From the NCBI RefSeq assembly GCF_000974785.1, contig NZ_BBWV01000003.1:744001-808000 (forward strand): DNA of 64,000 bases, given 5' to 3'. This document shows positions 1-64,000 of the stretch, piece after piece (position 1 is the first letter of the stretch; every line of letters begins with the position of its first letter). A model generated the notes under the pieces. The model was not told the origin of the DNA. It saw only the letters and a list, made by a program, of their open reading frames with translations, and did not search any database. A program made the position numbers and the translations under genes. Origin of the DNA: Flavihumibacter petaseus NBRC 106054. GTDB lineage: Bacteria > Bacteroidota > Bacteroidia > Chitinophagales > Chitinophagaceae.

Positions 1-269
1 AAAACATCGAAGGCATCGCGGCTGGTTTCGAATTCAGCCATCCAGAAAGTACTGATTTCGTGCTCACGGGCCGGAGATTCGTCGGGTTGACGATTCTTTT
101 CTTTGTCTGAACTTCCCAGGCGGAACTTCCCGGCAGGTATGGGTACCATTTTAAATTTCAGGGATGAACCAGGCACCGTCTGTTCATAGGGTTTGAAGTC
201 TGCCTGCTGACCTTGCGCACTCATATTCATCACAAGACCGGCAAACACCAGCGTACCGAAAAATTTCAT
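1..269 (-). CDS. SUMF1/formylglycine-generating-enzyme-family protein, C-terminal part beyond window
   Basis: This is a partial gene: its start is at 269 and it runs off the left edge. Reading the minus strand gives a signal peptide (MKFFGTLVFAGLVMNMSAQ) and then the opening of a sulfatase-modifying-factor domain, with the motif VPIPAGKFRLGS and, about 20 residues on, ESPAREHEISTFWMAEFETS. This is the usual start of SUMF1-like domains, which also occur in gliding-motility proteins of the GldK type. Only about 90 residues are visible, so formylglycine-generating activity cannot be judged because the catalytic cysteines lie near the C terminus. It follows the ApbE gene on the same strand after a 55-bp gap and may be co-transcribed with it. 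Confidence 0.75.
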   Translation of the reverse strand, partial: MKFFGTLVFAGLVMNMSAQGQQADFKPYEQTVPGSSLKFKMVPIPAGKFRLGSSDKEKNRQPDESPAREHEISTFWMAEFETSRDAFDV

Positions 270-324
270 TGCAGCGTAACGATTTTGGAGCTACAATTTA
301 GGTTATTAAGTGATTGCGTGCTGT

Positions 325-1356
325 TCAATTTTGTTCTTCCCAGTATTGGGAAAACCCTTTGGTTGCATGATATTCGAGCTTTCCGTCCTGCAAACTGGTA
401 ATCAGGATCTCAGCCTGCAACTTAATTGCCAATTTCTTCGCCTTTTTTATCTTCAGCAGTGTTCCGGCCTTCGTGAGCCAGTCAGCCACCACGGCATCTT
501 TTGCGATGACCGTCACATTGCGCATGTTTGTGGAGCCATAACCGGTTCGGGGATCAACAATATGGGAATACCGCTTCCCGTTGTGCGCCTGGTGTTGGTA
601 AACATCGCCGGATGTAGTGACGGATTGCTGGCGAAGCACCAGGTTGTCGGGTAAAGTTGATTCCTCTGATTCCGGCAGATTAATACTGATGCGCCAGCCC
701 GGCCTTCCAGGAGGAGGGTCGCTGACGGATATATCGCCACTCACATCTATCAGCGCCGTGCGGATACCCAGTTGCAGGGTGCGGTTCAAAACTTCTTTGG
801 CAATATAGCCCTGGGCGATACCACCGAGGTCCAGTAACATATGGGGCTGTTTGAGATAGACCTTATGCTCCTGCGTGTTGATTGTAACATGTTCAAATCC
901 GCAGCGACGCCTTGTTTCATTGACCAATGTGCTGTCGGGCCAGGTTTTTTCCCTTCTTGATTTCCGCCAGAGCCGGGTCAGCGGACCCAGTGTTATGTCG
1001 AAAGTACCCCTACTGGCTTTCCAGGCGCCGGCAGCCTGGTTGATGATGTCGAACAATGCCGGGCTGCAGGTAAAGCCGGCCGGGTTTCCAGACGAAGCAG
1101 CGAGCCGGTTCAGTTCGCTGCTATCAATATAGTCACTGAAGATGAATACCAGAGAATCCACCAGGCTAAAGCAGTTTTCAGCAACCCGGGCGGCTTTAAC
1201 GCTGTCTTCCGAATATAGCGTAATGCCGAACGGGGATCCCATCTTCTCGCGGCTGAAGGCGTATTTCTTCGGCTGAGCGTGAAGGTTAGTGGCAAATGCG
1301 AGCAGGATGAGCAGGGGAAGCAGATATTGTAAGTGATAGTTTGGCTTGTCCGTCAT
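325..1356 (-). CDS. apbE: FAD:protein FMN transferase (ApbE family)
   Basis: This 343-residue protein has an N-terminal export signal (hydrophobic LLPLLILLAFATNLHAQ) and no lipobox cysteine. Family hallmarks are visible in order: FDITLGPLTRLW, DLGGIAQGYIAKEVL, ALIDVSGDI and HIVDPRTGYGS. ApbE enzymes use FAD to attach FMN covalently to threonine residues of periplasmic or membrane redox proteins such as Nqr or Rnf subunits, with Mg2+ as cofactor. The length is normal for the family. No obvious flavoprotein substrate is encoded nearby. It is divergent from the gene at 1412, with a 55-bp shared intergenic region. Confidence 0.92.
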   Translation of the reverse strand: MTDKPNYHLQYLLPLLILLAFATNLHAQPKKYAFSREKMGSPFGITLYSEDSVKAARVAENCFSLVDSLVFIFSDYIDSSELNRLAASSGNPAGFTCSPALFDIINQAAGAWKASRGTFDITLGPLTRLWRKSRREKTWPDSTLVNETRRRCGFEHVTINTQEHKVYLKQPHMLLDLGGIAQGYIAKEVLNRTLQLGIRTALIDVSGDISVSDPPPGRPGWRISINLPESEESTLPDNLVLRQQSVTTSGDVYQHQAHNGKRYSHIVDPRTGYGSTNMRNVTVIAKDAVVADWLTKAGTLLKIKKAKKLAIKLQAEILITSLQDGKLEYHATKGFSQYWEEQN

Positions 1357-1411
1357 TTTTTTGCTGGATTGTTCCGGAAGGCGTTAAATTTAAAAAATAT
1401 AAAACAACTGC

Positions 1412-2335
1412 ATGTTAAGAAGAGACTTTGTGCAGCAGTCGGTTCTTGCCACCGGCGGTCTGCTAACCGGTACAATGGCTGCGGCACAGGCTGCCAAAAC
1501 AAAATCCGGCACTGCTGAAAAACCATTCAACCTGAACTATGCATTTCACGATGGCATGTTCGCAAATTCCGCTGGTCCCGATTTCATCGAACAGATCAAA
1601 TTCGGGCATAGTATGGGTTTCCGTGCTATTGAAGATAATGGCATGATGGGCCGGCCGGTGGAACAGCAGAAAAAAATCGGTGACACGCTGGCCTCCCTGG
1701 GAATGTCTATGGGTGTATTTGTGGTGACTTCCGATAACTGGCACTGGAAAACATCACTTACGACCGGTAAGCAGGAATTTATTGACCGGATGATCAAAGA
1801 CTGTAAGGAAACTGTTGAAGTGGCCAAGCGATGCAATGCCAAATGGGTTACTGTGGTACCGGGCAATTATGACCGGAGCCTGTCGCTGGAATACCAGACA
1901 AGCAATGTAATCAATGCACTCCGGAAGGCGGCAGCTATTCTTGAACCGCATGGAATTGTCATGGTGCTGGAAGCCCTGAGCGACAACCCTGATCTTTTTC
2001 TGCGGCATACTGATCAGTCGTATATGATCTGCCAGGCTGTGAACAGTCCCTCCTGCAAGTTCCTGTTTGATATGTATCATATGCAGCGCAACGAGGGCGA
2101 TATTATTGCCAATATTGACCGGTGCTGGAATGAAACCGGTTATTTCCAGATCGGTGACAATCCCGGCCGGAACGAACCCGGAACAGGGGAGATGAATTAC
2201 CGCAATATTTTCAAACACATTTACAACAAGGGGTATAAAGGCATTCTCGGGATGGAGCATGGCAATGCCATTAAGGGCAAAGAAGGGGAAGCAGCATTGA
2301 TCAGGGCCTACCGCGATGCAGACGCCTTCCGCTAG
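1412..2335 (+). CDS. Exported sugar phosphate isomerase/epimerase-like TIM-barrel protein (hydroxypyruvate isomerase-like)
   Basis: This 307-residue protein starts with MLRRDFVQQSVLATGGLLTG, a twin-arginine type signal peptide (RRDF) with a hydrophobic stretch and an AQA cleavage region. The mature part is an AP-endonuclease-2-like TIM barrel: metal-site style segments appear in VLEALSDNP, FLFDMYHMQRNEGD and QIGDNPGRNEPGTGEMNY, and the end GILGMEHGN fits hydroxypyruvate-isomerase-like proteins. Tat export suggests folding with metal in the cytoplasm before transfer. The substrate is unknown; many such Bacteroidota proteins are annotated only as hydroxypyruvate isomerase family. Confidence 0.85.
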   Translation: MLRRDFVQQSVLATGGLLTGTMAAAQAAKTKSGTAEKPFNLNYAFHDGMFANSAGPDFIEQIKFGHSMGFRAIEDNGMMGRPVEQQKKIGDTLASLGMSMGVFVVTSDNWHWKTSLTTGKQEFIDRMIKDCKETVEVAKRCNAKWVTVVPGNYDRSLSLEYQTSNVINALRKAAAILEPHGIVMVLEALSDNPDLFLRHTDQSYMICQAVNSPSCKFLFDMYHMQRNEGDIIANIDRCWNETGYFQIGDNPGRNEPGTGEMNYRNIFKHIYNKGYKGILGMEHGNAIKGKEGEAALIRAYRDADAFR

Positions 2336-2388
2336 CAACTGCAATTGATACAGCATTTTCAACCGTCCATACGATAAGAGGTTGTTTA

Positions 2389-2422
2389 CGGGTTTCCCGC
2401 AACGGAAATTTGTGAACAACCT
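2389..2422 (+). other. Stem-loop just upstream of the 2428 gene
   Basis: AGGTTGTT (2389-2396) pairs perfectly with AACAACCT (2415-2422). Between the arms lies a smaller CGGG-TTT-CCCG hairpin. A short pyrimidine run (TTCTT) follows, and the ATG of the next gene begins 6 bases after the stem. It could be the terminator of the upstream gene or a 5'-leader structure of the downstream one; the T-run is weak. Confidence 0.35.
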
Positions 2423-2427
2423 TTCTT

Positions 2428-3033
2428 ATGAAATTGATAATTGCCATTTGCGCCGGGCTGATGCTATGGTCCGGCGCCGTGGCCCAGGAGGACGTTCAGT
2501 ATCACAGCAATGCGCTGCAGGAGTTTCTCGAACCCATGGCCCGCAGTAATGATTTTCCGCTGGCTGGCGGACATTTTCTCTTCTACATGCCGGAGCGCGT
2601 AGGTGAATACCGGGGATACCCGGTATTCCGGAAGAATGCTGATACAGCAGCCGCAACACCGTATTCTATTCTTATAACCGATGGGGACTGTCTTCCGCTT
2701 GATCCGGTAACCAGGGAGGAATTGCTGTTTGCTATGGAGATTTTTGTGCAGGGGCAACTGGACAGGCTGTCAATGTTCCGAAAGGCATCCATTGGTACCA
2801 GTGGCGAAACACTCGTGCAGAAATACGAAGATGCCTTACGCAGGTTAACGCACCTCCTGGAAACAATGACACCCGCGGAACGAAATATGCAGGCGGTAGT
2901 TTTTGATCCTACAGAAATATTATGGACGAAGAAGCCTGAAGGGATATTTGAAGCCCAGGAAAAAAAAGGCGGCCGCCCGCTGGTTCGGATTGCCGCTGGA
3001 AAATGTGGATTTGTACAGGTGCTTATTCGCTAG
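2428..3033 (+). CDS. Hypothetical exported protein, 201 aa
   Basis: I do not recognise this family. Residues 1-20 (MKLIIAICAGLMLWSGAVAQ) form a clear Sec signal peptide with an AQ cleavage site. The mature part is soluble, mixed alpha/beta in appearance and has no cysteine pair or catalytic motif I can name. Its 3' end overlaps the 3' end of the convergent TraB-domain gene by 11 bp. Confidence 0.75.
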   Translation: MKLIIAICAGLMLWSGAVAQEDVQYHSNALQEFLEPMARSNDFPLAGGHFLFYMPERVGEYRGYPVFRKNADTAAATPYSILITDGDCLPLDPVTREELLFAMEIFVQGQLDRLSMFRKASIGTSGETLVQKYEDALRRLTHLLETMTPAERNMQAVVFDPTEILWTKKPEGIFEAQEKKGGRPLVRIAAGKCGFVQVLIR

Positions 3034-6000
3034 ATATCGTTAGTTCTTCAGCCAGAGCCTCTTCCAATTGGAGAATCCATTTTTTGAATTGATCGTTCAT
3101 TTTTTTAGCGTTGAAATTCTCCTGCCAGTAAAGTGTCGTAAACGCCGGCACAGGCTTAAGTTGTTTTCCTGCAATATCGTAAGCACCGGCTACACCCAGG
3201 TGGCTTTCCGGTTCGCCGTCATACCATAGCCGGGTTTCATACAGGTAAAACTGATATTTCTTACCGTTGACAATACTTGTCCTTTTGCCCATCAGTTTCA
3301 GATTTACTGAGTCTGCTTCTTCAATGGCAACAGTATAGAGATCAGCTTCCGCAAAATGTACCTGGGTCAGGTATTCCGCCGGAAAGAGTTTTGTTTTTTT
3401 ATTTTTCTCCAGCACATCATAAAGGTCTATCCGATATGCTTTGGATGCTGCCAGCTGACGCAGGTATTTGGTGTCAACCGAAATGTTATGGTTAAACAGA
3501 TAGGTTACAAATGCCATTTTAAACGCCTGGTCTTTCGTTTCCAGGAATTTTCTTGCCATAGCCACTGCGCGTTGGGAGGGAGTCCGGGCCAGCAGTTCGG
3601 GGATGCGGCCAATATAATGCATCTCGTAATCCGACGCCTTGTTGGAGAAAGGCAGATAGTGTTCGGCCATTTTCAGGAGTGCGTCCTGATTTGCAAGGAT
3701 CTCATCAACCGTGATCAGATTATTGTCCAGCAACCGGAGATACAATGCGGCTGCCAGCGGCGCAGTTGTGGAATGCTGCAACAACTTGCTGAAATCCTCC
3801 TGAAACAACTTCAGTAATGGCAGGCTGTCCCTGAGCTCATAAACGAGCCCGGATGCAAAATCGGAATCGCCGGTTTGTAAAGCAAGATTGTCAAAGAGTA
3901 CGCGATAACTTTCCTTTGTGGCAATTTTGCTGAGTAATGTCAAACACAGCTTGCTGTTTGTTTGGCTGGTGTGTTCACCTGATTTTTTCTTTATCAGGGC
4001 AATCGCACCGGCGGTATCATAGGAAAATAGCAGACTGCCGATTTTCCTGTTATAGCTTAGCGTATCATAACTATTGGCCGGAAGCAGCTCGCGGAACAGG
4101 TAATCTTCCAGCAGTGACTTGTCTTTCCTGGTAATAACCGTTGTATCGAGTGACGCGTAGGCAGCTTCTTTGGCGGTGGAATCGCCTTTTTCCAGGTCCC
4201 GTAGCAGCCTTTCAGCTTTCGGACTGGCCAGGGAAAGTTCATCCGGCGTATTCAGCAATTTGATACTGTTAAAGAACCGGTTGGCCGACTGGTTGAAAAT
4301 GATGGATGAATCACCGCTCACAAAGGAGCTGATCAGCGTATTGCCCTGCCGTGAAAGGCGATGGCGGGAAACAATGAAACTTCCCTTTGTCCGGGCAATA
4401 CGTTCCATAAAGTACTGCCCGCCTGCAAATCCCGTGTTATTATTAAATACCTGGGAACTGTCCGGATCGGTATAATAGCGGTTCAATAACACGGAGTCAT
4501 TTGCCGCAGTAGTATAAATGGAAAGTGTGTCCAGCCTGACGTTATATCCTGTTGCGGAAAAGGTATCAGCTGCATAGACATCGTTTTCCCTTCCAACAAC
4601 AGTTGCGGGAGCCCAGAATGAAACCCTGCCGGCTGAATCGGATCGGGTTTGCCAGTCAGGTGTACTGTAGGGAACAAATGTCACGCTCTTAAACAGGTTA
4701 CGGTAGGGGGCCGTTTGCAGTACGGCGGAATCACCCAAAGCGATTAGTGAAAAGTGTACATTTCCCCTTACCCATGAGGCAGAATGCATGAATATGCGCG
4801 GGTTGGTAACTTGTCGCCCGGTGATCTCAATGCCGGGTATGCCGCCAATATTTATCCGGCGTTCAACCGTGTCTTTTAGCTGTTTGCCGGCGTTTTTGCG
4901 GATTTCCTGCAAAATAGCTTCGTCTGATGTGACATAATTACTGCCGGTTGTTTTTTTGGAAATGGCCATCACAATCGCGCCCGTTCTCCTGTCCATTCCC
5001 ATATTTGCCGAGAATTTCCATTGAGGAGAGGTTTGTTTGATCAGGTTGTCATTGGGTTCAATCGGGATGGGCGAATAGAATCGTGCTGTCCCGAAGCTGT
5101 CTGTAAACAACATCCCGTTTTGAACGTCGGTATCCGGTTCAATTATATGAAAGGAGCTGAAGTATTTGTCGGCATTGGGAGAATAAAGACTTGACTTTTT
5201 TACTCCGCTGACGATCATTAAAAACACCATTTCCTGTTTGACGAACACCTGGAGCCGGATGCTGCCCTGCGGGGTGGTTTGTTCAAATTCCCGGCCCGTT
5301 CCCCCATCAACACTGAGCTGGCGGACAGTCTTGGGTGTTTTGTCAACCTGCAGTGATTTCCTGATAATTTCCTCCACGAGGCTGTCCCCTTCACCGGCAG
5401 GAATATGAACGCTGTAGATGCCGTAAAAAGAAAGATTGGTGATATCGAACTGGTAGTAAAAGTCAATCATGCCAAACATGGTGTATTTGTTGGCTTTACC
5501 GGGCATCGACACGGAATAGCCGGACCGTGTTTCTTTCAATTCCGACCAGCTGGCAGGTATTTCCTGGAACGTATATTGTTTGGCGGGAATCTGCTTAGCG
5601 CTGAAAACGGGATCAACCGTAAAACCGGCTTTCCGGAGGAGCGAGATCACGCCGCCATCACCCGGCAGGTGGGCAGCGCCCACAGCGAAGAACATGGGCC
5701 TGATGGCGCTGAGGCTGTCCATCCTGTGTGCCATTTTGATATTTCTGCGAACTAATATCGCATCCCTTTTCTTCATATCCTGCGACATCTCATCCAGCCG
5801 ATCAAGGTCCTGCGCCTGGTATATGCTGATCATTTTTTCAATATATTTTTTGCCGTCCGACAGGTCATCAGCAGTCAGCTGGGCCAGGTCGCTCTCATCT
5901 ACGGACGCTTCCAGCAGGCTGGTCTGGTCGGTGATGTCTTCGATTCCCCCCACCCATTTCGCTTGTTTTTTAGCCAGCATATAGAGATAACCATCAACCA

Positions 6001-6445
6001 CGGTGGGCATCCCGCCTTTCTGGAAATACTCGGTCATCCATCCATTTCTGGCGTTTTGTATATCCTGTGCCGTGATTTCACTGGCAGGTTTTTTGAATTT
6101 CCGCGACAGGGATTTTGAGTAACGGTTGTAAACATCTTTGTCGAGCATATCTTCCAGTGCCTTTTTTGAAGCCAGCGCATCAAATGTTTTGTTGATGATG
6201 TAAACGGCCAGCTCGTCCGGGTTGACTTCCATGGCATAGCCCTGGGTTTGTTGGATGGCAGTATAAACGGAATCGCCAAAACGGAAAAGCCGTTCATCCG
6301 TCAGGTGCATAGTACCGTACAGGTAGGAAGACTGGGGGAGGCCATTGCCCGATATTCGCCATAACAGCGTTTTTGGCGTCTGGGCAAACAGGGCTGAAAA
6401 AAAGGTTAGCAGGCTCAGCAGGTTGCAGATCAGGATCTTTTTCAT
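3023..6445 (-). CDS. TraB/GumN-domain exported protein, unusually long (1140 aa)
   Basis: A signal peptide (MKKILICNLLSLLTFFSALFAQ) is followed by a TraB/PrgY/GumN domain at about residues 25-290: LLWRISGNGLPQSSYLYGTM, a conserved Glu in AMEVNPDEL, and FFAVGAAHLPGDGGVISLLR near its end (GAAHLPG motif). GumN/TraB proteins are about 280-350 residues and some relatives are metal-dependent peptidases. Here about 850 further residues follow that I cannot assign: beta-rich segments, then an all-helical region from roughly residue 720 onward. It is preceded by a 126-bp intergenic region shared with the divergent 6572 gene. Confidence 0.8.
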   Translation of the reverse strand: MKKILICNLLSLLTFFSALFAQTPKTLLWRISGNGLPQSSYLYGTMHLTDERLFRFGDSVYTAIQQTQGYAMEVNPDELAVYIINKTFDALASKKALEDMLDKDVYNRYSKSLSRKFKKPASEITAQDIQNARNGWMTEYFQKGGMPTVVDGYLYMLAKKQAKWVGGIEDITDQTSLLEASVDESDLAQLTADDLSDGKKYIEKMISIYQAQDLDRLDEMSQDMKKRDAILVRRNIKMAHRMDSLSAIRPMFFAVGAAHLPGDGGVISLLRKAGFTVDPVFSAKQIPAKQYTFQEIPASWSELKETRSGYSVSMPGKANKYTMFGMIDFYYQFDITNLSFYGIYSVHIPAGEGDSLVEEIIRKSLQVDKTPKTVRQLSVDGGTGREFEQTTPQGSIRLQVFVKQEMVFLMIVSGVKKSSLYSPNADKYFSSFHIIEPDTDVQNGMLFTDSFGTARFYSPIPIEPNDNLIKQTSPQWKFSANMGMDRRTGAIVMAISKKTTGSNYVTSDEAILQEIRKNAGKQLKDTVERRINIGGIPGIEITGRQVTNPRIFMHSASWVRGNVHFSLIALGDSAVLQTAPYRNLFKSVTFVPYSTPDWQTRSDSAGRVSFWAPATVVGRENDVYAADTFSATGYNVRLDTLSIYTTAANDSVLLNRYYTDPDSSQVFNNNTGFAGGQYFMERIARTKGSFIVSRHRLSRQGNTLISSFVSGDSSIIFNQSANRFFNSIKLLNTPDELSLASPKAERLLRDLEKGDSTAKEAAYASLDTTVITRKDKSLLEDYLFRELLPANSYDTLSYNRKIGSLLFSYDTAGAIALIKKKSGEHTSQTNSKLCLTLLSKIATKESYRVLFDNLALQTGDSDFASGLVYELRDSLPLLKLFQEDFSKLLQHSTTAPLAAALYLRLLDNNLITVDEILANQDALLKMAEHYLPFSNKASDYEMHYIGRIPELLARTPSQRAVAMARKFLETKDQAFKMAFVTYLFNHNISVDTKYLRQLAASKAYRIDLYDVLEKNKKTKLFPAEYLTQVHFAEADLYTVAIEEADSVNLKLMGKRTSIVNGKKYQFYLYETRLWYDGEPESHLGVAGAYDIAGKQLKPVPAFTTLYWQENFNAKKMNDQFKKWILQLEEALAEELTISSE

Positions 6446-6544
6446 CGGTAAGGTTTATTGAAACGGGTCCAAGATAGGCATTCTGCAGGAGACATTAGAA
6501 TGGTGAAAATGTGTTTTGCGCTTTTAAAATCGGGAACTGGATTG

Positions 6545-6552
6545 TATTTTTG
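6545..6552 (+). promoter_or_regulatory. Bacteroidota-type -7 promoter element
   Basis: TATTTTTG matches the TAnnTTTG -7 consensus exactly and lies 19 bp before the ATG at 6572. A TTTG that could be the -33 box (6515-6518) is further upstream than the usual 19-21 bp spacing, so only the -7 element is supported. Confidence 0.4.
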
Positions 6553-6571
6553 AGCGCCTTAACCCCAAACT

Positions 6572-8515
6572 ATGAAAGGAAGGATTCTGACCGTAGCCCT
6601 GCTGACTGCCTTTTCATGCACGTCATTGTTTGCGCAACTGCAAACCCCTGATGGAGATGGCGCAGCACAGTCTACTGCCCTGAAAAAGATTTCCAAAAAA
6701 GCAAAATACGGCGCATACCTGATTGAGGAGGAGTTTGACTTTTCCACCGGAAAGGGTATGAACGATCAGCCAGTCGTTACTGCCAGAGACAAAGGGACGA
6801 TTGAAATGGTTTCCCTGGAAAAAGGAACACCAGTTGGTTACCTGCTTCCCTATAATGATTTCGTGAAGCTTCGTGATTATGACTTTGAGATCTTTTACCG
6901 CAAAGATTTCAAGAGCCAGAAATATCCGCCGTTGAAAATGTCGCTGACGGATGACGACATTTTTTTCGACGATAGTTATGGTTTGTATTACGGTTTTGAG
7001 GCAGCCGAGTCAGGTCAGCGATGCAGGTTCAAATATGACTACCAGTATACCGATGCCAAATACCTGACAAGATTGTTCTTTCACCAGGGAATCCCGGTGA
7101 AACAGCGGGTGTTCAGGTTTAAAGTGCCTTCCTGGCTTCAACTCACCATTGACGAAAAGAATTTCGGGTACATGAAGATTAAAAAGGAAACCCGGAAAGA
7201 AGGCAATTTTACCATCTATACCTATACGGCCGAGAATCTGCAGGCGATGAAAGCTGAGCCATCCTCCCTGGGCAAACCGTATTATCTGCCCCACCTGATC
7301 ATCACTGTCAGGTCATTTTCAGTAGACAACAAATCTTATGCGGGGTTCAAAACGGTGGATGATCTCTATTCCTGGTATAGCCTGCTGTACCAGAAAGCAC
7401 AGAATGACAAACAGGCCATCAGCAACCAGGTAGAGGAACTGACCAAAGGGTTGAAAACAGATGAAGAGAAGATCAGGGCAATATATTACTGGGTGCAGGA
7501 CAATATCCGGTACATCGCTTTTGAGGAAGGGTATGCGGGATTTGTTCCGCACACTGTTCAACAGGTGTTCAGGAACAAATATGGTGACTGTAAGGGAATG
7601 GCAAACCTGTTGACCGAAATGTTGAAACTGGCAGGATATGATGCTCATTTCGCTTGGGTGGGCACCCGTGAAATTCCCTATGATCACAATGAAGTGCAAT
7701 CTCTGTGTGTGGACAATCACGCCATTTCTGTCTTATACTTCCAGGGGAAAACATGGTTCCTGGACGGTACCGAAAAATATGCGCCATTCGGTGTTAATGC
7801 CTACCGCATTCAGGGGAAGACCGTTCTCGTGGAACATGGTGATAAATGCAAGGTAGAAAGAGTGCCTGCAGCAAACCTCGGTGACAATACAATGCAAACC
7901 ACGGTGCGGTTGAAACTGGACGGGGATAAGTTAAAGGGACATGTGAAAATGCAGTTCGTTGGGGAAGCGAAAAACTTCTTCCATTATGTATATAATAATA
8001 TCCCTTCCAATAAGCGCAACGACTTCCTTAAAAACCTGGTTGAACTCAACAACAACAATACGGATGTTACTAACCTCAAAACTTCTGATTTCAAAAACAG
8101 GGATATTCCCCTGGTCGTTGAAGGTGATGTTGAAGTAAGCAACCAGGTTACCAAAGTTGACAAGGTTTGTTATACCAGCATGGATTTTTTCCCCGGTACC
8201 TTTTCCGGGTTCATACCAGATGAGGAGCGGCTGACGCCGATCGACCTCGATCACATTTTTGTAGCATCAGATGAAGTGATCCTGGAATTGCCGGCCAATG
8301 CCAAACCAAAACAGCTTCCCGAATTGTTCAGGGCAAATTTCAAAGAAAACACTATTGAGGCCACCTATAGTGCGGAAAAGAATACGATCGTCTTGCGGAA
8401 GAAAATGCAGTTGTCCACGCCCGTGATCATGAACGACGGATTTACGGAATGGAAAGCATTCCTGACGCGAATCAAAGAATATAACCGTAACAATGTCAGC
8501 ATCCAGCTGCCTTAA
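6572..8515 (+). CDS. Exported transglutaminase-like (DUF3857-type) protein with intact catalytic triad
   Basis: This 647-residue protein has a signal peptide (MKGRILTVALLTAFSCTSLFAQ), an N-terminal beta-rich half of the DUF3857 kind, and a transglutaminase core at about residues 290-410. The Cys-His-Asp triad can be read as C340 in YGDCKGMANLL, H383 in VDNHAISVLYF and D398 in FLDGTEKYAP. A C-terminal beta domain follows. Such proteins act in the periplasm as papain-fold transglutaminases or proteases, but substrates are mostly unknown. It ends 16 bp before the start of a structurally similar protein (8532), so the two are almost certainly co-transcribed and may form a pair. Confidence 0.82.
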   Translation: MKGRILTVALLTAFSCTSLFAQLQTPDGDGAAQSTALKKISKKAKYGAYLIEEEFDFSTGKGMNDQPVVTARDKGTIEMVSLEKGTPVGYLLPYNDFVKLRDYDFEIFYRKDFKSQKYPPLKMSLTDDDIFFDDSYGLYYGFEAAESGQRCRFKYDYQYTDAKYLTRLFFHQGIPVKQRVFRFKVPSWLQLTIDEKNFGYMKIKKETRKEGNFTIYTYTAENLQAMKAEPSSLGKPYYLPHLIITVRSFSVDNKSYAGFKTVDDLYSWYSLLYQKAQNDKQAISNQVEELTKGLKTDEEKIRAIYYWVQDNIRYIAFEEGYAGFVPHTVQQVFRNKYGDCKGMANLLTEMLKLAGYDAHFAWVGTREIPYDHNEVQSLCVDNHAISVLYFQGKTWFLDGTEKYAPFGVNAYRIQGKTVLVEHGDKCKVERVPAANLGDNTMQTTVRLKLDGDKLKGHVKMQFVGEAKNFFHYVYNNIPSNKRNDFLKNLVELNNNNTDVTNLKTSDFKNRDIPLVVEGDVEVSNQVTKVDKVCYTSMDFFPGTFSGFIPDEERLTPIDLDHIFVASDEVILELPANAKPKQLPELFRANFKENTIEATYSAEKNTIVLRKKMQLSTPVIMNDGFTEWKAFLTRIKEYNRNNVSIQLP

Positions 8516-8531
8516 ACCTATCCCCCGTAAT

Positions 8532-10823
8532 ATGCCACTGCTCCGCTTAGTCCTGACCTGTGCCGCAGTTCTGTTGATATCAACAGGCACACAGGCACAA
8601 AAGAAAATTTCTGAAAAAGAATTGGGTTACCTGTCCAGGGGGTTGAAAGAAACACCTCTGCTCCTGGATGCCGACGGTGATTTCAAAGCATCCGGTTCTG
8701 ACAAATGGAATACAGAAAGTGCTGTGATCATCTGCCAGAAGACCACTTTTGATTTTGATAAGAAGGGAGTGAGTGTGGGCAAGCGGATCGGCAGGAATAT
8801 TGTTGGGCTGTTGCTTGCTGTTCCTACACTGGGTACCTCCATATGGAGCGCCAACGCTCATAATGAGACCAGCATGCTGGTAGAAGAAAGGGAAAGAAGA
8901 AAGATCCTTCTGCGTGACAAATATGCGCTGGAGAATTTCTCCGTTTTGTATTTCCGGTTATCCAGGGAAGGCGACATTTTCGCGGCGAGAGTGATCAAGA
9001 AAGACGGATCAGCGAAACCAGTTTCGCTGACTGAGGCAATTCATCTCGATGACTCCAGGTCAGTACCATCGATGTTCAGGAGTTATACGGAGAAGCCAGC
9101 GGGGCTTTATTACCGTCCGGATTATTATAAAATAGCCGTACCTGACCTGGAGGAAGGCGATGTGATCGAATATGAGTTCCTGCATCTCAACAACCGGGAG
9201 TACCTGAATAATCCGAGTTATAAGGAATTCGATCCTGTTTATTACCTATGCAACCGCGAGTTCCCCGTAGGGCGCCAGATCATTGAGGTAAAAACACAGG
9301 ATGAGAACTATCATATCGGGTATAAGAGCCTGAAAGGAGCTCCCGATTTTCAGCCACAGGGTGCGGAAAACAACAAAGTGTACCGGTGGGATGATCGTGA
9401 CCGCGATAAGTTGGTGGATACCCGTTATCTGAATGAGAAGATTGAATTGCCCAGCATTAAATTCCAGGTGATCTATACGCGGAACAGCAGTAAGAACTTT
9501 ATCTGGTTCGCGGATGAGAATGCGATGAAACAAGATATTACACCAGCAGAACTTTCCGAAAAAGCGCGCACATTCTGGTTCTCACCAGGCAAGCTTCAGT
9601 CTGCCGGCGGTTATACAGATGGCCTGAAAGCCGGAATTAGTTCTACGGCGGACGATATTTACAGGCAATTGAAGAAAGCAGGCGTTACTGTAAGCAGTGG
9701 CGACGAATTTGCCCAGAAGGCATATTATTCGATCCGTGGCCTGAGCATGGAAAATAACTGGGATGACTATGCTTACGCAAAGGTTATGGCCAACCTGCTC
9801 GACCGTCAGAAACTTGATTATGAGATCGTGGCTACGACCAGGAACAACCAGACGGAGAGCGGTAAGGTTGCTTTCACCCAGGAAATTGCATGGGTTATCC
9901 TGTTTAACAAAAAATATTATGTGAATCCCGGAGATCACCTGAATCCGGAGGAAATACCGGCCTATCTCGCAGGCAATACCGCTGTAAAGTTTGGAAAAGA
10001 TGCTAAATCAGGCGCGCTTCAATCCATCCAGATACCGGTTTCAGACACGGCATCCAATATTATATTGTCTGACATTAAATGCCTGCTGGATTCCAGCCAG
10101 GCCAACCTGCTGGTGGAAAAGGAAACTACTGCCAAAGGTTTCATGAAAGATGCGCTGATCGACGAGATTTTGATCTTTACGCCATTCATGGAAAATGACT
10201 ACCGCAATTACGATGGAAACGACATGTGGAGAGGGCTGTCCGGCACTGCATTGGACAAGGCTACCGAAGCATTCGCGGAACGGAAAAAAGAGTGGAAGGA
10301 AGAAAAGCCGAAGCAGATGAAGGAAGTAACAGAAGATGAATACGGCAAGAAAGTGGAGAAGTATGAATTATTTAAACTTCAGAACGACGGCAGAAGCTTT
10401 AAAAAGAGAGTGCTGAAGTATAATGAAAAATTTCAATTGGGCGATATGACTGCGAGGGCCGGGCAGGATATCATATTGTCACTTCCCCAACTCATCGGCA
10501 GTCAGTACCGGCTTAAGGCAGAAGAAAGAAACCGAACCTATCCCATAGATCTGGGTGCACCCAGGGGCTTGTACTGGAATATCGCCTTCCAGGTGCCGGC
10601 CGGATACAAGGCTATCGGATGGGAAAGTCTGCAGCAGTCTGTGGACAACGCTGCCGGAAACTTCAGGAGTACTGTGAAATATGAGAACAATAAGTTATAC
10701 CTGTCGGTAGTGAAGAAATATAAAACGCGCAACCTGGCTGTGAAAGACTGGAGTCAACTGGTTGAAATCATAGATCAGGCATATAACTTTTCACAGGCCC
10801 GTGTCATTCTGACGAAGGAATAA
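8532..10823 (+). CDS. DUF3857-type exported protein with degenerate transglutaminase fold
   Basis: The start at 8532 is preferred because it gives a standard signal peptide (MPLLRLVLTCAAVLLISTGTQAQ); an in-frame ATG at 8493 would overlap the previous gene. The 763-residue protein resembles its upstream neighbour in layout. Aligning by eye on the shared MANLL segment (M419) puts Ala416 where the neighbour has its catalytic Cys; the His and Asp positions read Glu (TQEIAWVILF) and Asn/Pro (YYVNPGD). It therefore looks catalytically dead and may be a binding partner. A charged segment (about residues 575-640, rich in Lys and Glu) is notable. Confidence 0.8.
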   Translation: MPLLRLVLTCAAVLLISTGTQAQKKISEKELGYLSRGLKETPLLLDADGDFKASGSDKWNTESAVIICQKTTFDFDKKGVSVGKRIGRNIVGLLLAVPTLGTSIWSANAHNETSMLVEERERRKILLRDKYALENFSVLYFRLSREGDIFAARVIKKDGSAKPVSLTEAIHLDDSRSVPSMFRSYTEKPAGLYYRPDYYKIAVPDLEEGDVIEYEFLHLNNREYLNNPSYKEFDPVYYLCNREFPVGRQIIEVKTQDENYHIGYKSLKGAPDFQPQGAENNKVYRWDDRDRDKLVDTRYLNEKIELPSIKFQVIYTRNSSKNFIWFADENAMKQDITPAELSEKARTFWFSPGKLQSAGGYTDGLKAGISSTADDIYRQLKKAGVTVSSGDEFAQKAYYSIRGLSMENNWDDYAYAKVMANLLDRQKLDYEIVATTRNNQTESGKVAFTQEIAWVILFNKKYYVNPGDHLNPEEIPAYLAGNTAVKFGKDAKSGALQSIQIPVSDTASNIILSDIKCLLDSSQANLLVEKETTAKGFMKDALIDEILIFTPFMENDYRNYDGNDMWRGLSGTALDKATEAFAERKKEWKEEKPKQMKEVTEDEYGKKVEKYELFKLQNDGRSFKKRVLKYNEKFQLGDMTARAGQDIILSLPQLIGSQYRLKAEERNRTYPIDLGAPRGLYWNIAFQVPAGYKAIGWESLQQSVDNAAGNFRSTVKYENNKLYLSVVKKYKTRNLAVKDWSQLVEIIDQAYNFSQARVILTKE

Positions 10824-10854
10824 ACGCTAATTTAGCGAGGCCAAAAGGCCAATT

Positions 10855-11820
10855 ATGCATTCCTTTGACGAGTTGTTGTTAGCGTTTTCAGAGCATTTCA
10901 AGCAATCCCATTTTCCTGCGGGAACGCCGACCCTGTATGGACCTGCCAACTATTTCCTGGAGATGGGCGGTAAACGCATCAGGCCGGTATGTGTGCTGAT
11001 GGGCAATGAGCTTTTTGATACTATTCTACCGGACAGCTGGATGGTGGCGACGGCAATCGAATTGTTTCACAACTTCACGCTGATCCATGATGACATTATG
11101 GATAAAGCTCCGTTGCGAAGAGGCATGGAGACAGTACATACCCGTTATGGTGAGCCTACAGCATTATTATCGGGCGATGTGATGCTGGTGGCTGCTTATG
11201 ACTACCTGAATAAAGTCAAGGCTCCATCCTTCCATAGAATCATCCGCATCTTCAACCAGACAGCCCGCCAGGTATGTGAGGGGCAGCAGCTGGATATGGA
11301 TTTTGAGAAACTGGATAGGGTATCGCTGGAGGATTACCTGCAGATGATCACGTTGAAAACCTCCGTTTTACTGGCAGCCAGCCTGCAGTTGGGAGCTGTA
11401 CTGGGTGGGGCAGGTGAAGGCAACCAGCAACATATCTACACTTTTGGAAAGCACCTGGGAATATCTTTTCAGATCCAGGATGATTACCTGGACGCGTTTG
11501 GTGATCCGGTCAGGTTTGGCAAGCAGGTAGGGGGCGACATACTATCCAACAAGAAAACTTTCCTCCTGATCCGTGCGCTTGAAACGGCAGACGCTGGTCA
11601 GCAGCAACAGCTCCGGGAATTACTGAAGAGTGATCCTCCTGACAAAGTGGAACAGGTATTGGAGATCTACAGGGCCTGTGGCGTGCACGAATGGGCGTTG
11701 GATCTGAAAACGCAATATTTACAGTCTGCCTTGCAGAATCTTGACGATATAGCTGTGGTCAGTAAGCGAAAAGCCCCATTGGAGGCGTTGGCACGGTTTC
11801 TCGTACAACGGGATTATTAA
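10855..11820 (+). CDS. Polyprenyl synthetase (E-isoprenyl diphosphate synthase)
   Basis: This 321-residue protein has all the family signatures: GGKRIRP near residue 40, the first aspartate-rich motif in HDDIMDKAPLRRG and the second in FQIQDDYLDAFGD. These bind Mg2+-diphosphate of the allylic substrate and of isopentenyl diphosphate. Product chain length (geranylgeranyl up to octaprenyl) cannot be fixed by eye; small residues before the first motif would permit a long chain. It lies 31 bp downstream of the DUF3857 gene, with two small perfect hairpins (CGCTAA/TTAGCG and GGCC/GGCC) in the gap. It probably supplies quinone side chains or other isoprenoids. Confidence 0.93.
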   Translation: MHSFDELLLAFSEHFKQSHFPAGTPTLYGPANYFLEMGGKRIRPVCVLMGNELFDTILPDSWMVATAIELFHNFTLIHDDIMDKAPLRRGMETVHTRYGEPTALLSGDVMLVAAYDYLNKVKAPSFHRIIRIFNQTARQVCEGQQLDMDFEKLDRVSLEDYLQMITLKTSVLLAASLQLGAVLGGAGEGNQQHIYTFGKHLGISFQIQDDYLDAFGDPVRFGKQVGGDILSNKKTFLLIRALETADAGQQQQLRELLKSDPPDKVEQVLEIYRACGVHEWALDLKTQYLQSALQNLDDIAVVSKRKAPLEALARFLVQRDY

Positions 11821-11853
11821 TATTTATTTATCTTGACGCCTTAAACCAACTGC

Positions 11854-13524
11854 ATGGCGAATTCGCTTTTCCGTAAAAAATCAATTGAAAAGATCATCAG
11901 GGATCATGAACAGGGACTGGCGGATGGTCATGGTGGTGAGATGAGAAAGGTGCTGACGGTTAGAGACCTGACTTTTATGGGCATTGCAGCAGTCATTGGT
12001 GCAGGAATCTTCTCTACCATCGGTTCAGCAGCTTTCGACGGCGGTCCGGGGGTGATTTTCCTTTTCCTGATCACCGCGGTGACCTGCGGGTTTACAGCTT
12101 TGTGTTATGCAGAATTTGCCTCACGCGTTCCGGTATCCGGCAGCGCTTATACTTATTCTTACGTTACGTTCGGCGAGTTGGTGGCCTGGATCCTGGGCTG
12201 GGCTTTGATCCTGGAATACAGCATTGGAAACATTGTGGTCGCAATCAGCTGGAGCAGCTATTTCAATAATATCCTGCACAATGTGTTTCACATTAATCTG
12301 CCGGCCTGGCTGACCACCGGTTACAGTACGGCCAGCCATGTGTACCAGGATGCACTGGCAGCAGGAAAGCCGGTAGACAACCTGCTCTTCACAACGGCGC
12401 CACGCTTTTTAGGTTATCCTTTTATCATCAACCTGCCGGCCTTTGCCATCGTATGCATCATTACCCTGCTGGCTTATATCGGGATCAAGGAAAGTAAAAA
12501 TACCGCCAACTTTATGGTGGGGTTGAAAATCTGCGTGCTCATTTTTATAGCAGTTGTGGGCATCTGGGTCATTTTCAGCAATGACACCACCAGCAACTGG
12601 ACACCATTTCTGCCCAATAGCATGAGTGGCGTACTGAAAGGCGTTTCTGCCGTCTTCTTTGCGTATATCGGGTTTGATGCCATCAGCACCACAGCGGAAG
12701 AATGTGCCAACCCGCAACGTGATATGCCAAGGGGTATGATCAATTCCCTGATCTTGTGTACGCTGATCTATGTGGTCACAACACTTGTCATCACGGGAAT
12801 GGTGAACTATAAAGAGTTTGAAGGCGTTACCGATCCGCTTGCATTTGTTTTTGATAAGATCAATATGCATAAAGTGGGCACTTTTATTTCCATTTCTGCG
12901 GTGGTTGCAGCCACCAGTGTAATGCTTGTTTTCCAGATCGGGCAACCAAGGATCTGGATGAGTATGAGTCGTGACGGGTTGCTGCCCAAATCCTTTTCCC
13001 GCATTCATCCCAAATTTCAAACGCCCTCTTTCGCTACGATCATTACCGGTTTTGTAGTAGGAATTCCGGTATTGTTTGCCGATGATAAGCTGATGACTGA
13101 TCTTACCAGCATCGGAACCCTGTTTGCTTTCGTGCTGGTTTGCGGAGGTGTGTTGTTGCTTCCCAGGCTGGAGAAGATACCCGGTAAATTCAGGCTTCCG
13201 TATATCAACGGCCAATGGATTATTCCCGCCCTTGTCGTGCTGTTTACCATACTCTTCAGTGGTCGTATTGCCGATGCGGCCAGCCAGATCGGTACCGAAG
13301 GCTACCAGGAAATCCTGTTCCTTGTTTTCATGGTCGTCGCCTGGGTAATCGGCGTGATGTCTTTTATCCGGAAATACTCACTGATTCCGGTACTTGGCAT
13401 GTTATGTTGCCTCTACCTGATGATTGAAATCCCCGCAAAAAGCTGGTTGGTATTTTTCGGCTGGATGGTGGTCGGCCTTGCTATTTATTTCGGCTATAGC
13501 TACAGGAGAAGCCGTCTGGCGTAG
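11854..13524 (+). CDS. APC-superfamily amino acid permease
   Basis: This 556-residue integral membrane protein has about 12-14 hydrophobic segments. The first helix carries the substrate-binding glycine motif GIAAVIGAGIFSTIG, and the sixth contains FFAYIGFDAISTTAEE, both hallmarks of cationic-type amino acid permeases of the APC family (CAT/YfnA-like). It probably imports an amino acid with proton coupling across the inner membrane. The extended loop between helices 3 and 4 (about residues 150-185) is longer than in the shortest relatives. Co-directional with the prenyl synthase, with a 33-bp gap. Confidence 0.9.
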   Translation: MANSLFRKKSIEKIIRDHEQGLADGHGGEMRKVLTVRDLTFMGIAAVIGAGIFSTIGSAAFDGGPGVIFLFLITAVTCGFTALCYAEFASRVPVSGSAYTYSYVTFGELVAWILGWALILEYSIGNIVVAISWSSYFNNILHNVFHINLPAWLTTGYSTASHVYQDALAAGKPVDNLLFTTAPRFLGYPFIINLPAFAIVCIITLLAYIGIKESKNTANFMVGLKICVLIFIAVVGIWVIFSNDTTSNWTPFLPNSMSGVLKGVSAVFFAYIGFDAISTTAEECANPQRDMPRGMINSLILCTLIYVVTTLVITGMVNYKEFEGVTDPLAFVFDKINMHKVGTFISISAVVAATSVMLVFQIGQPRIWMSMSRDGLLPKSFSRIHPKFQTPSFATIITGFVVGIPVLFADDKLMTDLTSIGTLFAFVLVCGGVLLLPRLEKIPGKFRLPYINGQWIIPALVVLFTILFSGRIADAASQIGTEGYQEILFLVFMVVAWVIGVMSFIRKYSLIPVLGMLCCLYLMIEIPAKSWLVFFGWMVVGLAIYFGYSYRRSRLA

Positions 13525-13530
13525 TCGTCT

Positions 13531-13538
13531 TATCTTTG
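13531..13538 (+). promoter_or_regulatory. TATCTTTG -7 element immediately before the DUF2027-Smr gene
   Basis: TATCTTTG is an exact TAnnTTTG match, ending only 4 bp before the ATG at 13543. If used, transcription would start at or next to the start codon, giving a nearly leaderless mRNA. It sits between the permease stop and the next start. No convincing -33 box was seen. Confidence 0.45.
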
Positions 13539-13542
13539 CCGG

Positions 13543-14571
13543 ATGAAATTTGAAGTTGGCGACAAGGTTGTGGTCAGGATTACCAATGAGGATGGCGAAG
13601 TGGTGGAGATCCTGAGCGATAAGATGGTGATGGTGGATGTGCGGGGCGTACGGTTTCCTGCCTACACCGACCAGCTGGATTTTCCTTATTTCAAACGGTT
13701 TTCACAGAAGAAAGTAATGCCGGAAAAGCCTGCTGCTCCCAAAACCTATATTGACCAGGTTCCGAAAGAAAAGATTAAAGACCTTCCCCGTAAAGCACCG
13801 AATGGCGTATGGCTCACCTTCATTCCCAGTTATGAAACCGATGAATTCGGCGATGACATCGTAACACAATTAAAGATCCATCTCCACAATCAGAATAATG
13901 AAGGATATGGTTTCCGCTACCAGTTGAAATATTTCGGCAACACAGATTTTGAGTTGAAGAACGAAGTGTTGGCATTTCAGGATTTTTATATGCATGACAT
14001 CCCGTTTTCCCACCTGAATGATAGTCCCGCATGGTATTTTGAATTCTCCCTTTTGCAGGCTGATAAAAAGAAGGCGCCCTATTTTGAGGCTTCTTTGAAA
14101 TTGAAACCAAAACAGGTATTCCAGAAAGTGCAGGAGATCCAGGCAAAGGGCGAGCCCTTTTTCAGCTACCAGTTGTTTAAACAATATCCTGATAAAGTGG
14201 AAGAGGATACGGTAGAGCTGGGCAGACTGGCTGCAGCTGGATTTAAAATTTACGATGCTTCGAAAGCAAGGCAACACCTGCCACCGGCGCGGACGGTGGT
14301 AGATCTTCATATCGAGAAACTGACTGACGCCTGGAAAGACATGAGCAACCAGGAAATCCTGCAGTTACAGGTAGAAACTTTTGAGAAATATTACGAGTTG
14401 GCGCTGGCGCACCGGCAGCCCATGCTGACGATTATTCATGGTGTGGGGTCCGGAAGGTTGCGTGACGAGGTACATGATATATTGCGGCACCGGAAACCAG
14501 TGAAGTCTTTTGTAAACCAGTACGATCCACGATACGGGTACGGTGCCACCGAAATTTATTTTAATACCTGA
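13543..14571 (+). CDS. DUF2027 and Smr domain protein
   Basis: This 342-residue cytoplasmic protein begins with a small SH3-like beta domain (KFEVGDKVVVRI, about residues 1-50). A beta-rich DUF2027 region (about 80-240) follows, and a C-terminal Smr domain (about 255-342) has the DLH motif (VVDLHIEKL) and the catalytic-loop motif HGVGSGRLRDEV. Smr domains, also found at the end of MutS2, nick or bind branched nucleic acids or RNA; in MutS2/SmrB they act on stalled, collided ribosomes. The DUF2027-Smr architecture is a Bacteroidota trademark with no firm role known to me. Confidence 0.88.
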   Translation: MKFEVGDKVVVRITNEDGEVVEILSDKMVMVDVRGVRFPAYTDQLDFPYFKRFSQKKVMPEKPAAPKTYIDQVPKEKIKDLPRKAPNGVWLTFIPSYETDEFGDDIVTQLKIHLHNQNNEGYGFRYQLKYFGNTDFELKNEVLAFQDFYMHDIPFSHLNDSPAWYFEFSLLQADKKKAPYFEASLKLKPKQVFQKVQEIQAKGEPFFSYQLFKQYPDKVEEDTVELGRLAAAGFKIYDASKARQHLPPARTVVDLHIEKLTDAWKDMSNQEILQLQVETFEKYYELALAHRQPMLTIIHGVGSGRLRDEVHDILRHRKPVKSFVNQYDPRYGYGATEIYFNT

Positions 14572-14572
14572 T

Positions 14573-14767
14573 CGTAAATTAATCGCCTTTCCTGGAATCA
14601 GTACCGGTATCTACCGTTTTCCAGAAGAGAAGGCGGCTGAAATAGCTGTCAGTACCGTAAGCTTATACCTGCAGGCTCATCCGGACAATGAAATCCGGGA
14701 GATTTTCTTCGTCTGTTTCGACGAAGAGAGCCTTGGCTGTTATACCAGCGATTTGGAGAATTCTTAA
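14573..14767 (+). pseudogene. Macro-domain (ADP-ribose-binding) C-terminal remnant
   Basis: Right after the stop of the Smr gene, one frame encodes about 64 residues that match only the last third of a macro domain: RKLIAFPGISTGIYRFPEEK, then AAEIAVSTVSLYL and IFFVCFDEESLGCY. In YmdB-like O-acetyl-ADP-ribose deacetylases this is the segment with the ISTGxYGFP loop followed by the last helix and strand. The N-terminal ADP-ribose-binding half is absent, and the only in-frame ATG (14543) lies inside the Smr gene. The best reading is a decayed gene left after a deletion. Expression as part of a longer product was not found. Confidence 0.7.
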
Positions 14768-14781
14768 AAAAAATTTGCATA

Positions 14782-14823
14782 ACTAAATAATTAGTTGTTA
14801 GTTCGTATAACTAATTACTTAGT
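14782..14823 (+). promoter_or_regulatory. Inverted-repeat operator of the BlaI-type repressor
   Basis: ACTAAATAATTAGTT (14782-14796) and AACTAATTACTTAGT (14809-14823) are inverted copies matching at 14 of 15 positions, separated by 12 bp. The second arm ends 1 bp before the repressor's ATG. Each arm is itself nearly palindromic, so two repressor dimers could bind. A TTTGC (14774-14778) and a TAGTTCG (14799-14805) resembling Bacteroidota -33 and -7 boxes overlap it. This fits autorepression by the adjacent BlaI/MecI protein. Confidence 0.7.
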
Positions 14824-14824
14824 C

Positions 14825-15193
14825 ATGGAGATGAAGCTCACGCGTTCTGAGGAAGAAATCATGCAGGTATTGTGGGAACTCGAACAGGGATTCCTGAAAG
14901 ACATCATTGACCGGATGCCTTCTCCCAAACCCCATTCCAATACTGTTGCAACCCTGCTCAAGATCCTTGTCGAGAAAGGTTTTGTACGGTATTCAGTACA
15001 TGGCAGGAATAACCTTTATGAGCCTGTGATCACCAAAACCGCTTATGGGCGCAAATCTGTTCAGCAGGTACTCAAAGGTTATTTCGATGGATCTGCGGCA
15101 AACCTGGTGTCACAATTCCTCCGGGAAGACAAGCTCAGTATTGAAGAAATGGAAACCCTCCTGAAAACAATCAAATCAGCTAAAAAGAAGTGA
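14825..15193 (+). CDS. BlaI/MecI/CopY-family transcriptional repressor
   Basis: This 122-residue winged-helix protein starts MEMKLTRSEEEIMQVLWELEQG. The ATG at 14825 is chosen because family similarity begins there; an upstream in-frame start at 14795 would include operator DNA. The DNA-binding helix region is PHSNTVATLLKILVEKGFVRY, followed by the wing and a helical dimerisation tail. In BlaI the repressor is inactivated by proteolysis after its M56 membrane partner senses a signal. The partner is encoded 1 bp downstream, and an inverted-repeat operator lies directly upstream, giving a complete sensor-repressor unit. Confidence 0.93.
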   Translation: MEMKLTRSEEEIMQVLWELEQGFLKDIIDRMPSPKPHSNTVATLLKILVEKGFVRYSVHGRNNLYEPVITKTAYGRKSVQQVLKGYFDGSAANLVSQFLREDKLSIEEMETLLKTIKSAKKK

Positions 15194-15194
15194 T

Positions 15195-16739
15195 ATGACT
15201 GTTATCCCGATGTTGTACAAGATGATCCTGGGGTCGGGCATATTCCTGGGATATTACTGGCTTTTCTTACGCAATCGCCGGCATCATCAGTTTAACCGGT
15301 TTTTTTTGCTGGCTGCTGTACTGGTAAGCCTGGCGCTACCTTTTGTGCATATTGAAATTCCCGTTGCCGTCAGGGCGCCAATGCGCGTATGGGTACCCGG
15401 AGAGCTGCCGGTTACGGTAGGCGAGTGGCAAGAAGCGGAACTGTCTCCTGGCGGTGTGCCGGTATCGGCTTTCCGGTGGGACATGGTATGGCCATTGATT
15501 TATTTCGGGGGCCTTGTGCTGGGGATGTGGCGATTCGGAAGATCGGCAATCCGGTTGGAAAAAACGCGGCAACTGGCTGTTCGCCGGGAGTTCAATGGCC
15601 AGCAGCTGATGCTGACCAATGATCCGGTGGCACCCTGCACGTTCCTGAACAATCTGTTCTGGCCAATGGAACTCGAGCCTGCTTCAGAAGAGGGGCAGCT
15701 GATCCTGCGGCACGAGCGCTATCACCTGCAACAGCGGCATGGCATTGATATCCTGCTGATGGAACTGGTATGCACCTTCGCGTGGTTTAATCCATTTGTA
15801 CACCTGATCAATAAAGAGTTGAAAACAGTGCATGAATTTGCTGCAGACGCTGCAGCAACACCGGCCGACGAAGCGCTGCGTTATGCCGAGTTGCTGCTGG
15901 AACAGCAGATTTCCCGAAAACAGCATTTGTTGATACTCCCTTTTTCCCATCCACCATTAAAAAGAAGAATCCTTATGTTAATTCAAACTTCAAAGAAGCA
16001 TAATACTTTGTTTCGCTGGCTGGCCCTTCCTGTGGCTGCCATCATATTCTGTGCATTGGCATTTCGTCCCGGCCGCACGGTGATACAGCCAACTGACCAG
16101 GTACATGCCCGCCTGGGTTACTATGCCAACCCTTTCTTATTCGGTCAGGAATTTTCGTCTCCGGTAAAAAGCCGTACCATAGTGATAGATGCAGGGCACG
16201 GCGGTATTGATCCGGGAGCGATGGAAGCAGGGATCAGCGAAAAGGACCTGAATCTCAGCCTGGCAAAGGATATTGCAAGACTGGCTTCCGAATATAAGGT
16301 TGACATCGAACTGACCAGAACCAGTGATGCATTGCCGGGTAGCGACGATCCCAAAGAATCTTTGCGTTACAGGATGAAAATGTACCAGGATGCAGCGCTG
16401 TTTGTTGCCTTGCATGTCGGTGCCGGAAGTGCTGTAGCAAAGGGAGAAGTAATCATTCCGCCGGATTCGTTGGGAAAGGACATTGTTTCGGCTTCCAGGA
16501 GAAGCGGAAGCATGATCGCGAAGGCATTGGAACCTCATATTTCCATGAATCAGCAACTGAAACAGGTCAGGCGATCAGTTTATGTGTTGAATCAGACAAA
16601 GGTGCCGGCCGTATTGATCGAATGCGGTAATATGAGTCTCACTGCAGACAGGGAGGCTTTGAATGATCCGGTTCGGCGCGAAGCGATCGCCCGGGCGATC
16701 CTGACTGCCCTGCAACAATACCTGGAAAGCGGGTGCTGA
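15195..16739 (+). CDS. M56 (BlaR1-type) membrane peptidase fused to an N-acetylmuramoyl-L-alanine amidase
   Basis: This 514-residue protein has several N-terminal membrane helices (about residues 8-26, 35-52, 97-113), then an M56 peptidase domain with zinc motif HERYH (173-177) and the downstream Glu in HEFAAD (214). Another membrane helix (about 274-291) leads to a C-terminal amidase_3 domain, which by topology would be periplasmic. Its zinc ligands are visible: H335 in DAGHGGIDPG, E349 (or E344), H407 in ALHVGAG and the catalytic E476 in VLIECGN. BlaR1 proteins normally carry a penicillin-binding sensor there; here a peptidoglycan amidase takes its place. Together with the upstream repressor it may sense or answer cell-wall change. 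Confidence 0.88.
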   Translation: MTVIPMLYKMILGSGIFLGYYWLFLRNRRHHQFNRFFLLAAVLVSLALPFVHIEIPVAVRAPMRVWVPGELPVTVGEWQEAELSPGGVPVSAFRWDMVWPLIYFGGLVLGMWRFGRSAIRLEKTRQLAVRREFNGQQLMLTNDPVAPCTFLNNLFWPMELEPASEEGQLILRHERYHLQQRHGIDILLMELVCTFAWFNPFVHLINKELKTVHEFAADAAATPADEALRYAELLLEQQISRKQHLLILPFSHPPLKRRILMLIQTSKKHNTLFRWLALPVAAIIFCALAFRPGRTVIQPTDQVHARLGYYANPFLFGQEFSSPVKSRTIVIDAGHGGIDPGAMEAGISEKDLNLSLAKDIARLASEYKVDIELTRTSDALPGSDDPKESLRYRMKMYQDAALFVALHVGAGSAVAKGEVIIPPDSLGKDIVSASRRSGSMIAKALEPHISMNQQLKQVRRSVYVLNQTKVPAVLIECGNMSLTADREALNDPVRREAIARAILTALQQYLESGC

Positions 16740-16746
16740 TTTAAGC

Positions 16747-16754
16747 TATCTTTG
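16747..16754 (+). promoter_or_regulatory. -7 promoter element of rnpB
   Basis: TATCTTTG is an exact Bacteroidota -7 match ending 4 bp before the first base of the RNase P RNA P1 stem, the expected distance to a transcription start. It begins only 8 bp after the amidase stop codon. Confidence 0.65.
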
Positions 16755-16758
16755 TATG

Positions 16759-17122
16759 CTTCCCTCCGGGCTATCGCGGTACGGCAACGTAACGAGGAAA
16801 GTCCGGACAGCACAGGGCAATACACCGGCTAACGGCCGGGGGGCGGAGTTCCGTCAACAGAAAGTGCCACAGAAAATAACTACCCTTTCGGGAAAAGGTG
16901 AAAACGTAGTGTAAGAGACTACGGCTTGCTGCAGTAATGCAGCTCGTGGGTAAACCTTGTATGCTGAAATGCCATGTATACCGGTGGTTGAGAGCGGCCC
17001 GCTCAATGATTCTTCGGAATCAACGCCGGAGGGTAGGCAGATAGATCACGGCAGTAATGCCGTGGCCAGATAAATGATAGCCACTGCGCAGGCAGTACAG
17101 AATCCGGCTTACAGGAGGGAAG
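16759..17122 (+). ncRNA. rnpB: RNase P RNA, bacterial class A
   Basis: The catalytic RNA of RNase P, which trims 5' leaders from tRNA precursors. The closing P1 stem is perfect: CTTCCCTCC (16759-16767) pairs with GGAGGGAAG (17114-17122). The universally conserved 5' core begins with GAGGAAAGTCCGGAC (16794-16808) followed by ACAGGGCA, and the matching 3' core ACAGAATCCGGCTTA starts at 17097. The length of about 364 nt is typical for class A. A T-rich run directly downstream probably ends transcription and overlaps the 3' end of the convergent alkC-like gene. Confidence 0.96.
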
Positions 17123-17126
17123 TTTT

Positions 17127-18236
17127 TTATTTTTTCAATTGCAGTTCAAACGGCAACACCGCCATTTCTTTTCCATTCAGTATGAGCGCAACGCGGTGTG
17201 TACCGGGGTAATATTTCCGGGTCGTGATCGGTTTCAGGTCATGTGACTTTTGCAGGGTCAATGAAGTTTTACCTTCCACTACCCGTTCCGAGATCTTAAA
17301 AACCTTACGGTAATGACGACCGTTTTTGTGCCGGAAGAATATCGCATACTCCATCCTGAACAGCCGTGCTGACGCTGCAAGGTTCTCCACGGAGAATTCC
17401 ATTTGCAACCGGTCACCTACCCTGAGCCGCCCGGCTTTGATCCGGAAACTGGGAACTGCGATTCGTGTTGGGGATAGTCCGTAGTGGGCAAGTGCTGCCC
17501 TATGACCCTGCTTCAGGAGACTTCGGCAGCCATGTTTGATAATGTTGTTGGTTTCTGCACTGAGATCTTTCCAGTTTGCGGCGATCTCCATTACTATTTC
17601 CGGATGGTCTTTGGCGATATCATTGAGGTTATTGGCAACACTGCGGCGAACATATTCGGAGCTGTCCTGCTTCAGGTTTTCAAGAATGTTTATTACCGGT
17701 GAGGGATCTTTTTTCAGATCAGGAAGTGCCATCGCCCAGGGAAGCCTGGGGCGGCATCCTTCGCTGGCCAGCCTGCGTACATGGTGATTGGGGTGCTTTG
17801 ACCACCAGGTAAGTTTCTGGAAAACCTTTTCGGGAAATCGTTTGATGAAGGGCCGGATGGCAAATTCACAACTGGTATAGGGTGTGATGATCTCAAAAGC
17901 CCGCAGGGCGGCATCGGGGTGATCAAGTCCGTACTGTTCAATGTAATCCGGAAGGAACATGAATTCCAGGGCAGCGCCAAAGAAAGACGCATCCTGCAGG
18001 CCAGTTACTAGTGCTTCCAGTTCCAGTGCCGCTGATTCAAAATTATCGGGAAGAAACTGGTGCAGTACTGTTGCAGTATGCCGCATGCGTTGTTTAAGCG
18101 CCATATCCTGCCATTCAGGAGTAAAAAGGGACCTGCGGAACTGTTCCGGTTGTAATAGTGGAACTGCAGTCGGAGCTATTCCGAGGAAACGATCATAAAA
18201 CGCGGGAGAATACAGGTCTTTGAGCAGTGTAGCCAT
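17127..18236 (-). CDS. alkC: DNA alkylation repair glycosylase, AlkC family, with C-terminal Ig-like domain
   Basis: The start at 18236 gives MATLLKDLYSPAFYDRF, where family similarity seems to begin; an ATG at 18266 would add 10 residues. Residues up to about 260 form HEAT-like helical repeats with the family stretch HPNHHVRRLASEGCRPRLPW and YVRRSVANNLNDIAKDHPE. The last roughly 100 residues are beta-rich (SFRIKAGRLRVGDRLQMEFS) and fit the Ig-like domain known in a subset of AlkC enzymes. AlkC excises 3-methyladenine and 3-methylcytosine without base flipping. It converges on rnpB with a 4-bp gap. Confidence 0.85.
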   Translation of the reverse strand: MATLLKDLYSPAFYDRFLGIAPTAVPLLQPEQFRRSLFTPEWQDMALKQRMRHTATVLHQFLPDNFESAALELEALVTGLQDASFFGAALEFMFLPDYIEQYGLDHPDAALRAFEIITPYTSCEFAIRPFIKRFPEKVFQKLTWWSKHPNHHVRRLASEGCRPRLPWAMALPDLKKDPSPVINILENLKQDSSEYVRRSVANNLNDIAKDHPEIVMEIAANWKDLSAETNNIIKHGCRSLLKQGHRAALAHYGLSPTRIAVPSFRIKAGRLRVGDRLQMEFSVENLAASARLFRMEYAIFFRHKNGRHYRKVFKISERVVEGKTSLTLQKSHDLKPITTRKYYPGTHRVALILNGKEMAVLPFELQLKK

Positions 18237-18292
18237 GTCAGCAACTTTTTTTAAAGGTACCGGCACGTGATGTCAACCCTATGTCAGCAGGA

Positions 18293-18703
18293 TCAATAAT
18301 CGTTTTTACCGATCTTTCGCCTGCCGGCTTTTTTTTCTGCCAGCTGCTTCTTGGATTCCGTACGGCGTGCAAGCGCTGCCTTTGATGGCTTTGTGGCAAT
18401 CCGGGCTTTTTTAGGCACCAGTGCCTGGTTCACCAGCACATTCATTTTTCGGATCACGGATGCCTTGTTACCCAATTGGGTTCTTTCCGTTTGTGATTTC
18501 ACCAGTAGTATGGTACCGCCAACGAGCCGGTTATGCAAAGCGTGCAGCAGTTTTTCTTTTACAACTGTGTTTACGAGCGCTGATGCGGCGATATCCCAAC
18601 GCCCTTCCACCATCGTCTCCACTTTATTGACGTTTTGGCCGCCACTGCCACCACTACGGGCAGTCTGGAATATGATTTCTTCACTGATATCGAGCCGTTC
18701 CAT
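18293..18703 (-). CDS. arfB: Alternative ribosome-rescue factor / peptidyl-tRNA hydrolase ArfB
   Basis: This 136-residue protein carries the catalytic GGQ motif in ARSGGSGGQNVNKVET and ends in a basic tail (KKAGRRKIGKNDY preceded by KKQLAEK). This is the ArfB/YaeJ pattern: the tail threads into the empty mRNA channel of a stalled ribosome and GGQ hydrolyses peptidyl-tRNA. It is too short to be a true release factor 1/2, since the codon-recognition domain is absent. It is on the same strand as the DUF3307 gene upstream (18-bp gap). Confidence 0.95.
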   Translation of the reverse strand: MERLDISEEIIFQTARSGGSGGQNVNKVETMVEGRWDIAASALVNTVVKEKLLHALHNRLVGGTILLVKSQTERTQLGNKASVIRKMNVLVNQALVPKKARIATKPSKAALARRTESKKQLAEKKAGRRKIGKNDY

Positions 18704-18721
18704 ACCGAATCTTCCTTTTAC

Positions 18722-19438
18722 TTACAATTTTATGGCCATGCCGGTCAGTACGGCAATGCTGATACTCAGCAACGTTCCTACCACCAGGTATTCAGTTTTG
18801 ATTTCCTGGCGGTCTTTTTCGTTGAACCTGATGATGCCTTTTGCCGCTACCAGCAGTCCGATCGCCGAATATTGACCCAGCAATACGAATATGAGAATGA
18901 TGGTTCTTTCCGCAAATCCGATCCATCTGCCTGCATTGGCAAGACTTTCTGTTTCAGATGGAGCAGCCACTGCGATCTTGTCGCGCCATTGGCGGGTCAG
19001 CTGACCGATGAGCATTCCTGCAGGGCTGGTAAGAAAGATAAAAGCCGTTATCGTTTTCCATATGTCCGGTCGCTGTTGCAGGGAACTGAGCCATTGCAGT
19101 GCCATATCGGCTGAACCAAATCGCAGCCACCAGCAGAGGGTGATCATCAACAGGTGCAAGAGCTGATCGGCAACGAGGTAAATTGTCGTGACCGGGCGGT
19201 AGGATTTCCATCCATCGATCAGCACATGCGTAACCATGATGAAAACCGCAACAGGCCAGTCAGAAAACCCGACTGCAAGTAATGCAAGTATGCCGATGAT
19301 CAGTCCATGCAGATAAAGTGAGCCGGCTGCAAAATGTTTTTGATAACGCTGATCCCGCCAGCGTTGCGGCTGAAGTATAAAATCGCTCAGCAAATGGGCG
19401 AGCAGCAGTTTTGTAAGCCAGACGGTTTCGCTGATCAT
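18722..19438 (-). CDS. DUF3307 integral membrane protein
   Basis: This 238-residue membrane protein opens with LAHLLSDFILQPQRW and carries FIMVTHVLIDGWKSYRP, the two conserved His/Asp-containing segments of DUF3307. Further hydrophobic helices follow. The His and Asp residues within helices suggest metal or lipid chemistry, but no activity is known to me. Its start overlaps the stop of the SatD-like gene by 4 bp (ATGA), so translation is probably coupled and the products likely work together. Confidence 0.85.
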   Translation of the reverse strand: MISETVWLTKLLLAHLLSDFILQPQRWRDQRYQKHFAAGSLYLHGLIIGILALLAVGFSDWPVAVFIMVTHVLIDGWKSYRPVTTIYLVADQLLHLLMITLCWWLRFGSADMALQWLSSLQQRPDIWKTITAFIFLTSPAGMLIGQLTRQWRDKIAVAAPSETESLANAGRWIGFAERTIILIFVLLGQYSAIGLLVAAKGIIRFNEKDRQEIKTEYLVVGTLLSISIAVLTGMAIKL

Positions 19439-20064
19439 AGGATATGTTTGACAATTTCCCTGTAATGATACAATATCCTTTCCGTTTCATACCATTTGCC
19501 CGAAACTACATACTGGTGAACGGTGCTTTTCGATTTTTTAAGTGTTGCAGCTGCTTCCAGCTGGGTAGCACCCGTAAACATCAACTGGTAAAGTCTAGCC
19601 TGGTTGACGGTCAGTTGAGCAAATACTGCGTCAGCATAGTCTGCAACCACGGCAAGCGCTGTCGAAGCAAGCGGGTTGGATACTGTTATGCTTAGCCGTT
19701 TGTCTGACTTTTCCAGTGCGTCAAAGGCCCTTCCGGAAAGCAGGAATGCTTCTCCTGATGCGGCGCCAAGTTTGGAAACCGGAAGGGGGCTTTTTCCGAT
19801 ACCAATGCTGAGCCGGATGTCTGTGTGTTTTTCATCGTCTTTTGGACTGAAGGCGATAGCCAGGCTGCGGCATTGAAGTCCAATGGTAAGGGCTTCAGCT
19901 GGATCGGGTACCAATACCTGGAAGCTGTCGCCACGGTAAAATTCATACTGGTAGGGAAGCAGCAATGCTTCCAGTTGATGGTTCAGCTGCTTTGCCTGCT
20001 TTTTGGGTAAAGCAGTAGAATTAACGATATCCGCCGTTATTACGGCTACCGTGGTTGTAGACAT
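19435..20064 (-). CDS. SatD-family protein with C-terminal helix-turn-helix
   Basis: This 209-residue protein starts TVAVITADIVNSTALPKKQ, with the ITADIVNS motif of SatD-like proteins, then FYRGDSFQVLV, recalling a nucleotide-cyclase-like fold. The C-terminal 50 residues (ATQLEAAATLKKSKSTVHQY) look like a helix-turn-helix. The ATG is preceded by a perfect AAGGAGG Shine-Dalgarno at a short distance, uncommon in Bacteroidota. Three evenly spaced palindromes lie upstream (20104-20179) and could be its operator. It is translationally coupled to DUF3307. Confidence 0.82.
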   Translation of the reverse strand: MSTTTVAVITADIVNSTALPKKQAKQLNHQLEALLLPYQYEFYRGDSFQVLVPDPAEALTIGLQCRSLAIAFSPKDDEKHTDIRLSIGIGKSPLPVSKLGAASGEAFLLSGRAFDALEKSDKRLSITVSNPLASTALAVVADYADAVFAQLTVNQARLYQLMFTGATQLEAAATLKKSKSTVHQYVVSGKWYETERILYHYREIVKHIL

Positions 20065-20103
20065 AGGCCTCCTTATAGCCTAAAGTTAGGTATTTTAGTT
20101 CAG

Positions 20104-20179
20104 TTCGTATAATTGTACGGATTTTGGCTAAGTTCGTATAATTGTACGAATCACCTATTTATTCGTATGAAAATACGAA
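20104..20179 (-). promoter_or_regulatory. Three palindromic operator-like sites at exact 29-bp spacing upstream of the SatD-like gene
   Basis: Sites begin at 20104, 20133 and 20162. The middle one reads TTCGTATAATTGTACGAA, the third TTCGTATGAAAATACGAA, and the first has one arm base changed (ACGGA). Each has the form TTCGTA-N6-TACGAA. They lie 40-115 bp upstream of the minus-strand gene starting at 20064; the third overlaps the last codons of the CPBP gene. Equal spacing suggests cooperative binding by a dimeric regulator. Confidence 0.65.
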
Positions 20180-21096
20180 CTGATGAGTGCGGCGGCTTCC
20201 ATCATCCACGCGAGGCCGATATGTACCACAATGCCACCCAGGATGGATCTTGAATAGCAGGCAATTACGCCCAGGATAATTCCGCCAAAAAAAGAGGAGA
20301 TACATTCCAGCATCGGTTTGCCAAAATGTATGGAACAATAAAAGACTGCCATCGGCAGCACGGCAACCGGTCCGGCTATCCGGCAGAGCATTACAATCAG
20401 GAAACCACGGAAAAACAGTTCAATGGTCAGGAAGTCGGAAGCATAGGCCAGTTCATATACTCCCTGTTGCAGTGCCGAGGGACCGCTGGGAGCCAGAAAG
20501 CCCAATACCCTTAGCTTGGGATATGCCTGCAGGAAAGAGGATTGTGTTGCCGCAAAAGCAACCAGGGGGATCATCGCCAGCAACAAAACAGCATAAGGTC
20601 TCCAGTCGAAATAATCCGTTGTAAGTCCAAGTCCGGCTGCAGCCCCCCGGAAACCGGAAAGAAATGCATAAGCGATAAAAATCAGGCAGCTTGTAAATAT
20701 CAGCCTGACCGGCCAGTCGCTGACAATAGCCAGGTATCGGCCACGATCTCCGCCGATGGCATTACGGATAAGATCCTGCCACCCTCCGGCTGTTACCTTG
20801 AGGGCAAAAATTGCAGGTGCCAGAATGACCACGGCCAGAACGGTTACAGGGATGTTTTCTGCTTTGCGGAAAAATGTCAGGAACAGCAGCCACGGCAGGC
20901 CGTAAGACACAAGGTACAGCGCATAAAAAGCAAAGAATCGCAAAGGCCTCGGGCCGATGCAGCTGATCCACCTGGTTTCGATGCCCCACCGGTAATTGGC
21001 AAAGACCAATACAGCTGCGAGCAGCGTGCAGCAAATAAAAAAACCGCGATGGATAGCCTGGAGAAAATCCTGGAAATAGGAAAAGATGGCCTGCAT
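20155..21096 (-). CDS. CPBP (CAAX-type) intramembrane metalloprotease family protein
   Basis: This 313-residue protein has about eight hydrophobic helices. The family motifs are present in modified form: FLTIELFFRGFLI (the EExxxR region, with the first Glu replaced by Ile), FYCSIHFGKPMLE (motif with the metal-binding His) and VHIGLAWMMEA. CPBP proteins cleave prenylated or other membrane substrates, and some act in bacteriocin immunity or as inactive scaffolds. The substrate here is unknown. It precedes the SatD-like gene on the same strand, and its 3' end carries one of that gene's operator-like palindromes. Confidence 0.85.
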   Translation of the reverse strand: MQAIFSYFQDFLQAIHRGFFICCTLLAAVLVFANYRWGIETRWISCIGPRPLRFFAFYALYLVSYGLPWLLFLTFFRKAENIPVTVLAVVILAPAIFALKVTAGGWQDLIRNAIGGDRGRYLAIVSDWPVRLIFTSCLIFIAYAFLSGFRGAAAGLGLTTDYFDWRPYAVLLLAMIPLVAFAATQSSFLQAYPKLRVLGFLAPSGPSALQQGVYELAYASDFLTIELFFRGFLIVMLCRIAGPVAVLPMAVFYCSIHFGKPMLECISSFFGGIILGVIACYSRSILGGIVVHIGLAWMMEAAALISSYFHTNK

Positions 21097-21105
21097 AGCA
21101 CTGCC

Positions 21106-22056
21106 TTAGTTTCGGAAAGCAATCTGCATCTGGTCGAAGAGATCGCTCTTCACCATTTTCGCAGCGAGTTTCAGCATATTCTTGAAAGCGGGTGCGCGCG
21201 AAATACCATGACCGATAATGACTGGCTTGTTGATACCGAGAACCGGAGTACCACCGTAATGTTCAAAATTAAAACGGTCGAGATATTCATGCCGGATAGA
21301 ATGCCGGTGAGTCATCTCGTAGAAGGATTCCGCAAGCTTCAGGATAATGTTGCCGGTAAAGCCTTCGCAAACCATCACATCAGCTTTGTCAGCAAGTACA
21401 TCACGTCCTTCAACATTTCCAATAAAATGGATACGGTTGTTTTCTTTCAGCAGGGGGTAGGAGGCCTGCGCGAGAATGTTGCCCTTTCCTTCTTCCTCTC
21501 CGATATTGATCAGGCCTACACGCGGTTGCTGTATTCCGAGGATATGCCTGGCATAAAGGGAACCGAGCACGGCGAACTGGTTGAGGTGTTCAGGCTTGCA
21601 GTCGGCATTCAGGCCAACATCCAGCAGGAGTCCGGTCCGGCCGTCTTCCCTGGGAATAATGGTACTGATGGTCGGGCGCATCACCCCTTCAATAGTCTTC
21701 AGACTATAATGTGCTCCCACCAGCATGGCTCCTGTATTGCCGGCACTGATGAAAGCATCGATCTTTCCCTGCGAAAGCAGGTAAAAGCCAACCGCAATGG
21801 AAGATTGTTGTTTTTCCTTGAGCGCTTTGGTAGGATGTTCGTGCATGCCGATGACTTCAGGTGCATGCACTACCCTGATCCGGTCTTCCGGAATCATGTG
21901 GGTAGCCAACAATGGACGAAGTATCGCTTCGTCTCCCAGCAGGAAAATATTTGCCGGAGCTCCCGGTTCAGACAAGTACAACTGAAGACCCTTCACCGCT
22001 TCAAGCGGTGCAAAGTCTCCACCCATCATGTCCAGACCGATAGTCATCTCCGGCAA
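21106..22056 (-). CDS. plsX: Phosphate acyltransferase PlsX
   Basis: This 316-residue enzyme begins MPEMTIGLDMMGGDFAP, the conserved DxMGGDxAP opening (an alternative start is the Met three codons in). Later come SAGNTGAMLVGAHYSL, LLDVGLNADCKPEHL, GLINIGEEEGKGN and VCEGFTGNIILKLAES, all typical. PlsX converts acyl-ACP and phosphate into acyl-phosphate, the donor for PlsY in glycerophospholipid synthesis. It lies 21 bp downstream of rpmF, as in many bacteria. Confidence 0.96.
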   Translation of the reverse strand: MPEMTIGLDMMGGDFAPLEAVKGLQLYLSEPGAPANIFLLGDEAILRPLLATHMIPEDRIRVVHAPEVIGMHEHPTKALKEKQQSSIAVGFYLLSQGKIDAFISAGNTGAMLVGAHYSLKTIEGVMRPTISTIIPREDGRTGLLLDVGLNADCKPEHLNQFAVLGSLYARHILGIQQPRVGLINIGEEEGKGNILAQASYPLLKENNRIHFIGNVEGRDVLADKADVMVCEGFTGNIILKLAESFYEMTHRHSIRHEYLDRFNFEHYGGTPVLGINKPVIIGHGISRAPAFKNMLKLAAKMVKSDLFDQMQIAFRN

Positions 22057-22077
22057 ACTATACGATTGTTCAGGTGA

Positions 22078-22272
22078 TTATTTCTTGATGGGGGATTGCT
22101 CCGCTACCACTTTACCTTTGTAGAACAACTTTCCTTCGCTCACGTGAGCACGGTGGCGTACGTGCAGTTCACCGGTAGTGCTGTCAGTACTCAGCGTAGC
22201 AGCTGCTGCTTTGTAATGGGTCCTTCTCTTGGCACTCCGTTGCTGTGAATGTCTGCGTTTCGGATTTGGCAT
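22078..22272 (-). CDS. rpmF: 50S ribosomal protein L32, zinc-free form
   Basis: This 64-residue basic protein opens MPNPKRRHSQQRSAKRRTHY, which is diagnostic for L32. It lacks the four zinc-binding cysteines found in many L32 proteins, so it is the zinc-independent type. It sits between yceD and plsX, the standard bacterial order, with short gaps on both sides. Confidence 0.97.
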   Translation of the reverse strand: MPNPKRRHSQQRSAKRRTHYKAAAATLSTDSTTGELHVRHRAHVSEGKLFYKGKVVAEQSPIKK

Positions 22273-22299
22273 CTGTCAACAGTTTATAAAATATAAAAA

Positions 22300-22869
22300 T
22301 CAATTATCAAGATTCCGGAACTTTTCCAGACCCTTCCATAAAGGATTGCTCTGGTTGTTTTCCTGTTCACCTTCCTTTTTCTCACCCTTTCCCAGGTTCC
22401 TCAGTAACTCCAGTGCTTCCTGGTTACAGTAGGGTTGTCCGATCATTTCCTCCGCACACATCTTCTGCATGGGAATGCTCAGTACCACAAACTCATAAAT
22501 CCAGTCCGCCACATGAAGATGACTCTCTCCCCGTGATAAATAATACACATCCGGATCGTCTTCCTGCCCATTCATCTCTTCAGGATTCTCCACCAGTTTA
22601 ACCACGATGTTGAATTCATCCCAAAGGTCCCAGGGCAAATTCGGGCTGCCACAACGATCACAAAGTACTTCGACCCTGCCCCCGATCTCAAATTTCAGGA
22701 GCATAAAGCCATTCTTCTTATCCAATGTCAGCTTCACTGTAGCTGAAACATTGTGAAAATCCTGTTCGTTGTACGGCTCGAAAAAACGGTCCGTAATGGA
22801 ATATGTAAACTCATGAATCCCAGGCTTCAACCCCACAAAAGCGATATCATATTCCCGTCTGCTGCTCAT
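22300..22869 (-). CDS. yceD: DUF177/YceD-family protein
   Basis: This 189-residue protein contains the Cys-containing strand VLCDRCGSPNLPWDLWDEF and a later PYCNQEALELLRNL near the end, giving three to four cysteines that could bind metal. YceD/DUF177 is linked with 23S rRNA accumulation and is nearly always encoded directly before rpmF, as here. A predicted acidic, low-complexity tail (LGKGEKKEGEQENNQ) ends the protein. The start faces the saccharopine-dehydrogenase gene across a 289-bp gap. Confidence 0.88.
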   Translation of the reverse strand: MSSRREYDIAFVGLKPGIHEFTYSITDRFFEPYNEQDFHNVSATVKLTLDKKNGFMLLKFEIGGRVEVLCDRCGSPNLPWDLWDEFNIVVKLVENPEEMNGQEDDPDVYYLSRGESHLHVADWIYEFVVLSIPMQKMCAEEMIGQPYCNQEALELLRNLGKGEKKEGEQENNQSNPLWKGLEKFRNLDN

Positions 22870-23158
22870 GAGTACCTTTTTTAAAGGTGGGCAAAGGTAG
22901 TAAAAAAATCTTGATAGAAGCCTTTTTTTTGCCCCAAACCCGTAATTTCGGGGCCTTAATCAAAAGTACGCATTCACAGGCATGAATCATCTTCTAAAGA
23001 TATTCGGAGCTTATCTGGCCTATCTGCGGTCAGCCTGTGCCAACGTTCCCTGACCATTTTTCACCCCGGATACTTCGGGCAATACCGCCTTGTTTATTGT
23101 TTTCCGTGCTTTCGGCATGCCGCCGGAACATGACTCATCTTATAATATTTTTTTCGGA

Positions 23159-24223
23159 ATGAAAAATGTAGCTGTTATCGGGCTGGGTAAAGTTGGCTCC
23201 CTCGTGGGAACGCTGCTCAGCGACTTGTTTACCGTAACCGGATTCGATCGTCAGCAACCTGCTGATAAACTTCCCTTCACCGTGAAAACCGGTTCTGTTC
23301 AGGATGAATCCGCCCTCCGCGAATTGCTTTCTGCCCAGGATGCGGTAGTATCCTGCCTTCCCTATAACCTGAACCTCCCGGTTGCCAGAATTGCCCATGA
23401 AGTGGGTATTCACTATTTCGACCTCACGGAAGACGTCCCCACCACTACCGCTATCCGTAAAATGGCGGAAACCTCCAAAGGTGTGATGGCTCCCCAGTGC
23501 GGACTCGCACCGGGATTCATCGGGATCGTTGGTGCTGACCTCTACAACAGGTTTACGAAACTGCGTGATGTAGAGCTCCGTGTTGGCGCGCTGCCACGTT
23601 TTCCCAATGGCCTCATGGGCTATTCCTTCACCTGGTCACCTGCCGGCGTGATCAATGAATACATCAATGACGCTGAGGTGATTCATAACGGCGAAAGGAA
23701 AATGGTGCCCTCCCTGGAAGGCATCGAAATGATCAATATCGAAGGCCAGGAATTTGAAGCATTCAGCACCAGCGGTGGCCTCGGCACCATGTGCGAAACA
23801 CTGGCAGGAAAAGTGGATACGCTTAATTACAAGACCATGCGGTATCCCGGACATGCCCGGCTGATGCGCTTCCTGCTTTACGAACTGATCCTCAAGGAAA
23901 AGAGGGAACTGGTGGAACAGATTCTTACCGAGGCCAAACCTCCCGTCAGGGAAGATGTTGTATATGTATATGCAGTTGTGGAAGGATGGAAAAATGACCA
24001 GCTTTCACGCGAAGAATTTTACCAGGCATATCATCCTATCGACATCAACGGCAAGGAGTGGCGCGCCATCAGCTGGACAACCGCTGCATCCGTTGCGGCT
24101 GTTGTGGAAATGGTTGCCAACGGCACGCTGCCTTCCAAAGGATTCATCAAACAGGAGGAGATTTCCTTCGAAGCTTTTATGAAAACGAAAAACGGAGGTC
24201 TCTATGCCAACCACCACGTATAA
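23159..24223 (+). CDS. Saccharopine dehydrogenase-family reductase
   Basis: The start at 23159 (MKNVAVIGLGKVGS) is chosen because the Rossmann GxGxxG motif begins there; the in-frame Met at 23090 would add 23 unlikely residues. The 354-residue protein has VVSCLPYNLNLPVARIAHE and HYFDLTEDV, followed by PQCGLAPGFIGIVGADL, the classical saccharopine dehydrogenase signatures. This fold interconverts saccharopine and aminoadipate semialdehyde. The next gene overlaps by 20 bp and belongs to the 2-oxoadipate dioxygenase family, pointing to lysine breakdown rather than lysine synthesis. Confidence 0.88.
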   Translation: MKNVAVIGLGKVGSLVGTLLSDLFTVTGFDRQQPADKLPFTVKTGSVQDESALRELLSAQDAVVSCLPYNLNLPVARIAHEVGIHYFDLTEDVPTTTAIRKMAETSKGVMAPQCGLAPGFIGIVGADLYNRFTKLRDVELRVGALPRFPNGLMGYSFTWSPAGVINEYINDAEVIHNGERKMVPSLEGIEMINIEGQEFEAFSTSGGLGTMCETLAGKVDTLNYKTMRYPGHARLMRFLLYELILKEKRELVEQILTEAKPPVREDVVYVYAVVEGWKNDQLSREEFYQAYHPIDINGKEWRAISWTTAASVAAVVEMVANGTLPSKGFIKQEEISFEAFMKTKNGGLYANHHV

Positions 24224-25121
24224 CAGAAAAGGCCTGGAATATGTGCTTGATGGATTGATGCGCCGGTACCAGGAAAGGGTACCTGATGTGATGGCAGTCA
24301 TCAACGCGATGATCGGGGAAGACATAATTTCCCGTCCCGGTGATATCGAGAATGATCACATCGCCTTTCGTACGATGGGCGTTCCCCACCTGGGAATTGC
24401 ATCGCTGGAAAAGATCTTCCAGCATTTTGGCTATAGCCGCCGCGATCCGTATTTCTTCCCGGAAAAGAAGCTGAATGCCTATTGGTATTCGCCTCCGGCC
24501 CCGGAATTTCCGCGGATCTTTATTTCCGAGCTTCGAGTACCGGACCTTTCACCCGCTGCCCAGGTTACCATCCGCAATTACACCGACACGGTAAAATCGG
24601 ATCCCGTTGATGCACTCGACCTGGATCAGCCGGAGGCGGTGGATCAGTTCCTGCATAGCGCCCTCTGGCAAACCCCAACCCTGGCAGACTACCAGTCACT
24701 TTCCGCTGAATCGGAGTATGCCGCCTGGGTCATCTACAACCGGTATTACCTTAATCATTTTACCGTAAGTGTTCACAACCTTCCGGAAGGTTATGATACC
24801 ATCGCTGGTTTCAACGCATTCCTCGAAAGGAAAGGATTCCGGTTAAATGATGCCGGTGGAAAAATCAAAACCAGTCCCGATGGAAAACTATCACAGTCTT
24901 CTACAGTTGCAGGAATGGTGACCGCCACTTTCGCCGGCGGAGAAACGCTGCCGATCGCAGGGTCATATGTAGAATTTGCAGAAAGAAAGGTATTGGACCA
25001 ATTTTCTGATTTATCCAAAACAGCAATAAAACGGGAACACCGGCGGGAAGGCTTTGAAGCCGGTAATGCTGATAAGATTTTCGAAAGCACCTATAACACA
25101 CAAACTCAAAGGCAGGGGTAA
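24204..25121 (+). CDS. DUF1338 protein, 2-oxoadipate dioxygenase/decarboxylase family
   Basis: This 305-residue protein contains ENDHIAFRTMG (H52 and R56), YLNHFTVSVHNL and GSYVEFAERK, which fit the two-His-one-Glu Fe(II) site and substrate arginine of HglS/YdcJ-type enzymes. HglS converts 2-oxoadipate to 2-hydroxyglutarate with O2 in lysine catabolism; it is distantly related to hydroxymandelate synthase. A GGAGG Shine-Dalgarno precedes the ATG within the previous gene, and the 20-bp overlap implies coupled expression with the saccharopine-dehydrogenase-like protein. A terminator follows. Confidence 0.87.
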   Translation: MPTTTYNRKGLEYVLDGLMRRYQERVPDVMAVINAMIGEDIISRPGDIENDHIAFRTMGVPHLGIASLEKIFQHFGYSRRDPYFFPEKKLNAYWYSPPAPEFPRIFISELRVPDLSPAAQVTIRNYTDTVKSDPVDALDLDQPEAVDQFLHSALWQTPTLADYQSLSAESEYAAWVIYNRYYLNHFTVSVHNLPEGYDTIAGFNAFLERKGFRLNDAGGKIKTSPDGKLSQSSTVAGMVTATFAGGETLPIAGSYVEFAERKVLDQFSDLSKTAIKREHRREGFEAGNADKIFESTYNTQTQRQG

Positions 25122-25144
25122 TGAACCCGGCTATCTGACAGCAA

Positions 25145-25174
25145 GGGGAACGGGAAACCGTTCCCCATTTTATT
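25145..25174 (+). terminator. Rho-independent terminator after the lysine pair
   Basis: GGGGAACGG (25145-25153) pairs perfectly with CCGTTCCCC (25158-25166) across a GAAA tetraloop, followed by ATTTTATT. Confidence 0.8.
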
Positions 25175-25293
25175 GCCGCTGATTACAATTCATACAGTAT
25201 TTTCAACAATTCATCCGGCTTTCGGCTGCTTCGTCGTGGCCTGTGTCGTCTCCGTAAAGAAAATTACTATATTAAATACAAAGGCTGGCACAC

Positions 25294-26340
25294 ATGATGG
25301 AGAGAATGGCACTAATGAAGTATTCCAAAAAGGAAGCGATCATCGGTTTCCTGCTGTTACCGCCCATAGCGGTAGTGGTCAATTTTTTGCTTTTTGGAAA
25401 ACGATACACGGAAAGTCTCGGCGGATTCCTGCTCGCCACCCTCATCTCGCTGGCCACAATCTTCCTGGTTTATATCTCCTGCGGCATGATCGCGGCCATG
25501 CTGATCCATAAATATCCGCTCTATAGCCAGACGTTCAAACGGATCTGTATCGGCCTGCTCCTGTATATCACCGTGATGGTAGCCGGCATCAGCCTGCTTT
25601 TCTGGGGTTATGACTATGTCAGCTTCCTGGGCTACAGCATCAATATGGAACATTATTCCTGGGCATTGCTGGTCGGGATAACTGCCAATCTGCTGGCTAC
25701 GAGTTTCAATGAAGGCGCCGCCTTTTACGAAAAATGGCGCTCCCTCGTGGACGAAGCGGAACAGCTGAAAAAAGAAAACCTCCAAAGCCAGCTGGAAGGC
25801 CTGAAAGGACAGGTAAATCCACATTTTCTCTTTAATTCACTGAATTCTCTGAGTTCCCTGATCAGCGAAGACCCGGCCAAAGCGGAAAAGTTCCTGGATG
25901 AAATGAGCAAGGTGTACCGTTATATGCTGCGGACCAATGAAGACGGCCTGACTACGCTGGACACTGAACTCCAGTTCATACAAAGTTATTTCCACCTGCT
26001 GAAAACACGCTATGGCGATGGCCTTGAAATGGAAGTCAGGATAGAGGACAGGCTGATGGTTTACCTGCTGCCGCCGCTCACCCTGCAGATGCTGGTGGAA
26101 AATGCCGTAAAACACAATATGATCCTCCGGGACAGCCCGCTTAAAATCGAGCTGATCACCACCAACAGCAACCGGCTCATTGTCAGCAATAACCTGCAGC
26201 GAAAGGACCGGATGGTCTATTCTACCAGGGTGGGACTAAACAATATCCGCAATAAATACCGGTTGATGAAAGGAGAGGAGATCATGATCCGGGATGACGG
26301 GAAGGAATTTGCCGTAGTAATTCCCCTGATTCAGCCTTAA
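25294..26340 (+). CDS. LytS/YehU-type sensor histidine kinase
   Basis: This 348-residue membrane kinase has about four N-terminal hydrophobic helices (residues ~12-145) and no extracytoplasmic sensor domain. A short coiled coil (EAEQLKKENLQSQLEGLKGQ) follows. The kinase core has the phospho-acceptor His in QVNPHFLFNSLNSLSSLI, and an N-box in LTLQMLVENAVKHN. The catalytic domain is the short form used by LytS-type kinases. Several in-frame ATGs occur in the first 8 codons; the first is used. Its partner regulator starts 158 bp downstream and has its own promoter. Confidence 0.93.
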   Translation: MMERMALMKYSKKEAIIGFLLLPPIAVVVNFLLFGKRYTESLGGFLLATLISLATIFLVYISCGMIAAMLIHKYPLYSQTFKRICIGLLLYITVMVAGISLLFWGYDYVSFLGYSINMEHYSWALLVGITANLLATSFNEGAAFYEKWRSLVDEAEQLKKENLQSQLEGLKGQVNPHFLFNSLNSLSSLISEDPAKAEKFLDEMSKVYRYMLRTNEDGLTTLDTELQFIQSYFHLLKTRYGDGLEMEVRIEDRLMVYLLPPLTLQMLVENAVKHNMILRDSPLKIELITTNSNRLIVSNNLQRKDRMVYSTRVGLNNIRNKYRLMKGEEIMIRDDGKEFAVVIPLIQP

Positions 26341-26462
26341 CCACCGTAGCTGATCCGGGCAGGCAAAAACCTTTGAAGAGCAGGGAAATAGCATTCCCGG
26401 CAATTCATGCAGGAAATACTGCAATTCATTGGAGAAGGAGTATTAAGGGCCGAAAGTCGAAA

Positions 26463-26470
26463 TATCTTTG
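26463..26470 (+). promoter_or_regulatory. TATCTTTG -7 element before the LytTR regulator
   Basis: This exact TAnnTTTG match lies 28 bp before the ATG at 26499. It suggests the response regulator can be transcribed separately from its kinase. No clear -33 box was seen. Confidence 0.5.
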
Positions 26471-26498
26471 TATCGTACACCAACGTATAACCAGAAAT

Positions 26499-27284
26499 AT
26501 GAAAGTCCTGATTATCGAAGACGAAGACCTTGCCGTAAGAAAGTTGCAGAAAACCCTTCATTCGGTTGATGCCGGCGCCGAAGTGGTGGGCATTACCGAC
26601 AGCATCCGGTCTTCTGTAAAATGGCTCGAAGAGAACCAGGCTCCCGACCTTATCCTGATGGATATTGAGCTGGCCGATGGCCAGAGCTTTGAGATCTTCG
26701 ATAAAGTAGAAGTAAACAGCACGGTCATCTTCACCACTTCCTACGACGAATATGCGCTCAAAGCCTTCAAGGTAAACAGCGTCGATTACCTGCTGAAACC
26801 AGTCCAGAAAGAAGACCTGGAAGCAGCACTGGATAAGTTCAAAAGAATGAAACAACTGCTTGGTACAGCCGAAGGAAATGGTCATGGCCAGCTGAATGTC
26901 GACAGCCTGGTAAAAGAGCTTCAGCAACGGCTTCAACCCAAAGATTTCCGCAAGCGGTTCCTGGTTAAACAGGGACAAAAACTGGTGAGTGTGGAAGTGG
27001 AAGAAATCGCTTATTTCTACAGTGATGGCAGGGTCAATTTCTTCAAGACCAGTGACAACAGGAAGTTTATTGTAGACTACACCATGGATGAACTCGAAGA
27101 AATGCTGGATCCTGACCGCTTTTTCAGGATCAGCCGGTCCTTTTATGTTTCCATTGAAAGTGTTGAACAGATCCACGACTATTTTGGCAACAGGCTGTTG
27201 TTGAACCTGAAGCCAATGGTAGATAAGGAAGCCATTGTCAGCAGGGAAAAAGTGACTGACTTTAAAAAGTGGATGGGGAAGTAG
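26499..27284 (+). CDS. LytTR-family response regulator
   Basis: The start at 26499 (MKVLIIEDEDLAVRKL) matches the receiver-domain opening; an upstream in-frame Met at 26373 would add unrelated residues. The receiver has the acidic pair (EDED), phospho-acceptor Asp in LILMDIELADGQ, the conserved Thr in VIFTTSYDEYALKAF and Lys in YLLKPVQKEDL. A linker leads to a LytTR DNA-binding domain (about residues 150-258: KRFLVKQGQKLVSVEVEEIA, then FFRISRSFYVS). It pairs with the upstream LytS-type kinase. A strong terminator lies about 100 bp downstream. Confidence 0.94.
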   Translation: MKVLIIEDEDLAVRKLQKTLHSVDAGAEVVGITDSIRSSVKWLEENQAPDLILMDIELADGQSFEIFDKVEVNSTVIFTTSYDEYALKAFKVNSVDYLLKPVQKEDLEAALDKFKRMKQLLGTAEGNGHGQLNVDSLVKELQQRLQPKDFRKRFLVKQGQKLVSVEVEEIAYFYSDGRVNFFKTSDNRKFIVDYTMDELEEMLDPDRFFRISRSFYVSIESVEQIHDYFGNRLLLNLKPMVDKEAIVSREKVTDFKKWMGK

Positions 27285-27295
27285 GAGAAGTTTAG

Positions 27296-27327
27296 GCTTC
27301 GCCCACCGAAGCTTTAGCGTAGGTGGG
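27296..27327. repeat. REP-like element with two competing hairpins
   Basis: GCTTCG (27296-27301) can pair with CGAAGC (27307-27312), while CCCACC (27302-27307) can pair with GGTGGG (27322-27327). The two pairings exclude each other. The sequence is extragenic and followed by a G/T-rich stretch, which is how dispersed palindromic repeats of Chitinophagaceae often look. Only one copy is seen in this window, so repeat status is inferred. Confidence 0.35.
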
Positions 27328-27384
27328 AGGTTTGGGAGTTTGGGGTTTGGAAGTTGAGAATCCCGCGAGGGCAAACATATTGGC

Positions 27385-27420
27385 AAAAGTGCAACAGTGA
27401 CGCTGTTGCACTTTTTTTTA
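27385..27420 (+). terminator. Strong rho-independent terminator
   Basis: AAAAGTGCAACAG (27385-27397) pairs perfectly over 13 bp with CTGTTGCACTTTT (27403-27415); the stem is followed by more T. It ends the LytS/LytTR unit. Being flanked by A and T runs, it could also work in the reverse direction. Confidence 0.9.
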
Positions 27421-27560
27421 GCGGAATTTAAGATTTCAGGTTTTGCGGAATTCGGGACTTTGTCTATCATTACTTCGGATTCGCAAAAACCTTATTCCTA
27501 ACCGTTACCGGATGTCTTGTCCGGCCTGCCGTCTGTGAGTTAGGCGGCGAAGCATTCAAA

Positions 27561-28343
27561 ATGACACATCAGGAATTATTGAAAAGGGTAGCGTGGAAGG
27601 ATCTGAAAAAACTGACCATCAGGGAAATGCTGATCGAAAACAACCTGACCATCCCCTGGTTACTGACTTCCCTCACCCTTGCCTATTTTGGCTATTACTT
27701 ACTGGCATTGCCGTTTTCTGCCTTTTTCTTCCTTACGGGATTGCGGCAGGTGCATAATGGATTTCATCAATCGCTCGGCACAAACCGGTTCCTGACCTGG
27801 CTGTCCCTTTACCTCAACAGCATTTTGATGATGGTGTCCATTCATGCTGTTAAATTCAATCACATTCGTCACCACAAATTCTGCTTGTCGGAAGAAGACT
27901 ATGAAGGGAAATCTGCCGGGATGACCTGGTACGGCGCAATCCTGTATGGACCCATACACATGTTTCTGATCCACAAGATCACCTTTCAGCTGGGCAACAG
28001 CAAATATCGGCGCAATGTGCTGGCAGAACTGGTTTCAATTGCACTGTTTGCAGCCGCTGTGATTTATTTCAACATTCATTTCCTGATCTATCACATTATT
28101 GTGATGATTATTGGGGAATTCCTGATGGCTTTCTTTGCGGTATGGACCGTGCATCATGATACCCACGACAGGCCCGAAATAGCAAGAACACAGCGTACCG
28201 GCTGGAAAAACAAAGTCACATTTAGCATGTTCTATCACCTGGAACATCATCTTTTTCCTGCCGTGCCCACTATTAAGTTACCTGAACTTGCCAGAAGGAT
28301 CGACGCAGCGTTGCCGGAAATAAACAAGAAAACTACTTTCTAA
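27561..28343 (+). CDS. Membrane fatty acid desaturase-family protein
   Basis: This 260-residue membrane protein shows the histidine boxes of the di-iron desaturase/hydroxylase family: HNGFHQSLG (first), HIRHHKF (second) and FYHLEHHLFPAVP (third), interleaved with hydrophobic helices. A further VHHDTHD precedes the third. Members insert double bonds or hydroxyl groups into acyl chains or carotenoids at the inner membrane. The substrate cannot be told from sequence. The M23 peptidase gene starts 8 bp after its stop, so co-transcription is likely. Confidence 0.85.
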   Translation: MTHQELLKRVAWKDLKKLTIREMLIENNLTIPWLLTSLTLAYFGYYLLALPFSAFFFLTGLRQVHNGFHQSLGTNRFLTWLSLYLNSILMMVSIHAVKFNHIRHHKFCLSEEDYEGKSAGMTWYGAILYGPIHMFLIHKITFQLGNSKYRRNVLAELVSIALFAAAVIYFNIHFLIYHIIVMIIGEFLMAFFAVWTVHHDTHDRPEIARTQRTGWKNKVTFSMFYHLEHHLFPAVPTIKLPELARRIDAALPEINKKTTF

Positions 28344-28351
28344 GGACTTGC

Positions 28352-28888
28352 ATGAAAAAGATTGCCAGGTGGTTGTTCTTCGCGATCGGCATAGTATTGT
28401 TGCTTGGCTACCTGTTGCCGGAGCGGTTCGACATGCCGGTAGAGCATGCCGGCTTAAAAAGTTATGATCAGCAATCCTTCTGGTACTATCCATGGGGAGA
28501 ATCGGGAACACACAAGGGGGTTGACATTTTTGCCAAAAAGGGTACCCGCGTGAATGCGGCCACTTCCGGACTCGTGTTGTATACCGGAAATATTCGGTTA
28601 GGGGGCAATGTGGTACTGGTTCTCGGGCCACACTGGAAATTTCACTACTATGCCCACCTGGATGGCACCTATACGTCGGGCTTCTGTTGGGTTCAACGTG
28701 GCAGCAAGATTGGAACAGTTGGCGATTCCGGAAATGCTAAAGGGAAACCGGCACATTTGCATTACACGATAAAATCGATCGTACCCCTGTTCTGGAAAAT
28801 TGACCTTTCCAAACAGGGATGGAAAAAAATGTTTTACCTGAATCCTATTCCTTATCTGAACACAGCGGTGCAACAACCGCATGCCTGA
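28352..28888 (+). CDS. M23-family metallopeptidase
   Basis: This 178-residue protein has an N-terminal membrane anchor or signal (IARWLFFAIGIVLLLGYLLP) and a LytM/M23 domain. Zinc ligands are recognisable in GTHKGVDIFAKKGT (HxxxD) and in PAHLHYTI (HxH). The enzymes cut peptidoglycan cross-bridges or act as regulators of amidases. It lies 8 bp after the desaturase and 2 bp before the DUF4184 gene, so these are probably one operon. Confidence 0.9.
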   Translation: MKKIARWLFFAIGIVLLLGYLLPERFDMPVEHAGLKSYDQQSFWYYPWGESGTHKGVDIFAKKGTRVNAATSGLVLYTGNIRLGGNVVLVLGPHWKFHYYAHLDGTYTSGFCWVQRGSKIGTVGDSGNAKGKPAHLHYTIKSIVPLFWKIDLSKQGWKKMFYLNPIPYLNTAVQQPHA

Positions 28889-28890
28889 AC

Positions 28891-29643
28891 ATGCCCTTCA
28901 CGTTTTCTCACCCGGCCATCATCCTTCCGTTCACCGCATTACCCAAACGATGGTACTCCTTAACAGGCCTGGTAGCCGGAACTATCGCGCCGGATATGGA
29001 GTATTTCCTGCGCATGCGTGTGCTGAGCACCTTCAGCCATACCTTGCCAGGACTGTTCTGGTTTAATCTGCCTGTCGGGGTGTTGTTGACCATAATTTTC
29101 CACCAGATAATACGCGATACGCTTCTTGAAAATCTGCCTGTTGCCATACAGCGCAGGTCGATGATCTTTCAACAATTTGATTGGATGAAATACTTCAGGT
29201 CTGCTGCCCCCATAGTATTGTTGTCAGTATGGATAGGTGCCGGCAGCCATCTCTTCTGGGATAGTTTTACGCATGTGCATGGCTATTTTGTGGACAGGAT
29301 TTCGGCTTTACAACAGGAAATAGCCATCAACGGATACTCAGTGCCTGTGTTTAAACTATTGCAACATGTCAGCAGCATGGTGGGTGGGCTGGTTCTGCTC
29401 GTGGCCTTCTGGCAATTGCGCCCGTCCACGCTGGCGAAACCAGCCATTACCGGTTCAGCATTCTGGTACTGGTATTTACTGATCAGCGGGCTGATCCTGG
29501 GGGCAAAAATTCTGGTTGATGGCGATGTTGAGGCCGATAGCCACCTATTGGTAGCCATCATGTCTGCCATGATCTTTTCGCTGATCCTGACGCCGATTTT
29601 ACTGAAAACAAAGAATAAATACAGTCATGATACCAGGGCTTAG
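28891..29643 (+). CDS. DUF4184 integral membrane protein
   Basis: The start at 28891 (MPFTFSHPAIILPF) fits the family opening; an earlier in-frame Met at 28819 lies within the peptidase gene. The 250-residue protein has several helices, the segment GLVAGTIAPDMEYFLRM and WDSFTHVHGYFVD, with His and Asp residues recalling membrane-bound metal-dependent hydrolases of the YdjM/DUF457 type. No activity is established. It overlaps the next gene by 17 bp. Confidence 0.82.
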   Translation: MPFTFSHPAIILPFTALPKRWYSLTGLVAGTIAPDMEYFLRMRVLSTFSHTLPGLFWFNLPVGVLLTIIFHQIIRDTLLENLPVAIQRRSMIFQQFDWMKYFRSAAPIVLLSVWIGAGSHLFWDSFTHVHGYFVDRISALQQEIAINGYSVPVFKLLQHVSSMVGGLVLLVAFWQLRPSTLAKPAITGSAFWYWYLLISGLILGAKILVDGDVEADSHLLVAIMSAMIFSLILTPILLKTKNKYSHDTRA

Positions 29644-30511
29644 ACAACGGTTCAGAAAAACAGGCCGATGGTTTGTTTTCCTCTTTATTTTACTGTTTCT
29701 GTTTCGGTTGCTTTATGGATACATATATCGTTCAAACAACACATTCAACTTTGATGCGAACGATGATTTTTTCAGCAATATCACCAACCTGCGGAAAAAT
29801 TATGCCTCTGAAAGCGTGAAGAACGGTTTCAATCCATCTGCGACGGCGGATTTTTCTACCAGCCAGAAATTTGAAAAGACTGCGTCCGTCAGGACAAAAA
29901 CTTCAGCTTTTGAAAAGGATGAAACGATCATCAAAAGCAAAACCAAAAACTATAATGCCGTCATTCAATATGAACAGAATGTGGGGCAGACCGGCAACAG
30001 GCAGATTCATTTTCTGATTGGTGTCAATCCTGAAAAATTTGACAGCTTTTACCTCGATATTCAGCGGATTGGTACGGTAACCTCAAAAGAAGTTACCAAG
30101 GTGGACAAAACCAACGAATACCGGCAACTAAATGCCAAAAAGACTTCGATTGAAAAATCGCTTCAGGCGCTTAATGAGCTAAAGTCAAAAGGAGGCGGGA
30201 TCGAAGATTTTGTGACCCTGAATGACAAAATACTCGAAACTGAAGAACGACTGCAGGAGTTGGGTGTGGAGCTGGGTAATTTCAATGCGGAAAATGAGTT
30301 CTGTACGGTCAGAATATCACTCTATGAAGGTGCTCCGGCAAGTAAGATCGGATTTATAAGTCGGGTAAAAGTAGCGTTGGAATGGACGATCAGGTATTTT
30401 GCCTTGTTGGTTACAGGAATTCTGTTGACGAGTGTGGCGATCCTGGTAATTTTGATGATCGCTGACCGACTGAAGCTGATCACAGTGTTGATCAACAGTG
30501 TAAAAGAATGA
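29627..30511 (+). CDS. DUF4349 membrane protein with coiled coil
   Basis: This 294-residue protein has an N-terminal membrane helix (FVFLFILLFLFRLLYGYIY), an extracytoplasmic region with the DUF4349 core at about residues 110-240 (IHFLIGVNPEKFDSFYLDI, then VTKVDKTNEYRQL), a helical coiled coil (LQALNELKSKGGGIEDFVTL) and a C-terminal membrane helix (LLVTGILLTSVAILVILM). The family is of unknown function. Lipoprotein forms exist, but no lipobox is seen here. Confidence 0.82.
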   Translation: MIPGLRQRFRKTGRWFVFLFILLFLFRLLYGYIYRSNNTFNFDANDDFFSNITNLRKNYASESVKNGFNPSATADFSTSQKFEKTASVRTKTSAFEKDETIIKSKTKNYNAVIQYEQNVGQTGNRQIHFLIGVNPEKFDSFYLDIQRIGTVTSKEVTKVDKTNEYRQLNAKKTSIEKSLQALNELKSKGGGIEDFVTLNDKILETEERLQELGVELGNFNAENEFCTVRISLYEGAPASKIGFISRVKVALEWTIRYFALLVTGILLTSVAILVILMIADRLKLITVLINSVKE

Positions 30512-30538
30512 TCCTTTGTTTAACATTAAACTATCTGA

Positions 30539-31030
30539 GTGAGACTTACAGTAGAAATAACCCCGCAGGACCGGGTGAAATATAGCCATCGGCTGCTAGT
30601 CAAAAAAGAACTTCCACAACAGCTACTCTATGCCGCGCTGGGTTTTATAGCCATGACCTATTTCGTGTATTTATTTGGTATTCACCTGAATGCCTTTTGG
30701 CTGTTTGGCATTGCCATACTTTACTCAGGTATGTATGGTATTGTTCTTTTCCGGAAATGGCAGGCGGCCGGCGATGTGGCGGCAGATGGCCAAGCCTATA
30801 GCCTGTTCATTGAATGTGCAGACGGGAAAATCTGGTATAGCAACCCGGATCAGGAAAATGCATTGATGGCAAGCACCATCAATGGCTGGGATGAAACTCC
30901 GCACGCATTGTATGTGGAAGTGACAGACAACAGGATCGTGCTCATTCCGAAAAGGAGTTTTGATAACACCGGGCAGTTGGAGGAGTTCAGGACATTCATC
31001 ATCCGGAACAGGGTGAAAAAACCGCAATAG
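30539..31030 (+). CDS. YcxB-like membrane protein
   Basis: The gene appears to start at GTG (30539). The 163-residue protein has two adjacent membrane helices (about 33-70) and a C-terminal soluble domain ending DNRIVLIPKRSFDNTGQLEEF, the signature of the YcxB-like family (PH-like fold). It is 27 bp downstream of the DUF4349 gene and 18 bp upstream of the NADAR gene. Function is unknown. Confidence 0.7.
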   Translation: MRLTVEITPQDRVKYSHRLLVKKELPQQLLYAALGFIAMTYFVYLFGIHLNAFWLFGIAILYSGMYGIVLFRKWQAAGDVAADGQAYSLFIECADGKIWYSNPDQENALMASTINGWDETPHALYVEVTDNRIVLIPKRSFDNTGQLEEFRTFIIRNRVKKPQ

Positions 31031-31048
31031 AAGCCAAAGGAGAAAACA

Positions 31049-31699
31049 ATGCATTATGATAAGAACTGGTTGATCAATGCGAGAGCGAATGGGGAAGCTG
31101 TGTCCTTTTTCTTCTTCTGGGGGCATACTGCCAAAGCCAATGAAAAAGCAGGGAAAGCCTGCTTCAGCCAATGGTTTGAAAGCCCATTCATGGTAGACGG
31201 TATTATCTATAAAACCGCTGAACACTGGATGATGGCACAGAAGGCGCTGCTGTTTAATGATCAGGCCGCTTTTGACAAAATTATACAATGCGAAACGCCA
31301 GCAGAAGCAAAAGCGTTGGGCCGTACCGTTCAGCATTACGACGATGCCGTGTGGAATGAAAAAAAGTTTGCCCTGGTAAAGGCAGGCAATCTCCACAAAT
31401 TCAGACAGCATGCGGAAATGGCAGCCTTCCTGCTCAGCACTGGAAATAAGGTTATCGGTGAAGCCAGCCCGGTAGATGCCATCTGGGGTATAGGACTTTC
31501 CGAAAACAGCAGGAAAATCTATGACCCGAGCCAGTGGCGCGGTGAAAACCTGCCTGGCTTTGCGTTAATGGAGGTGAGGGATTACCTGAAAGCTTTTATC
31601 CAAAATAGCCAGCCATATGTTCCGAAACAGCAACTATTCACCTTTTTTATTGCTTTCCAATATCTCCACCCGGTGGTACAAACTTTGGTGCTACCTTGA
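31049..31699 (+). CDS. NADAR-family N-glycosidase-like protein (YbiA-like)
   Basis: This 216-residue protein has FFFFWGHTA near the start, FSQWFESPFMVDGIIYKTAE, WMMAQKALLF, and later ASPVDAIWGIGL, all standard NADAR (YbiA) motifs. Known members hydrolyse N-glycosidic bonds: some remove ADP-ribose from guanine in DNA, others cleave riboflavin-pathway intermediates or play roles in anti-phage systems. The last 30 residues (AFIQNSQPYVPKQQLFTF onward) exceed the usual domain end. A Shine-Dalgarno-like AGGAG precedes the ATG. No toxin such as DarT is adjacent. Confidence 0.88.
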   Translation: MHYDKNWLINARANGEAVSFFFFWGHTAKANEKAGKACFSQWFESPFMVDGIIYKTAEHWMMAQKALLFNDQAAFDKIIQCETPAEAKALGRTVQHYDDAVWNEKKFALVKAGNLHKFRQHAEMAAFLLSTGNKVIGEASPVDAIWGIGLSENSRKIYDPSQWRGENLPGFALMEVRDYLKAFIQNSQPYVPKQQLFTFFIAFQYLHPVVQTLVLP

Positions 31700-31898
31700 T
31701 AAATTGATCAACGAGAAAGAGCCGCTATTTGAATTTTCTACCCCTGTTAAGAAAAACTAAGCGGTTGATGCTGATGTCCCGGAAGCCGGAAATTCTCCCG
31801 GCAGCGGGTTTATTTTACGGTTAAACGCATGCTTCCCAATTGTCTTGAAGGCCTTACTGGCCATATATAAGTAATTTACCCATGGAAATGACTGAACC

Positions 31899-34100
31899 AT
31901 GCGCCGAAACACTTTAAGCCTGATCGCCGGACTGCTGTTTTTCCTGTTCAGCCATGCTCAGGACGCAAATACTGCCTTCCCTAAAGAAATCATTACTGCA
32001 GCCGGGCAAATCATTACCATCTACCAACCCCAGCCTGAAAATTTCAGCGGCAATATCATTACCGGAAGGTCAGCACTGTCTGTGCGTAAAAGCGCGAAAG
32101 CCGAACCGGTTTTTGGCGCTATTTTTTATGACGCTACCGTTGATACGGATAAAGACAGCCGCACAGCACTTTGCCGGTCTGTAAAGATCACCAATGTAAA
32201 GTTCCCGGGAGTGGAAGATAAAGGCAAGCTGGATACCCTTACAAAGATCATCGAAACAGAAGTGCCCCGCTGGAATCTTAGTATTTCGCTCGATGCTTTG
32301 GTAGCCACCATCAAGGTGGAAAATTCAGGAACTACCGAGACTTTCAATAACAATCCGCCCAAAATCTACTATCGCGACAAACCTACAACACTGATCCTGC
32401 TCGACGGCGATCCCAAAATCCAGAAGGAGAAAGATCTTGATGCAGAGCGGGTAGTCAACACACCATTTTTAATTTTCAAAGAAGGTAATGTCTGGAATCT
32501 TTACGCCGGTGGCCTCTGGTATAAATCAGCATCGGTAACGGAAGGCTGGGTACCCAATAAGACGTTGTCGAAAAAGGTGAAATCTGTTGACGAACAGATC
32601 AAAAAAGAAGAGGCCAAGAACAACGACGGCAAAAAATCAGAAGAGAAACCAACTGTGACAGATATTCTCGTTACCACCGAGCCATCTGAATTATTACAGA
32701 CAAAGGGGGCGGCTGATTATAAGTCGATCCAGGGAACTTCGCTGCTGTATGCGTCCAATACCACGAACCAGATCTTTAAAGACATCAATACACAGAAAAC
32801 CTATACAGTCCTCGCTGGTCGCTGGTATAGCGCTGCATCCCTGCAGGGACCCTGGGAGTATATTGCATCTGACAAACTCCCGTCTGATTTCGCCAAAATA
32901 CCTGAGGGTTCTGAAAAGGATGAAGTGCTGGCAAATATCGCGGGAACACCGGCTGCGGAAGAAGCCCGGATAGATGCCCAGATCCCACAGACTGCAAAAG
33001 TCAACAGGAAAGATGCCACCATCAAAGTGGAATATGATGGCAATCCGAAATTCAAAAAGATTGAAGGCACCTCGCTCGAACTTGCCGAAAACTCCAACGT
33101 TACGGTGATCAAAGACGAACTGGGTAAATTCTATGCTGTTGAGAAAGGTGTATGGTTCACCTCTGATAAGGCAAAAGGACCCTGGAAAGTTTCTGATGAA
33201 CGACCTGAAGATGTGAGCAAGATCCCGCCAAGTAACGAGGCCTATAATACCAAATACGTTTATGTGTATGAAAGTACCCCCGAGTACGTCTACGTGGGCT
33301 ATACACCGGGTTATATGGGGTGTTATGTATATGGTCCGACCGTGGTGTACGGTACCGGTTATCATTATGCGCCATGGTTTGGATCAGTCTATTATCCGCC
33401 TCCGGTGACCTGGGGTTTTGGATTCAGTTATAACCCGTGGACTGGCTGGAGCATGAATTTCGGGTTCAGTATGGGCTTCATGCATTTTGGATTCAGTTTT
33501 GGCGGCTATGGTGGTTGGTATGGCCCCCCGATGTATTACCCGCCCTTCAGACCGCCATATTACGGTGGCGGTTATTATGGCGGTGGCAACCGGATAAACA
33601 CCGGCGATATCAATATCGGTGAGATCAATGTTGGCAATGGAAGCGGCAACCGGGTAGATCACCGTGGCGGCAACCGGAATAATATTTACAATAACCAGTC
33701 CGGGGTCAGCACGATGGACAAAAAGCCAGGCCAGTCGCTGGGCAATAACCGCGGCAATCGCAACCCGGGTGTCAATAATCAACTTCCCAGCCAGGGCCGC
33801 CAGCCAGGTGTCAACAACCAGTTACCCAATCAGGGCGGACAAATGCGGCAAAGCAGGGAAAACAATAATGTGTATGCAGACCGCGATGGTAATGTATACC
33901 AGCGGGACAATAAAGGCAACTGGAATGAGCGGGATAATCGCAACAACAGTTGGAATTCTGCAAACAATAATGCCACCCGCAATAACATGAACCGCGAAAG
34001 CCAGTCCCGTGACCGCGGCAATATGCGCACCAACAACTACTCCCGCCAGCGGAGCAGTATGGGCGGAGGTGGCCGCGGCGGTGGCGGAAGACGCCGTTAA
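31899..34100 (+). CDS. Exported Tyr/Gly-rich protein with repeated WF/WY modules (carbohydrate-binding family V/XII-like)
   Basis: This 733-residue protein has a signal peptide (MRRNTLSLIAGLLFFLFSHAQ). Residues about 150-450 hold repeated modules, each with a strand pair ending in a Trp-rich motif: VWNLYAGGLWYKSASVTEGW, AGRWYSAASLQGPWEYI and EKGVWFTSDKAKGPWKV. A Tyr/Gly/Pro-rich segment follows (YVGYTPGYMGCYVYG to GGYYGGGN), then an Asn/Arg/Gly-rich low-complexity tail ending GGGGRGGGGRRR. Similar proteins are usually labelled carbohydrate-binding family V/XII; a cell-surface role is inferred, not shown. Confidence 0.72.
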   Translation: MRRNTLSLIAGLLFFLFSHAQDANTAFPKEIITAAGQIITIYQPQPENFSGNIITGRSALSVRKSAKAEPVFGAIFYDATVDTDKDSRTALCRSVKITNVKFPGVEDKGKLDTLTKIIETEVPRWNLSISLDALVATIKVENSGTTETFNNNPPKIYYRDKPTTLILLDGDPKIQKEKDLDAERVVNTPFLIFKEGNVWNLYAGGLWYKSASVTEGWVPNKTLSKKVKSVDEQIKKEEAKNNDGKKSEEKPTVTDILVTTEPSELLQTKGAADYKSIQGTSLLYASNTTNQIFKDINTQKTYTVLAGRWYSAASLQGPWEYIASDKLPSDFAKIPEGSEKDEVLANIAGTPAAEEARIDAQIPQTAKVNRKDATIKVEYDGNPKFKKIEGTSLELAENSNVTVIKDELGKFYAVEKGVWFTSDKAKGPWKVSDERPEDVSKIPPSNEAYNTKYVYVYESTPEYVYVGYTPGYMGCYVYGPTVVYGTGYHYAPWFGSVYYPPPVTWGFGFSYNPWTGWSMNFGFSMGFMHFGFSFGGYGGWYGPPMYYPPFRPPYYGGGYYGGGNRINTGDINIGEINVGNGSGNRVDHRGGNRNNIYNNQSGVSTMDKKPGQSLGNNRGNRNPGVNNQLPSQGRQPGVNNQLPNQGGQMRQSRENNNVYADRDGNVYQRDNKGNWNERDNRNNSWNSANNNATRNNMNRESQSRDRGNMRTNNYSRQRSSMGGGGRGGGGRRR

Positions 34101-34114
34101 TCCTATCTACCCTT

Positions 34115-34413
34115 ATGAGCACCTGGAGACGACGGGCTATCGAATGTTGCCCTGACCTGGCCAAAACGTTTGCAGACAAACACACCACTATATACATCGT
34201 TTTCTTTAATCTGCTTCATGAAGTCAGGGAAGCCCACCTGCATGCCGACCATGTCAGACTGCTAAAGATTTACGACTTTGCCTACTGGTGTTTCCAGCAG
34301 AAAACCGGAGAACTTTCCAATACAGCAGCAGTTGCTTGCTGCCATTGTTTGAGGCACGGCTTGACGATGAGCCCCTGAAAGAGCTCGACCGGATGATGAC
34401 ATTAAAAAAATAA
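34115..34413 (+). pseudogene. DUF7674-like small protein with a frameshift
   Basis: The frame starting at 34115 gives RRAIECCPDLAKTFADKH and LLKIYDFAYWCFQQKTGE up to LSNTAAVACCH, resembling the small helical DUF7674 family, then leaves similarity and stops at 34378. The expected C-terminal helix, LLPLFEARLDDEPLKELDRM, is in the next frame and ends at a stop at 34411-34413. A one-base deletion near 34331-34345 explains both. It may be a true mutation or an assembly error. It lies 14 bp after the Tyr/Gly-rich gene. Confidence 0.6.
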
Positions 34414-34511
34414 TACTTCTCCTATGAAACCGATGTTTATTTCCGATTGGCTGGAGCAAAATTCAATTGCACCTTTACGAAAGCCCTTAAATAAGTCACT
34501 ACATTTAACGC

Positions 34512-35090
34512 ATGATTGCAAAAGTTGAGATCCTGAAAACGGAAATTCTTTCCGACAACTGGTACACCCTCCGCAAAATCACCTATTCCTATTCCAAAAA
34601 AGACGGCACTTCTCAGACGCAGAGCCGTGAGGCCTATGACCGGGGGAACGGGGCAACGATCCTGTTATATAACCGTAGTTCCCGCACAGTGATCCTGACC
34701 AGGCAATTCCGCCTGCCAACCTTTATAAACGGCAACGCCGATGGCATGCTGATCGAAGCCTGCGCGGGATTGCTGGACAAAGACAATCCGGAAGATTGCA
34801 TCCGCAGGGAAACAGAAGAGGAAACCGGTTATAAGATTCATGATGTGCGCAAAGTGTTTGAGGCGTATATGTCGCCCGGTTCTGTAACGGAAATCCTTTA
34901 CTTCTTCATTGCCGAATATGCGGCGTCCATGAAAGTAAACGAGGGCGGAGGCGTTGAACACGAAGAGGAAAATATTGAAGTACTGGAACTGGACATCGAC
35001 AAAGCGCTCCACATGGTTGGATCAGGTGAGATTAAAGATGGCAAAACCATCATGCTGTTGCAACACCTCCGGCTGAAAGGCATACTATGA
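34512..35090 (+). CDS. Nudix hydrolase, GDP-mannose/ADP-sugar pyrophosphatase type (NudK-like)
   Basis: This 192-residue protein contains the Nudix box in [20 protein letters not shown] with GY following, which fits GX5EX7REUXEEXGU. Preceding AGLL and the later [20 protein letters not shown] match NudK/ADP-ribose pyrophosphatase relatives, where Ser-Pro-Gly and Glu contribute to the active site. It would hydrolyse nucleoside diphosphate sugars. It overlaps the next gene by 4 bp (ATGA), so translation is coupled. Confidence 0.9.
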
Positions 35091-35485
35091 AGCTTTCATA
35101 CAAGATTTGGGACAAGAAATTAATATTGACGGTTTACCTTCTGGCCACCGCAGGAATACAGGGGTTTACCCAGTCACACATCCCTGACGGCGTTTACCGA
35201 AATAATTCCATTTCGATAACATTACAGGATAGTATCGCATGGGTTACGCAATTCAGGCTCGAAAGCAAATACCTTATTCAGACGAGAGGCAACAGCACAG
35301 TCCTTATAAGTCCCAATAGGCCAGATACTGCAAGGATGAGCAGCGTTCAAAAACAACTGAACAGCCTGGGCGAACCCTATTTTGAATTGATGCTCCGAAG
35401 TGATGACACTCTAGTATATACGGTTCACATTAACCTGCACATAATTCAACAGCAAGGAATTTTGATCAAATTGAAACACCGCTGA
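35087..35485 (+). CDS. Hypothetical protein, 132 aa, probably exported
   Basis: I do not recognise a family. The N terminus ([22 protein letters not shown]) looks like a signal peptide with a charged lead. The rest is beta-rich ([20 protein letters not shown]). The start overlaps the Nudix stop by 4 bp and the next gene begins 1 bp after its stop, so it sits firmly within an operon. Confidence 0.68.
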
Positions 35486-35486
35486 T

Positions 35487-36890
35487 ATGCAACAGGAACT
35501 CTGGTCCGCGATCCTGCAGTTTGACCTGGATAGTCCGCCCGGTGACGATAGCTTTTCCGAATACAGCTTTTCCATCCGGCTGGCCCATGAAAACCAATGG
35601 CCCAAAAACTTCACCCGGCAGGCTATTCTTGAATACAAAAAATTCATGTACCTCGCCGCTACGGCAAGCCAGATGGTGTCACCGTCGCCCATTGTAGATG
35701 TGGTCTGGCACCAGCACCTGCTCTTTACCCAATCGTACAACGACTTCTGCTCCTTGCTCGGCAGGCAGATCGCCCACGTGCCTTCTACCCACAACCATGC
35801 TGAAGCCAACACTTTCAAAATCGCCAAAGAAAGGACGACAAAACTTTATCAGCAGGTTTTCGGTGATCAGCCCAAAGCAATTTGGGAATACACAACCATT
35901 ACCGATAGCCTCCGCCTTCCCACAGCAAAATTTTCGGTGTACCAGTTTCTGAATATCGGCATTCCTGTGGTATTGTTCCTTACTATCCCGATGACTTACC
36001 TGCTGGCACCCGTATTGATTCACCTCAACAACCCGGGTTTCCTGGAGGGACTGGTTGGTATCACCCTTACCGCATTTTTAACGCTGGCCATCGTGAACCG
36101 CGTGGCGCTGCAAAACATCCTGAACGGAATTGAGCGGGATGCATATGTTTTTGACCTCGAACCCCTGGAGCTGGTGTTCCTGAAGACCAGGAAAATTTCG
36201 CGCGTAGTCAGCGGCGTGGTCAACGAGTTGCTTCACCGGGAAGCGATCCGCGTGAACCCCGACCATACGCTGGAACTGGATCTCGGTGGCCGTGGAAATG
36301 ATAACGAGGAACAGCAGGTGTTGCAGGTGATCGGCAATCTCAAGCGCAGCTGGTATCCGGCAGTTATGAAAGAACTTTCTGCCAAACCGGTCTTTGCCAA
36401 CACCGCCAACAGCATGGACGCACTGATCTTTCATGTGAAGAAATCCCATCGTTACGGCAACCTGTTCAAATGGAATTTTGTAATCCTGACAGCAATATGG
36501 CTGATTGCCACCTCAAGGTTGTTCAACGGCATGTTAAACGACCGGCCCGTTACCAAAATAGCTGCCGTTGCCTTCCTGATGGTGCCGGCCATCGGCTTCT
36601 TCCTCTGGTGGCTGCTCCGGCAATTCTTCGCACAAACCATTCCCGCGCATTATTCAAAATTGTACCGGATGGGATCTTTCGCTCACAACGATTGGCAATG
36701 GCAGTACCTGATGCTCGGTACTGCGGTGCTTATGCCCCGCATGGTCGGGCTGGTGGAACGTACTGACAGGTACAGTGGCAGTACGTCCAGTTGTGGTACT
36801 TCCTGTGGCAGCTCCGATGGTGGTGGCGGAGATGGCGGCGGCAGTTCCTGTGGCAGCTCCTGCGGCGGTTGCGGCGGTGGAGGCGATTAA
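35487..36890 (+). CDS. GRDP-like and TIGR04222-type membrane protein with Cys/Gly-rich C terminus
   Basis: This 467-residue protein starts with a domain similar to plant glycine-rich domain proteins: WPKNFTRQAILEYKKFMYLA, PIVDVVWHQHLLFTQSYNDF and the later VFGDQPKAIW. Next come two membrane helices (about 160-205), a soluble middle part with repeat-like ERDAYVFDLEPLELVFLK and LHREAIRVNPDHTLEL (TIGR04222-like), two more membrane helices (about 330-380), and a tail of Cys-Gly-Ser repeats (SSCGTSCGSSDGGGG, then SCGSSCGGCGGGGD). Function unknown. The Cys-rich tail might bind metal or be modified. Confidence 0.78.
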   Translation: MQQELWSAILQFDLDSPPGDDSFSEYSFSIRLAHENQWPKNFTRQAILEYKKFMYLAATASQMVSPSPIVDVVWHQHLLFTQSYNDFCSLLGRQIAHVPSTHNHAEANTFKIAKERTTKLYQQVFGDQPKAIWEYTTITDSLRLPTAKFSVYQFLNIGIPVVLFLTIPMTYLLAPVLIHLNNPGFLEGLVGITLTAFLTLAIVNRVALQNILNGIERDAYVFDLEPLELVFLKTRKISRVVSGVVNELLHREAIRVNPDHTLELDLGGRGNDNEEQQVLQVIGNLKRSWYPAVMKELSAKPVFANTANSMDALIFHVKKSHRYGNLFKWNFVILTAIWLIATSRLFNGMLNDRPVTKIAAVAFLMVPAIGFFLWWLLRQFFAQTIPAHYSKLYRMGSFAHNDWQWQYLMLGTAVLMPRMVGLVERTDRYSGSTSSCGTSCGSSDGGGGDGGGSSCGSSCGGCGGGGD

Positions 36891-37032
36891 TTGCCAAAAG
36901 TTGCCGATAAAGCTGTAATATTGCAGCTGCATTTAATTAAGAGCATCCCATCATGTAGAATAATTTCTTTCAACAGGACAAAACCCGCAGCATACCATTG
37001 CTGTCGATTCCCATCACCTGGAAAAAGAAATT

Positions 37033-38655
37033 ATGCTTCTCCTTCAGAATATCTCGTATTCCCATCCCAACAGGCAACCGCTTTTTGACAATCTTCAGCT
37101 TAATGTACAGGCAGGGGAAAAAATTGCCCTGACCGGAAACAATGGCACCGGAAAATCAACCTTACTGCGATTGATCGCGCGGGAACTGACACCTTCGGGC
37201 GGACAATACCACAGCGCAGTTCACCCATACCGGGTTCCCCAGCTCTTCGGCCAGTTCGATCACCTCACCGTCGCACAGGCGTTGCGTGTCGCTGATAAAT
37301 TACAGGCACTCCGGGCGATCCTGGAGGGTGATGTAACCACCGAAAACATGACCCTGCTGGATGACGACTGGTCCATCGATGACCGTTGCCGCGCCGCGTT
37401 GCAGCAATGGCAATTGCAGGAAGTCGACCTGCAACAATCCATGGCCACCCTGAGTGGTGGCCAGCAGGCCAGGGTATTCCTCGCCGGCATCGCCATCCAT
37501 CAGCCGGAATGTATATTGCTCGATGAACCCAGTAACCACCTCGACCAGGAGGGCAGGAGGTTGTTGTACGATTTTATCCGGAGTACCACCACAACGCTGA
37601 TCGTCGTCAGCCACGACAGAACCCTGATGAACCTGTTGAACAAAGTAATCGAACTGGATCGTGGCCAGGTGATCACCTATGGCGGCAATTTTAAGTTTTA
37701 CCAGGAGCAGAAATCCATGGCGCTGGATGCACTGGCCGACGACCTGAAAGAATCGGAAAAGTCATTGCGCAAAGCCAGGGAAAAAGCGCGGGAAACCATG
37801 GAGAGACAGAACCGTCTGAACGCAAGGGGCAAACAAAAACAGGAGAAAGCGGGTGTCGCCAGGATCATGATGAATACCTACCGCAACGCGGCAGAAAACA
37901 GTACAGCAAAAAAAGCCGGCATGCACCAGGATAAAATATCGGAGATCCGGCAGTCGCTGCAGGAACTGCGGGAAGCAACACCTGATACCGATGGGATGCG
38001 CCTCGCTTTCCGGAATGCAACCGGGCATCATGGCAAAGTACTGTTCCGGGCTCAGGGCATTAATATACGGCGCAACAACAACTGGTTGTGGCCAAACGAT
38101 CCGGATCTGGAACTGCTGAGCGGAGAACGTGTTGCTGTTACCGGCAACAACGGTTCAGGAAAAACAACGCTATTGAAATTGGTACGCGGTGAATGGCAGC
38201 CCGACCGTGGTGAAGTGCTGCGGGGATTTAAGAATGCCATGTATATCGATCAGGATTATTCGCTGCTTAATCGCACCCTGACCGTAAGCGAACAGGCGCA
38301 GCTGTTCAACGATGGTGCATTGGAACAACATGAACTGAATATCCGGCTCACCCGGTTCCTTTTCGGAAAAGACGACTGGCACAAATCCTGCAGCGTGCTC
38401 AGTGGCGGCGAGTCCATGCGCCTTGCCCTCTGTTGCCTGACCCTACAACAGGAGCCCCCGGAACTGATCCTGCTGGACGAGCCCACCAACAACCTCGACC
38501 TGCAACACATCACCATTCTGACAGAAGCGCTCAACAGCTTTGACGGAACTTTGCTGATCGTGTCGCATGACCAGGCTTTTCTGGACCAGTTGGGCATCTC
38601 CCGGACCGTCAACCTTTCAGTTTCATTTCGAGGCGGATCAATGTACCGGTATTGA
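37033..38655 (+). CDS. ABC-F family ATP-binding protein
   Basis: This 540-residue soluble protein has two ATP-binding cassettes. The first has Walker A GNNGTGKSTLLRL, signature LSGGQQARVFLAG and Walker B CILLDEPSNHLDQEG; the second has GNNGSGKTTLLKL, LSGGESMRLAL and LILLDEPTNNLDLQ. No membrane segments are present and the linker (about 225-320) is basic and helical, so this is a ribosome-acting ABC-F factor rather than a transporter. Whether it is a housekeeping or antibiotic-protection type cannot be decided. Its 3' end overlaps the convergent sensor kinase by 47 bp. Confidence 0.94.
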   Translation: MLLLQNISYSHPNRQPLFDNLQLNVQAGEKIALTGNNGTGKSTLLRLIARELTPSGGQYHSAVHPYRVPQLFGQFDHLTVAQALRVADKLQALRAILEGDVTTENMTLLDDDWSIDDRCRAALQQWQLQEVDLQQSMATLSGGQQARVFLAGIAIHQPECILLDEPSNHLDQEGRRLLYDFIRSTTTTLIVVSHDRTLMNLLNKVIELDRGQVITYGGNFKFYQEQKSMALDALADDLKESEKSLRKAREKARETMERQNRLNARGKQKQEKAGVARIMMNTYRNAAENSTAKKAGMHQDKISEIRQSLQELREATPDTDGMRLAFRNATGHHGKVLFRAQGINIRRNNNWLWPNDPDLELLSGERVAVTGNNGSGKTTLLKLVRGEWQPDRGEVLRGFKNAMYIDQDYSLLNRTLTVSEQAQLFNDGALEQHELNIRLTRFLFGKDDWHKSCSVLSGGESMRLALCCLTLQQEPPELILLDEPTNNLDLQHITILTEALNSFDGTLLIVSHDQAFLDQLGISRTVNLSVSFRGGSMYRY

Positions 38656-41600
38656 TCTCGGACAGAATGTCCAGCTGCGCGCCAATAGCCTCTGCGCGGC
38701 GGCGCATGTCATTTAACCCTCTGCCCAGTGGAACCGTGCTCAGATCAAATCCGCGGCCATCGTCCTGAACCAGCAACAGCAATTTGTTTTTCCGGAGCCG
38801 GAGCTGAACATGAATGTTTTTGCCCCCTGAATGCCTCACGGCATTGGAAATGGATTCCTTGAATATGGACAACAATTCATAACGGTGTTCCATATCCGAT
38901 TGCCGGTCCCTGATCGCGGGGTCAGCTTCAATGGTAATATTGGTATCGCTGATGGATTCCTGTTCCATCGCATACTGCTTCATGCGTTCCAGCGTCTTCT
39001 GCATCTGGTCATTCTGCGGATTGATGCTCCACACCATATCATACATGGCCTGTGTCATCCGGTTGCTGGTCTCACTGATGTGATGAATGAAATCACGCGT
39101 TCTGTTGGCATCAGTATTCACTTTGGTTTTAGCGAGTTCACTGGATATATTGATGCTGCTGAGAGAGTTTGTCAGGTCATCCGTAAGGCTGGAAGCAATC
39201 CTGCTCCGGATGCTTTCGGTGGCACGCAGCTTCTGCAGGCGTAACCGGTCGAGCCAGTACAAAAAACCGATACCGATAAACACCATCAGTGCCATGAACC
39301 AGTACGCCCTGTAAAATGGAGGCTTCACATGAATCATCAGGCTCGTCTCCGGTGCTGAAGCACCATCGGCATTCACACTTTTCACCTTGAACGTATAACT
39401 CCGGTAAGGCAGGTAATTGTAAATGGCTTTGTTGGTGGTGGACCGCACCCAGTCCTTGTCAAGCCCCTCCAGTTTGTGGTAGTAAGTCTGCTGACCGTGA
39501 TCCGGAAATTGCAGGGTGCTGTAGTCAATCACCACGGAGTTTCTCTCATAATCCAGTTCGAGGTTGCCAATCTTCATCACACTGTCCACCGGCAGTCTCT
39601 TGTTCAGCCGGTAGATATTGGTGAGTTGCACCCGTGCAGGCTTATCGGCAGTGACTACTTTGGACGGATTAAACACCACAAAATTGTGATCCGACGTAAA
39701 TGCAAGCCGGTTGCCCGGCACCCGGAAAGCCCCGCCGGAGGTAAGATTGTCGTAAACGATTCCATCCCGCCGGTCAAAAAGCGTAAAGCTGTTCTTCTCC
39801 ACATTCCACCGGCACAAACCGTTCTGCAGCCCAAGCCACAATTTGCCCTGGTTGTCTTTTTGTACATAATAGGCCGTATTGGAAGGCAGCCCGTCATCCA
39901 GCGACAATACCGTTCCGCGGCGCCTTCGCGTATTCAGTACCGTTACCGTGAATCCGGGAACGATCAGCAGGCTGTCGTTATATCTTAAGATATCAATCGG
40001 AGAGTCTGTTCCCAGTTTCCATTCGCCCGGCGTGCTGGTAGACACCTGGTCGATTATTTTTCTTGTAACAGGGTTAATATGATACAACCCGTTACCCATT
40101 GTCGCCGCCCAGAGACTGCCATCGGTATCCATATACAGCCGGTGCACCAGTCCGATGGCCATCACTTCTTCATAACCTTTTGAGAAGTCTCCATGTGATT
40201 TCTGGTAGTCCCACCGGATCAGCTTTCCGCTCTGCGTGCCATACCAAAGATTACCTTCTTTGTCTTCCGCGATTTGCCGGATAGTGGATTTCTTAAAAAC
40301 ATCCAGCAACTGATCCTGCACCTTGCCGGTGTAAGGATCATATACCTTCATCCGGCCACCCTGTTCACCCAACACCACCTTTCCCGTTCTGCTATGTTCA
40401 TGAATATACCATATCGTCAAATGATCCTGCCAGGGTTTGAACGCTGCCGGTATGGGGAGCGGATTCAATAAGCTGTCATAGAGATATAGCCCCGCCCCCC
40501 AGGTGCCTACCCAGAGCTGATGGTTGATGTCCACCACACTGGTCACCGCACCTTCCCGTGGCTGGTTGCTGCCGGGTCGGATCAGGTTATAGGAATCGAA
40601 GGGCTGGTGATCCGGATTGAATACATAAATGCCGTCTGTGGTGCACAACCAGAGATTGTGCTGCCGGTCCTCAAATATGCTGTTTGCCCGGTCAAACCTG
40701 ATCTGGCCGTTCTGGGCCACCAGTTGTGACAATGGTTTGAAGATGCCCAGGGCAGTATCGATGGTGCCCGCAAAGGGGAGTCCATATGCCCAGATGGGAC
40801 CGCTTTTCTGGTGGAAAGCATTTTCTATTTCATGATAGCCAACGCCCAGGATATTTCCCAGGTCAAAGCGCATGAGTTTATTGGGGGTGGCGCGATAGAG
40901 ATAAAGAAAGGGATTACCTGAACTCGGCGGCCAGCTGTTGCAGACAAAATCATTGCTGTTTTCCACCGGCATGATGCCACCAATGTTCTTTACATTTTTG
41001 AAAGCTTCAATCACAGCATCGCCGAATGTATTGTGGTCGGCGTAACTGACCTGCTGGGTGGACGGCTGATACCTGGCCAGCCCCGAATCACAACCGATCC
41101 AGAAACACTCCCGGTAAAAATCAGGTGTTATATCCAACACGAACCATTTGTCCGGCACCTTAATGTTGCTGGTGGGCTTAAAGGTCATCTCCAGCTGGTC
41201 TAGCTCGAAAATGCCGATGGCCGCGATGCGCAGAAACAATTTGCCCCGCCAGTCCTCAAAGAATTTGGACGGCATGAAAATCCTGGCCTTCCGGGGCGGC
41301 ATGCGGATGGACACCGGCTGGTATTGCAGCTTGCTCGTGTTGATCATGCCAACCGTATTGTCTTCATTGATGATCCAGACCCTTCCTTTTTTGTCACAGT
41401 ACACGGAGGCAACATTATTGGCAGGTATCGATCCGGGCTCGTTGCGGTTGTGCCTGAAGGTGATGAATTCCTTGCCATCAAACCGCTGCAGGCCATTGAC
41501 GGTGGCAATCCAGATAAATCCCTGCTGGTCCTGTGTTACCCGGTAAACAAAATTGGACGCGAGGCCATTCGCATTATTATAATGGGTATAGGAATACTGA

Positions 41601-41725
41601 CGGGCCTGTTGGGCCTGCAGTATGCCGGAACAAAACCAGAACAGCAGTAACGGAATGGTGTATTTTTTCAAGGCACTCGGGGCTATGGTCAAATATAGGA
41701 AGGAGGGGGGCAATTTCCCAATCAA
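38609..41725 (-). CDS. Reg_prop/Y_Y_Y sensor kinase with the HisKA_3 phospho-acceptor His replaced by Thr
   Basis: This 1038-residue protein has a signal/anchor, then a periplasmic beta-propeller of two-component regulator repeats (QDQQGFIWIATVNGLQRFDG, DKEGNLWYGTQSGKLIRWDY, KDNQGKLWLGLQNGLCRWNV). A Y_Y_Y domain (about 720-785), one membrane helix (WFMALMVFIGIGFLYWLDRL) and a NarX-type kinase core follow. At the phospho-acceptor position the sequence reads RIASSLTDDLTNSLSSI: T848 stands where DLHDDL is expected. The ATPase half is intact (ESISNAVRHSGG, DDGRGFDL, GRGLNDMRRRAEAIGA). No response regulator is adjacent. Confidence 0.9.
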   Translation of the reverse strand: MIGKLPPSFLYLTIAPSALKKYTIPLLLFWFCSGILQAQQARQYSYTHYNNANGLASNFVYRVTQDQQGFIWIATVNGLQRFDGKEFITFRHNRNEPGSIPANNVASVYCDKKGRVWIINEDNTVGMINTSKLQYQPVSIRMPPRKARIFMPSKFFEDWRGKLFLRIAAIGIFELDQLEMTFKPTSNIKVPDKWFVLDITPDFYRECFWIGCDSGLARYQPSTQQVSYADHNTFGDAVIEAFKNVKNIGGIMPVENSNDFVCNSWPPSSGNPFLYLYRATPNKLMRFDLGNILGVGYHEIENAFHQKSGPIWAYGLPFAGTIDTALGIFKPLSQLVAQNGQIRFDRANSIFEDRQHNLWLCTTDGIYVFNPDHQPFDSYNLIRPGSNQPREGAVTSVVDINHQLWVGTWGAGLYLYDSLLNPLPIPAAFKPWQDHLTIWYIHEHSRTGKVVLGEQGGRMKVYDPYTGKVQDQLLDVFKKSTIRQIAEDKEGNLWYGTQSGKLIRWDYQKSHGDFSKGYEEVMAIGLVHRLYMDTDGSLWAATMGNGLYHINPVTRKIIDQVSTSTPGEWKLGTDSPIDILRYNDSLLIVPGFTVTVLNTRRRRGTVLSLDDGLPSNTAYYVQKDNQGKLWLGLQNGLCRWNVEKNSFTLFDRRDGIVYDNLTSGGAFRVPGNRLAFTSDHNFVVFNPSKVVTADKPARVQLTNIYRLNKRLPVDSVMKIGNLELDYERNSVVIDYSTLQFPDHGQQTYYHKLEGLDKDWVRSTTNKAIYNYLPYRSYTFKVKSVNADGASAPETSLMIHVKPPFYRAYWFMALMVFIGIGFLYWLDRLRLQKLRATESIRSRIASSLTDDLTNSLSSINISSELAKTKVNTDANRTRDFIHHISETSNRMTQAMYDMVWSINPQNDQMQKTLERMKQYAMEQESISDTNITIEADPAIRDRQSDMEHRYELLSIFKESISNAVRHSGGKNIHVQLRLRKNKLLLLVQDDGRGFDLSTVPLGRGLNDMRRRAEAIGAQLDILSEINTGTLIRLEMKLKG

Positions 41726-41907
41726 CGGGCAACAGGCGGGGATGAATTGAGGAAAAGCCCGGATGGATTGCGTACCAAGAAAGCTATGATCGTTCAGTCA
41801 GGCAATTCGCCATTTCAACATCCGGAAAATACGGTTCATGCAGGCCGCGCTTGATCCCCGGTGGATCCTGTAGTAAACTTGTGCCTTCATTAAACCTTAT
41901 CAGAATC

Positions 41908-43248
41908 ATGAAACAATCCACAGCAAAAAAAATCCTGTTTGCTAATGTACCGGCAGATGGTCATTTTAACCCGTTGACCGGAATCGCCGTTTTCCTGAAA
42001 GACCTGGGTTATGATGTACGCTGGTATACATCTGCCAAATATGCCGGGAAGGTGAAAAAACTGGGTTTGCAATACTATCCATACAAAGTTGCCCTGGAAG
42101 TGGATACAGATAACCTGTCAGAACTATTCCCCGACAGGGAGAAAATCAGCAGCAAGATCGGAAAGCTGAATTATGATGTGCAGGAATTCTTCCTGAAACG
42201 CGGGCCGGAATATTATACCGATATCCTCGGGATCTATCGCGAATTTCCTTTTGACCTGATGATCTCAGACGTGATGTTCACCGGTAATGCGTTTGTAAAG
42301 AACCTCATGAATATTCCGGTAATGGCCATTGGCATCATGCCGCTGGCAGAAGGATCGGTAGACCTGCCGCCTGCGGGCCTGGGTATGCATCCTTCAAAAA
42401 GCTTCTTTGGACGCCGCAAACAGGCTGCACTACGCTGGTTAACTGACCATGTGTTGTTTGCAAAATCCATAAAGGTGATGTATGCGTTGCTGGACAAATA
42501 CGGCATCCGGCATGGAAAGGAAAACTTCTTTGATATGCTGTACCGTCAAACTGACCTGGTATTGCAAAGCGGCAGTCCGTCTTTTGAATATGAAAGGAGC
42601 GACATCAGCGACAATGTTCGTTTTATCGGGCCATTACTGCCCTATCAGCAGCCCGCTGGCAGAGATACCTGGATGGACCATCGCGTGCACCATTATGACC
42701 GTGTCATCCTGGTTACACAGGGTACTGTGGAAACGGATGTGAACAAATTGCTGGTGCCAACCCTAGAAGCTTATAAAGACTCCAATACACTGGTGGTGGT
42801 CACTACCGGCGGTGGCGGTACCGCAAAACTTCGCGAAGCCTACCCGCAGGCCAATATTATCATCGAAGACTTCATACCCTTTAATGACATCATGCCTTAT
42901 GTGGATGTGTACATTACAAACGGGGGTTATGGCGGTGTGCTGCTGGGTATCGAAAACCAGTTGCCCTTCGTGGTTGCCGGTGTTCATGAAGGAAAGAATG
43001 AGATCTGCGCAAGGATCGGTTATTTCAGGCTGGGGATTGACCTGAGGACTGAAACTCCAAAGCCTTCACAAATTAAAGGTGCAGTGGAAAAAGTACTGGC
43101 CGATGGCAGCTACCGGAAAAATGTACAACAACTATCCCGCGAGTTCAATACCTACAAGCCTTTGCAACTGGCAGCAGGTTATGTACAGGAATTGCTGTTG
43201 TCCAATCCGCAACCCCGCTTTATCCATCCGGAAGCCATAGTGTACTGA
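41908..43248 (+). CDS. Glycosyltransferase, UGT/MGT family (GT1-like)
   Basis: The start at 41908 (MKQSTAKKILFANVPADGHF) is chosen over an in-frame Met at 41851, since GT-B similarity begins here: NVPADGHFNPLTGIAVFLKD is the typical acceptor-side opening. The 446-residue protein then has QGTVETDVNKLLVPTL, VVVTTGGGG and the donor-binding segment YITNGGYGGVLLGIENQLPF with GxxxG, followed by KNEICARIGYFRLGI. It would transfer a sugar from a nucleotide donor to a small molecule or lipid. No neighbouring biosynthetic genes indicate the acceptor. Confidence 0.88.
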   Translation: MKQSTAKKILFANVPADGHFNPLTGIAVFLKDLGYDVRWYTSAKYAGKVKKLGLQYYPYKVALEVDTDNLSELFPDREKISSKIGKLNYDVQEFFLKRGPEYYTDILGIYREFPFDLMISDVMFTGNAFVKNLMNIPVMAIGIMPLAEGSVDLPPAGLGMHPSKSFFGRRKQAALRWLTDHVLFAKSIKVMYALLDKYGIRHGKENFFDMLYRQTDLVLQSGSPSFEYERSDISDNVRFIGPLLPYQQPAGRDTWMDHRVHHYDRVILVTQGTVETDVNKLLVPTLEAYKDSNTLVVVTTGGGGTAKLREAYPQANIIIEDFIPFNDIMPYVDVYITNGGYGGVLLGIENQLPFVVAGVHEGKNEICARIGYFRLGIDLRTETPKPSQIKGAVEKVLADGSYRKNVQQLSREFNTYKPLQLAAGYVQELLLSNPQPRFIHPEAIVY

Positions 43249-43287
43249 TGATTACATCTAATTGATAAATACTAAACCATCCTTAAT

Positions 43288-43887
43288 ATGAAAAAGATTT
43301 GGATCATCCCGGCTGCTTTTGCCTTTATGGCTGCAGTCTCCTGCAAACAACTGGGGCAGGAAGCAAGAGCTGCTGCAGCGCCAACAGGCGTAAGCAACTG
43401 GACTGAAAAAGATGCTTCCGGAAAAGACGGGGTACTGGGCATTACCATCGCCGAAAGCGGATTCTCCCGCCGTACAGTGAAATTGCCGGTAGCATGGAAA
43501 GAAACCCTTGGTGCCGATAGCCTGGTGATCGAAAAGATCCCGGCCGGCACAGATCCCCTGGATCTCTATGCAGTGCCGCACCTGAGCATACGCTTCCTGG
43601 CAGGCGCCGGTGAAATCGGATTGCCCGAAGATTATGAAAAATTCAGGGGAACCAGTTCAGCAGGCGAAGAGCGCTGGATCGATAAGCATGCAGCCGAATG
43701 GAACGGGCATGCCTTCCACGAATCCCTGTTCTATGGCCGTAATGACAAACATGTATTTATGGAATGGCTGGTAAGCCAGCCCTGGTTGGCGGAAATGAAC
43801 AGCTGTGAACATGAGTTGCCGTTCAGCCGTTCGGCAAAACTGGTCATCACCAAAAAGCCCAATGCTTTTGATATCGCTTTAAAGTAA
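43288..43887 (+). CDS. Hypothetical lipoprotein, 199 aa
   Basis: This protein has a lipoprotein signal peptide with lipobox AVSC (cleavage before Cys19 in FMAAVSCKQLGQE). The remainder is soluble and resembles no family I know; HAAEWNGHAFHESLFYGRND and FMEWLVSQPWLAEMNSCEHE are distinctive. It lies 39 bp after the glycosyltransferase and is closed by a terminator. Confidence 0.75.
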   Translation: MKKIWIIPAAFAFMAAVSCKQLGQEARAAAAPTGVSNWTEKDASGKDGVLGITIAESGFSRRTVKLPVAWKETLGADSLVIEKIPAGTDPLDLYAVPHLSIRFLAGAGEIGLPEDYEKFRGTSSAGEERWIDKHAAEWNGHAFHESLFYGRNDKHVFMEWLVSQPWLAEMNSCEHELPFSRSAKLVITKKPNAFDIALK

Positions 43888-43915
43888 GCAGGTTAAGCAG
43901 TAATCATAGGGTCAG

Positions 43916-43943
43916 GCCGCTTCCCGTAAGGAGCGGCTTTTTT
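43916..43943 (+). terminator. Rho-independent terminator
   Basis: GCCGCTTCC (43916-) and GGAGCGGC form a stem with a single bulge around a short CGTAA loop, followed by six T. It separates the glycosyltransferase/lipoprotein genes from the phosphonate locus. Confidence 0.85.
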
Positions 43944-43984
43944 GTTGGAAAATCCAGTAATTTGGCCCCATTCAAACCCGCCCG

Positions 43985-44566
43985 ATGCAGGAAGACATAT
44001 TGATCCAGATCAGCAACAAGATAAAAGAGACGAGACGTAATAAAAATATTACCGTGCAACAGCTGGCCACCCAGGCCAATGTGAGCAAAGGGCTGATTTC
44101 ACAGATCGAAAATAACCGTACCGTTCCCTCGCTTCCTGTTCTCATGAGCATCGTGCAATCGCTGGGACTGGACCTTACGGAGTTTTTCAATGGCATCCAG
44201 GCGAATGGCGGGACAGAGAAAATCGTTATCAAAAGATCCGCCGACTACAAACACTTCAAGAAAGAAACGGCCAAAGGATTCGACTACCAGCGGATCTTTA
44301 CCCGGAATATGGCCGGCGGAGCCGTGGATTTTGTACTGTTGAAACTGAAAAAAGGCGCTAACCGCAGCCAGATGGTTAAGACAGATGCCTATGAATACAA
44401 ATACATCATCCAGGGCACGGTAGAATACCTGATTGAAGAAAAAGTGTACACCCTGCAGGAAGGAGATTCCCTTTTTTTTGACGGCAGGCTTGGGCACAAA
44501 CCGGCCAATATCGGTAAGACCGACGCGCTGATCCTGGTAGTATACTTCTTCCAGACAAATTCCTGA
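43985..44566 (+). CDS. XRE-family regulator with C-terminal cupin domain
   Basis: This 193-residue protein has an N-terminal XRE helix-turn-helix (ITVQQLATQANVSKGLISQI then ENNRTVPSLPVL) and a C-terminal cupin domain (about 110-190) with GANRSQMVKTDAYEYKYI, GTVEYLIEEKVYTLQEGDSL and FFDGRLGHKPANIGKTDAL. Cupin-XRE proteins typically control uptake or catabolism of one substrate, with the cupin as sensor. It is directly upstream of and co-oriented with the SusCD-phn genes, with a nested palindrome between, so it is the obvious candidate regulator for them. Confidence 0.93.
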   Translation: MQEDILIQISNKIKETRRNKNITVQQLATQANVSKGLISQIENNRTVPSLPVLMSIVQSLGLDLTEFFNGIQANGGTEKIVIKRSADYKHFKKETAKGFDYQRIFTRNMAGGAVDFVLLKLKKGANRSQMVKTDAYEYKYIIQGTVEYLIEEKVYTLQEGDSLFFDGRLGHKPANIGKTDALILVVYFFQTNS

Positions 44567-44652
44567 TCACCATTCCGATCATAATTCCTGTTGTTTTTCC
44601 AGACATCTCCGGCTTCCCCGGGCGGTAGTGGGTACGCATACGTTTGCGTCAA

Positions 44653-44707
44653 TTGTTTAGTAATAGTAAATTATGTTTACTACACAATGTATATTTATAC
44701 TAAACAA
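44653..44707 (+). promoter_or_regulatory. Nested inverted repeats upstream of susC in the phosphonate locus
   Basis: TTGTTTAGTA (44653-44662) and TACTAAACAA (44698-44707) are perfect 10-bp inverted arms. Inside lies a second perfect inverted repeat, TAGTAAA-TTATG-TTTACTA (44664-44682). A TATATTTA at 44690-44697 resembles the -7 consensus (last base differs) and would be covered by a protein bound at the arms. It sits 23 bp before the SusC ATG. Confidence 0.65.
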
Positions 44708-44729
44708 ACCATTATTCAAACCACTGCTT

Positions 44730-47700
44730 ATGTCACCCATTTTAGCTTCACTCCGCCGCAGCAGCCTGATCTTCTCCCTGCTGCTGTGCTGGTATGTTTC
44801 GCTGGCACAGTCCGAATTAAAAGGACGCATTACCAATGAAGCCAACCAGCCAATAGCTGGTGTAACCGTTCAGGTGAAGGGAACCAATACCCGCACCGCC
44901 ACTGACCAGAACGGCAGGTTCAGCGTTCCGGCTGCCTCCGGCGCCGTGCTGATTTTCAGCCACGTCGGTTTTGTTTCCCGCGAACAACCCGCCGGTAACG
45001 AATCCGACATCGCCATCCAGCTTAAACCCAACAACGACGCCATGGGCGAAGTAGTAGTGACTGCCCTGGGTATCAAAAAGGAAAAGAAGGCACTGGGTTA
45101 TGCCGTTCAGGAAGTAAAAGGAGAAGAACTGGTGAAAGCCAGGGAACCCAACGTAATTAGTTCCCTCACGGGTAAGGTGGCTGGCCTGCGCATCGCCAGC
45201 TCCTCCAACCTGTTTGGTGATCCCGGTATTTCCCTGCGTGGTAAAGGCACCATTATCGTAGTAGATGGTGTGCGCATCAATTCCGATTCCTGGAACCTGA
45301 GCGCCGACGATATCGAAAGCTTCTCCGTGCTGAAAGGACCAACCGCTGCCGCCCTCTATGGTTCCGACGGACAAAACGGCGCCATCCAGATCACCACTAA
45401 AAGAGGATCCAAAAACAAGAGGGGCTATTCCGTAGAATTCAACTCGAGCACACAATTACAAACAGGGTTCAACGCCGTTCCCGGGTTGCAGGGCGAATAC
45501 GGTCCCGGTTCCAATTTTCAATATGAATATGGGGATGGCCGTGGCGCCGGTATCAATGATGCCGACTATGACGTCTGGGGCCCCCGTTTCGAAGGACAAC
45601 TCATCAAACAATGGAACAGCGAAGTGGATCCCGCTACAGGAGACCTGGTTCCCCTGCCATGGACTGCCAAAGGCAAGAACAACCTTGACAATTTCCTGCA
45701 GAACGGTATCCTTTCCAGCAACAACATTGCCATTTCTGCCAACAACGACCGGGGCGATATCCGCTTTTCCATCACCCAGATGTACCAGCGCGGCCAGGTT
45801 CCCAATACCAAACTCAATACCACCAACGTGGCCATGTCCGGCGGACTCAACATCAACAAGAAGTTGCGCCTCGAAACCAATATCAACTACAACAAACAGT
45901 ATACGCCCAACTACCCCGTATTTGCCTACCAGCCCAGCAGTCCTGTCTATGCCATGATGATCTGGGGTGCCGCCAACTACGATGTGCGTGACCTCCGCGA
46001 TTACTGGATGCCGGGTAAAGAAGGCACCCAGCAAAAGAACGTAGAGAATTATCAATATTCCAATCCCTGGTTTATCGCCTACGAACAATTGCGTGGTTAT
46101 TATAAAGATGACCTGTATGGGTATGCGAAACTGAAATACAACATCACGGAAGGCCTCGATGTGCACCTGCGCACCAACGTCTCTACCAACTACCTGAACC
46201 GCCAGAACCGTTACCCGATCTCCACCTCGCAGTACAATGGTGACGGCGGCTATTTCCAGCGCGGCGGATACAACGAGTCCTTCAGCTATTTCTGGGAAAA
46301 CAATACCGATGTGCTTGCGACCTATAGCAAAGATATCTCCCGGTCCTTTTCCCTGAAAGCCTCTGCCGGCGCCAACCTGCTGACGCGCCGGACAAATTAC
46401 CAGTACAGCCATACCAACAACGGTTTGCTCGTTCCGCAACTATGGACCGTACAGAACAGTGTTGACCCGCCTTCTACAGAAACCTTCAAAACGTCTTACC
46501 AGCGCAGGAGCGTTTATGGATATGCCGACCTGGACTATCGCAAGATGATCTTCCTGAGCCTTACCGGCAGGATGGACCAGGCTACCACACTGCCCAAGGC
46601 GAACAATTCCTATTTCTATCCTTCCGTGTCCCTCAGCGGCGTGATCTCTGAAATGGTCAAACTGCCGGAAGTGATTTCCTTTGCCAAAGTGCGCGCCTCC
46701 TATGCCAAAGTGGGCAACGACGGCCTGGTTGCAGGCAGTGAAAACTATTATACCCTGTATCCAACCTATTCCACCGGTGTACGCTGGAACGGTAACCCGT
46801 CGCTCTATTACAGCGGCACACTCTACGATCCCAATATCAGCCCGGAGTTCAGCAAGGCCCTGGAATTCGGCGCAGATATCCGCTTCTTCCGCAACCGCCT
46901 CGGATTTGATTTCACCTACTTCCGCAACATTGAAGGTCCATCGATTTTCTACCTGCCGCTTTCTCAAAGTACCGGCGTAACCACCCTGCAGCGCAACGGC
47001 CTTACCTACAAGCGCAAAGGTGTTGAACTGGTGGTAACGGCATCGCCTATACGCAAAGCAAATTTCAGCTGGGACGTCCTGTTGAACTGGTCTACCCAGC
47101 AACGTTACCTCGATGAAGTATACGATACGCTGCAAACTTACCAGCGGATCAAAGTGGGAGAGCGCACAGACAAACTCTACCTCACCGATTTCCAGAAATC
47201 TGCCAACGGTCAGATCATCTATAACCCCGGAAACGGAAGGCCCCTTTTCAACAACTATGTTACCATGCAGGGTTATGGCAACGAAAACTGGATGGCAGGA
47301 TTACAGAACACCTTCCGCTATAAGAACCTCAGCTTCGGCTTCCTGATTGATGGCCGGTATGGTGGTAAACTCGTCAACTACCTCAGCCAGAAACAATGGC
47401 AGGCAGGTGCGCATCCTTTGTCCGCCAACGAATACCGCCTGGCAGACTGGAACAACCGCGACGTAGCAGGTTACAAAGGCACTTTTGTTGCCGATGGCGT
47501 AAATATTGTGAGCGGCACCCTGGAAGTGGACGGTGACGGCAATATGGTGAAGGATACCCGCGAGTATAAAGACAATGAAACGCCGATCAAATGGGAGTCT
47601 TTTGCCAAAGGTTACTATGGCAGCAGCATCGCCAACCTGGTGGACAAATCCTACATCAAACTCCGCGAAGTGACCATCACGTATAACGCGTCACAGCACC

Positions 47701-47882
47701 TGTTGTCCAAACAGCGGTTTTTCAATGCAGCGTCTGTTTCCCTGGTGGGCAGAAACCTCTGGTATCATGCGAAAGACAAAAATGCCCGCAACATCGACCT
47801 CGACCAGTGGACCAGCACCAGTACTGAACTGGAAACTCCATCCATCAAAAGCTTTGGCCTGAACCTGAACCTTATCTTCTAA
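44730..47882 (+). CDS. SusC/RagA-family TonB-linked outer membrane protein of the phosphonate locus
   Basis: The start at 44730 gives a signal peptide (MSPILASLRRSSLIFSLLLC to SLAQ). The 1050-residue protein has a carboxypeptidase-like regulatory domain (GRITNEANQPIAGVTVQVKG), the TonB box region (MGEVVVTALGIKKEKKALGY), a plug domain (KVAGLRIASSSN, VDGVRINSDSW, GPTAAALYGSDGQNGAIQIT) and a long beta-barrel ending FGLNLNLIF, a typical terminal aromatic signal. It forms with SusD a pedal-bin transporter for large or complex nutrients. Its placement directly before phosphonate genes suggests a phosphonate-bearing substrate. Confidence 0.95.
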   Translation: MSPILASLRRSSLIFSLLLCWYVSLAQSELKGRITNEANQPIAGVTVQVKGTNTRTATDQNGRFSVPAASGAVLIFSHVGFVSREQPAGNESDIAIQLKPNNDAMGEVVVTALGIKKEKKALGYAVQEVKGEELVKAREPNVISSLTGKVAGLRIASSSNLFGDPGISLRGKGTIIVVDGVRINSDSWNLSADDIESFSVLKGPTAAALYGSDGQNGAIQITTKRGSKNKRGYSVEFNSSTQLQTGFNAVPGLQGEYGPGSNFQYEYGDGRGAGINDADYDVWGPRFEGQLIKQWNSEVDPATGDLVPLPWTAKGKNNLDNFLQNGILSSNNIAISANNDRGDIRFSITQMYQRGQVPNTKLNTTNVAMSGGLNINKKLRLETNINYNKQYTPNYPVFAYQPSSPVYAMMIWGAANYDVRDLRDYWMPGKEGTQQKNVENYQYSNPWFIAYEQLRGYYKDDLYGYAKLKYNITEGLDVHLRTNVSTNYLNRQNRYPISTSQYNGDGGYFQRGGYNESFSYFWENNTDVLATYSKDISRSFSLKASAGANLLTRRTNYQYSHTNNGLLVPQLWTVQNSVDPPSTETFKTSYQRRSVYGYADLDYRKMIFLSLTGRMDQATTLPKANNSYFYPSVSLSGVISEMVKLPEVISFAKVRASYAKVGNDGLVAGSENYYTLYPTYSTGVRWNGNPSLYYSGTLYDPNISPEFSKALEFGADIRFFRNRLGFDFTYFRNIEGPSIFYLPLSQSTGVTTLQRNGLTYKRKGVELVVTASPIRKANFSWDVLLNWSTQQRYLDEVYDTLQTYQRIKVGERTDKLYLTDFQKSANGQIIYNPGNGRPLFNNYVTMQGYGNENWMAGLQNTFRYKNLSFGFLIDGRYGGKLVNYLSQKQWQAGAHPLSANEYRLADWNNRDVAGYKGTFVADGVNIVSGTLEVDGDGNMVKDTREYKDNETPIKWESFAKGYYGSSIANLVDKSYIKLREVTITYNASQHLLSKQRFFNAASVSLVGRNLWYHAKDKNARNIDLDQWTSTSTELETPSIKSFGLNLNLIF

Positions 47883-47900
47883 TCAGCAAAAATTGTAATC

Positions 47901-49409
47901 ATGAACCGGAGTTATAAATTCCTGGCTTTATCTATCACGGCCGCCGTTCTCATCACCGGCTGTAAAAAAATTGACGAGATTCAGAAGAATCCCAATGCCT
48001 CTGACCAGGCATCTCCCAAGCTGATCGTTACCGGCATCCAGTACGATATGTACGACAATTCCTGGAGCGATAATTCCTATTCCCAGCGCATGGCGCAAAC
48101 CCAGGTGCTGAACTTCGACTACTATGGCAACCAGTCGTACACCTGGGGCAGTGGATCATTTTACTACAATACCCTCCGCAATGTGGGCCGCCTGGAAACC
48201 GAAGCAGACAAGCAGGGCGTCAATACCGTAACACGTGGCTACAAGGCGTTTGCCAAATTTGCCAAAGCCATGCTGTACAGCAAGATGACAGAGCAGATGG
48301 GTGACATCCCCCTGAGCGAAGCCATGCAGGGAGCTGACGGTGTGCATTATCCCAAATACGACAGCCAGAAATCAGTATACCTGCAGTGCCTGCAGTGGCT
48401 CACGGAAGCCAATACAGAGCTGGCAGCCATCCTTACCGAAAATCCCAATGCTGCCATCGAAGGGGATATTTATTATGGCGGCAGTCTCGCCAAATGGCAG
48501 CAGGCGGTGAATTCACTTTCCCTGAGGCTCCTGATCAGCCTGAGTAAAAAAGAGGCCGATGGTGATTTGAACCTGAAAGAGCGTTTCAACGCGATTGTAT
48601 CCAACCCTGCAGCATACCCGGTTATACTGACCAATAGTAGCAACCTGCAGATGACCTACAATTCCACTGACAAAAGCAACAACTTTCCTGTTTTCCCGGA
48701 TGATTCAAAATTTTATGTAAACAGGAATATACTGGGTGCTACCTGGGTGGATCTGCTTACCGGTTTGAAGGATCCCCGGATTTTTATCATTGCTTCCCCG
48801 GCTGAAAATATTCCGGAAGATCCTGCTGATCCGTTTGCGCGGTACAAAGGCGCGAATTCAGGGGCCATCCAGAGTGAAATTCAGACCGCTACCAATGCCG
48901 GCCTGTATGCTTACCTCAACCGCAGCTACTGGCTGAAGGATGCCAGCGGTATACCCTGTATCCAGCTGGGTGCCAGCGAAACAGCCTTTAACATTGCTGA
49001 AGGTATCAACCGCGGCTGGACTACCGGTGATGCAGGTGAATACTACAAAATGGGTATTACGCAGTCGATGCTGTTTTATGGAGTGGAAGCCAGTGATATC
49101 GCTGACTTTCTTGCCCAGCCCGAAGTTACCTACGCGGGTAACGATGCCGATGGCCTGGAGCAGATCCTGACGCAGAAGTATGTGGCTTATTTCGGTAACT
49201 CCGGCTGGCAGGCTTATTACAACCAGCGGAGAACCGGTGTGCCGGCTTTTGTGATCGGACCAGCCAACGAAAATGGGGGTATGATCCCGGTGCGTTTCAG
49301 CTATCCTTCTGCTGAATACACGAACAATAAAGAAAGTGTTACCGATGCCGTTCAGGAACAGTTCGGTGGCTCAGATACCCGGAATGATGTAATGTGGTTA
49401 ATTAAATAA
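47901..49409 (+). CDS. SusD/RagB-family nutrient-binding outer membrane lipoprotein
   Basis: This 502-residue lipoprotein has lipobox ITGC (LSITAAVLITGCKKIDE). It has the TPR-rich SusD fold of the SusD-like_2 branch, with RGYKAFAKFAKAMLYSKMTE, QMGDIPLSEAMQG and, near the end, QILTQKYVAYFGNSGWQAYY. It caps the SusC barrel and binds ligand at the cell surface. It follows SusC after 18 bp and precedes phnA after 8 bp, so the outer-membrane system and cytoplasmic phosphonate enzymes share a transcript. Confidence 0.94.
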   Translation: MNRSYKFLALSITAAVLITGCKKIDEIQKNPNASDQASPKLIVTGIQYDMYDNSWSDNSYSQRMAQTQVLNFDYYGNQSYTWGSGSFYYNTLRNVGRLETEADKQGVNTVTRGYKAFAKFAKAMLYSKMTEQMGDIPLSEAMQGADGVHYPKYDSQKSVYLQCLQWLTEANTELAAILTENPNAAIEGDIYYGGSLAKWQQAVNSLSLRLLISLSKKEADGDLNLKERFNAIVSNPAAYPVILTNSSNLQMTYNSTDKSNNFPVFPDDSKFYVNRNILGATWVDLLTGLKDPRIFIIASPAENIPEDPADPFARYKGANSGAIQSEIQTATNAGLYAYLNRSYWLKDASGIPCIQLGASETAFNIAEGINRGWTTGDAGEYYKMGITQSMLFYGVEASDIADFLAQPEVTYAGNDADGLEQILTQKYVAYFGNSGWQAYYNQRRTGVPAFVIGPANENGGMIPVRFSYPSAEYTNNKESVTDAVQEQFGGSDTRNDVMWLIK

Positions 49410-49417
49410 AAGAGACA

Positions 49418-50665
49418 ATGGTCAATCAGATTTCGACGAAGACGTTTTCAGTGAATGGAAAAACCTATGCGCCGCCCGCTGCGCCGGTGGTAGTGATTTG
49501 TATTGATGGTTCTGCCGATGAATACCTCGATACCACGATGGCTTTCGACAGGCTGCCGAACCTCAAAAAGATGACACAACAGGGGTACCGGGGCATGGTC
49601 AGAGGGGCGCTGCCTTCTTTTACCAATGTGAACAATTCCTCCATTGTAACCGGCGTAACGCCTGCGGTACACGGCATCAGCGGCAACTTTTTTTACGACG
49701 CGGCAAAAGACGCCGAAGTGATGATGAATAGTGCGGATTACCTGCGTGCCGATACCATCCTGGCAGCTGCTTCAGCGGCCGGCCGGAAGGTGGCCGTGGT
49801 GACCGCCAAGGAAAAACTGCGGGATATCCTTTCGCACAAAATGGAAGGCATAGCCATCTCTGCAGAAAAAGCCAACCAGGCAAAACAGGAAACACATGGT
49901 ATTGATGGGGTGGAAGCGATCGTGGGTCATCCCACGCCCGCCATTTACAGCGCCGATGCGAGCCTGTTCGTGTTGCGGGCGGGAGTAGCCTTCATTGAAA
50001 ACGGACTCGCCGATTTCCTTTACCTGTCACTCACCGATTATATGCAGCATACCTATGCGCCGGAAGCTGAAGCTTCCCTCGCATTTTATGAGGCAATGGA
50101 TGCAGAGATCGGAAAACTGCTGGCCCTGGGGGCCGTAGTGGGTGCTACGGCCGACCACGGCATGAATGCCAAGGTGAAAACTGATGGCAGTCCCAACGTG
50201 CTCTTCGTGGAAGACATGCTGGAAGCGCAATTCGGTGCCGGTGGTTTCCGCGTGATCTGCCCCATTACTGATCCCTACGTGAAACACCACGGTGCCCTGG
50301 GTTCCTATGTGGTGGTACACCTGGAAGATCAGGCAAAGACCGACGAAGTAAGAAAATGGCTTTCCATACAGCCAGGCATAACCGAAGTATATGACCGCGC
50401 TACGGCCGTACATGTGCTGGAACAACCGGAAGACCGGATAGGTGACCTGGTGGTATTATCGGGAAGAGATGTGGTGGTAGGACGGAAACCCAAATACCAT
50501 GACCTCTCCGCACTCGACGGAACACTGCGTTCCCACGGTGGCCGCTACGAAGAAATGGTACCCATGGTGCTTTCCCATCCCTTGAACAGCGCCTATACCA
50601 TGAAAGCCGCCGGCGACCCCAGGAACTTCGACATTTTTGACTTTACCATCAATGGTACAAACTGA
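49418..50665 (+). CDS. phnA: Phosphonoacetate hydrolase (PhnA type)
   Basis: This 415-residue enzyme of the alkaline phosphatase superfamily lacks a signal peptide, so it is cytoplasmic. It splits the C-P bond of phosphonoacetate into acetate and phosphate. Both zinc sites and the nucleophile can be read: D30 (VVICIDGSADEY), T69 (ALPSFTNVNNSS), D207 and H211 (SLTDYMQHTYAP), D246-H247 (GATADHGMN) and H373 (LRSHGGRYEEM). Lysines of VVTAKEKLRDIL (K131/K133) fit the substrate-carboxylate site known from PhnA. The downstream genes give the two preceding steps of the phnWAY pathway. Confidence 0.93.
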   Translation: MVNQISTKTFSVNGKTYAPPAAPVVVICIDGSADEYLDTTMAFDRLPNLKKMTQQGYRGMVRGALPSFTNVNNSSIVTGVTPAVHGISGNFFYDAAKDAEVMMNSADYLRADTILAAASAAGRKVAVVTAKEKLRDILSHKMEGIAISAEKANQAKQETHGIDGVEAIVGHPTPAIYSADASLFVLRAGVAFIENGLADFLYLSLTDYMQHTYAPEAEASLAFYEAMDAEIGKLLALGAVVGATADHGMNAKVKTDGSPNVLFVEDMLEAQFGAGGFRVICPITDPYVKHHGALGSYVVVHLEDQAKTDEVRKWLSIQPGITEVYDRATAVHVLEQPEDRIGDLVVLSGRDVVVGRKPKYHDLSALDGTLRSHGGRYEEMVPMVLSHPLNSAYTMKAAGDPRNFDIFDFTINGTN

Positions 50666-50673
50666 AACTGCTC

Positions 50674-52146
50674 ATGTCCGATAGCATAACCTCAACAATT
50701 GCCGGAAGCCATGTGAAGAATGGCGTTCCTGCCTGGCACTTGACTTCCTACATTGCCGGGCAGCCCATCACTTCACAACAACTTCTGAAGGTACACAGCC
50801 CTTACGACAACAGGCTGGTAGGTACCGTAACCCTTGCCGGAAAAGCCGATGCCACGGCTGCCATTGAGAAGGCCCTGCAGGGCGGAACTGCGCTTTCCCG
50901 CTATGAACGATTCAGCATTCTCGACAAAACCCGTCAGCTGCTGGTGGAAAGGAAGGAAGCCATTGCACAGATCATCAGTGCCGAATCGGGACTCGCCATT
51001 CGCGAGGCCCGCTATGAAACCGGCAGGGCACACGATGTACTGATGTTTGCTGCCATGGAATGCCTGAAAGATGACGGCCAGATATTTTCCTGTGATATAT
51101 CCCCGACAGGCAAGGCCCGCAAGATCTTCACCCAACGGGAACCCCTTTCCCTGGCGGTGTGCATCACGCCGTTCAACCATCCGTTGAACCAGGTGGCGCA
51201 CAAGATCGCGCCGGCCATTGCCGCGGGGACCCCGGTGATCCTGAAGCCTTCTGAAAAAACACCGCTTACCGCCATTAAACTGGTGGAGCTGCTGTATGAA
51301 GCCGGATTGCCGAAACACATGCTCAGCGTACTGCTGGGACCAACGGCAGAAATTGCGGAGCCACTGGTAAAAGATCCCCGCGTAGATATCGTGTCATTCA
51401 CGGGCAGTGTTGCGGTGGGCAAACATATTGCCAGCACTGCAGGCTACAAGAAAGTGATCCTGGAACTCGGCGGAAACGATCCACTGATCGTGATGGAAGA
51501 TGCCGACCTGGATCTTGCTGTAAACCTTGCCGCAGAAGGCGCCTACCGGAACAGCGGACAACGCTGCACCGCTGTAAAGCGTATACTGGTACATGAAAGT
51601 ATTGCCGATACCTTCATTCAGAAGCTGGTTGCGAAAACAAAGGAATATACCTGCGGTGATCCTGCCAATCCTGAAACCAGGGTGGGTACCGTGATCGATG
51701 AAGCTGCTGCCATCTACCTCGAATCCGTGGTAGAACAGGCAGTGGCACAGGGCGCCCGTGTATTGATTGGCGGCAAACGCCACGGCGCGTTGCTCGAACC
51801 CACTGTGATTGTTAACGTACCGCGCAATGCCGTAATGGTAGTACGCGAATCGTTCGGGCCACTGGCACCTGTGCTCACCTTCACCGATATTGATGATGCG
51901 ATCCGCCTGAGCAATTCAACCGACTATGGTTTGTCCAGCGGCATCGTCACCAACAATATGGCCTATGCGCTGCGGTTTATCCGCGAGCTGAAAGTGGGTA
52001 CGGTGAACATCAACGAAGTACCGGGGTACCGCATTGAAAGTTCTCCCTTTGGTGGCATCAAAGACTCGGGTCTCGGCATCAAAGAGGGTGTGATCGAAGC
52101 GATCAAATGTTTCACCTACGTCAAAACTTTTTCCTTACCCTGGTGA
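50674..52146 (+). CDS. phnY: Phosphonoacetaldehyde dehydrogenase (PhnY type)
   Basis: This 490-residue aldehyde dehydrogenase has the catalytic elements N168 (ITPFNHPLNQVAHK), K191 (LKPSEKTPLTA), E264 (LELGGNDPLIV) and nucleophile C298 (NSGQRCTAVKR). LELGGNDPLIVMEDADLD and GQRCTAVKRI resemble PhnY. Its place 8 bp after phnA and in one operon with phnW supports oxidation of phosphonoacetaldehyde to phosphonoacetate with NAD+. Family membership alone would leave other aldehydes possible; the context makes the assignment strong. Confidence 0.9.
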   Translation: MSDSITSTIAGSHVKNGVPAWHLTSYIAGQPITSQQLLKVHSPYDNRLVGTVTLAGKADATAAIEKALQGGTALSRYERFSILDKTRQLLVERKEAIAQIISAESGLAIREARYETGRAHDVLMFAAMECLKDDGQIFSCDISPTGKARKIFTQREPLSLAVCITPFNHPLNQVAHKIAPAIAAGTPVILKPSEKTPLTAIKLVELLYEAGLPKHMLSVLLGPTAEIAEPLVKDPRVDIVSFTGSVAVGKHIASTAGYKKVILELGGNDPLIVMEDADLDLAVNLAAEGAYRNSGQRCTAVKRILVHESIADTFIQKLVAKTKEYTCGDPANPETRVGTVIDEAAAIYLESVVEQAVAQGARVLIGGKRHGALLEPTVIVNVPRNAVMVVRESFGPLAPVLTFTDIDDAIRLSNSTDYGLSSGIVTNNMAYALRFIRELKVGTVNINEVPGYRIESSPFGGIKDSGLGIKEGVIEAIKCFTYVKTFSLPW

Positions 52147-52179
52147 CACCCTATTCAATCAATTTCCAATCAGATTAAC

Positions 52180-53274
52180 ATGAGAGTATTCATAGCAGGA
52201 ATGTTGCTATGCCTGTCGACGATGGGTTTGGCGCAACAACAGAAATCAAAAAACATCATCCTGATTTCCCTCGATGGATATCGCTGGCAGGAGGTATTTC
52301 AGGGTGCAGATTCAACATTGCTTTTTCCACCCAAATACCGCAGGCAGGATTCGACTGAACTGATGACCAAATTCTGGGCGCCCGATGCACAGCAGCGCCG
52401 GGAAAAGCTCATGCCCTTTTTCTGGAAGACCATTGCCCGGCAGGGGCAGTTGTACGGCAACCGCGACGCGGGCAACCTGGTGAATGTGAGAAACAAATAT
52501 TGGTTCTCCTATCCAGGCCGCAGTGAAACCCTTTGTGGCTATTACGATTCCGCCGTGAATTCCAACAGTTACCCCAACAACCCGAACGAGAATGTACTCG
52601 AGTTTGTGAACAAACAAAAAGGGTTTGAAGGAAAGGTGGTGACGTTTGCTTCCTGGGATGCCGTGGGACGGATCGTGAACCGCGACCGCAACGGCATGAT
52701 GACGATCCTTCCGGGAGAACAGGTGAAAGGCAACAACCTGACCGAGGCACAAAAGCTGGCCAACGAACTGCAGTTTTACACACCGGAGTTTTTCGGCAAA
52801 TCGGTCCGCGACGATGCGCACAGTTTTGCCATGACCAAATCCTATATGCAGGCCAATCATCCCCGCATGGTGTACATCGACTTTGCCGACCCCGATGACT
52901 ATGCTCATGCCGGTCAGTACGATTCATACCTCGATGCCGGTCACTACCTCGATGCCATGATCGGCAGCCTTTGGAACATGATCCAGTCCGACCCTTTTTA
53001 CAAAGACCAGACGACCATCATGATCTATCCGGACCATGGCAGGGGCGTGGGACCAAAATGGACGGGTCACGGTTCTTCGATTCCCAGGGCCAATGAAACC
53101 TGGATGGCTGTGATCGGCCCTGGCATAGCACCACTCGGTGAAGTAAAAACCGCCGGACAGCTTTACCAGGACCAGTTTGCACAGACTGCTGCGCAGTTGC
53201 TTGGGTTCCGGTTTACTGCCAATCATCCGGTAGGCGAACCCGTGAATACAGTACTTCAACCCGGTAAGAAATGA
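52180..53274 (+). CDS. Exported alkaline-phosphatase-superfamily hydrolase of the phosphonate locus
   Basis: This 364-residue protein has a signal peptide (MRVFIAGMLLCLSTMGLAQ), so it works in the periplasm or outside. Metal ligands can be seen in ILISLDGYRWQEVF (D32), YIDFADPDDYAHAGQYD, MIYPDHGRGVG and WTGHGSSIPRANE. The nucleophile position reads Ser110 in YWFSYPGRSETLCG, while NPP/PhnA relatives carry Thr. It may release phosphate or an aminophosphonate from an ester or a decorated lipid/glycan before uptake. Substrate is inferred from context only. It overlaps the FAD gene by 4 bp. Confidence 0.85.
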   Translation: MRVFIAGMLLCLSTMGLAQQQKSKNIILISLDGYRWQEVFQGADSTLLFPPKYRRQDSTELMTKFWAPDAQQRREKLMPFFWKTIARQGQLYGNRDAGNLVNVRNKYWFSYPGRSETLCGYYDSAVNSNSYPNNPNENVLEFVNKQKGFEGKVVTFASWDAVGRIVNRDRNGMMTILPGEQVKGNNLTEAQKLANELQFYTPEFFGKSVRDDAHSFAMTKSYMQANHPRMVYIDFADPDDYAHAGQYDSYLDAGHYLDAMIGSLWNMIQSDPFYKDQTTIMIYPDHGRGVGPKWTGHGSSIPRANETWMAVIGPGIAPLGEVKTAGQLYQDQFAQTAAQLLGFRFTANHPVGEPVNTVLQPGKK

Positions 53275-54491
53275 AATCAGTTGACCTGGTAATTGTGGGT
53301 GGGGGCATATTTGGATGTGCCATAGCCTATTATTATACGCGGAACTATCCCGCAAAATCGGTGATGGTTCTGGAGCGGAAAGAGCTGTGCAATGCCGCCA
53401 CCAGCCGGGCCGCCGCATTAATGACGGTAGTGCGGTCCAAACAATCCTATATCCCGCTGTCTTTGGAAACAAGAGCGGTGATCCCGGAGCTGGAAAAGCA
53501 ACTCGGCGAATCCCTGGATATGAAGACAGTGGGCATGATGCATGTTGCGGCTAGTGAAGCCAGGGAAAAAGACCTGCAGGAACTGATGGCTATTGCCGGA
53601 ACCTATGAACAGCCAGCTGAATGGTTGCGCGCGGACGAAGCCATGCAGAAAGCGCCCTGGCTCAAGGCTGATGAAGCGCGGGCGATCGCTTTCCTTCCCC
53701 AGGAAGCCTATTGTGATCCCTACCTGCTGGGAACTTTCTTTGCCCGTTGCGCAAAGCAACAGGGTGCGGATATCCGCCAGGGTGTTGGGGTGCAATCGAT
53801 GCTGATGGAAGGCAATACGGTGGTCGGGTTACAGACCGACGGCGGAAAACTGTATGCCGGTAAAGTGGTGATCGCTGCAGGTGCATGGTCGCCGTTGCTG
53901 GCCCGCCAGGCAGGGATCGGGTTGCCCATGGCGCCGGTGCGCAGCCAGTACTGGATTACGGAAAGATCATCGCTTTTTCCGGAAGCATCACCAATCGTGT
54001 TGCTTCCGGATGCACAGGCATACGCGCGACCAGAAGGTGGCGCCCTGTTGTTTGGAGTAAGGGAGAACAGGTCGCTTAGCCTGTCCCCGGATCTGATCCC
54101 GGAAGAGATTACTGAATTTTCGTTTAGTCCTGACCGTGGGATGACAGACCTGAGTGAAGTGATCGAAAGACTGGGCCGCTTTTTTCCGGGCATTTATGAT
54201 ATCGGACTCAAGTATTATATGGCCGGATTTTCGGCGTATACCCCTGACGGCAACCTGTCGATGGGTGTTGCTCCCGGCGTCAACAACCTGTTGCTGGCAA
54301 CGGGCTGTGTAGGTGCAGGGATTGCAATTGCCGGCGGCGTTGGCCGGGCCTTTGCGGAACTGGCAGCGGGCCGCTCCAATCCCTACAACTTCAATGATTT
54401 TGATATCAGCAGGTTCGGGAAGATTGATCCGTTCAGCCAGGAATGGCTGGACAAATGTGCAATGGCCCGCTCCAAAAAAGTGAGTGGCTGA
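53271..54491 (+). CDS. DAO-type FAD-dependent oxidoreductase, candidate (N-methyl-)aminophosphonate oxidase
   Basis: This 406-residue protein starts with a Rossmann FAD site (VDLVIVGGGIFGCAIAYYY, then LERKELCNAATSRAA). It has the second FAD segment GKVVIAAGAWSPLLARQAG and the C-terminal LLLATGCVGAGIAIAGGVGR, as in glycine oxidase and sarcosine oxidase relatives (DAO family). FAD amine oxidases acting on 2-aminoethylphosphonate and its N-methyl form are known from phosphonate gene clusters. Here it could give phosphonoacetaldehyde alongside PhnW. It overlaps both neighbours by 4-8 bp. Substrate is inferred from location. Confidence 0.85.
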   Translation: MKSVDLVIVGGGIFGCAIAYYYTRNYPAKSVMVLERKELCNAATSRAAALMTVVRSKQSYIPLSLETRAVIPELEKQLGESLDMKTVGMMHVAASEAREKDLQELMAIAGTYEQPAEWLRADEAMQKAPWLKADEARAIAFLPQEAYCDPYLLGTFFARCAKQQGADIRQGVGVQSMLMEGNTVVGLQTDGGKLYAGKVVIAAGAWSPLLARQAGIGLPMAPVRSQYWITERSSLFPEASPIVLLPDAQAYARPEGGALLFGVRENRSLSLSPDLIPEEITEFSFSPDRGMTDLSEVIERLGRFFPGIYDIGLKYYMAGFSAYTPDGNLSMGVAPGVNNLLLATGCVGAGIAIAGGVGRAFAELAAGRSNPYNFNDFDISRFGKIDPFSQEWLDKCAMARSKKVSG

Positions 54492-55836
54492 TCCTATTCA
54501 AAAACCAAGAAACGGAGGCGCTGTGTTATACCTGTCAAAACAATTCCAACGATCGGAAATCTTTACCGCGATCTGGGCCATGGTGGCTGCATTCGGTACT
54601 TATTTCTGCATGTATGCCTTCCGCAAACCCTTTAACAGCGGCGTTTACGAAGGGCTGTTTGCCTTTGGCCTGGAATATAAAGCGGTATTGATTATCGCGC
54701 AGGTATTGGGTTATATGGTCTCCAAATTCCTGGGCATAAAGGTGATCTCTGAATTGCAACCCCAAAACCGCAGGAAGCTGATCATTGCCCTGATCCTGGT
54801 GGCCGAGGTCAGCCTCGTGTTGTTCGGGCTGGTGCCGCATCCGTACAATTTTGTATTCCTGTTCTTCAACGGCCTGCCACTGGGCATGGTATGGGGCATC
54901 ATCTTCAGTTACCTGGAAGGACGGCGGTTTACCGAAATGCTGGGGATGGGCCTCAGCATCAGCCTGATCGTTTCTTCAGGGATCCTGAAAACGGTGTACT
55001 TCAACCTGCACGACTGGCTGCCGGCGGTATCGGAATTCTGGATGCCGGCCCTGGTCGGCCTGGCCTTCCTGCCCGCCTTCTTTCTATTCGTCTGGATGTT
55101 GTCAGTCATTCCCGAACCCACGGAAACAGACAAGCTGCTCCGCTCGGAGCGGCTACCCATGACGGTGTCGGACAAACGAAAAGTAATGCAGGAGATCGGC
55201 CTGGGCGTTACGGGATTGGTGCTCATCTATTCCCTGCTGACGACGATGCGCGATTTCCGGGATAATTTCTCCGTGGAGATCTGGCGCGAGATCTATCCCA
55301 CCCGGACCAACGCGGTTTTCTCCACCACGGAAATGATTGCCGGACTCGTGGTGCTGGTGGGCGTGGGATGCCTGTCGATGATCCGCAACAATATCCGGGG
55401 CTTCTGGAGCACGTTGTGGCTGATTGCTGCGGGACTGCTGATGTGTGGCGGCAGCACGCTGCTGTTCCAGTTCAAATTGTTACCGCCGTTTGGCTGGATG
55501 ATGTTGTCGGGTATGGGATTGTTCCTTGCCTATGTACCGATACAGGTGGCTGTTTTTGAAAGGATCATCGCCCTTTTTCCGATCCGCGCCAATGCCGGCT
55601 ACTTTGTTTACCTCTGCGATGCCACCGGCTACCTCGGCAGTGTGGGATTGATCCTGTACAAAGAATTTTTCATGCAGCAAACGCAATGGGCCACGGTGCT
55701 GATGCATTTCAGTTATATCATGGCAGCTGCTTCCCTGCTGCTGCTGGTTTTTATAGCGGTGTACTTCAACCGCAAACTCGGTGTGAACGGACCCGTTACC
55801 AAACAAATCGAAAAACTTAACCTCTTAAATCCATAA
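54484..55836 (+). CDS. DUF5690-family MFS transporter
   Basis: This protein of 437-450 residues has about 12 hydrophobic helices and an opening typical of organophosphate-type MFS carriers: MVAAFGTYFCMYAFRKPFNS, VLGYMVSKFLGIKVISE, FFNGLPLGMVWGIIFSYLEG. The likely start is GTG: either 54484, overlapping the FAD gene by 8 bp, or 54523, which has a GGAGG Shine-Dalgarno 5 bp before it. It is the only inner-membrane transporter in the locus and so the likely importer of the aminophosphonate after SusCD passage. Confidence 0.86.
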   Translation: MADPIQKPRNGGAVLYLSKQFQRSEIFTAIWAMVAAFGTYFCMYAFRKPFNSGVYEGLFAFGLEYKAVLIIAQVLGYMVSKFLGIKVISELQPQNRRKLIIALILVAEVSLVLFGLVPHPYNFVFLFFNGLPLGMVWGIIFSYLEGRRFTEMLGMGLSISLIVSSGILKTVYFNLHDWLPAVSEFWMPALVGLAFLPAFFLFVWMLSVIPEPTETDKLLRSERLPMTVSDKRKVMQEIGLGVTGLVLIYSLLTTMRDFRDNFSVEIWREIYPTRTNAVFSTTEMIAGLVVLVGVGCLSMIRNNIRGFWSTLWLIAAGLLMCGGSTLLFQFKLLPPFGWMMLSGMGLFLAYVPIQVAVFERIIALFPIRANAGYFVYLCDATGYLGSVGLILYKEFFMQQTQWATVLMHFSYIMAAASLLLLVFIAVYFNRKLGVNGPVTKQIEKLNLLNP

Positions 55837-55837
55837 G

Positions 55838-56950
55838 ATGTCTACCACGAAACTGTTGTTTACTCCCGGACCACTATCTACTTCATTAACGGTAAAGGAA
55901 GCCATGCTGCAGGACATGGGATCGCGTGATGATGCTTTTGTGCAGGCGGTGAAAGCGATCAGGAGCGAGCTGCTTGCTTTGGCGCATGTATCAAAAGAAG
56001 ACGGTTATGAGACCGTAATTATGCAGGGATCGGGAACCTTTGGTGTGGAGTCAGTGATCAGTTCTGTGGTGGGTAAAAATGACCAGCTGCTCATCCTGGC
56101 CAATGGCGCATACGGTGAGCGGATTGCCACGATGGCGGCTATGCACCAGTTGAATCATATCGTTGTCCGGTGTCCGGAAAACGAAATCGTTACAGCAGCA
56201 GCGGTGGAAGCGACCTTACAGCAACACCCGGCGATTACCCATGTTGCCTGTATTCACAGTGAAACCACCACCGGGCTGTTCAATCCCATTGGTGACATCG
56301 GCGCTGTTTGCGCGCGCCTGGGCAAAGTATTCATCGTGGATGCGATGAGCAGTTTTGGCGGTACGGAAATGGACATGAAGGCCATGCATATCGACTTCCT
56401 GGTATCTTCTTCCAACAAATGCATCGAGGGCGTGCCGGGATTTGCCTTTGCACTCTGCAAACGCAGCGAACTCGAAAAAGCGAAGGGCCAGGCGCGGAGC
56501 CTGAGCCTCGACCTGTATGCGCAATGGGCAGGACTCGAGGCGAGCGGACAATTCCGCTTTACGCCGCCTACGCTGAGCCTGATGGCTTTCCGCCAGGCGA
56601 TGCAGGAATTGCAGCAGGAGGGAGGCATAACGGCCCGGGAAAAGCGGTACCGCAACAACAAGGCGGTGCTGGATGCAGAGATGGCGAAGCTGGGTTTCCG
56701 CCAGTACCTTGATCCTGCCATCCAGGGGCATATCATTACCTCGTTTTTATACCCGGCAGACCCGGCCTTTCATTTCGGGCAGTTCTACGAGAAGCTGAAC
56801 CAGCGGGGATTTGTCATCTATCCCGGCAAGCTCGGCAAAACCGATGCGTTCCGGATCGGCAATATCGGCCAGATCTATCCCGATGATGTCCGTGGCCTGG
56901 TAGCCGCCATTGGGGAAGTGCTGGCAGAAATGGGGGTGAAAGTGGCTTAA
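55838..56950 (+). CDS. phnW: 2-aminoethylphosphonate:pyruvate transaminase PhnW
   Basis: This 370-residue fold-type I PLP enzyme starts LLFTPGPLSTSLTVKEAML and has QGSGTFGVESVISSVVG, HSETTTGLFNPIGDIG, the PLP-pyridine Asp (FIVDAMSSFGG, D168) and PLP-binding Lys194 in SSSNKCIEGVPGF. Near the end KTDAFRIGNIGQI carries the substrate Arg. PhnW moves the amino group of 2-aminoethylphosphonate to pyruvate, forming phosphonoacetaldehyde and alanine. PhnY and PhnA upstream finish the pathway; the locus has no PhnX phosphonatase. It begins 1 bp after the MFS stop. Confidence 0.95.
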   Translation: MSTTKLLFTPGPLSTSLTVKEAMLQDMGSRDDAFVQAVKAIRSELLALAHVSKEDGYETVIMQGSGTFGVESVISSVVGKNDQLLILANGAYGERIATMAAMHQLNHIVVRCPENEIVTAAAVEATLQQHPAITHVACIHSETTTGLFNPIGDIGAVCARLGKVFIVDAMSSFGGTEMDMKAMHIDFLVSSSNKCIEGVPGFAFALCKRSELEKAKGQARSLSLDLYAQWAGLEASGQFRFTPPTLSLMAFRQAMQELQQEGGITAREKRYRNNKAVLDAEMAKLGFRQYLDPAIQGHIITSFLYPADPAFHFGQFYEKLNQRGFVIYPGKLGKTDAFRIGNIGQIYPDDVRGLVAAIGEVLAEMGVKVA

Positions 56951-57257
56951 AGCCGTTTGCCGGTAGGTTAAGGGCCCGGAAAGGCATCACCCGAACCATA
57001 GCCGTTTTATAGCCGAATTACACCAATCCTGCACCGATTCTACAGCGGAAGGGTGGGTTTGCTAAGGGACGGCTGTAGTTTTGCTGCAGTTCGGCTGTAG
57101 GTCTACACTGTTTTCAGGCATATCACGGTAGTGTTTCAATGGGTGCGGGAAATCCGTAATGGCCTTGAAGGTGCGCGCTTATGAACCAGACCGCCAACAA
57201 TCGTATCAAAGAACTGGACACAAAATTAGCAACCCGGCTGGCCTGGAAAAGTCATAT

Positions 57258-57333
57258 GGGACGGGATTGCACTTTTCCAGGGACGAGGTTGCACTTCTGG
57301 CGGGACGGGGTTGCACTTTTCCAGGGACGAGAT
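57258..57333. repeat. 22-bp tandem repeat, about 3.4 copies
   Basis: Units start at 57258, 57280, 57302 and 57324 (partial). Each opens GGGACG and the first three continue to TTGCACTT. Units 1 and 3 end TTCCA and differ at a single base; unit 2 ends CTGGC. The alternation of near-identical units 1 and 3 suggests a 44-bp duplication. Confidence 0.8.
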
Positions 57334-57395
57334 CACAAAACCCTTGATTCGGCCTCTGTTCCCGGTCTTTGTTCCCTATGTAGAATCACGTGTTG

Positions 57396-57433
57396 ACCTC
57401 GGAATCCGAGGTGTTCGCCTCGGTTTTCGAGGC
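57396..57433. other. Two consecutive palindromic hairpins
   Basis: ACCTCGGAATCCGAGGT (57396-57412) is a perfect palindrome around one base, and GCCTCG-GTTTT-CGAGGC (57417-57433) is a 6-bp stem. Both are built on CCTCG/CGAGG. No T-run follows, so they are not typical terminators. Confidence 0.6.
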
Positions 57434-57468
57434 AAACCCGAGTACCCGGCGTAGTGAATTTGAGGTCC

Positions 57469-57501
57469 AACAGAGGTTGAACAGAGGTAGCAAAGAGGTC
57501 A
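57469..57501. repeat. 11-bp tandem repeat, 3 copies
   Basis: AACAGAGGTTG, AACAGAGGTAG and CAAAGAGGTCA follow each other at exact 11-bp steps (57469, 57480, 57491). The core is AGAGGT. Confidence 0.6.
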
Positions 57502-57558
57502 AAGGAAGTGCCTGTGAAATCACTAAAACAAACACTTAAAATTCAAATTACTTGCCGA

Positions 57559-57587
57559 TACGTATATATTTCATACATTTATACGTA
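57559..57587 (+). promoter_or_regulatory. Inverted-repeat operator of the toxin-antitoxin pair
   Basis: TACGTATA (57559-57566) and TATACGTA (57580-57587) are perfect inverted arms separated by 13 bp. The right arm ends 10 bp before the antitoxin ATG. This fits autoregulation by a ribbon-helix-helix antitoxin. Confidence 0.6.
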
Positions 57588-57597
57588 AATATGGAGT

Positions 57598-57846
57598 ATG
57601 GACACCAAACTTACCCTTTCAATTGACAAGGATATAATTGAAGAGGCAAAAAAATATGCCAGGAAGAGAAATACATCCTTATCGAATCTTATCGAAAACT
57701 ATCTTGTTAGTGTGACCCAAAAAAGCAAGGTCGAGAAAAATGAAATCACTCCCCTGGTTAAGAGCTTATCAGGAGTATTAAAGCTTGATGATCGTTCAGA
57801 CAGTAAAAAAATGTATGGCGATTTTTTAGCTGATAAGTATCGATAA
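57598..57846 (+). CDS. DUF6364-like ribbon-helix-helix antitoxin
   Basis: This 82-residue protein begins MDTKLTLSIDKDIIEEAKKY, an N-terminal beta strand followed by two helices (ARKRNTSLSNLIENYLVSV), which is the ribbon-helix-helix DNA-binding fold of DUF6364-type antitoxins. The C-terminal part (LSGVLKLDDRSDSKKMYGDF) probably wraps the toxin. The toxin gene starts 2 bp later. Base composition is AT-richer than in flanking genes, suggesting transfer. Confidence 0.88.
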   Translation: MDTKLTLSIDKDIIEEAKKYARKRNTSLSNLIENYLVSVTQKSKVEKNEITPLVKSLSGVLKLDDRSDSKKMYGDFLADKYR

Positions 57847-57848
57847 GA

Positions 57849-58259
57849 ATGGATAAGGTATTTATTGATACTGATATCGCGCTTGATTTACTAGCGCAAA
57901 GAGAACCACATTATTTACCGGCAGCGGCACTATTTAGTCTTGCAGATAAAGGAGAAGTAACAATTTACATTTCCTCTCTTTCCTTCAGCAATCTGAATTA
58001 TTTGTTGTCACGGCAGTATAATTCAACAGAAAGCAGAAGGATTCTGAATAGTTTTAAAGTGCTGGTAAAAGTACTTGCAGTGGATGATAAAATCATTGGA
58101 TTGGCGTTAAGTTCAAAGTTTAAAGATTTCGAGGACGGCATTCAATATTATACTGCAACAGAGAATGGTATAAATAATCTTCTGACCAGAAACATCAAGG
58201 ATTATAAGGAAGCAAAAATTGCTGTACTTACTGCTGAATCCTATCTGAAAAGAACCTAA
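57849..58259 (+). CDS. PIN-domain toxin (VapC-like)
   Basis: This 136-residue protein starts MDKVFIDTDIALDLLAQREP, with the first catalytic Asp (D7) and D9 of PIN ribonucleases. KFKDFEDGIQYYTATENG carries the next acidic site, and GINNLLTRNIKDYKEAKIAV matches the usual GxDxxxTRNxxDF segment, with Asn in place of the common Asp. PIN toxins cleave RNA, often tRNA, when not bound by the antitoxin. The upstream antitoxin and shared operator complete a type II module. Activity may be changed by the Asn. Confidence 0.88.
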   Translation: MDKVFIDTDIALDLLAQREPHYLPAAALFSLADKGEVTIYISSLSFSNLNYLLSRQYNSTESRRILNSFKVLVKVLAVDDKIIGLALSSKFKDFEDGIQYYTATENGINNLLTRNIKDYKEAKIAVLTAESYLKRT

Positions 58260-58284
58260 GGATACATCACCCGGGAGATTCGAA

Positions 58285-59175
58285 TTATGTGCTGATTTCA
58301 AGCTTATATCCTTTGCCCCGTATAACTACTATCTTAACGTTCGGATCAGCTTCCAGTTTTTTTCTGAGTTTGGAAATGAACATATCCAGACTGCGGCCTA
58401 CTATAACACCTTCATCTTCCCAGATCTCCTTTTGCAACCGGCTTCGCTCGATAGCCTCATTGGGCGACAACGCGAAAATGTGTAGTACACGGGTTTCTGT
58501 TTTGGTCAGGTCGGTGGTCTTTCCATCTGTCATGAGTTTACGAGCCTCCACGTCGAACCACATTGACCCTAAAGTGAGTATTCCCTCCGGCTGACGATCA
58601 GGTATTGCCTTGCGCGGCTTAACAGGTCTTAAGAAAATGAATCCGACGAATGCTAAAACGGTCAGGCTGCCCAGGAGATATCCATTCTTAGCAGTAATTA
58701 TTCCTGCCGGTTTAAATTTGATATTAATCCTGTAACAGGCCACGGGTTGCCTTCTGCCTTTACAGGTTACAATATCATCTTTCTTATTTCCTGATATAGC
58801 AAATCCATAGGCTACACCGGCATTGGCACAGTTCAGTACGTTAACAACATAATCACTGGCGAGCGGGTCCCTGGCTAACAATCGCTGAGTCGTATTTACC
58901 AGGGATTCCGGTTGAAAAGTAAACGCATGCTCAAAACTGATCTGGTATTCATTTCCGCCGATTTTTTTAACCGGAAGTACCCTTGATACACTGTCGCCAG
59001 ACTGAAGAAGTATTTCATGCCCGACCCGGCGAAGCAGAATTTCCCTCCTGGCAAAGTCATAGTCATCATTGCCGGTCAAACTGAAAGCCACGCAGATTAT
59101 CGAGAGAAACGCGAGTAGTAATAATCCGCCCGGGTGCTTTCGTTTCAATGGCACGAGAAATCTTCTAACTAGCAT
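58285..59175 (-). CDS. Membrane-anchored transcriptional regulator with C-terminal PhoB-type winged helix
   Basis: This 296-residue protein has a membrane helix at about residues 18-32, a periplasmic domain of about 130 residues with three cysteines (C116, C138, C147), a second membrane helix (about 167-183) and a cytoplasmic winged-helix domain (198-294) with LTLGSMWFDVEARKLM, TKTETRVLHIFALSPNEAIE and GRSLDMFISKLRKKLEADPN. It is a one-component transmembrane regulator of ToxR/CadC logic, but with the DNA-binding domain at the C terminus. Two direct repeats lie just upstream, shared with the divergent 59307 gene. Confidence 0.85.
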   Translation of the reverse strand: MLVRRFLVPLKRKHPGGLLLLAFLSIICVAFSLTGNDDYDFARREILLRRVGHEILLQSGDSVSRVLPVKKIGGNEYQISFEHAFTFQPESLVNTTQRLLARDPLASDYVVNVLNCANAGVAYGFAISGNKKDDIVTCKGRRQPVACYRINIKFKPAGIITAKNGYLLGSLTVLAFVGFIFLRPVKPRKAIPDRQPEGILTLGSMWFDVEARKLMTDGKTTDLTKTETRVLHIFALSPNEAIERSRLQKEIWEDEGVIVGRSLDMFISKLRKKLEADPNVKIVVIRGKGYKLEIST

Positions 59176-59187
59176 GATATCAAGGTG

Positions 59188-59219
59188 TTATTTACAAAGT
59201 TTACACTATTATTTACAAA
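59188..59219. promoter_or_regulatory. Direct repeats TTATTTACAAA 21 bp apart between divergent genes
   Basis: TTATTTACAAA occurs at 59188-59198 and 59209-59219, an exact 21-bp shift (two helical turns). A third TTTACA lies between (59200-59205). PhoB-type winged helices bind direct repeats, so this is a plausible site for the regulator starting at 59175. Confidence 0.55.
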
Positions 59220-59306
59220 CGGGATGCCTCATCTGAACACCATCAAAGTACTTTTACCGGACCAATTTTTAAGGAGAGATCTGCGTTAATTAAAACTACA
59301 AAATTT

Positions 59307-59849
59307 ATGAAAAAGGTTATTTATGCGGTGGTCTTACTGCTGCTTGTGGCAGGCGGACTGGTATTTGCCAATCGGGAAAAGAAAATAGAAACTGCTAAAA
59401 AATTAACCCCGAAGCCACTCTCTGCTGCTGAAAGGGAAGCAGAAAGGAAAAAATGGGAGGCTACCCCGGAAGGGATAAAGTTCAAAAAATGGGAAGCATC
59501 TCCTGAAGGTCAGAAAGTACTTGCCGGTGCTGCTAAAATCAGGAAGGAAGTAAGTGGTTTCACCAATATGGAGGCTGTTGTAACGTCTCTTTCGCTTCCG
59601 CCAGGCACACGATTGGGTTTCGCAGTGATGGCCAGCATCAATGGTGACGAGTATATCCTCAGTTTCGGAGCGGGAAAGCCTGATGAATTTCAGCAATTGA
59701 GTAGCCTGAAAGTTAACGACAGGATAATTATAAGAAGCCATGTTGTATCGTATGCGCCCAAGTATGCCTATCCGATTGTAACGGGCGACTATGCAGAGCG
59801 GGATAAAAAAGTAATATACAAACGTGCCCCCCGCAAAGGTGGCTGCTAA
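59307..59849 (+). CDS. Hypothetical membrane-anchored protein, 180 aa
   Basis: I do not recognise a family. The N terminus (KKVIYAVVLLLLVAGGLVFA) is a signal or membrane anchor. A charged helical stretch follows with an internal duplication: KKWEATPEGIKF and FKKWEASPEGQKV. The C-terminal part is beta-rich (LGFAVMASINGDEYILSFGA). It is divergent from the winged-helix regulator, with direct repeats in the 131-bp intergenic region, so it is a likely target of that regulator. Confidence 0.72.
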   Translation: MKKVIYAVVLLLLVAGGLVFANREKKIETAKKLTPKPLSAAEREAERKKWEATPEGIKFKKWEASPEGQKVLAGAAKIRKEVSGFTNMEAVVTSLSLPPGTRLGFAVMASINGDEYILSFGAGKPDEFQQLSSLKVNDRIIIRSHVVSYAPKYAYPIVTGDYAERDKKVIYKRAPRKGGC

Positions 59850-59914
59850 ACGGCCGTACACATCCATTTTCCCGGAGGTTTCTTTTTCCTATCATTGCAG
59901 GGTAAAGCTTGCAT

Positions 59915-60544
59915 ATGGAGAACGAAGTTATTATCCGCTTCCTCATTGCAGCCCTTTGGGGCGGTGTTGTAGGCCTTGAACGCGAATTCCGGAGCAAAGC
60001 TGCAGGCTTCCGGACAATGATCCTGATCTCTGTCGGGGCATGCCTGTTCACCATGTTGTCCATGTATATCGGCGCACCAGCCAGCCCCGACCGTATCGCT
60101 TCCAATATTGTAACCGGTATAGGATTCCTGGGCGCCGGCGTTATTTTTCGCGGCACAGATAAAGTGAACGGGATCACCACGGCCGCTACTATCTGGGCAG
60201 TAGCAGCTGTTGGAATGGGCATTGGTGCAGGGCGCTATGTCGCTGCCGCCAGTGCCAGCGTCCTGATGCTGATCATTCTTGCCGTGCTGCCATACTTTGA
60301 AAAGCTGATCGACAAACTGAATCAATCCAGGTCCTATACCGTGATCTGCAAATATTCCTCCGGCAAAGCCGCCGCGCTGGAAGCACAATTCGCAAAACTG
60401 GGCATGGCTTATAAGGCCAACCGGCTGGTTAAGGAGGGTGACCTGCTTACCCTGCGATGGACCATCCAGGGCACCGCAGCCAAACACCAGCGGCTATTTG
60501 AAATACTGGCCACTGATCCGGATATCCGGCGGTTTGAATATTGA
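59915..60544 (+). CDS. MgtC/SapB-family membrane protein
   Basis: The start at ATG 59915 is preferred over TTG 59909. The 209-residue protein has the MgtC opening FLIAALWGGVVGLEREFRSK, then GFRTMILISVGACLFTML, DRIASNIVTGIGFLGAGVIF and NGITTAATIWAVAAVGMGIG, with about five membrane helices and a C-terminal ACT-like cytoplasmic domain. MgtC proteins help cells cope with low Mg2+ and modulate ATP synthase and phosphate uptake in known cases. The molecular activity here is unknown. Confidence 0.92.
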   Translation: MENEVIIRFLIAALWGGVVGLEREFRSKAAGFRTMILISVGACLFTMLSMYIGAPASPDRIASNIVTGIGFLGAGVIFRGTDKVNGITTAATIWAVAAVGMGIGAGRYVAAASASVLMLIILAVLPYFEKLIDKLNQSRSYTVICKYSSGKAAALEAQFAKLGMAYKANRLVKEGDLLTLRWTIQGTAAKHQRLFEILATDPDIRRFEY

Positions 60545-60575
60545 CAAAAAAATGCCGCTCCAAAACTGGAGCGGC
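60545..60575 (-). terminator. Terminator of the cytochrome c gene
   Basis: GCCGCTCCA (60554-60562) and TGGAGCGGC (60567-60575) are perfect 9-bp arms with an AAAC loop. The A-run at 60545-60552 is a T-run on the minus strand, so it works for the minus-strand gene ending at 60597. It starts right after the MgtC stop and could hinder read-through in both directions. Confidence 0.85.
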
Positions 60576-60596
60576 CACATACACCATGTATAGCTA

Positions 60597-61190
60597 CTAT
60601 AAGGAGACAGGTGGTTGCGGAGGCGGCACTACATTGTGCACCGGCTTCGTGGATTGCAGGAAGTAATAAATTGCTTTGAGGTCATTGTCCTCCAGCCTGG
60701 CATAATTGAACCAGGGCATTGGCGGCAAAAGCGGGCGGCTATTGTCCATCCCTTTCAGTTTGCCTTCCCGGATCGCCTTGATAAATTGCGCCTCACTCCA
60801 GTTACCAATACCAGTTTCATCTGAAGTCAGGTTCGCGGAATAAGAGGTGCCCCAGGGACCCACCGCCGCAGTCAGATCAGGCGCGAACAATACCCAGCCT
60901 TTTTTCAATGCACCGGTATCGGCTACCGGAAGTGGCGCTCCGGATAAATGCCCCGCCAAACGGTGCGCCGTATCTATTTCTGGTCCTCCTGGACCAAAGG
61001 TCTTGGTAGAATGGCAGTCATCACAACCCAGCACGTTCACCAGGTGTTCGCCTCTTTTGGCAAGCTCCACCCTGGTGGGTGCAGCGACTGTTCCTGTTTC
61101 TGCTGCTGCCGTTGGTTTTTGCTGACAGGATACTATTGCGGCTGCTAACAATGCGGCAAGCCCGATCGCCGAGAGAAAGGTCTTTTTCAT
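60597..61190 (-). CDS. c-type cytochrome lipoprotein
   Basis: The start at 61190 gives a lipoprotein signal (KKTFLSAIGLAALLAAAIVS with Cys next); an in-frame Met at 61244 would bury it. The 197-residue protein has one heme-binding motif CDDCH in VLGCDDCHSTKTFGPGG and, as axial Met candidates, those in LPPMPWFNY and KLKGMDNSRPLLPP. It is probably a periplasm-facing electron carrier. Neighbours give no clear redox partner. Confidence 0.9.
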   Translation of the reverse strand: MKKTFLSAIGLAALLAAAIVSCQQKPTAAAETGTVAAPTRVELAKRGEHLVNVLGCDDCHSTKTFGPGGPEIDTAHRLAGHLSGAPLPVADTGALKKGWVLFAPDLTAAVGPWGTSYSANLTSDETGIGNWSEAQFIKAIREGKLKGMDNSRPLLPPMPWFNYARLEDNDLKAIYYFLQSTKPVHNVVPPPQPPVSL

Positions 61191-61307
61191 GAATTTAGTG
61201 TTTGGGATCACTTCGCTGTAATCCGTCACCAAATTAGACCCCAACGCACTCGCCGTAAAGCCGCCAATGCATGGATTGTAGATAATGCAGGATGAACCGT
61301 ATCCGGA

Positions 61308-62057
61308 TCAGAAACCTGTGGCATTGCCGCCATCCACCCGGATACTGGTGCCCGTGATATAGGAAGCCGCCGGTGACACGAGGAAAAAAGCTGTCTCGGC
61401 AATATCCTCCGGTTTGCCCATATAGCCAATGGCTGTACGACCCATCGCCTTCGCTTTTCTTTCCGGATCGGCATTCAGTGCCTTGTCTGTCATGTCGGTT
61501 ACAATAAAGCCGGGAGCAATGGCATTCACCCTTATGCCCTGGGCAGAAAGTTCGGTCGCCATGGCCCTTGTCAGCCCTTCAATGGCAGTTTTGGATGCCG
61601 AATAGCCAATTACCTTGGGAAGGCCGTAATAGGCCGCCATGGAACTGATATGGATAATACTTCCGCCACCCTGGGGCAACATTTTTTTCACGACCTCACG
61701 GGAGATGGAGAACACCGCCGTCAGGTTGGTGGTGATCACGCGCTGAAATTCCTCATCAGTTACTTCGGTAAATGGTTTTTTCTGGTTGATGCCGGCATTG
61801 TTCACGAGAATATCGATGCTGCCGTATTCCTGGTGGATCTGGTCGATCAGGGCCGGAATGCCGCTCAGCTGGGAAAGGTCATAGGAGATCGTAGTACCAT
61901 TGGCACCGAGCAATTCGCGAGCTGCTGCCAGTTTATTTTCATCACGGCCAAGTACAACCGTAAAGATACCGTTGTCTGCAAATTTCCGGGCAATCGCAAG
62001 CCCGATCCCTGATGCGCCGCCGGTAACGATGGCGACCTTCCTGTTTCCAGTTGACAT
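61308..62057 (-). CDS. SDR-family oxidoreductase, probable D-fructuronate reductase (mannonate oxidoreductase)
   Basis: The start at 62057 (MSTGNRKVAIVTGGASGIG) is used because the cofactor motif TGGASGIG follows at once. The 249-residue protein has NNAGINQKKP, the catalytic Ser in SIIHISSMAAYYG and YSASK, all standard for classical SDRs. The divergent neighbour is mannonate dehydratase, so reduction of fructuronate to mannonate with NAD(P)H is the best guess. SDR specificity is hard to infer, so other polyol or sugar acid substrates remain possible. Confidence 0.85.
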   Translation of the reverse strand: MSTGNRKVAIVTGGASGIGLAIARKFADNGIFTVVLGRDENKLAAARELLGANGTTISYDLSQLSGIPALIDQIHQEYGSIDILVNNAGINQKKPFTEVTDEEFQRVITTNLTAVFSISREVVKKMLPQGGGSIIHISSMAAYYGLPKVIGYSASKTAIEGLTRAMATELSAQGIRVNAIAPGFIVTDMTDKALNADPERKAKAMGRTAIGYMGKPEDIAETAFFLVSPAASYITGTSIRVDGGNATGF

Positions 62058-62130
62058 GCTGTTGATTTTTGTATGCTGCAAGCTAGCTATTAAAAATTGG
62101 TTTAGACTTGTACTAAAATTGCCATTTCTT

Positions 62131-63315
62131 ATGCAGGGTTACCCTTTTTATCTGCAACAGTCCATGCGCTGGTACGGTCCCGATGACGTGGTCAGCCTCG
62201 CCGATATCCGCCAGGCCGGTTGTTCCGCCGTGGTCACTGCCCTGCACCAGGTACCTGTGGGTGAAGTCTGGACCGTCGCCGCAATAGAAGAAAGAAAGTC
62301 CATGATTGAAGCAGCAGGTATGGTATGGGAAGTAGTGGAAAGCCTGCCGGTGCACGAAGACATCAAAAAAGGCCTGCCACTGAGAGACCATTGGATCAGC
62401 TTTTACCGGGAAAGCCTCCGTAATCTTGCCGCCTGCGGCATTAAAGTGGTTACCTATAACTTTATGCCGGTACTCGACTGGATCCGTACCGATATTGCCT
62501 ACACGCTGCCGGAAGGCAGCAAAGCCCTGTATTTCGATCGCAAAGCCTTTACCATCTTCGATAATTTCCTGCTGGCAAGGCCAGGTGCCGCAAAGGATTA
62601 TACACCAGAAGAACTGGAAATTGCCCGACAGCATTTTGAGCAGATGCCGGAAGCGGAAAAGGAAAAACTCTTTCGCAATTGCATGCTGGGCTTGCCGGGA
62701 AGCAAAATTGCCTTCACCCGCGACCAGGTACTCCAGGCACTCTCGGAATATGCCGGTATCGACAGCACCACACTCAAGGATCACCTGTTTTACTTCCTGC
62801 GGAATATTATCCCGGATGCCGCAGCTGCCGGAATCAAAATGGCCATCCATCCGGATGATCCGCCATACCCGGTATTGGGTTTGCCCCGCATCCTCAGCAC
62901 CGCCAGTGACGTGGATGACCTCCTGGCCGCTGTACCGGATCCGGCCAACGGACTCTGTTTCTGCACAGGTTCCTTCGGCGCGCGGGCCGATAACCAGCTG
63001 GTGGACATGATCCGGCAATACGGCCAACGCATTCATTTTCTGCACCTCCGCAATACCAAACGCAACGAAAACGGCGACTTCTTTGAAGCTTCCCACCTGG
63101 AAGGGGATGCCGATATGTATGCCATCATGGGGGAGATCTTCCGCATCATGCAGGAAAGGAAAATTTCCCTTCCCATGCGGCCCGATCACGGTCACCAGAT
63201 GCTTGATGACCTGCATAAGGATACCTACCCCGGATACTCAGCAATAGGACGCCTCAAAGGGCTGGCCGAACTGCGGGGACTTGAGTATGCGATCAGCCGG
63301 GAAAAGCGCGTTTAG
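62131..63315 (+). CDS. uxuA: Mannonate dehydratase
   Basis: The start at 62131 is chosen because similarity begins at MQGYPFYLQQSMRWYGPDDV; a longer in-frame reading from 61900 overlaps the SDR gene. The 394-residue TIM-barrel enzyme has SMRWYGPDDVVSLADIRQAG, KVVTYNFMPVLDWIRTDIAY, AIHPDDPPYPVLGLPRILS, LCFCTGSFGARADNQLVDMI and MRPDHGHQMLDDL, characteristic of UxuA. It dehydrates D-mannonate to 2-keto-3-deoxygluconate in glucuronate breakdown. The 73-bp intergenic region to the SDR gene contains TTTAGACTTGTACTAAA with 5-bp inverted ends. Confidence 0.94.
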   Translation: MQGYPFYLQQSMRWYGPDDVVSLADIRQAGCSAVVTALHQVPVGEVWTVAAIEERKSMIEAAGMVWEVVESLPVHEDIKKGLPLRDHWISFYRESLRNLAACGIKVVTYNFMPVLDWIRTDIAYTLPEGSKALYFDRKAFTIFDNFLLARPGAAKDYTPEELEIARQHFEQMPEAEKEKLFRNCMLGLPGSKIAFTRDQVLQALSEYAGIDSTTLKDHLFYFLRNIIPDAAAAGIKMAIHPDDPPYPVLGLPRILSTASDVDDLLAAVPDPANGLCFCTGSFGARADNQLVDMIRQYGQRIHFLHLRNTKRNENGDFFEASHLEGDADMYAIMGEIFRIMQERKISLPMRPDHGHQMLDDLHKDTYPGYSAIGRLKGLAELRGLEYAISREKRV

Positions 63316-63400
63316 GGATATGCACATTAGGGCAGGAGGTCAGGAGAATTTCGTAAATTGAGTACAGTAGTTCTTTCCTTCTTACCTAAAATGCAGCTAT

Positions 63401-63829
63401 ATGAATCTATTGCACCGCATTGAGATGTGGGGCGACCAACATCACCCCAGATGGATGGACATTGTTCGGATAGCACTCGGAATCTTCCTTTGCGTAAAGG
63501 GCGTTCAGTTCGTATACAACATGAGCGCGCTGATGGCACAGGTAGATGCAAAACTGCCCATGCCTCCCTTCGCACTGGTCCTCTTAGGTCACTACGTATT
63601 TGTCGCCCACCTGCTGGGCGGAATTCTCCTGATCCTGGGTGCCTATACCCGGATTGCCGCACTGATCCAGATCCCGATCGTGCTCGGCGCCATCTTTTTT
63701 GTGAACACTACACGCGAACTGTGGCGGCCATTTCCTGAACTGATCGTATCGCTGATCGTACTGTTCCTGCTCGTGTATTTCGTAATAGCAGGAGATGGTA
63801 AATGGGCACTGCGAATGGATAAACCCTAG
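63401..63829 (+). CDS. DoxX-family membrane protein
   Basis: This 142-residue protein has four hydrophobic helices. WMDIVRIALGIFLCVKGVQF and LLGHYVFVAHLLGGILLILG match DoxX-like proteins, and the length fits. Family members are linked to respiratory or sulfur redox proteins, but most bacterial ones are of unknown function. Its stop overlaps that of the convergent partial gene by 2 bp. Confidence 0.86.
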   Translation: MNLLHRIEMWGDQHHPRWMDIVRIALGIFLCVKGVQFVYNMSALMAQVDAKLPMPPFALVLLGHYVFVAHLLGGILLILGAYTRIAALIQIPIVLGAIFFVNTTRELWRPFPELIVSLIVLFLLVYFVIAGDGKWALRMDKP

Positions 63830-64000
63830 TCCTTCCAACGCCATTCGCCGGCAATCTGCAGGGGCTCCTTCAGTTTGCTGCGGATCATCAGGTCACGTGT
63901 GGCAGCATCGTCCAGCCGCTTTGCCGGAACTTCGGCAATATCCGCCAACCCATAGATCAGCATGGCGTTGAAGCGGACTGTATTCTGCATGCCTTTTTCA
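63826..64000 (-). CDS. Partial gene at right edge, C-terminal 57 residues
   Basis: On the minus strand an open frame enters from the right edge and ends at a TAG (63826-63828). The visible end reads VRFNAMLIYGLADIAEVPAK, then RLDDAATRDLMIRSKLKE and ends GEWRWKD. I do not recognise the family; composition is ordinary and soluble. It converges on doxX. Confidence 0.6.
   Translation of the reverse strand, partial: EKGMQNTVRFNAMLIYGLADIAEVPAKRLDDAATRDLMIRSKLKEPLQIAGEWRWKD

Follow-up and report, generated by a model that had tools for sequence, protein, structure and literature searches.

How Bacteroidota take up phosphonates, a large organic phosphorus pool, is not settled, and known importers of 2-aminoethylphosphonate (AEP) are inner-membrane systems of other bacteria. 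The question is raised by a locus of Flavihumibacter petaseus NBRC 106054 in which genes for phosphonate breakdown follow a SusC/SusD pair: is this pair a dedicated entry route for phosphonates? The locus lies in a 64,000-nucleotide stretch of DNA (the window), in which the open reading frames place nine genes, all on the same strand, at 43985-56950 (Table 1). The genes, strand and positions given in the original prediction are all confirmed, as is the close packing after susC, where the successive gaps are 18, 8, 8, 33, -4, -8 and 1 bp.

Gene content of the locus

Table 1. Features of the phosphonate locus (window positions)
Feature	Position	Strand	Evidence
Cupin-XRE transcriptional regulator	43985..44566	+	Pfam HTH_19 50.4 bits, Cupin_2 42.6 bits
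Operator-like region	44655..44705		Between regulator and susC
SusC-type TonB-dependent transporter	44730..47882	+	TIGR04056 489.4 bits, cut-off 368.25; clade membership
SusD-like_2 lipoprotein	47901..49409	+	PF12771 250.7 bits; LITGC lipobox by eye
PhnA, phosphonoacetate hydrolase	49418..50665	+	TIGR02335 510.9 bits, cut-off 407.55; 1ei6 E 2e-116
PhnY, phosphonoacetaldehyde dehydrogenase	50674..52146	+	TIGR03250 683.5 bits, cut-off 635.65; best PDB 4i3t E 7.6e-150
Exported alkaline-phosphatase-superfamily hydrolase, predicted periplasmic phospho/phosphono-diesterase	52180..53274	+	Metalloenzyme, Phosphodiest; AF2 fold
FAD-dependent amine oxidoreductase (DAO family)	53271..54491	+	PF01266 199.8 bits
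DUF5690 carrier, predicted inner-membrane phosphonate importer	54484..55836	+	PF18943 514 bits; MFS fold, G6PT/GlpT-like
PhnW, 2-aminoethylphosphonate:pyruvate aminotransferase	55838..56950	+	TIGR02326 493.5 bits, cut-off 400.8; 1m32 E 1.2e-115

PhnW, PhnY and PhnA each score above their curated cut-offs, which upholds the identities first assigned to them and completes the PhnWAY gene set; they also carry what we take to be their active-site motifs, and together are predicted to convert AEP to acetate and phosphate. The SusC-family transporter and the SusD-family lipoprotein adjoin, as in a SusCD outer-membrane import system, and the closest solved structure to the latter is the SusD homolog 3mx3. 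The susC reading frame as called by the tool begins at 44673 and crosses the operator-like region; the true start is probably 44730 (MSPILASLRRSSLIFSLLLCWYVSLAQ, signal-peptide-like by eye). This start is 163 bp from the end of the regulator gene, which may therefore form its own transcription unit. The FAD oxidoreductase of the original prediction is indeed a DAO-family protein.

The exported hydrolase has a signal-peptide-like start and does match the phosphatase superfamily to which it had been assigned, yet the Metalloenzyme (26.9 bits) and Phosphodiest (25.7 bits) profiles pass narrowly. It carries a D32/S110/D239-H243/D285-H286/H297 pattern, residues whose catalytic roles are presumed. 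Its AF2 model (pLDDT 77.9) matches sulfatases, YejM, LtaS/LtaP and phosphonate monoester hydrolase, a fold that fits sulfatases as well as phosphoesterases, and the presumed nucleophile sits in a low-confidence stretch of the model. The protein is predicted to be a periplasmic phospho/phosphono-diesterase.

The carrier, initially termed an MFS protein, retains that fold and is better named an organophosphate-antiporter (OPA)-like DUF5690 protein. The seven best Foldseek matches to its AF2 model (pLDDT 86.5) are chains of human G6PT (best E 1.1e-8), with other MFS families close behind, so that the MFS fold is closest to OPA members. The DUF5690 profile found no match among PDB sequences at E up to 1. 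An hhalign comparison with GlpT gave no confident alignment (probability 5.6); in it R47-K48 falls on GlpT R45-K46, and R256/R259 lie a few residues off GlpT R269, R45 and R269 of GlpT being presumably phosphate-binding arginines. DUF5690 is present in 177 of 394 genomes of the family, and a phosphonate-type enzyme lies within about 1.5 kb in 42 of 58 distinct DUF5690 loci (36 of 58 at a minimum of 40% identity); among the 150 matches used the linkage is at least 46. DUF5690 is hence predicted, from model and neighbourhood, to be an OPA-like phosphonate importer. A PF12974 phosphonate-binding-type ABC protein is encoded elsewhere in the genome (C20:294709), and DUF5690 therefore need not be the sole importer. 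No paper was found under the name DUF5690 in a mostly open-access literature search.

Recurrence of SusCD with phn genes in relatives

The neighbourhood search that the original prediction called for was run on the 32 genomes of the family with phnA, and SusCD proved to recur beside the phn genes; the main refuting condition set out with that prediction, a pair not conserved with them in relatives, fails. In 13 of these genomes phnA has a same-strand SusC no more than 10 kb away; the number is 14 if a genome is included that shows only SusD, next to a contig edge. The chance expectation, built from per-genome SusC signature counts and genome sizes, is 3.45 of 32, and 13 or more were reached in 8 per million simulations; with strand ignored the expectation is 6.45 and the simulated frequency 0.005. 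A slightly narrower window around phnA lowers the expectations to 2.86 (same strand) and 5.4 (strand ignored). The susCD genes precede phnA-phnY on one strand in Chitinophaga hostae, C. niastensis, Terrimonas pollutisoli, Paraflavitalea, Limnovirga soli, Ferruginibacter paludis and Pedobacter nyackensis, the remaining genes differing in order and strand.

Neither SusC nor SusD was found near phnA in 18 of the 32 genomes, absence of SusC meaning no same-strand match to the window SusC at 34% identity within 10 kb, and 5 of these 18 end early upstream. Five Flavihumibacter-type phnA clusters have no recognised SusCD. PhnWAY can therefore do without SusCD, an accessory to the phnA cluster. Across 42 non-redundant phnA loci, an exported phosphoesterase accompanies 14 of 18 loci with SusC versus 4 of 24 without (p 1e-4), and DUF5690 accompanies 17 of 18 versus 7 of 24 (p 2e-5); a kinship-aware test left 3 supported independent pairs, too few for any significance. 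Loci of the type seen in L023 have a 1133-aa ORF ahead of the regulator.

A SusC clade with two cassette types

In a FastTree phylogeny, for which a warning of long branches meeting was given, 59 SusC sequences form one clade with support 100, separate from all 36 background sequences; the latter comprise 30 from this genome (the best-scoring of 57 matches) and 6 of low identity from other loci. Phosphonate-catabolism or DUF5690 genes are found at the loci of 45 of the 50 sequences in the main subclade, a share that is no frequency since L202-L241 were selected by DUF5690 proximity (L222-L241 as near, L202-L221 as not near). The sister group holds 9 sequences, 7 of whose loci have a PF01663-type phosphodiesterase beside SusCD, and at these 7 no phosphonate gene was recognised. 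The tree places the window SusC in a clade that is for the most part phosphonate-linked. One of the low-identity background sequences, L206_16971, branches beside the 59-member clade, and L146_16087, a second SusC near its phnA and among the 20 phnA-labelled sequences, falls in the background.

The match search scored two candidates per genome and used 150 matches; by hand count, the 42 best have phosphonate-catabolism/DUF5690 genes in 26 cases, phosphoesterases only in 10, and neither or an unread locus in 6. The relatives of the window SusC mostly lie in loci with cupin-XRE, SusC, SusD, an exported phosphoesterase, a catabolic cassette and DUF5690. The cassette is either PhnWAY or PhnZ-like/PhnX-like/HpnW, and 8 switches are required on the SusC tree. 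The locus is one form of a broader modular system. There is an even chance that this amounts to a modular phosphonate import chassis in Bacteroidota, chiefly Chitinophagaceae, in which the SusCD clade, an exported phosphono-ester hydrolase and a DUF5690 OPA-type importer, controlled by a cupin-XRE regulator through an operator of its own, serve unrelated, repeatedly exchanged C-P cleaving cassettes; the native food would then be phosphonolipids or phosphonoglycans rather than free AEP.

The regulator and an operator-like element

Homologues of the cupin-XRE regulator, mostly 56-71% identical, are present at 22 of the 32 family phnA loci. In the operator-like region an inverted repeat, TAGTAAA-TTATG-TTTACTA, occupies 44664-44682, with GTTTAGTA at 44655 (+) and GTTTAGTATAAATATAC at 44689-44705 (-). 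Across the 5.69-Mb genome the pattern GTTTAGTATNNNTNNAC has a single match, which falls in this region. The element, GTTTAGTAT, was detected by k-mer counts against first-order simulations, and precedes susC in some relatives and phnA in others that have no SusCD. The motif was surveyed in 112 loci, some fetched twice (motif-bearing duplicates L012/L140, L024/L144, L027/L149 and L047/L142), which inflates its Fisher value, and is absent from 25 of 47 regulator-bearing loci. Control of susC and the downstream genes probably lies with the cupin-XRE protein, through putative GTTTA-N7-TAAAC-like sites before susC. Exact inverted repeats were rejected as a common operator, as no single repeat recurs across loci. 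Scans for sigma-70 promoters (13 sites versus 12.6 in shuffles) and terminators (17 versus 15.7) gave no excess. A TAnnTTTG-like box was matched once, at 44639.

Proposed route and alternative explanations

What is observed is the set of genes, their family assignments, the recurring linkage, the structure of the SusC clade and the shared element. From these we infer a substrate, an order of steps, a direction of regulation and a transport role for DUF5690, and hold with good confidence that the genes form an operon for phosphonate utilisation with the layout of a polysaccharide utilisation locus (PUL). SusC/SusD, energised through TonB, would bring a bulky or esterified aminophosphonate across the outer membrane, for example an AEP-carrying headgroup, a phosphonoglycan fragment or a phosphonolipid product. 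AEP itself is small enough to pass porins, and a TonB channel therefore implies another or larger substrate. The exported enzyme would cleave the ester in the periplasm and DUF5690 would move the freed aminophosphonate over the inner membrane, where PhnW may convert AEP to phosphonoacetaldehyde, PhnY this to phosphonoacetate, and PhnA the latter to phosphate and acetate. The FAD enzyme would likely feed N-alkylated aminophosphonates into this route, and the cupin-XRE protein probably governs susC and the genes that follow. The dedicated SusCD uptake of an aminophosphonate originally predicted thus gains from the recurrence with phn genes, the phosphonate-linked clade and the element shared by susC and phnA; the import step and its cargo stay part of our proposal, and the pair itself is an accessory.

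SusCD and the exported enzyme could instead serve general organophosphate (phosphodiester) scavenging, the phn genes being co-resident as further phosphorus-acquisition functions and no phosphonate passing through SusCD, as the phosphodiesterase loci of the sister group suggest and as would fit Flavobacterium, where, according to PMC8115612, six low-phosphate-induced PusCD pairs adjoin phosphomonoesterases and diesterases. Because the main subclade carries phosphonate-catabolism/DUF5690 genes of two cassette types besides phosphoesterases, and the element that precedes susC also precedes phnA where SusCD is absent, this reading appears unlikely. It is far less probable still that SusCD arrived by chance or transient insertion and carries an ordinary glycan or peptide: SusC genes are common in this genome and the majority of phnA clusters in the family are without SusCD, yet the excess over the expected neighbourhoods, the single SusC clade, the tight 8-18 bp gaps and the lack of any CAZyme family among the Pfam matches of the nine genes (E up to 0.001) all disfavour it. 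The last result also led to the rejection of a plain glycan PUL, and a C-P lyase route was rejected as PhnJ has no match in the whole genome.

A further reading, compatible with the favoured phosphonate operon and differing in cargo, is that the operon chiefly serves growth on some phosphonate that is not AEP, with the FAD enzyme acting on N-methyl-AEP or a similar secondary amine. The closest solved relative of this enzyme is dimethylglycine dehydrogenase (5l46, E 1.2e-28), and PMC10590968 states that the FAD enzymes PbfC/PbfD oxidise N-methyl-AEP and that members of the FCB group frequently have PbfC homologues; the window protein is possibly such a PbfC-like N-methyl-aminophosphonate oxidase. 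Set against this, it reaches no curated equivalog cut-off (TIGR03329 35.8 bits versus 632.8), and C. hostae and C. niastensis have no recognised FAD gene of this kind in their SusCD loci, which leaves this cargo a tentative option with somewhat more against it than for it.

That relatives pair this type of importer with different phosphonate-degrading enzymes points to a dedicated phosphonate import route in this group. If true, a phosphonate-tied SusCD clade would add C-P compounds to the glycans and peptides carried by SusCD systems, DUF5690 would gain a likely function, and the SusC clade and operator would provide a sequence marker for spotting phosphonate use in metagenomes of soil and rhizosphere. 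A literature search, mostly of open-access papers, turned up no prior report of the SusC clade, the DUF5690 role or the operator; among the papers listed in it, PMC8115612 and its follow-up PMC8812569 were the relevant ones.

Comparison with known systems

The locus shares with the PhnW-PhnY-PhnA hydrolytic AEP pathway its three enzymes, all above curated cut-offs. PhnWAY is usually described with ABC or other inner-membrane importers, and here outer-membrane SusCD and DUF5690 replace these. DUF5690 resembles the OPA antiporters (G6PT/SLC37A4, GlpT, UhpT) in its model fold and, by the PDB and hhalign results above, has no confident sequence match to them. Like SusCD PULs, the locus combines a regulator, SusC, SusD, an exported hydrolase, an inner-membrane carrier and catabolic enzymes on one strand; unlike glycan PULs, it has no CAZyme match, its chemistry is C-P bond cleavage, and its regulator is of the cupin-XRE type, where HTCS, SusR or an ECF/anti-sigma pair is usual.

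The nearest precedent is PusCD of Flavobacterium, a SusCD system proposed to import organic phosphorus in PMC8115612. One sentence in that paper already reports SusCD pairs co-localised with phosphonate-degrading enzymes in Flavobacterium. As described there, PusCD is induced by low phosphate, some of its clusters include ECF sigma or FecR-like genes, and PusD1 and PusD2 carry PF07980/PF14322 domains. The present locus, from a member of the Chitinophagaceae, likewise places SusCD beside organophosphorus-degrading enzymes, and is set apart by its SusD-like_2 (PF12771) protein, its cupin-XRE regulator, its phnWAY cassette and DUF5690.

The operon and its products

The window lies in a genome of 5.69 Mb on 22 contigs (C20:744001-808000). 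Its operon runs on one strand in the order cupin-XRE regulator, SusC, SusD (PF12771), PhnA, PhnY, exported alkaline phosphatase superfamily enzyme, DAO-type FAD enzyme, DUF5690 carrier and PhnW, with curated cut-offs passed by PhnA (TIGR02335), PhnY (TIGR03250), PhnW (TIGR02326) and SusC (TIGR04056). Gene calls and family scores bear out the original prediction of nine same-strand genes with gaps of at most 33 bp or overlaps from susC onward; the regulator lies 163 bp upstream of the likely susC start. By eye, a lipobox can be made out in SusD and a signal peptide in the exported enzyme; no such signal is evident at the starts of PhnA, PhnY, the FAD enzyme and PhnW. The G+C content of the locus is 52.4% versus 48.7% in the remaining window, and its PhnA is more similar to that of Chitinophaga hostae (87% identity) than to those of two congeners (loci L152 and L154, 84%) or of named Flavihumibacter (79-80%). 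C-P lyase is not seen in the genome, since PhnJ has no match in the whole of it; a single phosphonate-binding-type ABC protein (PF12974) is encoded elsewhere.

Locations of features in the window, its genome and related loci
Feature	Location	Remarks
Nine-gene operon	43985-56950	one strand
Partial GTTTAGTATNNNTNNAC site	44655	34 bp from full site
Full GTTTAGTATNNNTNNAC site	44689
Likely susC start	44730
Short direct repeat	57250-57330	intergenic; GGACGGGATTGCACTTTTCCAGGGACGAGGTTGCACTT-like units, by eye
VapBC-like pair	57598-58259	right after phnW; small ORF from 57598, then PIN-like ORF 57849-58259, by eye
PF12974 ABC protein	G000:C20:294709-295401	window's genome
Second phosphonate locus (L202)	G000:C22:1773001-1793000	window's genome
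Zinc-type ADH and PF07690 MFS genes	L018:7618-9992	Pedobacter phnA-phnY locus
PF04185/beta-propeller protein	L017:4906-7731	900-940 aa, with homologues

The exported enzyme keeps the metal-ligand pattern of its superfamily (D32, D239/H243, D285/H286, H297) and S110 is its likely nucleophile, the catalytic and metal roles of these residues being presumed. Structural matches of its model are sulfatases, YejM, LtaS/LtaP and phosphonate monoester hydrolase, a range that fits more than one type of substrate, and model confidence is low at residues 97-113.

For the AlphaFold model of DUF5690 (pLDDT 86.5) the seven best PDB matches are human G6PT (SLC37A4; E from 1.1e-8, TM 0.62-0.64), with other MFS proteins close behind and GlpT at rank 39. 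The likeness to G6PT-type carriers is beyond the reach of sequence methods; hhalign places the invariant R47-K48 on R45-K46 of E. coli GlpT with a probability of just 5.6. In GlpT, R45 and R269 are the phosphate-binding arginines. DUF5690 occurs in 177/394 family and 39/375 phylum genomes, and a phosphonate-type enzyme lies within about 1.5 kb of it at 42 of 58 distinct loci (36/58 at ≥40% identity). A literature search found no paper that names DUF5690.

SusCD as an accessory module of phnA clusters

PhnA above its cut-off is rare, being present in 8/395 phylum-sample and 32/394 family-sample genomes. A same-strand SusC that shares ≥34% identity with that of the window and lies within 10 kb of phnA is found in 13 of the 32 family phnA genomes (14 with one SusD at a contig edge added); upstream sequence is shorter than 8 kb at six of the 32 loci, including one of the 14. 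Per-genome SusC signature counts give a same-strand expectation of 3.45, and 13 or more arise in 8 per million simulations. With strand ignored the expectation is 6.45 and the frequency 0.005, and a slightly narrower search span gives expectations of 2.86 (same strand) and 5.4 (strand ignored). Named genomes with SusCD and phnA are Chitinophaga hostae, C. niastensis, Terrimonas pollutisoli, Paraflavitalea, Limnovirga soli, Ferruginibacter paludis and Pedobacter nyackensis. The remaining genes vary in order and strand: Terrimonas has PhnW and DUF5690 on the other strand, in Ferruginibacter a 5-kb stretch that encodes a phosphoesterase and a second receptor separates SusD from PhnA, and no PhnW was seen at the P. 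nyackensis locus. The expectation that relatives keep SusCD with the phn genes holds for the 13 genomes counted above but not for five Flavihumibacter-type loci, which comprise, among the genes looked for, only regulator, PhnA, PhnY, DUF5690 and PhnW. Because these five show phn genes without SusCD, SusCD is an accessory module of phnA clusters.

Among 42 non-redundant phnA loci with a PhnA identity of ≥70% and 4 kb of flank to either side, SusC is accompanied by an exported-type phosphoesterase (14/18 loci with SusC versus 4/24 without, p 1e-4), DUF5690 (17/18 versus 7/24, p 2e-5), PhnW (17/18 versus 9/24, p 3e-4) and a DAO/HpnW enzyme (11/18 versus 4/24, p 0.004), these p values being inflated by kinship among loci; whether the regulator is present does not depend on SusC (p 1). 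The PhnA tree contains at least seven SusC state changes, but just three supported independent pairs, too few for a test.

At several linked loci (L017 and homologues) SusD is followed by a protein that matches both PF04185 phosphoesterase and beta-propeller families, sometimes accompanied by an extra TonB-dependent receptor. At L018, which lacks SusCD, zinc-type ADH and MFS genes precede phnA, and unscanned ORFs of similar size occupy the matching position in L020 and L028; the L018-type genes possibly provide another route into phosphonoacetaldehyde.

A SusC clade spanning two phosphonate cassettes

When the window SusC was searched in 388 family genomes, the best matches led to phnA-less loci with the typical order cupin-XRE, SusC, SusD, exported phosphatase, Phn-HD oxygenase (TIGR03276), PhnX-like (TIGR03351), DUF5690 and HpnW FAD enzyme (TIGR03364). 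Among scanned proteins, HpnW is above the cut-off in 4/4, Phn-HD above in 2/4 and just below in two, and PhnX-like below in 2/2. The window's own genome contains a second such locus (L202) with SusC (45% identical), SusD and Phn-HD, and with PhnX-like, a DAO/HpnW-type enzyme (29%) and DUF5690 on the opposite strand. Among the 150 SusC matches listed, at least 46 have a listed DUF5690 no more than 12 kb away, in 45 cases on the same strand; chance proximity is estimated at <1%, given one or two DUF5690 genes per ~5 Mb. By hand count, 26 of the best 42 SusC matches have phosphonate-catabolism or DUF5690 genes, 10 have phosphoesterases but neither of these, and six have neither or were unread.

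A FastTree phylogeny of 96 SusCs places 59 in one clade (support 100), and all 36 background rows, including 30 from this genome, fall outside it. Within the clade, a 50-row subclade has phosphonate-catabolism or DUF5690 genes at 45 loci, phosphoesterases only at two and neither at three. Cassette type (phnA or Phn-HD/HpnW) requires eight changes within linked rows, with or without one misplaced row, L146_16087, a second SusC near a phnA that groups with the background. Since rows were chosen for their linkage or their similarity to the SusC of the window, the tree shows clustering and cassette exchange, not frequencies.

In the nine-row sister group a PF01663-type phosphodiesterase (four confirmed by Pfam, others by likeness) lies beside SusCD in seven loci, one locus having other phosphoesterases and one neither. 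The enzymes of these seven (L211, L212, L214, L216, L218, L220 and L221) are ~411-421 aa long, and no phosphonate gene was recognised at these loci; the group is a possible SusCD type for phosphodiesters.

A shared operator-like element

The motif TTTAGTA/TACTAAA occurs upstream of 23/47 linked SusCs versus 5.4 expected from first-order simulations, compared with 1/34 background (1.9 expected) and 0/11 unlinked SusCs (0.8 expected). Its extended form, GTTTAGTATNNNTNNAC, stands ahead of susC at the window locus, at those of Chitinophaga, Terrimonas and Paraflavitalea and at several Phn-HD loci; the five Flavihumibacter-type loci without SusCD have it ahead of phnA. It is present in 22/47 regulator-bearing versus 3/65 other loci (duplicates included) and in 0/30 background loci. 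The whole genome contains it once, within this operon; as an estimated ~0.7 chance sites are expected, position and conservation rather than uniqueness count as evidence. Two loci (L010, L012) carry two full opposed sites 36 bp apart, and the window has a partial and a full site. The element is read as a putative operator of the cupin-XRE regulator.

Proposed function and relation to known systems

For Flavobacterium, SusCD pairs situated beside phosphonate-degrading enzymes have already been reported (PMC8115612). PusCD, the low-phosphate-induced SusCD phosphate utilisation pairs of Flavobacterium, are restated in PMC8812569, phnWAY specialists are mentioned in PMC9381506 and AEP transporters are described in PMC8316502. 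The presence of phnY-phnA in Bacteroidetes has been noted in a paper whose main text lacks the terms 'outer membrane' and 'TonB' (PMC12366243). No description of this SusC clade or operator was found among the literature matches listed.

Gene content, linkage, the SusC clade and the shared element are direct observations. As to the cargo, steps and regulation of the operon, we infer that SusCD most likely brings in an esterified or bulky aminophosphonate, from which the exported enzyme would most likely release the aminophosphonate for inward carriage by DUF5690. PhnW, PhnY and PhnA, families known to yield phosphate and acetate, would then most likely generate these products here. The FAD enzyme may channel N-methyl-AEP into the pathway, as do PbfC/PbfD (PMC10590968).
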